Shown here piece after piece: positions 1 to 64,000 of a stretch of 64,000 nucleotides of DNA. The stretch covers positions 56,322,761 through 56,386,760 of the forward strand of contig OZ024869.1 of the NCBI GenBank assembly GCA_964017185.1, in the 5' to 3' direction. A program made the translations under genes and the position numbers. This stretch comes from Rugalucina vietnamica (lineage: Eukaryota; Mollusca; Bivalvia; Lucinida; Lucinidae). Each line of letters opens with the position of its first letter. Position 1 is the first letter of the stretch. A model generated the notes under the pieces. That model was not told the origin of the DNA, searched no databases, and was given only the letters and a program-made list of their open reading frames with translations.

Positions 1-1328
1 CATTCTATTACTTCATATCATTTTGTGCAAATTTCAAATTATTGAAAGTCTTATTCTAGCATTTCAAGTTTCAAATGGGAGTTCAAATAAAAACATTCAT
101 AATATTCATTATTATTATTATTACTCTCAGCTCCAGTTTAAAACTTGTCTCATTATGGTAAAAACATGTAGGTTTACGGTGAGTAAGTATAACATGAAAT
201 GTAAATATATGGCATGCATTTTTGTTTTCATGCATCCTTTAATAGTGAGCCTGTTAAGAATTTATTTGCCTCATGCGATTTTAAGTAGTTTTGTAAAATA
301 CCACAGTCTTGCTAACCCTCCTTCACATATGAAGGGATGTTCTGTCAATTTCATTTGTTAATGTACATGTAAATGAGTAAAAATATCTGTTTCACTTTCT
401 TACAATCAGTCAGAATTAAGATGGATCCATGCACACTGGATTAAAATCAACCATATTTAACATATCAGGACCTATAAGAATAAGGCATAATACTATCATG
501 GACTTACAGATCATGTGTTTAAAGTTGTTGAAAGCATTCAGCTGTAGTTAAAACCCATGCAGCATTCTACTTCTTGCAAAGGTAAGCATCAAACATCTAG
601 GGGATTTATACTAAACAATAACTCACGTTCTGGGTTCATCAAATGTGTGTTTTCAAAGTCTATTTTTTCAACAGGACATATAAATCCTAAAACCAAAATA
701 TATGATCTTATATGTTTGATAATCTCTAGATGAAAATCTGATTTGACAAACATTTTCTCCAAGTACCAATTATCTATTTTTCCCATTACTTGTTTAAGCT
801 ATGAAATGGTTTTATATACTATATTCAGCCTATTCAGCCAAACCACATTACAACATATATGTTTGATCATGCACTGTAGCACCTAAAACGCAGTAAGCTT
901 TTGTTTCAGTATTTTTGAGAATTCAGTATTCAACAGGAAAGACAGAAAGACAAAGGAAAGAATTAGCGACGCTCATTCAGCCATAAAAGTGCATTTGTGT
1001 AAAGGTAGATAACCTCAAAACCCAATACTAATGACTTTGTATTTGCTGAAGAAAACTTGCCAGTATGAGAAGTGCCATGGTTCGTGCACACTAGCTAGAC
1101 AACAATGACAAATATACAACACTTAGGAGAGCCAATCACTAAGAAAATGGTATCTTTTAATTCAATTGATTTGTTTTAAGGTTTTTAAAAACCTTCCAAT
1201 TGTAATGAGATGTTTTTAAAAAACCTTCCAATTTAATGAGATCAATTCAGTCCAATTCAAATATATTTATGGCATCAATCTTGGTTAAATATTGATTTAA
1301 ATAATTAATTCAAACAAATCGTACCCAC
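1..1328. other. Intron of the GRAF gene with no coding exon seen
   Basis: AT-rich intron. No SH3-like exon could be found on the minus strand. Near 1177-1240 a segment with TTTTTAAAAACCTTCCAAT is repeated imperfectly. Otherwise nothing recognised. Confidence 0.6.
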
Positions 1329-1520
1329 CTAATTCACTGACATTAATATTGCTGTATATTGGTCCCTGTCCAGGGCCTCTTGGAACTCCGCCCCCATACC
1401 CTCTTCTGGTTGGCTCCTGCATTGAGGGGGTGGAGCTATTGGTCACATGATTAGACTGGTTGGAGTTCAATGACTCTGTACTATCACTGGTACTGTTACT
1501 ACCTGTCTGGGTCTCAAAAC
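1329..1520 (-). CDS. ARHGAP26: GRAF exon 20 (linker; last exon in window)
   Basis: Residues 659-723, Ser/Asn/Thr-rich then Gly/Pro-rich ([20 protein letters not shown]). Acceptor TTGTAG, donor GTGGGT with an open phase-1 end, so at least one more exon (expected SH3) lies left of the window. Confidence 0.87.
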
Positions 1521-4500
1521 CTACAAATAGGGTTAATATGTATCTTTCAAACTTCAGATATAAAAAAAAATCTGTCTTGATTTTCAGGGTTTTTTACCAC
1601 TAATAAAAATCCATTCACAGAAAAACAAAGATCAAAACAAATATTTATTTACCAAAGGATACTTATTTTGAGCACTGTTGATATAAACTCACAAACTGCA
1701 TCAAAATCCATTTGGCAAATGTATATCTGATAAGAGCAGTTGCTTTTCTCTTAAAACAATGTTTTTTTTTTTTTTCTTTTTTTTTTGTATTTAATTCTTC
1801 ATATCCCATATCATGCTGACAGCTCACTTGAATTGGCTACAGAATAAGCTATAAAACTTTATCCTAACCTCCAGTAGTTGGATTATAAACATCAACTGGG
1901 CGGACTTTGTTCCTGTTCTGCTGCTGATAGCCACCGGGAGCCAGGTTAGCGTACTGTCGTGGTGACTGGTTCCCTACGTTACTACTGGTACTCATTGCCG
2001 TGGCCGTTACAGTCGGCTTGGGGAGGTGGTTCACCGGTGGCCCAGGGGCGTGTTTCATCTTAGTGTGCTGCTCCTCATAGTTTTTGATCACATTAGCTCT
2101 TAGATCAGCATCCTCAGGAGCTTCTTTGAAAATCTATCATGATACAATAATTGTTATAAGAAAACTTAATTGAGCCACCGCATGGGAAACCAACAATTAT
2201 GTTGTATCCACTCTTGCATAAAATTTTCTTTCATACAAATTTTAAGCATTTACTAATTTCCTGATCTCAAAAGCAGTGCAATCTGAATCACTTGGTCACT
2301 TTGACTTGCTGTTCCTGAGCAAACATTCCAACCACGATTTACCACTTTTAGTACCATTTCTTCACTAGTAATTGTCTACTTGTTCTTATGAACTGGCATT
2401 AGTGAAATATTTTCCATGAGGAATGCCACATATAAAGTTATCATTCAATTACTCTACTTATCAGCATACAAGTATATAAGGCTACTGTATGGAAAGAAAT
2501 GGTATAAGGTAAAATAAAATTCAAATAACGTCCACATACCATATCATAATGGGAGACAAGAATTTCTATCACAATATTGCAGAATTTAATATCCATGATT
2601 GCCGCTACTGTTTCTTCTTCTGGCCGCATCAGCGTCGGCCCAAAACACACACCTAGGTTGGCAACAGTCATTAAGTTCTTATCAGCATTTCGGGATACCC
2701 TGTAATGGAAAAGGTATGAAAGAAATCTTAGCTGGATATGTGAGACTTTCATCTACATGTATGTTCCTAATTTAAAGAATTATGGTCTTTGAACTTTTCC
2801 ATTGGAAAAATAAAAACAAGTAATTGCTAGTTTTGTTGTGGCCCAACAACCCAATTAATAAATTAATAGTCATGTCGGAAGCTACTGCTTCCTGGAAATT
2901 GACCAGTTCTATGGCATGCAACTCAATGACTGTGGGGCCCGAACCAATGACCTCTACATCCAGAGTCTGACACTCTACCACTAGGCCACAAGTAATCAAA
3001 ATAGCCTCTTACTTTTAAAAGTGGAGAAACTAACAAGCTGAAATTTAGTACCTTTTCAACTTTGTACGAATCTTGCAAGGTATCTTACCTGCGTAAGTGA
3101 GCAATGATGAGATCTAACATGTTAAAATTAGCTGGGGGAAGTTTATGTACAAGGGTGTGGGTATCATGGAGTCGCAACGTTTTGGCCTCTTGTTCTGAAA
3201 ATAGAAATATGTACATTTGAGCATAAAATCACTTTTACAATTTACAAAAGACTTTCTAGATTGAGTAATTCAATAGTTTCCATGATTTGGATAGAAAACC
3301 ACACATATAATATGAGGTCAGAAATGTCATGAAACACAACACCATTTGACAAATACACAAAGGACAATGATATTTTTGTATCTGCTCCAAACCAAATGCA
3401 AGAGAATCTCATCCTTATCTGGTAAAATATACTGATTTTAGATATTTCAGCATTTTCACTTTTTACAATTTACAAAAGACTTTCTAGATTGAGTAATTCA
3501 ATAGTTTCCATGATTTGGATAGAAAACCACACATATAATATGAGGTCAGAAATGTCATGAAACACAATACCATTTGACAAATACACAAAGGACTATGATA
3601 TTTTTGTATCTGCTCCAAACCAAATGCAAGAGAATCTCATCCTTATCTGGTAAAATATACTGATTTTAGACGTTTCAGCATTTTCACTTTAAAATAATCT
3701 TTGCATTCACCTACAATCCTTAATATTATTGCATTGTCTTTTTGGTTCTGTTTGCAGATTCTGATCATTGCCTTCCTTTTGTATTGCTAGAATTTCTTCA
3801 TAAGCCCACTCAACTGACTAAATCTTGTAATAATTTATACTCACTAGCAGCAGCAATAAACTCTGGATGTAATTTGAACGTCATCAGCGGCTCTGGTAGT
3901 GACCTGAGATACGTTTTAACAGCACTCGTTATTGTCTTGATTTCATACTGATACGGATCATCTAATGCTACTTTGTCTGCTTTCTTACGATCTGAAAATA
4001 ATGGTTCAAATGTAAACTTAAGATATTGTTCTTGGCCCTTGATTTAGCATTTACAAAGTTTTTGGGTTGATAAGGCTATTCATGGTTCTCACCCTTACAG
4101 CTCTATTCAATGCAGATTGCTATCTTTTTCAGTTTCTTCCAAACTTTAAAAAGTTCTACCTACATACATTAGTGTGCACTTATATTGTGCGAAAATATGA
4201 AATGTTCCAAATCAGTGAAGAATCAAATATTACATCTAATTGAAATTAAAGGAAATAACATTTTTACATATCTAAATAAATTTCCAAGGAATAAACTTGA
4301 AACATTCAGTCTATGTTAATCCCTCAAGAAAGTAACCTCTGAAGACTGGAAAACAATGAAGAACTCACCTAACCCTGCTTGTATGAGTTTATTGACCTTG
4401 GAATTGACACCAACCACACGGTATAATCCCTGGTCCTCCATACCTAGAACAAAGGAAAACAAAATGTTTGGGCTTTTCACCAAATAAAGTGGTAGATGCC

Positions 4501-7500
4501 TTTGAAATGTCAATGGTGTTAACATGAATGATATAGATATGGTATGCTTGTAGTGCACCAATCATTTGAGGTGAATTCAAATTTTATGACAGGAGACTGG
4601 ATTAAAATGGTCTCTATTTGGCCACAGATATTACAAGCAAAATTTCAAATTTTTGTTAAAACAAAGTAAGCCTATTAAAATATCTAAAATACTTAATCTA
4701 GGCAACCAACAGCAAGAATTAATCTACCTGACATGTAAAATTAGACAAAAAGAAGTTTTTCTATTGATGCTAATCTGTATTTTAGATATGAATTTAATAC
4801 TAAATCCAGTTCCTTTCAAAATGTTTCAACAATGTCACTGTTCCCTACCTCTCTCTTCTATTGCACATAAACATCTCTTGATAAAGTTGAACCCCACCTC
4901 ATCTAGATAGGCTGGAAACAAAAGAATTACTACAATATAGCATGAACAAAATCTTTCAACTATAAATACCAGTTTCCATTTAGGTCAGGTCTCCAGGTTA
5001 TAAAACTTTTTTTCATGCTCAACTCAGCTGAGACTAAAATTTATCTCATAAATGTTAAAATGCCAACAATTGTTGGCATTGTTGGCATTTTAACATTTAT
5101 GAGCAGGATAAATTACTAGACTTTGAGTTTTGAACCTGAATTTTCTACCAATTATGACTATTTCAACATTTATGAGCAGTTGAAATTTCATGCTCAGCTC
5201 AGCTTGAAAAAAGTTTAATAACCTCAGGGCCAGGTTGGCTACAACAAAACTTGCAAATGGCAACCATGATTTATGTTCTGAAAAATTCACTGAGTGGAAA
5301 TGATATATTCCGAAGCATAATATGATTTAATGGACTTTGAAATACCTCTTTCATAATAATGTGGTTTTAAGCAATTAGGTGGCCATACATGCTTGCTTTT
5401 GTTGTTGTGTTGCTGTTGTTGTTGTTTTGCCAATGAAGTTCGTAAAGACATACAGTTTTAAGTTCTGATCAATCTGGCCTTCACTTTCACTGAGTATCAT
5501 TATCATGAACTTGAAATGAAAGAAAACAAGTTCTTACAATCTTCTGTGGTAGTCTTTGGTGCATTATAGACGGGCTCTTTCCCATCCATCACATCCATCC
5601 ATTGTTTCCTATCTTCCTCTGACAAGGCTTGGAAAGTTAGAACTGGGTTCCTGGAATAAAATCAATGCAATTTAATAAATTCTTGGGTACTTAACTGAAA
5701 TTTTCAAAGTAAAAAATATCAGGTTTTATATAATGACATGTTTCAACTTGACATGTGATCTTTATCTTTTCCAGAGAAAGGGTAATTTGTACAATGTGAC
5801 CTTTTTATGTTTGACCATAATGTTGTTTCAGTGATAGTTGAGATTGTCTCTTCAAAGACCTCATTATTTCACTATTATCTGACAAACGATCTTCTAAAAT
5901 CAGCAGTAAAAGAAGAATTGCCATGATAGAAATTGTAATCAGAAAAGAAATGTGCCTGATTTTGGAGTCTAAACAAGGTTCAGTTTCACATGAATCAGAA
6001 ATGACACTAACCAAGATATAGTGCACAGTTATCTCTGGAATTGCCAACTATATTCATGTACAAGTATATGCCAATTTCTAAACAGTGGTCTAAACCAAAC
6101 TTCAATGAAAAACCCACCAAAATCTTGACACAAGCAATTTATACAACTCACTTATCTTCCACAGTAATATCTATACAGAATCTTCTATCAATGGAGTCTG
6201 AGGCCCGCCTCACACAGGATTTCAACTTCAGAGTCTCACCTACTTGTGTCTGTAAATGGAAAACAGTAATTTGGAATAATGATGTAAACATAGCTATGGA
6301 AAGCCCAAACATTGACATAGTCTATTCTGCATGATCAGAACATCTCTACAGAATGGAACTTCCTGTATAATTCATGACATAGTCTATTCTGCATGATCAG
6401 AACATCTCTGCAGAATGGAACTTCCTGTATAATTCATGACATAGTCTATTCTGCATGATCAGAACATCTCTGCAAAATGGAACTTCCTGTATAATTCATT
6501 ACATAGTCTATTCTGCATGATCAGAACATCTCTGCAGAATGGAACTTCCTGTATAATTCATGACATAGTCTATTCTGCATGATCAGAACATCTCTGCAGA
6601 ATGGAACCTCCTGTATAATTCATTTTATGTCATTATTGAATCTTAAAAACTGTGAATTCAAGATTCTGGGAGTTTGCTGTAATTTACACAGCAAGGCATT
6701 TAATAGTACATGTATCTTCATTGTGTAATATTGGATAATGCAGAAATATTTCATTCAAGAAAACTTCAATATTTAACTCTTCACAAATATAAAATTCAAT
6801 CCAAGTAATATGTGCTACTGATATAGACAAAAGTTAAATGGAAAATCATTAACACTTGTCAAAATTTTCAAATCAAGGACTAAGTTTCTCACCACTTTCC
6901 CAACAGCCTGGTTAAATGGTACCATATAGAACTGTTTATCTTCTTTATTATACCAACACCAGTGTTTAGTCCATACTGTTTGTAAAGGTTCTGTGAGGGA
7001 GAGAATCATAAAATATGGCAAACTTCAAAATTTATAGACATAAAAGTTTCAAGTACAGGTAAACATGTTGGTAAACCTTACAGGAGTATTGCAAAAAAGA
7101 TGTAGCACTGAAGACCTAACCTTTATAGAATGGCCTTTGTTCTTCAGCCAAGCACAGCTATCCAAATATCTTGAATCTTAACATGAATTATCAAGCCATC
7201 TGTTTTATCCAATCATAAGATTTAGTTTTTGAAGAATATCAATTATGGAATTTTTTTCCTAAATCAGTTCTGCTATAAGATCCTTATAGACTACTTTCAC
7301 TTACTTTTTTCTAACAGGTATAGGTAACCTTGTCTAGTACACCCTCCCCGTAAAGTTCCCGTCTTGTCTAGGGGTTTCTATAATACACAAAAATGTACAT
7401 CATGATAAAAGGGTATATAATAGATACAATTATAATTCTTATATGGTAAAAACTATCTACTGAACCGAACAGCATTCTGATAGATTGAACTTGTTGTCTG

Positions 7501-10500
7501 AAACAAATGGTTTCTTCTGTTCTTTGGCATTTGAGCCGCCTCGTGGGAAAACCAACAATGTGGTTTCCGAATGGGTCGTAACTGCGAAGCTGATCTGCGT
7601 CTTTGTTTTCGCCTAGGCAGATTGTTGGTTTTCCCATGTGGCAGCTCATTTGGCTAAACATTTTGGAAATACATGTATAAAGCCTAAAACCTAATTTGGC
7701 AAATACTGAGCATTAATGTTCCTATTCAAGTAAAATCCAAGTCTTCACCATTGGAATCCCACTCGAGAATGGTACTTGGTTGCTCATAGTGAAATACAGT
7801 TCAGCCAGGTAAGCAAAAAGCACTGCATGAAATAAGTATGAAACAGAAACTGTTTCCAAGGTGTCTTTATCTTTGTTGACCTAAATTGTGGCAATCTTCT
7901 ATTCCTTGTTTAAAACCATGAAATAAATCATCCTAGTCCTTCACCAGCTAACCACTAAACATTCAACTACTAATATAGAGTGACTAGATTTTGCAATATT
8001 AGATTACATGTATAATTAGGGTGCTTTGTTGTTTAATTTTGTGTTTTGTGTACAGCATGCCTTTATTTTAAGAGATCATGCATAGCCCCCTTACATGTCA
8101 CATAATAGGAAAATTGCATAATAATGGGCCTGTTTAAAGTTGTGCAGTTTATCCAAATCAAAAGTTTTTCCCCAAACAAAACTTAAGATCCTCACTTGGC
8201 AATACCACTAGAAACCTGTCACTGCAGATTATAAGCATTGTACAATGCAAGAAGGTGTAAATCCATCGACACAATGTCTACATCTCTGTGCTTCCAATAT
8301 GGCATTTACAAGTTTTCTTATGATTCTTTGCCCATTTGCATATATAATACTGTAAGTTTGGCACTGTATGCAAGAACTTAATCTTTGCAAATATTCACAT
8401 AATTCAGTCAGGGAAACTCGTCGAATACAATGATCTTGATCGGGATTAAATCGTAGAATGACGCGATCTTGGCACTTTTCCAGCATTTTTGTGGCCCTGT
8501 ACCGCAATCGACCCATTACAAAAAATGAACATAAAAGTTTGAAGATTTATAAACTACCGCTGGGTTTGAAAATCTACAAACAGTCTTGTTTATGGTAAGC
8601 ATTTGAAAAGGTTCATTACAGGGTTCACGTTACCGATTGCCATTTTCGCATTTTGCGAAGATTTTTTAGTTTTGGCTCCTAAACAACAACATTGTGGAAA
8701 ATAGCGATCTTAAAGATCACAGTATTCGATGAGTTTCCTTGTGGCCTTGCAAATTCTAAGTTCTCGCTAATAAAGAAACACTTTAAGCCATAAAGACTAC
8801 ATGAATACTCATTCACGAATTTAAGACTACACCGATAACACAGAAAAAAGTTCTTTAAATAAAAGTCAAGCAAAAATCTCAGACTTTACAGTAAATATAA
8901 TGGTAATTAATAATATAAACAGAACTAAACTTTGCAAAAGAACAGAACAGTAATTTATATTATGGGGAACTAAACCTGAAAAAGACAAAATGAACCTATT
9001 CTTTTTATGTGTATTTTGCTCTAATCTAACAAAACTCAAGTTGGACAATTGCTTCAACACTACTCTGGTGGACAGAAGGTATTGATTAATTTGATTTTTG
9101 ATATTTTTGGTCCCCTGTCTGGTCTATGGATATCGAAAGTAATCAATTTCAATTTATGTTAAAATAGGTTCATTGATACAGGACAGTTACAAAACTGAAA
9201 TGGGGCCATGAATCATGATAGATATAAAATAAGTCGCCGCATAAGAAAACCAACAACGTTCATAGGCAAAAAAAAGGCGCATATCAGCTGTGCAGTTACT
9301 GCACAGCTGATCAGCACCTTTGTTTTGGCTTCACAGAAAGTACAATCCCTGTTCTTCTTAAATCCGAACTTTCAATGTTCTAGCCCGCTTCTGTGAATGT
9401 ACAGGCCGATTTGTGTCAGACCTGGTCTGAAACCCAGATTGTTAGTTTTCTCATGCACAGGCTCAAATATAAACTAACAAAAATAACAGCTTCCTGTGGA
9501 ACATAAGTAAAAAGTACAAGATGGGGTGGCTTTGTGGTGAGCCTTGGTGCCCTCCTAAAAGTTTATTAATATATTGTCGAAATCTGACAAACAAAACATC
9601 TCAAAATGCATAATATTTGAGAACCAGCACCAGTCTAGCCACAAAATCCCGATCTTGTACTTTTTTCATTACAAATGTGAACAAAACACCAACAACTATC
9701 TTACCACAGATGTAAAATTCTGGGACTGAGGCTGCATTAATAGAGAAACAAATAAATTATGACAACAGTACACCTATGATTGGCAAGAAATATTTACAAC
9801 ATTCATTTTATTGAAAGAAAGCTGAAAACTGCATCGTCACAGGAGAGATGGTGACAATTACTATTTCATTTCATCTAACAACTAAGTACCCTTAGCCAAA
9901 AAAGGAAAATAAACAGTGCTGTTGTGACTAATCCACAATTCCTTCACAGATGCATTTCTTTACATTTACTAATTTTATTTTGGCTTGATTTTGGAACTGC
10001 TTTTAGCACTGGAATGCTCAGGAGTTTCACAGAAAAACACTTATACATGTAACTAGCATTATGCCATTGGGAAGACTTTTATGATTTTTAGCCATGATTA
10101 CAACTAAGTCTGTTGTCTTGCTCTGTCATCTTGCTAGGTAAACAAGAGGACCAATGGTCCTGTAAACGCTCACCTGAGGTCTGCTTCATATACCAATAGA
10201 CGTATTTGAATATTATGGTATTTAACAGTGCAGGGGCAGATGAAGCCCTTGGGCCATGTTCTTTTTTCAGAATAATCAATATTCTGTCCATTTGACAATT
10301 TCCTGCTGATTTTCCTCTTCAACTAACATTTTAAAAGCAGATAAGCCCTTGGGGCCCATTTTTTTCAGAATCATTAAATTTCAGTCCTACTGCCCATTTC
10401 CTGCAAGACTTTCACTTAAAATGACATCTTAAAAGTTTTCCCCATTCAAATGCATTGACAACCTATGTTGACCTTGCCATAAAATAGGTCAAGGTCACCA

Positions 10501-13500
10501 CAGGGTCATGTTTTATATACACATTGTAGTACTTGCGTCATCCATACTTCATGCAAAGTTTCGTTGAAATCGGTTCACAGGTTCTGGAGAAGATATTTTA
10601 AGGGTTTTTACCATATATGGGCATGGCGGCCATCTTGGTCATGTGACCTGGATTATTTATATACACATTGGTTCCCACTTCCTATAAATGCTTCATATAA
10701 AATTTGGCTTTGATTGGCCCAGTGGTTTCAGAGAAAAAAATCTTTGAAAAGTGTGTATGGACGACAGACCTGCCAAGGTCAAGAGATGACCTTGACCTAA
10801 ATTAATCATATACCTTCATCTAATCCATTAGTTGTTTGCATCTACCACTTTTCAGATCTCAGGCTGCAATAGTTTTCAAAAAATAGCTAATTTCCACTTT
10901 TCCCATTATAAGTCTATGGAAACTTAAAGTTACCATAGCAACCAGAGTTCTTATCCGACTGGAATAAAAAACACAAATTATGTAGAGGCTACTGTCAGGA
11001 ACATGTATACAAAGTACAGGATTCATCCACTTGACAGTTTCTGAGGTTTTCAAAATTTTTCCCTTTATGGGGCCCCAGCAACCAATCAAAATAAAGGATA
11101 AGGACAAAACTCGCAAGAAACGTCAAACACTACTCAATAAACATTTCTGCAAAAACAAAATTCAAATGTCTGCAATTTTAGCGGAAAAATAGCCGATTTC
11201 CACTTTTCCCATTACAAGTCTATGGAAACTTTAAGTTGCCATAGCAACCAGAGTTATTATCCGCCTGGAATAAAAAACACAAATTATGTAGAGGCCACTG
11301 TCAGGAACATGTATACAAAGTATAGGCTTCATCCCCTTGACAGTTTCTGAGAAGCAGATTTTTGAATGTTTTTCGAAATTTTGCCCTACATGGGGCCCCT
11401 GCAACCAATCAAAATGAAGGATTAGGACAAAAGTCACATGAAACGTAGAGGACTACTCAATAAACATTTCTGCAAAAACAAAATTCAAATATCTCCAATA
11501 AGACAGCAAAAACTGGCAATTTTCACTTTTTTCCATTATAAGTCTATGGGAAGCATAAGTTGCCATAGCAACCAGAGTTCTTATCCGATCGAAATAAAAA
11601 ACACAAATATTCGTTTCCCCCACCTGTAGATGCTATATGTGAAATATGAAAAGATTCGGCCTGGCAGCTTCAGAGGAGAAGTCGTTTGAAAATGTTAACG
11701 ACGGACGACGACGACGCACGGACGCCGGCTCGACTACTATACTATAAGCTCACCTTGTGAGCCTTCGGCTCAGGTGAGCTAAAAATATGTGTCTGTATTA
11801 TCTGTATAATGCACTAGTCATTTGTAACCACCACCCCCCCTGGCCCAGCGGAGGGCGGGGGATAGCCGTGGAAATGAGCACAGCTTTGACCAAAGTTTTG
11901 CCATGGCAGCATGCGGGAAATACCCTGGGTTTGCTTTACATATGCAAAAAGGTCCGTGAATGAAACGATAGCAGGGTGCAGGGGAAATCAGCAGTGGTTT
12001 TACCAATGAGCAGTCCCCGCAGGGTGGGGCTTTTAGCGGGGATTTGCTGGACCAAAAGTCAAAGTCCCCGCTATTCCCCGGGCCTGGGGGGCGTGGTTAC
12101 AAATGACTAGCTCATAACAAATACATCAACTTTTTGCTGGAAAATAGAAGCATTTCTAGATAGTGAAATTAAAAATACCCACAAATTGTAACAAAGGAGT
12201 TACCGGGGTTTATCATTTATCAACAAGCAAAATATTCATGAAAGGTATGAAGTGAGTTAAAACTTCTAAAACAACAAAACTGTTAGCATTAATAACAGAA
12301 ACTGTGAGGCAGTCAGAGAAATAAAACAGCTTATAAGAAAGAAATAGCAAGTTTGATGTGACATGCGAAAAAACAAAACAACAGTGAATACAATTGTAGC
12401 ATACAAGATATATAAAACTTTCTGATGAAGCAATTATAAAATGAGTACAAATACACTCATTAACCAAAACATTGATAGTCTAAATCCTGACAACAGGCTT
12501 TTGTTTAAGGATCGTTGTATGTAACAGGGTTTCAAATGTAAGAATCAGAAAATTAAAGTCTATCTTCTAGTTTTAAGAACAACACAAACTACTGAGCTAT
12601 ATTAGTATTAGGACAATATGGAAAATGTGCAAGCTGAAAATGTTGGTGTACAACAATACCTTATCATTTGTTTGAGCAACAATATCAGGCCAGGGACGTG
12701 TCTGTAAGGAGCAGCTTAGTAGCTGCTGAAGTTTAGATGGAAACAAACAAAAAGTATTAGTATTTTAATTTTTTTTGCAAAAGTTTTCGACATCTTTAGA
12801 AAATTGGTTTTATATTAAAGAGAACAAAGTAAAGGTAGAGGCTAGTCTGAGCATCTGCACAGTCTGAACATCTGCACAATCTGAACATCTGCACAATCTG
12901 TATGAATATTTTTTCTGAAAATGCCAGCCAGTATGATGCCTCCAATTGCTATACCTGCTTAAACTAAATCTTTAAAACTATAAATGTGTTTTTTTTTTTT
13001 TTTTTTTTTTTTTTTTCAGTACATGGGATTAAATTAACAGCCTGCTTATCTTGTGATGTGTATTTTTTTTTTCAGGGGTCCTCTTCATATGCAAGTCATG
13101 GAGAATAAACCACATTTTGGAATCAATTGTACAAAGCAAACAAGTCATTACAAAACGACATTGTAAAATAAAAACAGCAGCCAAATACATTCACATACAT
13201 GTACATTAGCAAACCAACTTCAGTAGTGCAAATACAGCAGCTAAATGTGTTTAAGAACCTATACTTAGCATCAATGAAAAGTTACCAGTAAATCATGTTC
13301 ATTAACACACGTCAATATTTGATTCATTCTGAAAAGAAAACTGCTGGTGCTTCAGCATTCTGGCATAGAATGCCAACCATCATTGCTATTGAAAACGGTG
13401 CTCATCACAGCCGAAAAGATTATTGGCAACCCTCAACAAATGTCAGAAGCTTCCAATGAAATGTATGGGGAAATGCAGAATTTGAGCACTACCTGAAAGT

Positions 13501-16500
13501 AAGGTCCTCAATTCCGGCAGTCGATGGAAAAATTTAAACCAATTTGGTGGCATTTTAACAGCGAGTGTTAGATGAATGAGAGGACATGACGACTTGTGAA
13601 AATAAGGCTTTCGAGTTCTCATAAATTTCGAAAATCACAAATTGCACGTGTTGCACATGCACCATAGTTCCAGGGCTAATGGAACTGTTGAATGTCTCTA
13701 AATCAATTTGCTGGTGACCAGAATCATGAATGTAGCTACAATGTTTGAAAGAAATTTTATATTTTTCAAAATATCGAAATTTTAGTGGTGGTAACTTTTC
13801 ATTGATGTTGAGTATATTTAAATTATGAAACATTTCAAAAATACTGAAGTATTTGAGCACTGCATGCAATGTGAAATATCAGAAACATTTAAATGTTCTA
13901 CTATGGTAAGAAAATTTACCTTCAACTTAACGTATAATGTTTTCAACTAAACGTAGTCTAGATACATGTATTGCAAACTACAGGTACGTTTACAGTTTAA
14001 CATCATCAATAGGGTTTTTGAGACAAATAACGATCTACAAATCACTTCTGAAAACTGACAATTGCCATCATAATGATATGCATATCTTCCATGATTTTGA
14101 AAAAAAAAATAACACAAACAAAATCATCATTTGAAAAAGCTCAAAAAGCATGATTTTTAACAGCAAAGCGGGGAAACATGTTGAAGCTAAAACTTTGTCA
14201 TAATACAGTCTCTTTACCAGATTAATTTCCATGCCCTGAATAGCTTCCTTTGAAAATGCAATAAAATGAAAGTTAAAGTAAAATCATGATCCAATACAGT
14301 CACACATTAAGTGTTTTATGCTTTTTAGAGCTACATGTATTAAGGATTAATTAGCCTTGCACTCAGTCAGACTGGACTACCAGTACATAAAAGGTTTTTA
14401 TGCTTAAGATCAAGGTGATTTATTTTTCAAGGATCTCGGAAGACTTAATATGTTTTCCGCCCAATGTTTGAGTGTTTCTGGCGGCTTCAGTGTCATTTGT
14501 ATAGACTATCTGTTGCATTCTCTGTAAAATACAACATTCGATAAATGCAACAACATGGTGGAAACCTCTTGCTGTTACATACCCGCAGCATAAATCAGTG
14601 ACAAAAGGGGAGGGGGGTCAGACAGCCTCACCCATCCCCCTTGCCCAAACATGGCATATTGACAAAATATGTAATTTACAAAAATACAGTTGTGTTCAAA
14701 ATATTTTAACTGGAAAAAGGGGGGAATATGGACTTATAAAAAGTTTCCTATTTCCTATATTAAATTCAAAGATTTTGTTTTAAAGTTTTAAAGAAGTCTC
14801 TGCTTGAGTTACACAAAACATTACATGCCTAAATACAACAGAAACTTGTTTTTTGACTGCAGTAAACATCATTTCAGAGCCAGGAGCTTAAGAATTTATA
14901 AAATTCTTGGGCAATCTCACAACAGAAGTCTTCTGAGATCCTTTGAAGCATCTAGTCAGCCTCATCTTAAGATTTGTATTATTTCTTTTCCATGAGAATA
15001 ATTTTAACCCATATTTGACGAATGGATTCTCCCATCATTATCATTTGGATGAGTCCACTTTCATTTTTAGGGGTGTAAGGTGTAATTATTATTTTTTATC
15101 TCATTTTTCGATGAAATTTCTCTGTGCAAACAGAATAGCCCCAGATGAGACGCCGCGTTCTGCGGCGTCACATCTAGGGCTATTCTGTTTGCCTATGTCC
15201 CATAAAAAGGACGCCAGGCTTATATGAGTTAAAGTCTGTTTATAGGTCTATCTAAAACGAGTTAAAGTCTGTTTATAGGTCTATCTAAAACGAGTTAAAG
15301 TCTGTTTATAGGTCTATCTAAAACGAGTTAAAGTCTGTTTATAGGTCTATCTAAAACATTCAAACCTTAGACTTCCTTCTTTTGCTGATGTTTTATTAAG
15401 TTTAACCCAATTTATTTAATAGAGGAAGTTACTATATTTCTTTTTGTAAATTTGTAACTTCTAAACAGGTTTTTCGCAAGATTATTTAAATGATCATTCA
15501 TAATATGACATGCCAAGGCCAAGACATAAATATTACTGCACATGGCACATCACCAGAAGTCAATACAAAAGCAAGAGTATATAATAGTACTATTGAGCTA
15601 GATCATGACAGAGCGATCAAAATTTTACTTTTGGCAGCAAACATTCAGGTCACCATTGGCAAATCATGCCAAGTTTTAGCAGTCATAGGTTCTGCTTATG
15701 ATCAGCAAATGTGAGAGAATGTATGAATAGCAATAAATAACCAGACTAGTCTAACACTGGGCTGATCTAACAACTTAATTTACATGGGTTTCAACTGCAG
15801 CAATCAAATTTTGTATTTTTATCCTTTGAAACAAATACGGATAGCTCCAGCCATTTTGTCACAAACAGCTGCTGTCAAATATGACAGTTTGATGGCTATG
15901 TAATGATGCAGCTCAAATGTCAGCTTATACATGTACAAGTATTTCTTGATTATATGCAGTATCATATGAAATTATCAAGACATACAAAAATTACTTACTG
16001 AGCCTCTCACTTCCAACATTTTGAGGAGTAAATTTTCAGCTTGCTCTCTGGTTGTTTCAAAACTTTCTCGAGTCTGCAAAACAGTAGTATCATTTTGTTG
16101 TTTTTTTTGCTAGTAATTTGCATATCATATAATCCCAAATAAAGAGTAGTAGTATGTGGTGTGGTACTGTCAGTTTGACGTTTCACCAGTAAACTATTCT
16201 GATTCTGATTCTGAGTAAAGAAAACAAACTTTCAGACAAACTGACTACAACAAACAATATGCACCCTTAGTGTCTTTACACATCTTCTATACAAGTGTTT
16301 AGGCCTAGTAATTGACGTCATTTTTTAAGGCTTCCTTGCAAGGTAATGAAGTTGTGAGCCTGAAACTTTAATCATACTACATGTAACTGGACATGTAAAT
16401 TAGACCTTTCAAAATGCTTTTGTATTGAAAAACAGGTAGAGTCAAGATTATTTTACAGTACCACTTCTACAAGGTCTACTAGTTAATACATTCAATATCC

Positions 16501-19500
16501 AGAATTTTGTCTTTTCTCTGGTGGCTCCGATTCATTACCTTTTGTAACCTATGTTGAAGATCCCGCAGGTAATCATTGGCATCTGCTGCTGTTTCATGAC
16601 CTACAAAATATATGAGTTTTGTTGTTAGAATGGCTTCCAGTTGAAAACTGGCATGCTCAATCATAGACTTGATACTTAGCTAACACAAGTTGTAGGTCTC
16701 TGACCAGGCTCAAATAAAGAAGACGCAAAACCACAGAGGTATCATAATTGTACCTGTTCATTCTCAAAGAAAAACTAATGAAATGGCCCTAAACCAAAAG
16801 GTTACAACCAAGCTTACTTGTGAAAATTGTTTTGAAAATACCTTCTTTTTGCATCCATACATATTTAAAGAAACAGATCTGTAGTGTTGCATGGCTTCTA
16901 TCTAAAACAATGATCAAATTAATCATCAGGAAAACATGTCCATGCAATAAATACCCCCTTAAACCACACTTTTATATAGAAAAACTGGGGTTTGCAGGGG
17001 TAAACCCCGGTGGTGTCACTCTTGAATTTTTTTGGGACCATGCTTGTTCCAAAAATCGCGGAAAAGGGGGTACTTTTGAGGTCAAAACGCGGACCGCGTT
17101 TTGGGGAAAAAGGGGGGTAATTTCAAATCGGGTTCCTCGTTTTCCATATTTAGGGGTGTTTTTCATTTCACTGTATTTCCGCGTTTAGGGGTGTTTAAAA
17201 TCTCTCGCCGCATTTTTCGATGGAAAGGGGGTGTTTTTATCTGATTCTAATTCCGCGTTAGGGGTACTTAAATTCCGCCCCTCCGCGTTAAGGGGTATTT
17301 TAATTCCGCCCCTCCGCGTTTCCCACAGAAATGGTGTTTTCGTTTACGCTTACGGGAACGGGAGGACTTTCCGTAATTTTTTGTGGAAACCAAACCAGTC
17401 AAATTTTATAAAACGTTTTTCTATTGGACAATGATTTTTAAAATCAACAAATAAATTATGAGATGCATATAAAATCAACCAATCAACGAGGATATTCCAT
17501 CTTGTATCGGATTTTTTCTCGGCTCCAAAACTTACTAAAATGGACGTCGATTGTCGGGGCAATCGGCGTGGGGCCTGCCGAAATCGCCCTGACTGTAGCT
17601 TCATAAGTGAAATTGGGGCAGTTAGGTGTGCATACTGCGGTTGCCCACCGGGGCAGCACGAGCTTGGTAAGGATGTAGAGTTAAAATAGCAATTTCGCAC
17701 ATGAATTTGGATGGTTCAAAAGTTGGTCAATCACGGAGTTGGTGGGTGGGGTGGGTGGGTTTGACTTTACTAGTTGGTTGGATAAAAGGGGGTGATAATT
17801 TTGTACAATGTCCTGGTTTTCGAAAAAAAAGGGGGGTATTTTGACAGTAGGTTGTCCTTGTTTTTACGATAAAAGGGGGTGATAACTTTGTACAATGTCG
17901 TGATTTTGCCAAAAAAGGGGGTATTTTGACAGCAGGTTGTCCTTGTTTTTGCGATATAAGGGGGTAATAATTATGTACAATATCCTTGTTTTTCTGAAAA
18001 GGGGGTTATTTTGACAGTTGGCTGTCCTTGTTTTTGCGATAAAAGGGGTATAAAATCTGTCAAATATCCTTGTTTTCGCGCGAAAGGGGGTATTTTTACA
18101 GCAGTTAGTCCTTGTTTTTGCGATGAAAGGGGGGTAAAAATGCTCCAGGAAGTCCTTGTTTTTGCGACATAAGGGGGGTGTTTTCAAAAACGTGGAACGA
18201 GCATGGGGTCAAAAAAATTTTAAGAGTGCCACCGCCGGGGGGTAAACCTATTTTTCTTATTTTTGCTTCAAAACATAGATTGTGGGTACTCGTTAGAACC
18301 GCCTCGCCGAGGCGGTCCTGACGTGTACCCACAATCTATGTTTTGAGCAAAAAAAATAAGAAATATAAAAAAAATCTACAGAAACTTTTTCATTTTTTAC
18401 AACTTTAAAAATCTATGTTTATTGCATGGACATGTTTTCGTAATTATGTCTTCAGCAAGTTCTTACTGTAACTAAGAAAAGATCACTGTTTTACAGCTTT
18501 ATTCCCTTACCTTCATGGTGAAATGTGAGCATACCATACATAAATACCAGTAACTGAAATATACACAAAATCAGGTTATTAGAAAGTATCTTGAGACAAT
18601 ATTTTGACTGTTGTTTTTTTTTTCTTTCTTTTTTTTTTCAAGTTGGTGCAGGGAATATTATTGTGGCCATGCCATTTTAGTGGCCTGCTTACTAGCTACA
18701 TCATGCTTTTGCTTTCATCGACCAGAATTGTATTTGTGAAGTAAAGTTTCATTCTAATGGTTATTGTCTATTGGCAGTAGATATATTAAAGGACTTTGAA
18801 AACGCCTCACTATACATCGATTATCATTTTGGTCAAAACTGGTTAAAATTAGCCCGAAGTATACAATACACATAATAGTGTGTATCTTAACATGATAAAC
18901 AACATTTATTAACAAAGATGTGTTTGCTTGATTGTTAGTTAATACTGCTTTCTTGGGACGTAACGTTTCTGTTGTTTTGTCAAAAAAACCTTAGGACGGC
19001 TACAAAAAGACTTTTTTTGAAAACAAACCATCCCCGATGGTAGCGTACAACCTTAAGCACAAGAAAAGCAAAATCAAAATTAAAATGGGAACTTTCGTTC
19101 AATGCCGTTTAACGAGCTAGCGCTTTTTCGCTGACGTCAAGCGTGGTGTGGTCAAAACACAAAGGCATTAATTTAGAGCGCCAAAAATTATGGTAATTTT
19201 TACCAAAGTCCGTGCCTATTCATTGTGTTTGAAAACTTTCGAATTCGTTTCATTTTACATGCAAAAATTAAAGTTTTCTTCATAAATGTTAAAGTGACGT
19301 AATTACCATAATTTTAGTGCAACTGAAAGACAACTAACAGCATTTGATTGGCTTTTTGTGTTTCTTTCCAGAAATCATGTTGAACCTGATGAATATTTTT
19401 CATCCTCATAGTTTGTTTTTGTTGAATTTTTGGTAATGTTTGAAATCATACTGTATGACGTAAATCACTGGCGTTTCGGTTTTGGTATGGAATTTAAGCA

Positions 19501-22500
19501 GACTGTACTTTTCTGTTCGAAAATATTTTTGCCGAAATATCCTGTATTCTAAAAGAAATACTCATCATTGCGACCAATTTATAGTGAGGCGTTTTCAAAG
19601 TCCTTTAGTATACAAAGTCCATAATTACTTATTTCTAGCTGGTTTCTAACTATATTAGCTGGTTTTGTTGATTCAATGAGAAACTAGAGGACCATTGGTC
19701 CTGTAGCTCACCTGAGAGATTATCACATTGTAAGCTCATGAGATTTAAATTAATTGAGAATCGACCAATGAAAGTCTATGCATGGACACTATTGACCCCC
19801 GGGGCATGGCCAAATTTGACCCAGGGGCATGACTGGCACAATATATGTTGGGGACTACCAAACATTGCTACATACAAAATATAGAAGCTCTGGGCCTTTT
19901 GGTTTCAGAGAAGAAGTTTTTTTTAGTTTTTCCCATTGTAAGTCTATGGAGACTATCTACCCCCGGGGCGTGGCCAAATTTGACCCCAGGGGCATGGCTG
20001 GCACAATTTATGTAGAGGACCATTAGCCATTGCCACATACAAAATATCAAAGCTGTGTGCCATGTGGTTTCAGAGAAGAAGATTTTTGAATTTTTTTTCC
20101 CATAGCAAGTCTATTGAGACTATCAACCTCCGGGACCTGGCCAAATTTGACCCCAGGGGCATGAATGGCACAATTTATGTAGAGGACCATTAGCCATTGC
20201 TACATACCAAATATCAAAGCTGTGGGCCTAGTGGTTTCAGAGAAGAAGATTTTTTAAGTTTTTCCTATTGTAGGTCTATGGAGACTATCGACCCCCGGGG
20301 CGTGGCCAAATTTGACCCCGGGGACATGATTGGCACAATTTATGTAGAGGACCATTAGCCATTGCCACATACAAAATATCAAAGCTGTGGGCCCTGTGGT
20401 TTCAGAGAAGAAGTTTTTTGAATTTTTTCCCATAGTAAGTCTATGGAGACTATCAACCCCCGGGGCGTGGCCAAATTTGAACCCAGGGGCATGAATGGCA
20501 CAATTTATGTAGAGGACCATTAGCCATTGCTACATACCAAATATCAAAGCTGTTGGCCTAGTGGTTTCAGAGAAGTAGATTTTTTTAGTTTTTTTCCTAT
20601 TGTAGGTCTATGGAGACTATTGACCCCCGGGGCGTGGCCAAATTTGACCCAAGGGGCATGATTGGTACAATTTATGTAGAGGACCATTATATAGCCATTC
20701 CACGTACAAAATATCAAAGCTGTGGGCCCTGTGGTTTCAGAGAAGAAGATTTTTTAATTTTTTTCCCATAGTAAGTCTATAGAGATTATCAACCCCCGGG
20801 GCGTGGCCAAATTTGACCCCAGGGGCATGAATGGCACAATTTATGTAGAGGACCATTAGCCATTGCTACATACCAAATATCAAAGCTGTGGGCCTAGTGG
20901 TTTCAGAGAAGAAGATTTTTTTAGTTTTTCCAATTGTAAGTCTATGGAGACTATCGACCCCCGGGGCGTGGCCAAATTTGACCCCAGGGGCATGGCTGGC
21001 ACAATTTATGTAGAGGACCATCAGCCATTGCCACATACCAATTATCAAAGCTGTGGGCCCTGTGGTTTCAGAGAAGAAGATTTTTTAATTTTTTTCCCAT
21101 AGTAAGTCTATGGAGACTATCGACCCCCGGGGCGTGGCCAAATTTGACCCCTGGGGCATGAATGGCACAATTTATGTAGAGGACCATTAGCCATTGCTAC
21201 ATACCAAATATCAAAGCTGTGGGCCTAGTGGTTTCAGAGAAGAAGATTTTTTTAGTTTTTCCTATTGTAGGTCTATGGAGACTATCGACCCCCTGGGCGT
21301 GGCCACATTTGACCCCGGGGACATGATTGGCACAATTTATGTAGAGGACCATTAGCCATTGCCACATACAAAATATCATAGCTGTGGGCCCTGTGGTTTT
21401 AGAGAAGAAGGTTTTTGAATTTTTTTCCCATAGTAAGTCTATGGAGACTATCTACCCCCGTGGCGTGGCCAATTTTGACCCCAGGGGCATGAATGGCACA
21501 ATTTATGTAGAGGACCATTAGCCATTGCTACATACCAAATATCAAAGCTGTTGGCCTAGTGGTTTCAGAGAAGAAGATTTTTTTAGTTTTTTTCCTATTG
21601 TAGGTCTATGGAGACTAATGACCCCCAGGGCGTGGCCAAATTTGACCCCAGGGGCATGATTGGCACAATTTATGTAGAGGACCATTAGCCATTGCCACGT
21701 ACAAAATATCAAAGCTGTGGGCCCGGTGGTTTCAGAGAAGAAGATTTTTGAATTTTTTTCCCATAGTAAGTCTATGGAGACTATCAACCCCCGGGGCGTG
21801 GCCAAATTTGACCCCAGGGGCATGAATGGCACAATTTATGTAGAGGACCATTAGCCATTGCTACATACCAAATATCAAAGCTGTGGGCCTAGTGGTTTCA
21901 GAGAAGAAGATTTTTTAATTTTTTTCCCATAGTAAGTCTATGGAGACTATCGACCCCCGGGGCGTGGCCAAATTTGACCCCAGGGGCATGAATGGCACAA
22001 TTTATGTAGAGGACCATTAGCCATTGCTACATACCAAATATCAAAGCTGTGGGCCTAGTGGTTTCAGAGAAGAAGATTTTTTTAGTTTTTCCCATTGTAA
22101 GTCTATGGGACCTATCTGTTGCCATGGAAACCACAATTTTGATACAATCTGCTCCAAAACCTAATGCCATCAATCCCCCAACCCAATTATGGTTCACATT
22201 AAATTTGATCAAGATCGGCCTACTAGCTTCAGAAATATTCTTCTTTAAAAGTGTGGACGGACGACGACGGACGACGACGACGGACGACGGATGCCTGCCT
22301 ATCCTATAAGCTCACCTGTGAGCCTTCGGCTCAGGTGAGCTAATAATTACACGTGTGAAGATGTTTTTTATCAACTGGGATCGACTTGGTCTAAAAGACA
22401 GACACATAAAACACAACAAGGAAATAGATCTGACAATCATAGTGATTTTATAAACCTCAAAAAGCAGAAAATTTTAAAAACTCGGAAAGGAGGAAGCAAT

Positions 22501-25500
22501 TATGTCAGGCCCATTTACATTTTATGTCCTATATTTTTGAAAACTGTAACTATTGTATCACTGGGGTTTCAATAGATTACAATACAGATTTGGGATACAG
22601 AGTAGAAAGTATAGACCCTGATCTGGATCAACACAGTTTGTCTACTTGTCTGAAGACCATGGGAAAAGGATACTTACAATTTCTACAAATTCAAATTTCT
22701 TTCTCTCCTGCACCTCTTGTAACTTTAGCACATATCTCATAGAAGACTGGTAGAAGTCTCGCCGCTCTAGATCTAGAGTGGCATCAGCCTGATAACACAA
22801 ATGAGCCGCCTCGTGGGAAAACCAACAATGTGGTTTCCGAACAGGTCCGACACAAACCGGCCTGCACAGGCACAGAAAAGAGCTAGAAGCTTGAAATTTC
22901 GGGTTTAAGTAGAAGAGGAATTCTACTATCCTAGTAGCGAAAACAAAGGCGCAGATCAGCTTCGCGGTAACCGCGAAGCTGATCTGCGTCTTTGTTTTCG
23001 CCTATGCAGATTGTTGGTTTTCCCATGAGGCGGCTCAAATACATAACACTAACAAAAACTTCAATCCACTTGTGCATTCTCCAACCCAACTGAATTCTTG
23101 TCTGTCAAAAAAAGACATCTACCCACAAAGCACAGTTATGACTTTCATCAAACTAGACTGTTCTGTGGTTTTTACAAGAGGCTGAGAGAAAGACCATATT
23201 GCTAGATGTTGTAATAAGAAGCATTCATATTTTGTCTCATTTTTCTAATAAATTATAGTTTTCACTTGCTTCTGCAGCTAGGACAGATATGGTGAACACT
23301 TTAAAGCATCCGGCAAGCATTATATCAAGCCTAAAATTGTTAACTAATTAGATGTAGTAGCTTACAATATCTTTTTAATCAGTGTAAAAATACAGTAATG
23401 CTACCAAAAACTAATCTAAATTGGTTTTACTACACAATATTCTTTCCTTATTACATACATACCTCTTTAAAAGTATTATCAGGAACTTTGGTTTTGAGAC
23501 CCAGGTATCTATCTAATGAAGCACAAAACTTTGTGGTTGACTTGTCAAACTGTTTCTTTCCTTCCTATTATACAGATATATCAAATAAATTCAACATCTG
23601 TTGGCATTATTACATAAATACCTGTGTCACTTGATATTAACTGGCATATTAATGAAGTCAGAAGCCCTATATTAATGAGTTGACTGGCATGAGCTGCTGC
23701 TGTTAATACACAAATTTTTATGCTCTTAACCGGGCACCAAACAAAACAAATGCTAATTATGAGTATTAACCTGGATCGAGCATAAAACTGTAAGCTTTAA
23801 TTTACAAGTATGAAAATGTGACAATGCTTCGGAATTTAGTGTTTTAAACTAACTTTCAAATCTATTCATGTTTTGTTTTACTAACTTATTTCAGTATTAA
23901 TGATTCTGTTAAGCTGGGTTGAGCATGAAAACAGTTTAATAAGCTCAGAGATGTTAGATACCTGCAAGAGCTTTTATTCAATATAAGGCCCTGATCTTAC
24001 CTTTGCAGATCCAATATGGTTCTTGCGGAAGTTTTCAAGAGGTTTAATGAACTGGTCATTAGCCTTCTCCAACTGAAATATACGACCCACAAATACTTCA
24101 ATACATACACACTAAGGTTGAGTAAAGGTTTGGTGCACAAGTCAAATGTTACATTTCAAGTTACAAAAGACGAGGCTTTAATAAATCCAAGATTTACACT
24201 TAACTTTAAAAACACTTCTAAAACAGCAGTCACACATTAGCATATAAGCCAAACGCGCGCCGCGCGTGTTGACATAAATGTAAATTCAACATTTGAGGCG
24301 CATTTGAGCTCAAACAATTTTTAAACATGCTTAAGGATTTTCTAGACGCTCGGCGTGTCCCGGGTGTGTGTCTTAAACATTTCGAATAAGTTCCACGCGC
24401 GTCACAGGGGTGTTGAATAGCTTCGAAGCGTTCGGCGCACATTTGAGACACGCTAGTGTACGCTACATGCGCGTTCCGATTTTATGAGATATTGCATCAG
24501 TAGCGTGCCCCAAGCTTGTGTGAGATGCGCGTTGAATATTTGCTGCGAGCCTATAGCTCGTGCATAGCGTGTTTGGGACGTAAAAAAACATGCTCCCAAA
24601 ACTTAGAGATTTTTTATACATCCGGCACACGCCTCATTCACGCGCTACTGTGTGACTGATAAAGCCAGTTAAAGGGACAAATTAATTTTTATACGTCCAA
24701 AATCTTCAGCGTGTTGAGATTGTTCATTCTCACCCATCAGATAAGCATATCCCATTGTGTGCCTGTCCGAGATATTTCTGTCTCAGTACTAGTACATTTT
24801 AGCTTGTCTCAAAATGTCAATCATTTCTGTATTTAGCCAATAGAAATTTACATCTTTATGTGTACATCCATATAAGGAAGTAATGAACTAGGTGTCAACT
24901 GTCAGTGACAAAAATAAACATGTAGGTGTTAATTTCAGGAAGTTTACAGGAGCAATTATAGTTTGCTGCCTTGATAAAAATCTCAAAATTAAATTTTGCT
25001 GAGAATTTTATGCACAAAAAACGCTGATTAAATACTTTGTAAGGTTAGTGCATATTATACAAATTATTTTTATTTTTTTTTCACTGGTTAATTTGCATAT
25101 TGTTTCATGGAAAAACAAAATGGCTGCCTGAACAGCATTTGAAGCCTGTTGAGGGGAGTCTATTGAAATGGTTTAAGTGATGGGTGAGAAAAATAATCAA
25201 TGATGGTGTTGAGGCCGAGAAAGGAAATCTCCGGCTCGTTTTCAGATTATTCCAGTCTCATTCTCGGCAGAGCCTCGGATGAGACTTCAATAATTTGAAA
25301 ACTTGCTTGAGATTTCCTTGTCTCGGCCTCAACCCCATCATAGATTCTTTTATAGCCCGGCGCGCATTTGGGTTATATGCTACAGTGTAACTGCTGTTTA
25401 AGATTTACACATTTTTCTATGCCTCTGTCTTAAACATTTATTGTATTGACCAAACTTTGTTTCTGACATGGTTATGAGAGAACTTCCAAAAAGTCGATGA

Positions 25501-28500
25501 AAATTTTCTTTTTTTTTAAAGCAATACAATGACTATTCTACAGCGTATCAATGTCATGTTTCTCTGATATCATGAAAGATTTTTACCAGTCCTGTGTCCC
25601 TCTGTACTCACCATCCTTTCTCTCTCATCTTCTATCCTACTCAACAGTTTACCAAACTCTTTCAATGCACCAGCTGAAAAAAAAAGGCAGCAGCACTATA
25701 ACCGTTTGTTTTGTGGCTCCAGTCAACATTTTTTCAGTCATGTCAAGATAATAATGCCATTACTTTTTGACTATTTACCAGCATTAAAGGAGATTTAATG
25801 TGTCTTGCTTAAAGACACAACTGTGGCATCAGTGTGCGCGAGAACACCAACAATTTGGGTTCCATCCAGGTCTGACACAAACCGCCCTGTACAGTCACAG
25901 AATCAGGATAGAAGCTTGAAATTTTGTATTTAAGTAGAAGAGGGATTGTACTATCTGTGTAGCGAAAACAAAGGCGCTGATCTGCTTCGCGGTTACTGCG
26001 AAGATGATCTGCGCCTTTGTTTTCACCCAAGCATTTTGCTGGTTTTCCAATGCAGCGGCTCATTTGTAATTTAATGTAAGCCATTTTGCAAGCACACCTG
26101 CAGGATGTTAAATATAGAAAATGCACATCACAATTTATGGTTTCAATGGCAAAATGGGCATATAAACATAATAGCTATTACTTTTGCTTCAGTAAACATG
26201 CTAACCTTAGTAACTTATAAATTGTGATAAACTTCAAAAAGACTGACATCATTATGTCATTTATACATGTTTAACATAGTTTTAGGTACATTTGCCTCCC
26301 AGGAATACCTGTGTATACAGGTAGTTATGTGCTGAGAGAAATATTAAGATATTACTTTCTTTTAATTATCCTGACAGGTGTTTATTATTTATGATGTTAC
26401 TGCAAAACTTCTCAAATTATTCTAAATGGAATGGAACCCTGTAGAAAACAGGAATATTAGAGGCTCTGGATCAGGGTGATGCATGGAAATTACAACTGCA
26501 CCCACTAATACATGTACAATTACCTAACCTTGGCAGATTGACTTTAATATGGATACTACAAAAGTGTATGTCTCATAATGAACAGATATTTAGGGTCACA
26601 TGTTGACCCATTACTTCTATTTTATGAATGGGCAAACTGCAGAGACAAAGCCTTGTCTTAAGCCACACAGAAATACATCTTAATGCAGTTTTCAAAATGT
26701 CTGCATGAAATGCAGCAGTGCTTAGATATTCCCTTTCTTCCTTTCTGTGCACAACTGTCATTACCAGCTAATGCACCAGTCATTTGTATCCCCGGCCCCC
26801 CCTAGGGGGGCCGGGGATAGCGGGGACACAGCGGGGCTAAAGTGTCAGGCTTTAACCTCTGATGAGTCCCGGCAGTGCCGAGGATGTGACAGGGTTTTAA
26901 TTTCCCGCCAATACATGGTCACATTAATTCATTTAGATATCAATGGTATTGTCTTTTATATAGTACTTATTTACTTAATATTTACATGCATAAATTGAAG
27001 CCCTAATCTTTCGTGTTTCAGTTTCATCAGAACAACTCCCAGCTGTTGTTCCACATTATTGTCAGCCTCGGGGGAGCCAGGGCTTTTAGCAGGGCTTTAA
27101 AAATTGAAAAGTTAAAAGCCCTGCTATTCCCCAGCCCTAGGGGAGCCGAGGATACAAATGACTAGTGCATAACAGTTATGCACCCAGTGAAAGTTGGATT
27201 GTGATACATCAATATGACAATACTTTATTATACTTCACCTGCTTGGGCCAAAACTTTCTAGATTTGACAAGGCTGGACAGCTGTCTTCAGAAAATGCAAA
27301 ACCAAAAACACACCTAGCTCTGACCCATATATTGTTCAGACATTAGGTAGTTGTGTTTTGGATGATCACAATATCTATTAATTAACAGGTGTTATTACTT
27401 ATTGGCATATGTTGCCAACTGCACTGTAGAAAAAACAAACAGCAATTTGCGTAACATTACAGGCATATCTCAGTCACAACAGAAGAAAGCAACATTATTA
27501 TGCTGTATAATGAACTATTGCAGGTTCATGCAGGCACAGAGTAAATCCCAAAACCTTAAAAGTTTTCCCTTTTTTCTTGCAATGCATATGCAAGGGACAA
27601 TCAAAAATAAAAGAGGCTTTAAATACCTGAGCACTCTGTTCATACTATGTTGAAGGCAATAAGTCCTCTTTTTTAAGTTTTTAACATTACAATCATACTT
27701 TCATTCTTGTCTGTAATTCATGATGCATCTACAGTAGCTGCAATTCTCATGCAACACTTGTTCTTCTTCTTTAAATATATTTCAGATCATTCCCATCTAC
27801 CATTATGAATTAAAGTACATACATTATAGGTACATTCTTAATATTAAAAACAGAATATATTCCTTCTATCTTATTTAATGGGCTGACTTTCAGCTGTATA
27901 TTTATAAGTGTACACCTAGATATCTTTACAACATGCTTCATTACAACACCGTTTTGGATATAAGATTGATCACTGCCAATGGTTATTTTAGACTATTTTT
28001 GCTATGTGTCTATACATTTCACTCTCGTTTTAACAGTCACATTGGATAGCTAACATGGAAATTGACTCGGACCCCAATAATAGTGTTCTAAAGGGGTTGT
28101 GGTGTATTTTGTTGCATAGTTTTTAAAGAAATGCCAGTACACTGCTTGCAGAGGTTTGATGCCTAGCTTCTCCAGCCATTGTATGGCGTCCAGTCACCAT
28201 TACAACAGTAGTAGCTTTAGACTAGCACAACAACTTAGTTTTTTTTAAGTTGATATGGGTTACAACACTATCAGATAAAACATGAAAAACAGCTAAATCA
28301 ACAATATCATTCTGTATCTTTGATTATTGATCTTAAATGAAAGAGTGAATTTATCATGAAATGATAAAAACATTTTATTGAGCTGTAACTTCTAGATATG
28401 TTTGGCATGTGTTATGCTACATTATCCTTGTGCAGAAAGGCAATTAGATCAGATCTGACTTATTTCCCAACTGTTTGGCCAATATTTCTGAAGACCATTA

Positions 28501-31500
28501 GGTACAGGCCTAGTATCTGAATTTTGTTTAAGCCAACTTTAAGCCCCTGTCAGACACACACGAGTTGGACCTACGAGTTAAGCTCCGCCCACTTTTTTGG
28601 TGAACTCGTAGCAACTCATAGAGAACTCGCCCTATGTCGGCGGTTGTCGTATAGAACTCTTCCCAACTCGCAGCATGTCGTGGAAAGGCTACGAGAATTT
28701 TAAACGGTTTAAAATTCTCGTAGCAAGTCGTAGCAACTCACTGTCTTTAAGTGGGCGGGGCATGGGCGGAGCATAACTCGTACTGGTCTCGTAGCTTGTC
28801 GTACATAACTCGTAGTAATGTCGTGGGATGTCGTGCATTCTCGGCGTCTTGTCAAACATGGCGAGTTGCCTACGAGATACCTACATGTTGCTACGAGATA
28901 CCTACGAGTTGCTACGATTTTTAAGGAGACTTCTCACGAGTTCCTACGACATCTCACGAGTTTACTACGACATTTCTACGAGTATCCGCGAGTTCCCACG
29001 ACTTATATCGTAGGGATGTCATGTAGAACTCGTAGGGCATTACAACTCGTAGCAACTCGCGCGACAAGTGGCGAGTTATGATTTGCGCTAACTCGTAGCT
29101 TCAACTCGTGAGTGTGTGACAGCTTTTAAACTTTTTCAACATAACTCGTGGCAACTCGCGCGACAAGCGGCGACTTATAACTCGTACCAACTCGTAGCAT
29201 GTCGGGGCTTCAACTCGTGAGTGTGTGACAGGCCCTTTACTGATTTTCAGCTTAAAGCAAGGACTGAAATGAAAATACACAGGGTCAAATGTCTGCAGCC
29301 ATTCTATAAGCTTTGTGATGAAAGAAAGTCTTTCAAAGTAACACCAGTAACTCTTGCAAAGTGAATCAAAATGGGAGGGGGGATATGAGAGTTGCATTAA
29401 ACATAAGTTAAGTTAACTGCAATTTACAAACATCACTGCAATATACATGTACTGTGCGCAATGAAATGTTTGGTTTCTGACCTACATCTGAATTTCCTGA
29501 TCAAAATGGACTGTCCTAATTAGCTTTCAGGACATTAATTTAATGGGAATACATTTTGATAAGGGTCCTGTTACTATTTCATTTCCTGATGGTTATCAAG
29601 TATTAACAGGAAAATGGTTTATGGTGTTCTGGACCAGGGCAGACGCTGGCTTGGCTTCAAGCTTATAGAGATACTTGCATTAGCTTTGAAGCTAGAGCAA
29701 TCATACTGTCTCTGAGATTCTGATCAGATAACACTAATGTACAGACTGATACATGGCATGTGTTGACTTTGAATACATGGCACACTTTTCTTGGGATTTG
29801 GCTCAAATATATATTTAGGATATTACTACTTATTGATCATAAAAACTAACCCAATCATCTATCTATGCCTCAATCAACTATCTATGCAAATTGGCTGCTT
29901 TAATGGCCTTGTTCTCAAAAGTGAAGTGGAATGTCAGATTCTTTTTAGAAGATTCTGATCAGATGAACCTGTGGGAACTTGGGAATGTGCATGAACTTGG
30001 TTTCAAAGAATAGTGCTGTTAAGGCACCTTCTTGTATTGAGTTCAGTGTATCCAATTGTTAACAAGTCTCTTGGCTGCAATTATGAGATAATAGCAAATC
30101 CTCAGGTCTTTAATACATAAACAACCCACACTGCATTATTCACACCTGCAGGCCTGTATCGATCCTGGATGATGGTAGTAGACTTTTGTCATACATTTAC
30201 CTTTACAAATGAATGACATGCATGTTCTTATTGGTCAAATACATTCATTTCATTCATATGAATAATGGTAAACCTGTGACGACGTCGGGTAAGTCTACTA
30301 CAATTGTCCGGGATCTATACCTACTGTCTGAACACCATCTTTCAGAAACTTTATTTTTCGAAATCTGACTTTTCTGGAAGACCTCAAGAAAAATATGAGC
30401 ATGTCACCATTTTGCATTCCAAAAGTCTTAAAAAGTGCCACATAAATTTTGAAAATCGGTTAACAAATGAAAATTTTATGCAAGAAAATATTTTTGAATA
30501 GGGCTTTTTCCATTGTAAAATTGTCAGCAAGGGAAGTAACTATTTTCCTGGAAAAATCTAAATTGATTATTTTTCATCTAAAATGCACCAAACCAAAACA
30601 AAATTGTTTTGTTATTATGCATAGCTGAGCGTCAAATGCTTAAAATTATTCCACAGATTTGCTTGATTGTCAGTTTTAAAGTGTTTGGATTACCTCCCTT
30701 GCATATGCAAAATGCCTATTAAAAATGATTTTTGGGCATAATTATCTTATTAGTGATCCGATTTTCAAACTTTTTGTGGCACTTTTTAGGACTCATGAGT
30801 TGCAAAAAGATGACATGGTCATATTTTTCTTGTGGTGTTTAAGAAAAGTGAGATTTCGAAAAATGCAGTTTCTGAAAGATGGTGTTCAGACAGTAGGTAA
30901 CCCTTCTCTGTGGGTTTGAGAAGATTTAAGGGGTGATAGCTTCTGTTTTACATGCCTTAACATTCAGGATCCTAGCTCCAATTCTGCACTCCATAGCCTG
31001 TAGCTTGGCCTAGAGCAGAATGGTTTGACCTCAATGCCCTGCAGCACATTTGATCATGTACTATTTCTATAACCAATCTACCTGTCAGTATGCAAATGTG
31101 TACTGTATGCAAAATTGTAAAACTTGTTTAAAAATGTAAATCAAAGCTAAGCAAGCCCCGGGACTGACTAAACATACCAAATCTAGCCAGTTGTAACCCC
31201 GTCAGTGTGTGTTTGGTGGGGGGAGTGGGGGGGGGGAGGATATTATGGTCATATGATCTGAACTTTTTAAAGCTTTTTTGTACCAAGGCTCAATATGTTA
31301 AAGATACATCATTTTTGTATAACTTGGTTATCTTATCTGTGTGTCTGAAGCCTCATAAGTTTCTTATACAGCAAGATATTTTGAGAATATCTGCCAAAAT
31401 AATCTTCTGTCCAGCAAGGCTAACATGAAACAGCTTTACAAGAAAAAAATACAGGTACAGTATATATTAACAGTCTTATACAATAGTATGAAGTCAGGTG

Positions 31501-34500
31501 GTGATGATGATGGATATAATTCACACATATATGTAAGAACTGTAAATGACATGCATCATGCATGTATATATGTACGACATATCCAGGGCAGGGGCACAAT
31601 TGTACCCCTGTGGTCATTTAATGATTTTTCTTTGCAGAATCATGCATATTCCGTCCATTTCCTGCAAGTTTTGCATATTCTCTCCATTTCCTGCAAGTTT
31701 TCCCTACTAACAGTTTTCTCCATTCATATGCATCAGCATTCTAATTTGACCTTGCCCTAAAGTAGGTCAAGGTCATCAGAAGGTCATCATTTATAAACAC
31801 ATTGTAGTGCTCTTAATGTTCCCGATGCTACATGCCAAGTTTCCTTGGTCAACCGGTTCCTGGGAAGAAGATTTTTTGTGGGTTTTACCATGTACATGTA
31901 TGGGCATGGCAGCCATCTTGGTCATGTGACCTGTATTATTTATATACATAATCCTTGCCCCTTTCTGCAGATGCTTCATATAAAATTTGGCTTTGATAGA
32001 CCAAGCGGTTTCAGAGATCTTTGAATACTATAGTAATGTACATGTATATTGTCACACTGGGAGGGCAAATCAACCCCTGGGGGCCAAATCTTTTTCAGAA
32101 TCTTATCTTCTGTCCATCTTATAATTCCATCAATCCATGCAAGTTTTTCCTTTCAAATTACATTTTTACAGTTTTTCCCCATTCAAATTCACGGGTGATG
32201 TTACTGTTAGTAGACCTTGCCATAAAATAAGTCAAGGTTATCACAAGTCTCTGATGCTGCATAACTGGATTATTTATGTGCAAGTTTGTTTCACATTCCT
32301 ACGCCAAGTTTCAAGATCCTAGCCCTTTTGGTTCTGGAGAAGATTTTTAAAGGTTTTTGCTATATATAGCCCTGGCGACCATCTTGGTCATGTGACCTGG
32401 ACCAGTTACATACATGTATACACTTTCGTTCCCCCTTCCTAAGGATGTTTAACATGAAGTTTGGCTTTGATCGGCCAAGCGGTTTTAGAGGAGCATGTCC
32501 TTCTTATACATGTAAGCTCCCCATAAACTTTCAGCTGGTGAACCAGAAAGGGAACAAAGAAATTTTGTAAAGCACCAAAAAAGCAGGACACACAACCTGC
32601 ACTTGCACAATCTTGGCCTTCTCCAAGTTCTCCCACATGTTATTTTGCTGCTCTTTTTTTATTGCAATATCTGCATCATTCATAATTACAGACCTTTCAC
32701 AACTTGTTTTAAAGTGAACTTAAGCATTTATCTTACACCAGTGAATACAAATTCTTCTAACCGTAGAACCAAAGGAGTTTAAGAAGTAATTGTAACAATC
32801 AAAACAAAAGTATACTTACAAATAATGATTTCATCATCTGTCTGTTGCTGCCCTATACATTCAAACTTGAAGTCAATCAAGTTCTGAGAGAATGCCTTCT
32901 GTGCCTTAGCCAAACCTACAACAGACAATTATAATAGTTTCACCAGATCAGCTTTGTAACATACTGTGACAAATTCTCTGCATAATGCCAGGGGTTAATG
33001 CAGGGACTCAGAACACATGATTTTGAGAAAAATAGCACAGAAATTTATCAAATTTGAAAAATGGATGCTATGTTCAAAGAGCTGGAGATAAATTGCATGG
33101 TCGGTGCTAATTTGAGGACATTTGCCCATAAAACATATTCTGTGTCTATCTACATGTGCAGTACATGCAATTATTATATAGCTATAAATATCAAATGATT
33201 AAAACATAGGGATAAAAGCCAAGTAACAAGTGTGCAGATATCAGACGATATCGGCACACTTACTTGATATTGCACACTTTGTTAATAGCGAAAAAAATCT
33301 TATTGTAAATCCTTGCCATTATTTTTACTTTAGGGTCATCTTGCAAAATAGTTAATTTGGGACGTCAGCTCTAATGATGTCATCTTCATCTGACGCTCCG
33401 TGGAGAATGACGTCATACCGGTCCGAAACGTCAACTGAAGTTTGGCACTTTCAGATTTAAGCAATTTAAGCCGAAAAAAGAAAAACAAAATGTCGGAAAT
33501 AATGATTCAATTGCAAAATTTGCTTCTGAAAAGTAACAGTGCAAAAGTGATATCATTTGATATTGCACTAGTGCAAAAATGATATCACCTTTGGATATTA
33601 TCGCAGCTTTTGTGTAGATATTTAAATTTTTTAATGTTTACTCTCAACAAAACATAAAACATGACACGGAAATATTTATAGCTATATAATAAAAGGGTTA
33701 TTGCACTGATATCGGTGAATATTGTCCCTCATTGGGATATCTACGTACGCTCGCAAGCTCGCGTCCTTCGATATCCCAACTCGGGACAATATTCACCGAT
33801 ATCAGTGCAATAACCCTATAATACTCCATAATTTGGGTGTTTGAACTAAAAACTGTGAAAATTTCAAGCTTGTTTTTACCATATATATAGTAGAGGTTAT
33901 TTTCACACAGACATGCTTTCATTAGTTAAACAAGCAAATTCAGAGAATTTATGTCCCCTGCCTTGATTGTTTAGTTACACAAATATACTTAAAACCATTA
34001 AAAACGCAACTGATATACAGGTTATTTCTACCTTTCAGGGACACCTTGTGTGCTTTGTTTATAGCGAAGTCAGTTTGCCCCTCGCCCGAGAATCGTTCAG
34101 CGAAAACTGAACTCAATTTAGCACTTCTGGTTGATTTTTGGGTGAAAAATGACAAAATCATTAAAATTTGATTTTAAACCCATTCAACCTTGGATAGCAA
34201 CCCAATTTCAATGCGGAAGTATGCGGCCGAATACGAGCAACAAAAAAACGGTGTAATACCGACAATTCCACCTGATGGAACGACCAAGATTAATTTCCAA
34301 ATGTTCAAATTTTCGAAAAAATACCACAGATTTTGAGAATCTACCGAAACTTCAATAAAACAGAATCATTCCATAGTTTGGACACAGGAGATGTTACGTT
34401 CTAGCATATGGGCCCATTTTATGACAGTTTTAATTTTCAAAAATGGCATTCTTGAATTCACTTCCGGTTTTCATGTACTGACTTTGATGGCCTTTAATAA

Positions 34501-37500
34501 GATCAAAACTTGAAAAAAAAAACAATCTACGGAATGGTTTACATAGACTTTAGAGCAATATTGGCATTGACTGAAAGTTTGAACACAAAAGAGCTAGTCA
34601 TAAAGGTTAACGTATAGCTGGATTGATAAGGTGCATTTGCTTTTGTTTTGTCCATGTTTGAGTTATGTCCCTTAGTCGACAAACGCAGATCGCTTTACTT
34701 CACTTGCTAATTTAGCACAAGACGAATATGGCCTTCATATCGGGACGACAATTTCATGATTTTATATAATAACATTGTGAAAATATCCAAGAATCGTTGG
34801 ATAGATTATATGCTGAAAGTTGCGTTTTTAATGGTTTTAAGTATATAATCTGAGAAGCCACATGAACTTTTTAAGTGTAATTTCCAAAAAACGACTAAGT
34901 TCAAATTGCAAAGTGATAATAATTAAGCTGAGGATTATATGCAAACCATATGCGTATCTTCAAAGCATTATAAAGACATTTGTAAAGTTTCAAAAGAATC
35001 GGAATGAAACTGTAGGAGGAGTTGCGCACACAAGGTACCCCCTGTCCATTCACTCTCATTGTCAAAATGACCGAAAAATGACTAAGTTCAAGTTGCGAAC
35101 AAAAGTAATAAAAATTAATCTGAGTTTCATATCCAACCACATGCATATCTTCAAAGCCTAGTAAAGACATCTGTAAAGTTTCAAAAGAATCGGAATGAAA
35201 CTGTAGGAGCTGCGCACACAAGGTACCCACAGTGAGTGAGTGTCCATTCACTTTCATTGTCAAAATGCTCGAAAAATGACTAAGTTTAAATTGCGAAAAA
35301 AGTGTGAAAAATTAATCTGAGGATCATCCAAATCACATGCATATCTTCAAAGGATGGTAAAAACATCTGTAAAGTTTCAAAAGAATTGGAGTAAAACTGG
35401 AGGAGGAGTTGCGCACACAAGGTACATACTCTATAGGGGGACGGAAGGACGGACGGACAGACGGACGGACGGAATGACAAAAACTATGTCCCTCCGCTTT
35501 TCTTCGAAAAGGCTGGGGACAACTAAATTAAACTGGAGACAGGACGGGCTGAATCTGGTGTCCGTGAGATCCCTGAGCGTAAAGATACATAACAACTAAT
35601 AATCAACTAGAATTGTCAGAGAATCTGACTATAGCCCCGCTTCTCAGCTTTTTTTGCAGCGTGAAAAAAACAATGACAGGTAACTATCACAAGCTAGATC
35701 TCATCAATATTGATGCGCATACAAAATTTGGTCTGATTATGTCAATTCGTTCTCAAGATATTGAGCGGAAACGAAATTCTGACCTCAATAAAGGGCCATA
35801 ACTCCGTCAAAATTTTGCGAAAAATGACGAGTAACAATCCCACGCTAGATCTTGTCAATGTTGATGTGCATACAAAATTTGGTTGGATTCTGTCAATTCG
35901 TTCTCAAGATATTGAGCGGAAATGAAATTCTGATGTAACTCCGTCAAAATTTGCGAAAAATGACGGGTAACAATCCAAAGCTAGATCTTGTCAATGTTGA
36001 TGTGCATACAAAATTTGGTCGGATTCTGTCAATTCGTTCTCAAGATATTGAGCGGAAACGAAATTCTGACGTCAATCAAGGGCCGTTACTCCGTCAAAAT
36101 TTTGCGAAAAATGATGGGTAACAATCCCAAGCTAGATCTTGTCAATGTTGATGTGCATACATAATTTGGTTGGATTCTGTCAATTCATTCTCAAGATATA
36201 GAGCGGAAATGAAATTCTGATGTCAATCAAGGGCCGTACAGTAACTCCGTCAAAATTTTGTGAAAAATGACGGGTAACAATCCAAAGCTAGATCTTGTCA
36301 ATGATGACGTACATACAAAATTTGGTCAGATTCTGTCAATTCGTTCTCAAGATATTGAGCGGAAACAAAATTCTGATGTCAATCAAGGGCCGTAACTCTG
36401 TCAAAATTTTGAGAAAAATGACGGGTAACAATCCCAAGCTAGATCTTGTCAATGTTGATGTGCATACAAAATTTGGTCGGATTCTGTCAATACGTTCTCA
36501 AGATATTGAACGGAAACCAAATTCTGATGTCAATCAAGGGCTGTAACTCTGTCAAACTTTGGCAAAAAAATGACGGGTAACAATCCCAGGCTAGACTTTG
36601 CCAATGTTGATGTGCATACAAAATTTGGTCGGATTCTGTCAATTCGTTCTCAAGATATTAAGCGGAAACGAAATTCTGATGTCAATCAAGGGCCGTAACT
36701 CCGTCAAAATTTTGCGAAAAATGACGGGTAACAATACTAAGCTAGATCTTGTCAATGATGATGTGCATACAAAATTTGGTCGGATTCTGTCAATTCGTTC
36801 TCAAGATATTGAGCGGAAATGAAATTCTGATGTCAATCAAGGGTCGTACAGTAACTCCGTCAAAAATTTTGTGAAAAATGACGGGTAACAATCCCAAGCT
36901 AGATCTTGTCAATGATGACGTACATACAAAATTTGGTCAGATTCCGTCAATTCGTTCTCAAGATATAGAGCCAAAACGAAATTCTGACGTCAATCAAGGG
37001 CCGTAACTCTTGTCAAAATTTTGCGAAAAATTACGGGTAACAATCCCAAGCTACATCTTGTCAATGTTGATGTGCATACAAAATTTGGTCAGATTCTGTC
37101 CATTCGTTTTCGAGCTATTGAGCGGAAACGAAATTCTGACGTCAATCAAGGGCTGTAACTCTGTCAAAATTTTGCGAAAAATGACGGTTAACAATCCCAA
37201 GCTAGACTTTGTAGTCCTGCAGATATCTAGCTTGACCCGAAATGCGGTTCAAACTTTTTTTCTTGGCTGATTCTTGTTGCTTAGATGTAATCATTAAAGA
37301 ATCTGACTGATGCCACCTTGGCATCATTGAGCATTTTGAGAAAAACAAGATGGCGTCCAATATGGCGGCTCAATATATGGGCTGGTCATAATAAAGCTTC
37401 TATTTGCACTCAGGGCATATTTAATTTCAAATATTTGACATAATTTTATAAATTGAATATCAAAAACCATTTCCTGCTAGCATGGTAATATTCATCTAGA

Positions 37501-40500
37501 ATGGTTCCAAGATGGCTGCCAGAATGCAATACCTAATGACAATTATCAGCATTATCTCAATTTGGTTCACTTTAAATACTGACAATATTACATTTAATCT
37601 GTATATTAGGTGATTTGGATTAGAAATTATGTTTCTTTTTTATATTTTTGGAATACAAGATAGTGTCAGAGATGGCGTCAAAGATGGCTGTTAACTTTAA
37701 ATTTGTTGCAAAGATGTTACTGAAGTTGATTTCTTAGTCATTTTCTTTGCTAAGCCTTTAGTCCAGTTGCCATCAGCATAACATGGAAGACGGCGCCACA
37801 TGAAATTTATTGTGGTTTCCAGTACACTAGACCATGATTGTTCAGAAACTGCATGATGCCACCCTGGCATCACATCATTGAGCGTTTTGGAAATATCATG
37901 ATGGCATCCAATATGGTCGCCATAAGCAAGAATATTAAACCCCAGCGCTGAATATACTCGTTGCTTTATGTTTAAATGCTCATTTTATTTTGTAAACATC
38001 ATAAAAAATCATTCTAAGTTCTGACACCCACATAATAATAATAATAATGCAAGATGGTGGCCAAGATGGCTGCCATAATCATACTATAAGAGGCATTCCC
38101 TTATTGAAACGGCATTCAGGTCTTTCATATAATCAGTTTCTTGTGTTTGAAATGCTCATTTCTTGTTGTTCACAAAATAGCGAAGTGCTTTGGTTTTAGC
38201 AAGGCCACCACATCATATAAACGAAGAAAGATGACGACCAAGATTGCTGCCATGATTGTAATTTAAAAGAACATTAAAACACCATTCATGTGCTCCATAT
38301 ACCAAATATCATGTGTTTGAAATACTCATTAAACGTTGTGAACAGCGTGATTTAGTGTTTATTCTCACATGATAATAATGAACCAAGATGACGGCCAAGA
38401 TGGCCACTATAATCATACTACATCAGGATACAAGTACTAGCGTTTACAAAAACTAGCGTTCATTTAACCCTAGTTACAGGATAAAAGCTGTTACCCTACA
38501 GGGTATCTGGTCGTACCACAACAGAGGACACCCTTCTTTGAATTTGATCAAGATCTATAGATACGCCTTAAACACAACAGCATAGGTGTGAAAAAACATG
38601 TCTAAAGGCAAAGCGTCCCAACACTTCATGTTCGAAAGATAGATAGACATACCCGGACAATTTAGTGGTCTCATTTCGTCCACTCTGTCATCGGGAGGCT
38701 CTGCCGATAGGGAGCGTTTTAATCGCGTTAGTCCTGCCTTTACTTTTTACATCAAACGGTAATAAGCTCTTTATGATCATCTCTCAGTTAATGCAGTAAT
38801 GCTTCTTGGGGACGTGGGCATGGGAGGTCCACAATTTCAACATTCGTTCACAATCTTTCTTTTTTCTTAGCATGCAGAAGCAGTCGGTGCATGTGGTCAA
38901 CAAACTTACACGCGATTCTCTATTAGGATTAGTTTGCTCGTTTTCCGCCAGTTAATGACTACTGATGATGCAGGGGCAGCAACCGGTTCGGCCTAAATCT
39001 GAATTAACGTGTTTTAAGCACAACTCCTATATATGAGGTCGTTCGTGTACTACAGCAGGTACCACATAGGAGACTACTTTACAAACTATACTACTACGGG
39101 ATTAGAGTATCTACTCACACTTGGATCGCTTCATGGCCCTCTGAGCACTATCAAGCGGATGGCCAAGCCTCAGATCCAGTCCCGGTCTTATCTCTTGTCC
39201 CTCAAGGATCGGTCTTGGGACCGGTCCTGTTCTTGATTTTCATTATAATCTTCCAGACAATATCAGGTCATCTGTTCGCTGATGATCGTGTTTGGTGTAG
39301 AATATTTAACTAACTTGTAGTATGACAGAGAAACGTTGACAGATCCATACGGTAACTTCTAATATCAGGCAGTTACAGTACGTTTTCATTTCCGCCTCCT
39401 TCCTGTGTATTAATATGTAGGCCCGCCACCTTTGATATTCAGTTGTACTTGAATTAATATTACAATTATTGGAAAGGAAAAACAGAAAGTCATATTACAA
39501 CTTATGTTATTTTAGCCTCACTATGTTGAATATAGCTTACAAGAAGTATGCATACCACTGCCATAGGGAATATTCTTCCTCCTGTATTTGGTGGTTGATA
39601 ATAGGGATCTACATTGTTTTCAGTGTTCAAACATTCGATGGATCACGAGGAAGGTGTTTGAACACAAGGCCGCAGGCCGCGTGTTTAAACACATTCCGAG
39701 AGATCCAGCGAATGTTTGAACACTGAAACAAACCATGGTTGATCGCTAATCTTGCATTTTTACTCAAATCCACTTAAAGTCTCATGAAAATAGCAGCAAT
39801 AGCATAAAAACTCACTGAAAACCGCTGAGTTTCTTCAACGTCCGCCATTTTGTTTCTACAAAACACATGACGTCACGTCGCTTTGACCAATGACGCCGGC
39901 CAAAATACATGTATAAACGGCACGTGAATTTCATGATTTGAACATGGGTTTTTGCTGTTTGAACACGGCTTTCAACCAATCGAGAACGGCTTCAAACAGC
40001 TATGCGTATAGATATCTATGCAAGAATTTTGTTTTATGCCCAAACCAACAGCTAAGGTCATATGGAGCCGAAACCTCAGTTTAAAGTCTCATTTAAAAGA
40101 CCGGAGAAGCCAAGGCTTGAGCCAAAGAACAGGTTGATAGCTTAACCACTACACCTTAGAAGCTGATAGCTGTGGGTCCTGCTTTTGATACGGTCTAGAT
40201 GCCAGCCAAGCTCATAAGGCTGTTAGAAACAGCCATTTTGGATGTCATCTTAGGTTCAGAGTGTTCTTATAATGGTGTTAAGTCATATATGCACATGACA
40301 ATACAATATAAGATTAACTTACAGGATAAAATGAAGACAAAAACACACAAGTACAGCGCTTTATATTATTTTCTGTATGCAAAATTTCTATTTGGCGGCC
40401 ATCTTGGATGCCATGTTTATTTTTTATAAATCATTTTAGGTATGTGGTTTATCAGGCAACTTCAATGTATATTTTTGCAGTCAAATGTGGCAAATAGAAA

Positions 40501-43500
40501 CAAGTATTCAAGTCCTGGACATAGCAAAACAAGTGATAACATATATTTAGCGACCATTCTGGACGCCATCTTGAATATCTCAAAATGCTCAATGATGCCA
40601 AGGTGGCATCAGTCAGATTCTTGAAGGGCAAGGTCTTGGCTACAAGAATCAGTCAAGAAAAAAAGTTTGAACCCTATTTCCGGGGCCCGATAAAATGCCC
40701 CATAAATCTGCAGGACTATTGCCAATGTTGATGTGCATACAAAATTTGGTCTGATTCTGTCAATTCATTCTCAAGATATTGAGCGGAAACGAAATTCTGA
40801 ACTCAATCAAGGGCCGTAACTCTGTCAAAATTTGACGAAAAATGACGGGCAACAATCCCAAGCTAGTACTTGCCAATGTTGATGTGCATACAAAATTTGG
40901 TCTGATTCTGTCAATTCGTTCTCAAGATATTGAGCAGAAACGAAATTCTGATGTCAATCAAGGGCTGTAACTCTGTCAAAATTTGGCAAAAAAATGACGG
41001 GTAACAATCCCAAGCTAGACTTTGCCAATGTTGATGTGCATACAAAATTTGTTCTGATTCTGTCAATTTGTTCTCAAGATATTGAGCGGAAACTAAATTT
41101 TGGCAATAATGAAGGGCCAATTATTTATTCCAAGGGCAATAACTCTTCTGAAAATTTGGGGAAACTGACTTGCATTTACACATAAGTAGATATTGTCAAT
41201 ATTTATGCATATGACAAATTTGGTTAAAGTCTAACAACTGATTCTCAAGTTATGTGTGGTAATGGTATGACGGAAGGACGGAATAACAGAATAACGGAAC
41301 TACGGAAGGACAGGGTGAATCCAGTATAGCCCCCACTTTTTCAAAGCGGGGCTATAATTACTGTATTGAGCTTGTGCTGATCAACCGTTGCGACGAGGAG
41401 ACAGACAATAGAAGGGTTTATGCTTTGGTAATTAGACCAATTACGTTACCACGCTTCAGCGACTTTGTTATAAATACAATTTAACAATATTATAATGAAA
41501 ACCTACGCCAGGGTTTATAACCTTGAAACAGGTGTGAACAACGCTCTATAGTTACTGTTCAAGAGAACGATCAAAATTTTGGCTCTAAATATGGTCGCAA
41601 GAATGCAAAATTTTAGTCAAAACAGGGATACAGACTAACCAATTTTTTATAGGGGCAAGCTGGGCCCCTAAAAAAATGAAAACTAGGGGCCCACATGAAA
41701 ACTTGGGGGGCCACATTTTTAATCTCACAAAAAAAGGCAAATGGATAAAAATTTATTCAAGAACATCAACAATTATGGTAATATTAATAACAGTGTTCAC
41801 TGAAGGTGAGACCTTGCAGGACACTTGGTCAGACAGAGTCGGAATTTCTGTCTGACCGAATCAGTTTCTGGCTGACCGCAAAAGAATATGTGGTTTCCCT
41901 TACGCATTCTCGATGCTCAAGATCTGAAAGGCACTGAAAAATTTATCAAATTTGAGACCCTTCAGCAAAAGAATGTTGATTAAAAAAGGTGCATGGCATG
42001 GGTACAAGTTGAATGGATTAAAATTACAACATGATTGTTTGTTTTCTCTCTCATTTCTTCTATCTCTGAGTCAGTTCATGTGGAAGGCAACATTAGCACA
42101 AGCCTAAGAAACTGTTTGTTTGGCATTGGTGACCCAGGTTCTCACATAATGCGTCGTTCGGTTGCTATTTTTTGAGTCTATTTACAAGGTATTTGTCAAA
42201 AGCTTAAACTTGTCAGATCCATTGGGCCAGGCAAATCGGCAGATTTTTAGCTTAAAATGAAGAAAGAAGAGCGGTTGTCATGCCCAAGATCGATGCTTGT
42301 TCGCATGATTATCAACCATAGTCGGAAAGTCTTTCCATGATTTACAGAACAAGTCCTCTTCAGTACCTTAATTAATTTTTTAGACCATTGGGTATTTACC
42401 CACCCCTTTTTCATTCAATTGGGTATCTGAAATTTTAATTGGGTATGTTCAATATTTTTACCCACTCTGTTTTTAATCAATTGGGTAAAATGGAAAAACA
42501 ATTGGGTAATTCGTCATGAAAAAAATATTAATTGGGTATTTTGTGTTTAATTATTTTTTATCATTTATTAAATCTTATTTTTTAGATATTACTATTTCAC
42601 TGTACGTTGTACTGAACTGAAGGGACAAAATGAAGCCAAATGTAAGAAAGACTATAAAATTTCTACCGTAAAACAAAGAGACCACTCAATGGATTTCAGC
42701 TGATTTGAATGTGCTGCAGACATGGGTCAATAAGACCAGCCAAGGAACTTTAAAAAGCTAAAAAAAATCTCTCATTTGCGAACTAAGTCTACTTTCATTT
42801 TCAATAAAATCATGCTTACCCCCATTGAAAGTGATTTCAAACCCGATTTCAAACGTAAATTCCCGACCTGACACTTGTAAAAACGTTCTTTCACAATTCC
42901 ATTGAAGAAAGGTTGCGTATAGAGATCAAATCGGCATAGACTACCGGTTTTTTTATTGTTATTTATTTGCTTTGCGGCATATAGAAACCACGTTTTCCAT
43001 TTTTGAGAAAATCCCCCGATAGTGGATCTCGTCGTTATCGGATACTGCAAATAATCGCTTTAGGGCGCGCTGGAAACCAGGGACGAACCGAGTTTAATTA
43101 TTCCGAATGAAACTGGTACAACTACTTGCCGAAAAGAAACGGCTTGAAATTTTGATAAAAACCGGTACGCACTTGATTTTCCTGGAATTGCGTATCAGAG
43201 ATTTCTTTTGCGTTTTCTTACGCTACCGGATCGTTATGAATTACGTATTTTGATAATTTAATTGCGTAATTACGCAAATACGCATGCTAATTAAGGTACT
43301 GCCTCTTTCATGCAGAACAAAACAAAACAAAACAAAAATTCTTTGCCTGATCGAACTGTCAACCCAAGTCGCATGCGCATGTCTTTTGGACACTTGATAG
43401 ACTGCTTTACTGGCCAGTTCATTATCACAAATGCGCAATGGATTGGCCTATTTGCATACTCCCTTGTGATTGGTCTTCTAAATATATTTGGCGTCTGGTT

Positions 43501-45465
43501 CACAATATTTTACTGCGATAGATCGCAGATATTTTGCGACATCGAATACCAGTCAATTTAAACCGAATGGAAAATTATGAACCGAACCGGTCAGTTTCAG
43601 GACGTTACGCTCTGTAGTGTAGTCGCAAACTGGGCGAGCGTCTTTTTAACTTTAGGGGCCCAGCCCGATTTTTACTCGCTGTGGGCGAGTGGGCGACCAC
43701 TAATCTGTATCCCTGCAAAAACGTAGTCGTTGGTCGCTAAAACGAGGCGGTCGCTTAATCCAATCATAAAATATTGTAAAAATCGTCGGGAGGAATTGAA
43801 ACTGGTCGTTAAACGTAGGTGGTCCCCAATTCAAGAGGTCGTTAGCGGGATTTTTACTGTATACAGTGCTCCAGATAGCTTCCGTACAGCCGTAATTTAC
43901 GGACTTCATTTTACCAAATACGGTAGAAATTGAATTTCTGTCAGTACCAAATACGGGAAAGAAATGACCGTTACGGTTCGGTAATAGTTTGTTGGCCGTA
44001 CATTAAAACGGATTTTGTACCAATAGTCGTTTTGACTGGTTTAACAAACTTTACTTTTATTCGCTGTTTTCGTGGACGCGTGGGGTAAATATTCGTAAAC
44101 CAGTATAGAATCGAAACTGAAAGTAGAACAAACGGCGCAATGGCGAAACAGCTTTCCATCCTGAAGTTTAGCAAGACAGAAATTAGTGAAAATGAGCCTA
44201 GACAGATGGCGGCTTCGCTCATCAACAGCATCATTGATACTGTCATTCAGCCTGCGGTTAAAAAACAGAAGAGGCACACTGGTTGGTAACGATCAATCTG
44301 AGTATAAATAGAAAGAGGCTATGAATTGTGTACTGGTGACACGCCAAATACACAAAACTCCACCCATTTTAAAGCTGACACATAACTTTGAAGCCAGAGT
44401 ATGTACCCTTTTCATATCTATCTAAGGTCACTAAAGGGAAGGGTTGTGCATTGGACGCTGACATTTAACGTCAAGACTTGCAAGTCTTTATGAGCCAATG
44501 TACTCCCCCACCTTCCCTTTTACTTCTGCCCTGCCCATATCTTTCAATAGGCCTGGGTTATTTGGGAAGGGTGAAAAATCAAATGCAAAATACAGGGGAA
44601 CCTATGCCCAAATTTTTCACAGGGTTGGACTTGGGGGGGGGGGGGTAAATTAGAAGGGGGTGAGAAGAAAATGCAAATTTCAGGGGAACCTATGCAAAGT
44701 AACAAAGACATGCACATTAACTTTATTTCTCAAATCTCAATTTACATTAAACATTTATACATGTTTAAATAGTATACTTAAACGGTCAGTGTCCATGAAG
44801 CAGATTAGTCTTGGAGCAGATACTGAAGCCAAAATCTCGATACTGACAGGCTCAAATTTCGACCAGTACTGTACTGACTGAGCTAAAAATTATCTGGAGC
44901 ACTGTGTATATATAATGTAGTGGTTTTTGTTGTTGTGGGGCAGATCACTCCAATTACTAGATCATCTCACCCCTGTCTGGTGTGGGTTTGAGCCCAACTC
45001 TGGTCACATGAGACAAGCTAAGTTCTGCATGCGGGTGTGTCTCGGGGTTTTCCCCCAACCTAGTGATTGGCCCGTCTCATACGAGCTGAAATAATCTTGA
45101 AAGGAACGTAAAACTGAATTAAAAAAAACCTGGCCGATCTGACCCGGGCTGACTTGACCCGAGGCCGACCTGGATTCATGTTCTTTTGCTCATTTCATCA
45201 CAGTGCTCTAATATGTATTCATCCCTTTCATATCCCATTGTGCAGATACAGCCGGATATGGCCAAATTTTTAAAACCCTACTGATGATTTATCAATAATA
45301 GAGATCATTACTTTTTGAAGCACTTAACAACTCCTTGCCATCATTTATCAATGTTTTGATGGCTTTGCTCGTCCTTTCCAGCTCTTTTTCATGATCGTGC
45401 AGCTTCGCGCGGAAAATCGGGCTGTCAGTGAGACAGTCCGAAAACTCCAGCGGATCAAGACCCAT
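1329..45465 (-). CDS. ARHGAP26: GRAF-type Rho GTPase-activating protein (ARHGAP26/10/42 family), 20 coding exons, 3' end beyond window
   Basis: Spliced gene placed from GT-AG junctions that keep phase over 20 exons, giving about 722 residues. An N-terminal BAR domain (about 1-245) should bind and bend membranes. A PH domain (about 273-374) starts with the Gly-Tyr-Leu of its first strand and has the invariant C-terminal Trp366. A RhoGAP domain (about 388-570) carries the arginine finger Arg416 in a GLYRVVG motif, Lys458 and Arg462 in [11 protein letters not shown], and Asn525 in NLMTVANLG; it should stimulate GTP hydrolysis by Rho/Cdc42. Residues 571-722 form a Ser/Asn/Gly/Pro-rich linker. Family members end in an SH3 domain, which is not seen here; the open phase-1 donor after the last exon means it lies off the left edge. 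Intron 1 is 12.4 kb and intron 9 is 8.6 kb, both repeat-filled. Which vertebrate paralogue is closest cannot be told. Family assignment is very secure. Confidence 0.95.
1869..2133 (-). CDS. ARHGAP26: GRAF exon 19 (linker)
   Basis: Residues 571-659. It starts [20 protein letters not shown], then turns Pro/Ser/Thr/Asn/Gln-rich with no recognisable fold ([19 protein letters not shown] and a YQQQNRNK stretch). Acceptor GATAG, donor GTTAGG (non-ideal at +3/+4); 265 nt. Confidence 0.9.
2540..2699 (-). CDS. ARHGAP26: GRAF exon 18 (end of RhoGAP domain)
   Basis: Residues 517-570, with [19 protein letters not shown] and [20 protein letters not shown]. This is nearly the vertebrate GRAF sequence and was the anchor for the gene call. 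Acceptor TTACAG, donor GTATGT; 160 nt. Confidence 0.97.
2836..2998 (-). mobile_element. tRNA-derived SINE
   Basis: On the minus strand it begins with a tRNA-like head: box A-like TGGCCTAGTGGTAGAG and box B-like TTGGTTCGGGCCCC. A body with CGACATGACTATT follows, shared with the SINEs at 51790 and 56680. It lies between exons 18 and 17. Confidence 0.65.
3089..3194 (-). CDS. ARHGAP26: GRAF exon 17 (RhoGAP core)
   Basis: Residues 482-517, [20 protein letters not shown] onward, the helix pair before the conserved Asn motif. Acceptor TTTCAG, donor GTAAGA; 106 nt, ends in phase 2. Confidence 0.93.
3231..3690. repeat. Tandem duplication, two copies of about 228 bp
   Basis: The segment starting ACAATTTACAAAAGACTTTC at 3237 reappears 228 bp later with only a handful of differences. 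Both copies lie in the intron between exons 17 and 16. The near identity points to a recent duplication. Confidence 0.9.
3845..3991 (-). CDS. ARHGAP26: GRAF exon 16 (RhoGAP core)
   Basis: Residues 433-482, with [19 protein letters not shown]. Lys458 and Arg462 are conserved RhoGAP core residues. Acceptor TTTCAG, donor GTGAGT; 147 nt. Confidence 0.95.
4369..4443 (-). CDS. ARHGAP26: GRAF exon 15 (RhoGAP arginine finger)
   Basis: Residues 408-433, [19 protein letters not shown] onward. Arg416 is the catalytic arginine finger. Acceptor TTCTAG, donor GTGAGT; 75 nt, phase 1 to 1. Confidence 0.95.
   Translation of the reverse strand, partial: VWRTRDYTVWLVSIPRSINSYKQG
4849..4911 (-). CDS. ARHGAP26: GRAF exon 14 (start of RhoGAP domain)
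   Basis: Residues 387-408, [20 protein letters not shown], matching LDSIGFSIIRKCIHAVETRG. Acceptor TTCCAG, donor GTAGGG; 63 nt, phase 1 to 1. Confidence 0.92.
4998..5222. repeat. Foldback element with nested hairpins
   Basis: The inner arms at 5045-5069 and 5080-5103 (CTCATAAATGTTAAAATGCC against its complement) can form a long hairpin. Outside them, GTTATAAAAC...TTTTTTCATGCTCA and its inverted form frame the unit. It sits in the exon 14-13 intron. Confidence 0.7.
5538..5650 (-). CDS. ARHGAP26: GRAF exon 13 (end of PH domain)
   Basis: Residues 349-387. [20 protein letters not shown] is the PH C-terminal helix with Trp366, then the linker [15 protein letters not shown]. Acceptor TTCCAG, donor GTAAGA; 113 nt. 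Confidence 0.94.
6152..6249 (-). CDS. ARHGAP26: GRAF exon 12 (PH domain)
   Basis: Residues 317-349, [20 protein letters not shown] then CIDI, matching the ESVILKSCTRRKTDSIEKRF segment of GRAF. Acceptor TTACAG, donor GTGAGT; 98 nt, ends in phase 2. Confidence 0.93.
6314..6623. repeat. Minisatellite, five copies of a 62-bp unit
   Basis: Units start at 6314, 6376, 6438, 6500 and 6562, each with GACATAGTCTATTCTGCATG (one begins TACATAG). They differ by one to three bases. Within each unit ATTCTGCA and TGCAGAAT form a small inverted repeat. Lies between exons 12 and 11. Confidence 0.95.
6893..6990 (-). CDS. ARHGAP26: GRAF exon 11 (PH domain)
   Basis: Residues 284-316, with [20 protein letters not shown], the second and third PH strands. 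Acceptor CTCACAG, donor GTGAGA; 98 nt, phase 1 to 0. Confidence 0.93.
7305..7377 (-). CDS. ARHGAP26: GRAF exon 10 (start of PH domain)
   Basis: Residues 260-284. It ends [13 protein letters not shown], the first PH strand. Acceptor TTATAG, donor GTAAGT; 73 nt, phase 0 to 1. It was found by looking for the PH start needed before exon 11, and the phases fit exactly. Confidence 0.9.
7532..7648. mobile_element. Foldback MITE family A, internally deleted copy
   Basis: Ends TGAGCCGCCTCGTGGGAAAA and its near complement (TTTTCCCATGTGGCAGCTCA) are inverted repeats. The middle keeps only a short piece of the family's central hairpin (CTGCGAAGCTGATCTGCG). It lies 155 bp upstream of exon 10 in transcript direction. 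Confidence 0.85.
8229..8516 (-). CDS. Unrecognised 95-residue intronless ORF
   Basis: Starts [18 protein letters not shown] and ends TPSCIVQCL. It is rich in Arg, Cys and Leu with a mixed, protein-like composition. I do not recognise the family. It lies in GRAF intron 9 on the same strand. A possible polyadenylation signal (AATAAA read on the minus strand) is at 8062-8067, about 165 bp beyond the stop. It could be a small intronic gene, a retrocopy, an alternative exon or chance. No signal peptide or membrane segment is evident. Confidence 0.25.
   Translation of the reverse strand: MGRLRYRATKMLEKCQDRVILRFNPDQDHCIRRVSLTELCEYLQRLSSCIQCQTYSIIYANGQRIIRKLVNAILEAQRCRHCVDGFTPSCIVQCL
9232..9465. mobile_element. 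Foldback MITE family A, inverted copy
   Basis: GCCGCATAAGAAAACCAACA at the left and TGTTAGTTTTCTCATGCACA at the right are the terminal inverted repeats. A central hairpin CAGCTGTGCAGTTACTGCAC lies near 9285. Orientation is opposite to the copy at 22802. Confidence 0.8.
9705..9731 (-). CDS. Candidate 27-nt cassette microexon in GRAF
   Basis: Flanked by TTAATGCAG and GTAAGAT, it would add nine residues (PQSQNFTSV) in phase 0 between exons 9 and 10. It has only local splice signals and no known family counterpart. Confidence 0.15.
10145..11782 (+). mobile_element. Tandem-core non-autonomous element, family B copy 1
   Basis: Begins with the palindrome AGGACCAATGGTCCT then CGCTCACCTGAG. Ends with a hairpin (GTGAGCCTTCGGCTCAGGTG) then AGCTAA. 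CTCACCTGAG and CTCAGGTGAG are terminal inverted repeats. The left half has the composite motif CATCTTGGTCATGTGACC. The right half has three related units each with CATAGCAACCAGAGTT, followed by a GACGGACGACG block. Confidence 0.85.
11811..12114. mobile_element. MITE family D, copy 1
   Basis: Terminal inverted repeats GCACTAGTCATTTGTAACCA and TGGTTACAAATGACTAGC enclose C-rich and G-rich arms around GGGGATAGC and GCTATTCCCC. A second copy lies at 26772-27170. Confidence 0.85.
12660..12701 (-). CDS. Candidate 42-nt cassette exon in GRAF
   Basis: Preceded by CTCCTTACAG and followed by GTATTG, it would insert [14 protein letters not shown] in phase 0 at the exon 9-10 junction. Supported only by splice signals and an open frame. 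Confidence 0.18.
12844..12900. repeat. 17-bp tandem repeat, three and a third copies
   Basis: AGTCTGARCATCTGCAC is repeated at 12844, 12861 and 12878, with a partial fourth copy. Confidence 0.85.
12987..13017. repeat. Poly-T tract
   Basis: A run of about 30 T bases in GRAF intron 9. It could be the A-tail of an old minus-strand insertion, but no body was recognised beside it. Confidence 0.8.
15126..15192. repeat. Near-perfect 67-bp hairpin
   Basis: GCAAACAGAATAGCCCCAGA and its inverted copy flank a GC-rich stem GACGCCGC/GCGGCGTC with a five-base loop. This is probably the core of a short foldback element. Confidence 0.85.
15226..15357. repeat. Four exact copies of a 33-bp unit
   Basis: GAGTTAAAGTCTGTTTATAG begins units at 15226, 15259, 15292 and 15325. 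The copies appear identical, so the array is young or homogenised. Confidence 0.95.
15999..16073 (-). CDS. ARHGAP26: GRAF exon 9 (BAR-PH junction)
   Basis: Residues 235-259, [20 protein letters not shown] then EVRGS, matching NTRNRFEGTRSEVESLMKKM of vertebrates. Acceptor TTGCAG, donor GTAAGT; 75 nt, phase 0. Confidence 0.92.
16539..16600 (-). CDS. ARHGAP26: GRAF exon 8 (end of BAR domain)
   Basis: Residues 214-234, [20 protein letters not shown], the last BAR helix. Acceptor TTGTAG, donor GTAATG; 62 nt, returns to phase 0. Confidence 0.91.
16987..18250. mobile_element. 1.26-kb inverted-repeat-bounded element carrying a Cys-rich exon-like ORF
   Basis: The outer ends match as inverted repeats for about 55 bp (GGGTAAACCCCGGTGGTGTC on the left; GTGCCACCGCCGGGGGGTAA on the right). 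The left arm has repeats of GCGTTAGGGGT type. The right arm has about six units of CCTTGTTTTTGCGATAAAAG with intervening TTTTGACAG. The centre holds TATA-like sequences, a kappaB-like GGACTTTCC at 17364-17372 and a short ORF at 17540. It sits in the intron between GRAF exons 8 and 7. Confidence 0.75.
17540..17689 (+). CDS. Short Cys/His-rich ORF with an internal splice donor; possible mobile first exon
   Basis: 49 codons starting [20 protein letters not shown] and containing [14 protein letters not shown]. Cys5, Cys13, Cys19, Cys30, Cys33, Cys35 and His40 could bind zinc. The sequence GAGCTTG|GTAAGG at 17666/17667 is a good splice donor, so the true exon may stop there and continue elsewhere. 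TATAAAA occurs about 70 bp upstream of the ATG. I cannot name the family. It lies antisense to GRAF in the centre of the inverted-repeat element, so it is either a captured first exon or a decayed gene piece. Confidence 0.35.
   Translation: MDVDCRGNRRGACRNRPDCSFISEIGAVRCAYCGCPPGQHELGKDVELK
18251..18365. repeat. 115-bp perfect-stem hairpin
   Basis: ACATAGATTGTGGGTAC and GTACCCACAATCTATGT pair, with an inner stem ACCGCCTCG/CGAGGCGGT and outer T-rich/A-rich arms. It abuts the right end of the 1.26-kb element. Confidence 0.85.
18511..18553 (-). CDS. ARHGAP26: GRAF exon 7 (BAR domain)
   Basis: Small 43-nt exon, residues 200-214 ([15 protein letters not shown]), matching LLAFLQGLFTFYHHG of vertebrate GRAF. 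Acceptor TTTCAG, donor GTAAGG; ends in phase 1. Confidence 0.92.
18789..19605. mobile_element. 817-bp MITE with 26-bp inverted ends and TA target duplication
   Basis: AAGGACTTTGAAAACGCCTC begins the element and its complement ends it. TA flanks both sides (18787-18788 and 19606-19607). No transposase ORF was seen. The TA duplication is typical of Tc1/mariner and related groups. Confidence 0.9.
19684..22344 (+). mobile_element. Tandem-core element, family B copy 2, with about 14 core units
   Basis: Starts AGAGGACCATTGGTCCT then AGCTCACCTGAG. Ends with a GACGGACGACG block, a hairpin (GTGAGCCTTCGGCTCAGGTG) and AGCTAA. Between them lies an array of about 166-bp units, each with CCCCGGGGCGTGGCCAAATT, TATGTAGAGGACCATTAGCC and GGTTTCAGAGAAGAAGATTT. 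Two unit types appear to alternate over much of the array. The apparent ORFs on either strand are by-products of the repeat. Confidence 0.9.
22678..22788 (-). CDS. ARHGAP26: GRAF exon 6 (BAR domain)
   Basis: Residues 163-199, including [18 protein letters not shown], the best conserved part of the BAR domain. Acceptor ATCAG, donor GTAAGT; 111 nt, phase 0. A foldback MITE begins only 13 bp beyond the acceptor, so part of the upstream splicing signal is repeat-derived. Confidence 0.94.
22802..23037. mobile_element. Foldback MITE family A, full-length reference copy
   Basis: 236 bp. Ends TGAGCCGCCTCGTGGGAAAA / TTTTCCCATGAGGCGGCTCA. Central palindrome GCTTCGCGGTAACCGCGAAG, flanked by AAAACAAAGGCGCAGATCAG and its inverse. 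It inserted 13 bp from the exon 6 acceptor of GRAF. Confidence 0.92.
23463..23564 (-). CDS. ARHGAP26: GRAF exon 5 (BAR domain)
   Basis: Residues 129-162, [20 protein letters not shown] onward, corresponding to the KKKYDKETEKYC segment of vertebrate GRAF. Acceptor ATAATAG, donor GTATGT; 102 nt, phase 0. Confidence 0.92.
24001..24072 (-). CDS. ARHGAP26: GRAF exon 4 (BAR domain)
   Basis: Residues 105-128, with the motif [17 protein letters not shown] typical of GRAF/oligophrenin BAR domains. Acceptor TTTCAG, donor GTAAGA; 72 nt, phase 0 on both sides. Confidence 0.93.
24224..25402. mobile_element. Composite element with GCGCGC-rich ends
   Basis: AACAGCAGTCACACATTAGC at the left and GCTACAGTGTAACTGCTGTT at the right are inverted repeats that extend inward to CGCGCGCC/GGCGCGC. 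A second internal end (GCGCTACTGTGTGACTG, near 24659) suggests a 0.43-kb element plus an adjoining or nested piece. The left part is unusually rich in GCGCG and CGTGTC motifs compared with the AT-rich intron. Confidence 0.65.
25197..25347. repeat. 150-bp foldback inside the composite element
   Basis: GATGGTGTTGAGGCCGAGAA at the left pairs with CTCGGCCTCAACCCCATC at the right. The arms are about 70 bp and imperfect near the turn. Confidence 0.8.
25612..25673 (-). CDS. ARHGAP26: GRAF exon 3 (BAR domain)
   Basis: Residues 84-104, [19 protein letters not shown], matching the family segment LQEFATVLRNLEDER. Acceptor TTTCAG, donor GTGAGT; 62 nt, closes to phase 0. Confidence 0.92.
25833..26062. 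mobile_element. Foldback MITE family A, diverged copy
   Basis: Internal sequence AGCGAAAACAAAGGCGCTGA and the hairpin GCTTCGCGGTTACTGCGAAG match the 22802 copy. The left terminus is degraded (GCGCGAGAACACCAACAAT). Confidence 0.85.
26063..26771. other. Intron, nothing recognised
   Basis: AT-rich GRAF intron 2 sequence without an exon, repeat unit or RNA gene that I can support. Confidence 0.5.
26772..27170. mobile_element. MITE family D, copy 2
   Basis: Ends TGCACCAGTCATTTGTATCC and GGATACAAATGACTAGTGCA. A perfect palindrome GGCCCCCCCTAGGGGGGCC lies near 26798, and GGGGATAGCGGGG / CCCTGCTATTCCCC arms face each other. Confidence 0.88.
27171..28540. other. Intron, nothing recognised
   Basis: GRAF intron 2. 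No exon, element end or strong repeat was found; only ordinary AT-rich sequence. Confidence 0.5.
28542..29235. mobile_element. 0.7-kb element built of iterated ACTCGTAG/CTACGAGT motifs
   Basis: Inverted ends CCCCTGTCAGACACACACGA and TCGTGAGTGTGTGACAGGCC. Possible CTTTA target duplication just outside. Between them ACTCGTAGCAACTCGTAG-type motifs recur dozens of times in both orientations. A second internal copy of the right end (GTGAGTGTGTGACAG, near 29108-29122) shows nesting or a partial duplication. Confidence 0.8.
29236..30160. other. Intron, nothing recognised
   Basis: GRAF intron 2 sequence with no feature I can support. Confidence 0.45.
30320..30897. mobile_element. 578-bp MITE with about 165-bp inverted arms and TA target duplication
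   Basis: CCTACTGTCTGAACACCATC starts the element and its complement ends it. The inverted similarity continues about 165 bp inward (AAAAAGTGCCAC / GTGGCACTTTTT and beyond). TA flanks both ends. No ORF of note. Confidence 0.9.
31560..32515 (+). mobile_element. Family B fragment without terminal hairpins
   Basis: Two units carry AGGTCAAGGTCA-like sequence, CCATCTTGGTCATGTGACCT (near 31913 and 32379) and TTTGGCTTTGATCGGCCAAG. The usual AGGACCAATGGTCCT start and CTCAGGTGAGCT end were not seen, so this copy is truncated. Confidence 0.75.
32820..32915 (-). CDS. ARHGAP26: GRAF exon 2 (BAR domain)
   Basis: Residues 52-84 ([18 protein letters not shown] region, then TDDEII), the second part of BAR helix 1. 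Acceptor TTGTAG, donor GTAAGT; 96 nt, phase 1 to 1. It is 12.4 kb from exon 1. Confidence 0.92.
33694..33817. repeat. 124-bp perfect-arm hairpin
   Basis: AGGGTTATTGCACTGATATC and its complement form arms of about 47 bp (with GGTGAATATTGTCCC), around an inner GATATC-GATATC turn. Upstream (33225-33600) many GATATC and TTGCAC motifs recur, suggesting it ends a larger GATATC-rich element. Confidence 0.85.
34860..35530. mobile_element. Three tandem core units of about 190 bp ending in a GGAC block and hairpin
   Basis: Units share TGACTAAGTTCAAATTGC, CATGCATATCTTCAAAGC, TGTAAAGTTTCAAAAGAAT and GCGCACACAAGGTAC. They end in GGACGGACGGACAGACGG, then CCTCCGCTTTTCTTCGAAAA, which folds back on itself. 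The plan matches families B and C. Confidence 0.8.
39052..39310 (+). mobile_element. Non-LTR retrotransposon reverse-transcriptase fragment
   Basis: One frame reads [19 protein letters not shown], then about 25 residues on [17 protein letters not shown], the classic RT block. After a frameshift come NLPDNI and FADD, the catalytic motif. This resembles the central RT of Jockey/CR1-like LINEs. It is broken by frameshifts, lies inside the 3.5-kb inverted-arm element, and is non-functional. Confidence 0.85.
39615..39731. repeat. Foldback of TGTTTGAACAC motifs
   Basis: CAGTGTTCAAACATTCG and CGAATGTTTGAACACTG form the outer stem. GTGTTTGAACAC and GTGTTTAAACAC lie inside around GGCCGCAGGCCGCG. Confidence 0.8.
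41623..43715. mobile_element. 2.1-kb hAT-like element (CAGGGATACAGA ends)
   Basis: Ends CAGGGATACAGA and TCTGTATCCCTG. A direct repeat CAAAA flanks both sides (41618-41622, 43716-43720). GGGGCCCA-rich sequence occurs near each end. The interior includes about seven AATTGGGTA motifs (42385-42540). No intact transposase. CAGGG ends suggest hAT, but the visible duplication is 5 bp rather than the usual 8. Confidence 0.7.
43864..44904. mobile_element. 1.04-kb hAT-like element with 14-bp ends and a short ORF
   Basis: Inverted ends CAGTGCTCCAGATA and TATCTGGAGCACTG; direct repeat TGTATA flanks both sides (43858-43863, 44905-44910). It contains the ORF at 44140-44289 and GTTCAGTG-like filler. Probably a deletion derivative of an autonomous transposon. 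Confidence 0.8.
44140..44289 (+). CDS. 49-residue ORF inside the hAT-like element; possible transposase first exon
   Basis: Starts [20 protein letters not shown] and ends KKQKRHTGW. The context GGCGCAATGG is good for initiation, and ACTG|GTTGGTA at the end could be a weak splice donor. Amphipathic and Lys-rich at the C end. I do not recognise a domain; reading it as a retained 5' exon of the parental transposon is inference from its place within the inverted ends. Confidence 0.3.
   Translation: MAKQLSILKFSKTEISENEPRQMAASLINSIIDTVIQPAVKKQKRHTGW
44925..45125 (+). mobile_element. tRNA-related SINE
   Basis: Contains box B-like GGTTTGAGCCC and a body with CTCGGGGTTTTCCCCCAACC, GATTGGCCCGTCTCATACGA and GCTGAAATAATCTTGAAAGG. 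The body is shared with the SINE at 48530. Confidence 0.6.
45312..45465 (-). CDS. ARHGAP26: GRAF exon 1: start codon and first BAR helix
   Basis: Codes residues 1-52, beginning [18 protein letters not shown], which matches the conserved GRAF N terminus. Donor GTAATG follows at 45311. The ATG is directly preceded by TTACAG, so the start could also sit just after a 3' splice site with a noncoding exon upstream. No pyrimidine tract supports that strongly, and a leader in the same exon is equally possible. Confidence 0.93.
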
Positions 45466-45576
45466 CTGTAATTAATGCTACATTAATGCAATTTGCAAAA
45501 ATCACAAATAAAGTTTCTAAAGCTCCGAATCAAGAATATTTCTCAGAATCCTAATTTCCTGTTTACAAATTGATTA

Positions 45577-45588
45577 TGCGCATGCGCA
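45577..45588. promoter_or_regulatory. Palindromic NRF-1-like site upstream of GRAF
   Basis: TGCGCATGCGCA is a perfect NRF-1 consensus palindrome, 112 bp upstream of the GRAF start codon. It suggests a TATA-less core promoter here. Function is inferred from position. Confidence 0.6.
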
Positions 45589-45899
45589 CAATGAAGGTCG
45601 ATAAAATGGAATAGTAATACAGATACCGTGCTGAGCAATGTATTGAAATCAACTGGGCGACCGATATTTTATTGTACAAGTATCAGTGGGACGCCTTAAT
45701 TGGTGTACATAAGGTATTGAAAAATGTGAATAGTGCAGGTATTATTTGTGAGTTCCATTTTTCGACCTGTGACACAAGGCTAACATCAGCAGTACTGAAG
45801 ACAGTAAAAACGCAATAAACTTGCCCCAATCCATTCATTTCCTGTAACAGTTGATTGTCCACACCCGCCATTAAGTGATAGCAGATTATATGTACCTCC

Positions 45900-47860
45900 C
45901 TTTTCAAGATGGTTCTTGATCTGTCAAGGATTTTTTAGCGGTGACCAATTAATTATGAACTGCATGACAAAATATGCTGTATTTCTGCTCAGAGGCATTA
46001 CATGTATTTCGAAAATCCCTGATATATAACTGTAGATCTCTATCATCAACTGCAAAAAGACAATTAAAACTATCTCATTGTGTCAACAAAAGGCCATAAA
46101 GTAATCTCAACACATACACATCTCAGTGGAAAGAACATTTTCTATACTTTCAGCAGCTGGTATGCAGATTAATGCTTGTAACAGTTTTTGTTACATGTGT
46201 TCGCCAGTTGAACACTATTTTTGTTTTTATTTAATTTTCTTTCTTTATGAATTTTAGAACGTCCCCAGGAGAAGTGGTTTTCGGCGTTGTGCCCGGTAAA
46301 ACGTATTTTAGTTGTGTCCAAGACAGAGTGGTTTGCCTTTGCTTTTCCCCAGTTAAAACGATAATCGGTGTCCCAGGAAAAGTGGTTGATCTTCATTATA
46401 CTACTGTTTATTGTGCCTACTTCTCTGTCGAGCTCGTTCCCTTTCGTTCCTGTTGAAACTTAGCCGGATTGCTACCTTGTTTGGGAAACAGCTATTCATT
46501 CTGCTCTTCGTGTGTGTTGCATCTGTTTTTGTTTTTTTTTGTGTGTGTTTTATGTATTTTCTTTCCCACCCACTGTCTATGTTGGGACTTTAAATTTAAT
46601 TACATCGATTCCCTCTATTCTCACTTTCAAAAATGACTACTATCAATATTTTAGCGGTAGGTCCATGTGTCCTTAAGAAACTTAGGAGGAATGATTTTTT
46701 TTTCAGTTCAGAAAAATCATAACACGTTACAGACGTATAGGTTATAACTAGAATGTTATGCGACAGTCTGCATGCTTAGGTTTTAACTCAATCATAGTTG
46801 ATAACTATGCTGTCTTCTTTAATTGCACGCCGGTAGGTCGGGCGTCAGACTCTATGATGGCCCCGACATATTTACTATTCATTTTAGTTGGTTGGGGCCG
46901 GAGCTTCCGGGGTTCAACTGGTGTTTTTTTTCTTTTGCTCAGGGTTTCGGTAAGTTATTCGGCGCTCAGTGATCTCCATCATCGGGCAGCTTACTGAATC
47001 TGTGAGTCCTCGTTTTTTATTCATCATGGTGGTTATCATGATTTATTTGTTTGTCCTTGATGATTCATTGACTAGTTAGAGATTCACTACGAGGGCCGAA
47101 CAACTAGCTAAATGTTGTTTTAACCCAATCAGACCACTGCAGAAGATGAGAGTGAGGTTAGCGCCTATAAAATCGATTTAAGCCATCCAGTAATTTTATA
47201 TTACTGATCGTTCCAAGGCGATACTTCTGTTGTGGTTCTATTTTTTTTATGTTTTGGAGTTGAATTCTTGTGCTGTTTGAATCTTATGTACGTTTTTATA
47301 TTTTTATTTAAGTTCGGGTAACTGAGTGGTCGCCTTTTTTGAAATAGCTGCTCACTCGGCTTACCATATGTTTTCTAAGTATAAGTACCTAATGGTCAAT
47401 TTAGTTTTTCCCACCTCACTTTTTGGAGTGGAATTTCTTTCTGATTGCGCATTTTCCTGATAATTGCCTACTTGTATCTTTTTCACTATGACAGTCGGAC
47501 CAGACATACATAGGGTCTTTATTCATTTATTTAAAAGTTTTAAAGTGGACTATGTTTATTCTATGAAATTGGACCATGAAAATGGCTTATAAGGTCGCGA
47601 CCATGGCCCTTTACCTACTGGTCTTTAGTTGCCTAGCAACCATTACAGTCTCAGCATGATTAATATTTTTCCAGATGATGTAGGTCCATACATATGCAGG
47701 TACATGTGAATAAAACTGAATCACACCATAGTGCAATAGGTTTTGTTGTATGGGACCATTGTCAGAACTATCGTAAACAATGTTTTGATTATTTGACCCA
47801 TTTAGGCATGCGTCTTTGATTTCGACTTCTCAAATAAAATGTTTGGAAATGAAGTAGGAC
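45900..47860. other. Intergenic region, no gene recognised
   Basis: Holds imperfectly repeated CCAGGARAAGTGGTT segments near 46260-46390. A CCTATAAAA TATA-like box lies near 47164, in a stretch that could be an LTR-like promoter fragment, though no TG...CA ends or paired repeat were found. No ORF worth calling. Confidence 0.4.
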
Positions 47861-47869
47861 ATTAGTCTC

Positions 47870-48470
47870 CATTCCATCCAAATACTTCCTCCATAACATT
47901 GAGCTTGAAAGTGTATTTGTCGCTAAATACCTAAGGGTCACAATATCTGAAGACCTCAGCTGGGGAAATCATATGAACAACATACATCACGGGAAAAAAA
48001 TCCAGACACTTATATTTCTCAAATGTAATATTAAAATCCTCCATAACCAAGACCTTAAATCCAATATAAAACACTTGTTAGACCACAACTGGAATACGCA
48101 CCCACTATCTGGTCTCTCCACACTGATGTAGAGTCTGTCCAACGCAGAGCAGCCAGGTTAACCACTCATGACTATAGGTCCACATCCAGTGTCGCTCAAA
48201 TGCTTCAAAACTTTGCTGGCGTACACTAGGTCAAAGACATATAGACACACGATTATTTATGCTCTACAAGTTCGCATATGATCTTTTCGCAATTACAGAC
48301 CGGTACCATCTCGTACCGAATTGCAGGGAGTCGAAATTCCCCCACCCTCCGACATACAGACAAATCTCCGTACCTCTGCCATTCACTGCAAGTACAGCGT
48401 CTTTCCAAGAACTGCACTGGAATGTTCTACGATAAGCATGGTCATGCTCCAGCCATGCTGTCTGTCAGAT
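47870..48470 (+). mobile_element. Decayed non-LTR retrotransposon, 3' part of reverse transcriptase
   Basis: The frame reads AKYLRVTISEDLSWGNHMNN (RT thumb region) then, after a frameshift, TLVRPQLEYAPTIWSLHTDV and SVQRRAARLTTHDYRSTSSV. Further on SVFPRTALE matches the YSFFPRTIRDWN end of Jockey/CR1-like LINEs. Stops and frameshifts make it a pseudogene. Confidence 0.85.
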
Positions 48471-48529
48471 GGTGCATTTGGTTTTCTAATCACCAGATAT
48501 TATTTTTATTAATCTTTCAAACTACGAGG

Positions 48530-48700
48530 AGGCGGTCCCGTGGCAGAGTGGTTAAGAGCAGGTGTACCAGGAGTTTTTCTCGGGGTTCTTCCGTTTTTTC
48601 CCCACCTCTGATTGGCCCGTCTCATGTGAGCTGAGATAATCTTGAAAGGGACGACGTGACTCATTGGATGAACATATCTGGCGAAAAATGAGAATCATAT
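48530..48700 (+). mobile_element. tRNA-derived SINE
   Basis: Head GGTCCCGTGGCAGAGTGGTT resembles a tRNA 5' half with box A. The body GATTGGCCCGTCTCATGTGA and GCTGAGATAATCTTGAAAGG matches the copy at 44925, so the two form one family. Confidence 0.7.
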
Positions 48701-48756
48701 ACAGGTACTTTTTTCCTATCTTCCTTTAATTACCAATTAACAATTTGCATATACTA

Positions 48757-48951
48757 TATTCACCATTCTTGCATTATCTGCTGGTTCCCAGCAGACAAAT
48801 GATCAATATTGGAAATACAGGTAACCATTGCCCCCTCCACCCCCCCCCCCGCGTGAAATAAAAATCAATAATCCAAGGGGGTGGGTTACCTGTTTTTCCC
48901 ATATTGATTTTAATAAGCAGGGAACCAGTAGATAATGCAAAATGGTGAATA
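48757..48951. repeat. 195-bp foldback around a C-tract
   Basis: TATTCACCATTCTTGCATTA and CTGCTGGTTCCC pair with GGGAACCAGTAGATAATGCA and AATGGTGAATA. A CCCCCCCCCC run and GGGGGTGGG occupy the turn. Confidence 0.8.
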
Positions 48952-49042
48952 CATGTATGTAAGGCCGAGTTGACCCAGCCGAGCTTACCCGGGTCGAATT
49001 GACCCGAGGCAGGGTTGTCCCGGATTCAACACGGTAGACGAG

Positions 49043-49094
49043 CCAATAGCATCTAATTTTGACATATTCTTTACTTCCGGTTGATACACACGTG
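49043..49094 (+). promoter_or_regulatory. ZNF330: CCAAT, ETS and E-box motifs before ZNF330
   Basis: CCAAT at 49043-49047, ACTTCCGG (ETS core) at 49073-49080 and CACGTG at 49089-49094 lie 52-103 bp before the ATG. No TATA box is evident. The set resembles a housekeeping promoter; this is inference from motif content and position. Confidence 0.5.
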
Positions 49095-49145
49095 TAAATT
49101 CAACGATTCTGTCCAAATTGTCGCCGAATTAACGCATAATTAAGC

Positions 49146-61422
<12,277 letters not shown>

Positions 61423-61447
61423 TGATACTGATTCATTAGAAGGTTAA

Positions 61448-61453
61448 AATAAA
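61448..61453 (+). terminator. ZNF330: Polyadenylation signal of ZNF330
   Basis: AATAAA 26 bp beyond the stop codon. A second AATAAA at 62105-62110 could give a longer 3' UTR of about 0.7 kb; the region between has no other gene. Confidence 0.5.
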
Positions 61454-62167
61454 GTTTTTTAAGTTATCTATGTTAAAGATGATTTCTGTTGATTTGTAAG
61501 TTAAGACTACTGAAAGTTTTGTACAAGTGCTTTATATGGTATGGAGATTATGCTAACTTCTTTATCCTGTTAAACAGGTGTTATTTATATTTATGTTGCA
61601 ATATTGTTAAGATCCTGAAGCATCTTTCCCATTTATAGTGTAGGTTGATCCAATGGTAAACTAAATGCTCGTACTTCTTCACTGTAACAATGCAGGCCTA
61701 ATTTCACAAAGATGCTGCGAAGTTATCTTCTTTCTATCAGCTATGTTTGCTTGACATAGAGCTGCAACATTGTAACTCTCTTAAAACCTTAAAAATGCAT
61801 ACAAGTGCCTGCATAAGTGTTTGACAACACACTTAAAATCGATAATTTGAATAAGCCAATCAAGGTTATGTTTTTGTTCAATCGTTTACTGATGTGCAAA
61901 AATATGTTCAACTGACTTGTTCCTGCTTGTGAACTCGGACATGTAGCCTTGAATATACATATGATTGTTACATGTTGTTTTATGCTGTAAAATATGCTAA
62001 ACCATGTTTATACACTAGATACAAATAAGAAAAGCAAGAATCCTGTCCAGTTTGTGTTTGTTTCTTGGTACTACCGCACAAGTATTAGCTCAGTGTGAAT
62101 GAGAAATAAATAAATCGGAAAACATTTTATCCTCGATAACACTATTCCAACAGGGGTATTTAATTTT

Positions 62168-63966
62168 TAGCTCACCTGAGCCGAAGGCTCACAGGTGAGC
62201 TTATAGTATACCCATGCTCCGGCGTCCGTCCGTCGTCGTCCGTCGTCGTCCGTCCGTCGTCCGTCGTCCACAATTTCAAAGATCTTCTCCTCTGAAACCC
62301 CTTGGCCAATCAAAGCCAAACTTCATGTGGAGCATCCTTAGGAAGGGGGAACGAAAGTTTATATAAATGGTCCAGGTCACATGACCAAGATGGCCGCCAT
62401 GGCTATAAATAGCAAAAACCTTTAAAAATCTTCTTCTCTAGAACCAGAGGGCCGATTTCCACGAAACTTGGTATGTAGCATTGGGGACGCAGGCCCATCA
62501 TAGTTTATATAAATCATGACCCTAGGATGACCTTGACCTATTTTACGGCAAGGTCAACTTAGGTCGCCAATGCATTTGAATGGGAAAAAATGGTAAAATG
62601 CTATCTAATGGGTAAAACTTACTGGGAATAGGCAAATGGACAGAAGATTAATATTTATTGAAAATTTTAGCCCCTGGGGGTTGTCTGCACCTGCCCCGGG
62701 GCTATATACATGTATATTTCCATAATAATGAAACATCTTCTCCCCTGAAACCGCTTGGCCAATCAAAGCCAAACTTCATATGGAGCATCCTTGGGAAGGG
62801 GGAAAGAAAGTTTATATAAATGGCCAAGGTCACATGACCAAGATGGCTGCCATGGCTATAAATAGAAAAAAACTTTAAAAATCTTCTTCTCCAGAACCAG
62901 AAGGCCAATGATTTTGAAACTTGGTGTGAAGCATCAGTGACTGGAGCTCTACAAAGTTTATATAAATCATGTCCCTGGGATGACCTTGACCTATTTTACG
63001 GCAAGGTCAACGAAGGTCGCCAATGCATTTGAATGGGGAAAACTTTTAAAATGTCATTTAAAGTGAAAGTCTTGCAGGAAATGAGCAGTAGGACTGAATA
63101 TTAATGATTCTGAAAACAATTGGACACCAGGCGCTCATCTGCCCCCACCCTGGGGCATTATACATGTATATTACCATAATATTCAAACATCTTCTCCTCT
63201 GAAACTGCTTGGCCAATCAAAGCCAAATTTTATGTGAAGCATCTATAGAATGGGGGAATCATTGTGTATATAAATAATCCAGGTCACATGACCAAGATGG
63301 CCTCCATGCCCATATATAGTAAAAACCCTTCAAAAATCTTCTTCTCCGGAACCAGTGGACTGATTTCAAAGAAACTTGGCGTGAAGCATCGATGGCTTAA
63401 GTACTATAATGTATATATATTAACACTGACCTACACCCCGGGGCATTATACATGTATATTAACATAATATTCAAACATCTTCTCCTCTGAAACCACTTGG
63501 CCAATTAAAGCCAAATTTTATGTGAAGCATCTATATAATTGGGGAACAAATGTATAATCTAGGTCACATGACCAAGATGGCCACCATGCCCATATATGGT
63601 AAAAACTCTCAAAAATCTTCTCTGAAACCAATAGACTGATTTCGATGAAACTTTGCGTGAAGCATTGATGGCTAAAGTACTACAATTTGTATATCATGAC
63701 CCTGTGATGACCTTGACCCAGTTTATGGCAAGGTCAGCATGGGTTGCCCATGCATTTGAATGGGGGAAAACTGTTAAAATGTCATTTGAAGGGAAAAGCA
63801 AGCAGAAAATTGGCAAATGGACAGAATATTGATTATTGTGAAAAAAAGAAAATCTCCCAAGGGCTTCATCTGCCCCTGCACTGGGGTTAAATACCATAAT
63901 ATTCAAACGTTTATTGGTATATGCAGCAGATCTCAGGTGAGCGTTTACAGGACCATTGGTCCTCTG
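62168..63966 (-). mobile_element. Family B copy 5, inverted, four core units
   Basis: Read on the plus strand it starts TAGCTCACCTGAGCCGAAGG, then CGTCCGTCGTCGTCCGT, and ends CTCAGGTGAGCGTTTACAGG with AGGACCATTGGTCCT. Four units carry GGTCACATGACCAAGATGGC. It lies just beyond the ZNF330 3' UTR. Confidence 0.92.
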
Positions 63967-64000
63967 GTTTATTTAATATTGTTTTAATGTTTATTTAAAG

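Follow-up and report, generated by a model that had tools for sequence, protein, structure and literature searches.

What is a short cysteine- and histidine-rich reading frame, preceded by TATA-like boxes and followed by a candidate splice donor, doing between inverted repeats in the genome of a lucinid bivalve? The question arises in a stretch of 64,000 nucleotides from Rugalucina vietnamica (contig OZ024869.1; the whole stretch is called the window here), where a first-pass annotation had proposed either a mobile promoter and first exon within an inverted-repeat element at 16987..18250, or a decayed gene flanked by repeats by chance. The window element is one copy of a recently spread DNA transposon without its own transposase. 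The inverted ends that had been proposed are there, and the limits have to be redrawn, the true ends lying at 17006 and 18239. The bases directly outside these two positions are an 8-bp duplication, GGGTAAAC, and the repeats are the element's own ends, which removes the flanking half of the decayed-gene reading. The parts of the element, in window coordinates, are:

17006..18239, plus strand: the whole element, a non-autonomous DNA transposon of 1,234 bp, other copies of which have the same ends and different flanks
16998..17005, unstranded: left 8-bp target-site duplication GGGTAAAC, identical to 18240-18247
18240..18247, unstranded: right 8-bp target-site duplication GGGTAAAC, matching the left one
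17006..17052, plus strand: left terminal inverted repeat, beginning CCCGGTGGTGTCACTCTTGAA, placed by end comparison
18193..18239, minus strand: right terminal inverted repeat, beginning CCCGGCGGTGGCACTCTTAAA in the minus-strand reading, placed by end comparison
17056..17325, plus strand: left subterminal array of G-rich repeats, in part with units of about 31 bp (repeat families D2-D7 and D9)
17781..18190, plus strand: right subterminal array of 42/85-bp G-rich repeats (repeat families D1 and D2)

The inverted ends are about 47 bp long and, across the family, start with CCCGGYGGTGKCACTCTT (end type CCCGG). The left array is related to the right one, and between them lies a non-repeat island of about 400 bp (~17340-17735) with the TATA-like boxes, an ATG and the GTAAGG motif. 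An ORF scan of the element found no long ORF and no transposase. Inverted ends, locus-specific duplications of constant length and the absence of a transposase are all present, as in non-autonomous class II TIR elements. Ds of the Ac/Ds system and long MITEs are alike in their inverted ends, constant duplication, near-identical copies, subterminal repeats and missing transposase, whereas the present element carries a non-repeat island with TATA boxes, a Cys-rich ORF and a donor.

Within this genome (1.09 Gb on 47 contigs), at least 43 places match the element, 27 of them near full-length at 97-100% identity, and most of the remainder are pieces of copies split by insertions. Forty-seven copies were fetched, truncated and partial ones included. 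The ends fall on the same bases in the 38 copies that have both (L002 was placed one base off by the script), and an exact 8-bp duplication was measured in 34 of these 38. Among the four non-exact pairs, that of L002 becomes a perfect 8-mer once it is moved by one base (by eye), while L024 agrees at 7 of 8 positions, L016 at 6 and L017 at 5. Four copies (L013, L024, L025 and L026) have common flanks over about 420 bp on the left and about 780 bp on the right and are therefore one insertion duplicated with its surroundings; the duplicated flank explains the one 8-mer common to all four, and the 38 copies thus represent about 35 insertions. The end pattern, at up to 3 mismatches, was found at 101 ends genome-wide and at none with a reversed-pattern control; since six listed matches belong to another repeat, about 95 ends are left, or roughly 48 copies. 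Mean divergence from the majority sequence is 0.55% (27 copies), and a tree of 40 copies is star-like. The family is a young non-autonomous DNA transposon, and its life cycle is probably ordinary.

Around the window copy, a hairpin at 18249-18365 (58-bp arms, 83% complementary) adjoins the element, and the L036 copy sits in similar-looking hairpin sequence. A 30-bp inverted repeat (16922-16951 and 18418-18447, 90%) encloses element and hairpin together, which suggests that the element inserted into an older inverted-repeat element. Tandem arrays lie at 19782-22116 (units of about 165/331 bp), 35935-37206 (151/303 bp) and 40714-41099 (151 bp), the last two having consensus units that share sequence by eye. 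At L029, positions 2291-2832 hold a 542-bp inverted-repeat element of another family, with ends AGTGTTG...CAACACTA and a duplication of about 9 bp, situated at query position 411-419 of one copy.

As to superfamily, hAT and P elements make 8-bp target duplications, and hAT ends are usually of the CA type; the present family is like hAT in its duplication, and its ends are CCCGG. In the Zisupton/KDZ group, cysteine clusters lie beside the transposase. Membership of this group seems unlikely to us. The genome does hold two KDZ-transposase matches above cut-off (E below 1e-5), but one of the two loci, checked over 8.5 kb in which the KDZ element's own ends were not found either, has no similar end (best 7 mismatches in 21), the element has no KDZ transposase, and its ORF has no match to the Pfam cysteine-cluster families. 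What the element family does have in common with Zisupton is the 8-bp target duplication that the latter makes (PMC12730594). At C4:59927300-59935800 (L078), the frame that holds the KDZ match is open over 1,048 codons and is preceded by another of 337 codons.

The features that drew attention to the locus all belong to the island:

17407..17413, plus strand: TATA-like box 1
17468..17474, plus strand: TATA-like box 2, 72 bp upstream of the ATG
17540..17689, plus strand: Cys/His-rich ORF, 49 aa to TAG, with an exon-1-like part at 17540-17666
17667..17672, plus strand: candidate splice donor GTAAGG

Direct reading agrees with the first-pass annotation on the two TATA-like boxes (at 17407 and 17468), on the ATG ORF at 17540 with C5, C13, C19, C30, C33, C35 and H40, and on the sequence of the GTAAGG donor motif after 17666. 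TATAWAW occurs three times on the plus strand against a mean of 0.47, and 1.6% of 500 shuffles reach three (a post hoc test); the third occurrence, at 18049, is within the right array. The ATG has A at -3 and G at +4, in keeping with the start-context rule. The claim of a kappaB-like site fared less well: GGACTTTCC is indeed present, but the count of GGRNNYYCC is at the chance level (2 against a mean of 2.02 in 500 shuffles). In its exact form, the 9-mer GGACTTTCC appears in 0.9% of 3,000 shuffles, but the stretch that contains it groups, at 68% identity, with family D3, a G-rich repeat unit of the element itself.

The majority of the 27 copies has one further cysteine, C16, which is changed in the window copy (C16R), and in the majority sequence the spacing reads C-x2-C-x10-C-x2-C. 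Chance tests were run on this majority sequence with dinucleotide shuffles and were picked after the sequence had been seen. They bear on the reading that the Cys-rich frame arose incidentally and has no coding past, which we regard as possible and somewhat less than probable. As many as 98.5% of 3,000 shuffles contain an ORF that starts with ATG and reaches 40 codons, placing the ORF length at the chance level, and a single-sequence fold is of low confidence (mean pLDDT 46.6); the neutral substitution pattern of the exon and the failure to find relatives outside the family, both given below, point the same way. The composition of the frame argues against it, as an ATG ORF with 7 or more Cys is seen in 1.4% of 3,000 shuffles and C-x2-C-x10-C-x2-C in 0 of 3,000 (both post hoc). 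An antisense ORF of 84 codons overlaps the island, so that either strand may be the coding one.

The first-pass annotation had tied its mobile-unit idea to other copies keeping the frame and the donor, and they do. Among the 27 copies without a nested insert, the frame is open in 26, all eight Cys/His positions are kept in 24 and the donor core GGTAAG in 25. The open frame is explained by the youth of the copies (mean 0.55% divergence). The exon has 15 replacement and 5 silent substitutions, where the element-wide spectrum predicts 15.7:5.0; nothing here points to selection on the exon among copies, a result that covers the copies and not the source copy. The idea of a mobile unit with frame and donor kept is upheld; a function of the kept frame is not supported, given the youth of the copies and the neutral 15:5.

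A second transposon has landed in this one. A single insert family is present in 16 of the 47 fetched copies (L030-L041, L043, L046/L047, L048 and L050); about two thirds of the fetched copies, the window copy included, are without it. Whole inserts are mostly 1.9-2.0 kb (range 1.4-3.6 kb, plus one of about 14.8 kb on C6). Judged by its sequence, the insert is PIF/Harbinger-like, since it has ends GGCG...GGCC and 3-bp TWA-type duplications: TTA or TAA stands at 17 of 20 left flanks of inserts elsewhere in the genome, and the duplications within the host element are TTA, TAA and TGA. ORF1 and TPase genes are absent from the insert, and with a longest stop-to-stop frame of only 85 to 138 codons in 11 inserts it is non-autonomous. 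mPing and the Tourist-like PIF/Harbinger MITEs are alike in their 3-bp TWA-type duplication and absence of long ORFs, whereas the nested insert, unlike mPing, is about 1.9 kb and recurs within another transposon at exact positions. Transferred to window coordinates, these positions are:

17456..17606, unstranded: hotspot with five insertion positions, used in 15 of the 47 fetched copies
17456-17458: TGA insertion site, one copy
17459-17461: TGA insertion site adjacent to the preceding one, one copy
17532: TTA insertion site, 2 copies
17536: TAA insertion site, 8 copies
17604: TAA insertion site, 3 copies

Four of the positions precede the ATG and the fifth falls within the ORF, and all five are confined to about 150 of 1,234 bp, at the TATA-ATG-exon island. 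The element holds 50 TWA triplets, only 6 of which fall between 17440 and 17620. The L048 copy is rearranged, the host stopping at the 17604 site, a truncated insert coming next and the host appearing again at about 17731; it may be a deletion product of the 17604 site or a sixth position.

Five distinct positions mean at least five insertions. The divergence of inserts relative to their hosts suggests about seven independent ones: at 17536, the insert groups L034/L037/L038 and L035/L036 differ by 3.6-5.7% against 0.56-0.93% for the measured host parts (the host of L035 being too incomplete), and at 17604 the L040 insert differs from those of L039 and L050 by 2.9-3.2% against 0.75-1.03% for the host parts. 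Gene conversion between inserts is the alternative to separate insertions at shared positions. A first look at the genome gave 683 candidates for the insert family. If there were 683 insertions genome-wide, 0.04 would be expected in the host family by chance; if there were 20,000, the expectation would be 1.1 and the probability of five or more 0.006. The host element holds 10 of the best 40 insert-family matches (the query counted among the 10), a share favoured by the choice of query, which itself came out of a host copy. For 20 of the 30 remaining matches in this set, the left flank is unlike the host, so the insert family does not need it. Close inserts at one position can stand between different outer 8-mers (L034/L038, 0.6%; L032/L033, 0.4%), which suggests that composites of host and insert also moved as units.

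Such a hotspot could arise from an extended target motif or from the open chromatin of an active promoter. Repeated PIF/Harbinger-like insertion would be explained if germ cells still kept the island accessible or transcribed it, an idea that we hold tentatively and rate below an even chance. A further step would be to regard the element as a mobile promoter and first exon, with transcripts starting in the island, splicing from 17666 downstream and giving neighbours a zinc-finger-like leader. The TATAWAW excess (3 against 0.47), the start context given above, the persistence of the donor core (25 of 27 copies), the zinc-finger-like spacing seen in 0 of 3,000 shuffles and the position of the other transposon's hotspot at TATA-ATG-exon are all consistent with this, the hotspot giving it the strongest support, of an indirect kind. 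It is nevertheless improbable, as exon changes are neutral per copy and 10 of the 47 copies have an insert, at 17532 or 17536, that lies between the ATG and both TATA boxes. In its fullest form, a live germline promoter and zinc-finger first exon would seed chimeric transcripts, open chromatin would draw in the second transposon and the composites would move together, a scenario to which we likewise give little credence.

The island may instead have come from elsewhere. NZF (RanBP2-type) zinc fingers have the spacing C-x2-C-x10-C-x2-C preceded by a tryptophan; the majority sequence has NZF-like spacing but not the tryptophan before it, and the window copy has lost C16. The best phmmer matches in PDB are the NZF fingers of TAB2, TAB3 and RNF31/HOIP, all weak (best E 0.018, 0.09 and 0.16; range 0.018 to 0.33). 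This resemblance of the four-cysteine pattern, and a non-repetitive island between two repeat arrays, would suit gene capture, in which the promoter and first exon of a host gene were taken up by the transposon. We think capture rather unlikely, as neither the window nor the majority version of the ORF has a Pfam zinc-finger match (the majority version gives only HypA, E 2.1) and no parental copy of the island was found in the genome: all 48 candidates for exon relatives (E up to 10, every one scored) lie in copies of the family, and so do, among 52 candidates for promoter-stretch relatives, all 40 that received a score. No relatives of the ORF were confirmed in viral contigs. Pack-type transposons likewise have a gene-like piece between transposon ends, Pack-MULE and Tgm-Express being named as gene-capturing examples (PMC1947982); the present case differs in that a parental gene was not found in the genome searched.

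A longer relative of the element was also sought. No transposase-bearing relative and no longer element sharing the exon was seen among the loci read, a set that leaves out a lone left end at C13 24343432, a copy at C11:8823809-8826975 and C2 beyond 3 kb. Five left ends beyond the first list were followed, on C8, C6, C10, C9 and C2, and none looked like a parent over the parts read. The C8 locus, of which all 21 kb were read, looks like an ordinary copy that has received two insertions, one a 3.6-kb Harbinger-like insertion at 17536 and the other, of about 16 kb, in the right array at query position 981-983 with a 3-bp overlap (L043-L045); in the latter, Pfam recognises DDE_3 (Tc1/mariner-like) in a frame of 301 codons, while nothing passes the cut-off for another frame, of 405 codons. 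At C6 (16 kb), an insert of about 14.8 kb sits at 17536, and both of its ends, which were read, match the Harbinger-like family. C10 and C9 are copies with insertions, and over the 3 kb read at C2 the element's left part is followed by an incomplete insert and, beyond it, by unrelated sequence. Another group of similar ends, in 11 places, was rejected as well, the end being a fragment within a larger repeat because the 250 bp outside CCCGG are the same in the six places fetched. A repeat carrying a fragment like the element's end was observed at L051-L057, with internal arrays of units of about 100 bp (L051, by eye). At C12:20172405-20188113 and C16:33302588-33317129 (G000), two such repeat blocks stand in opposite orientation about 14-15 kb apart, resembling a large element with long inverted repeats. 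A literature search of partial coverage turned up nothing recognised as this transposon family, which says little about novelty.

The explanation that we favour overall, and consider likely, is a young non-autonomous family that would be mobilised in trans, the island perhaps being a rider from a lost longer element. A transposase encoded elsewhere would mobilise the element, recognising its ends and perhaps its arrays too. The island (~17340-17735) would be what remains of the 5' part of a gene (promoter, first exon and donor) of a longer ancestral element, retained when the rest of that ancestor was lost and since then riding along without selection on the copies. For this account of the island itself, as a 5' gene remnant carried along in such a way, the balance is about even.

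With roughly 48 near-identical copies (about 95 ends), each carrying its putative promoter-exon-donor island elsewhere in the genome, the family could serve as a natural experiment on whether such islands give rise to transcripts. In the repeated, base-exact landing of a Harbinger-like element beside the start codon, the exploitation of one transposon by another can be read as a record.
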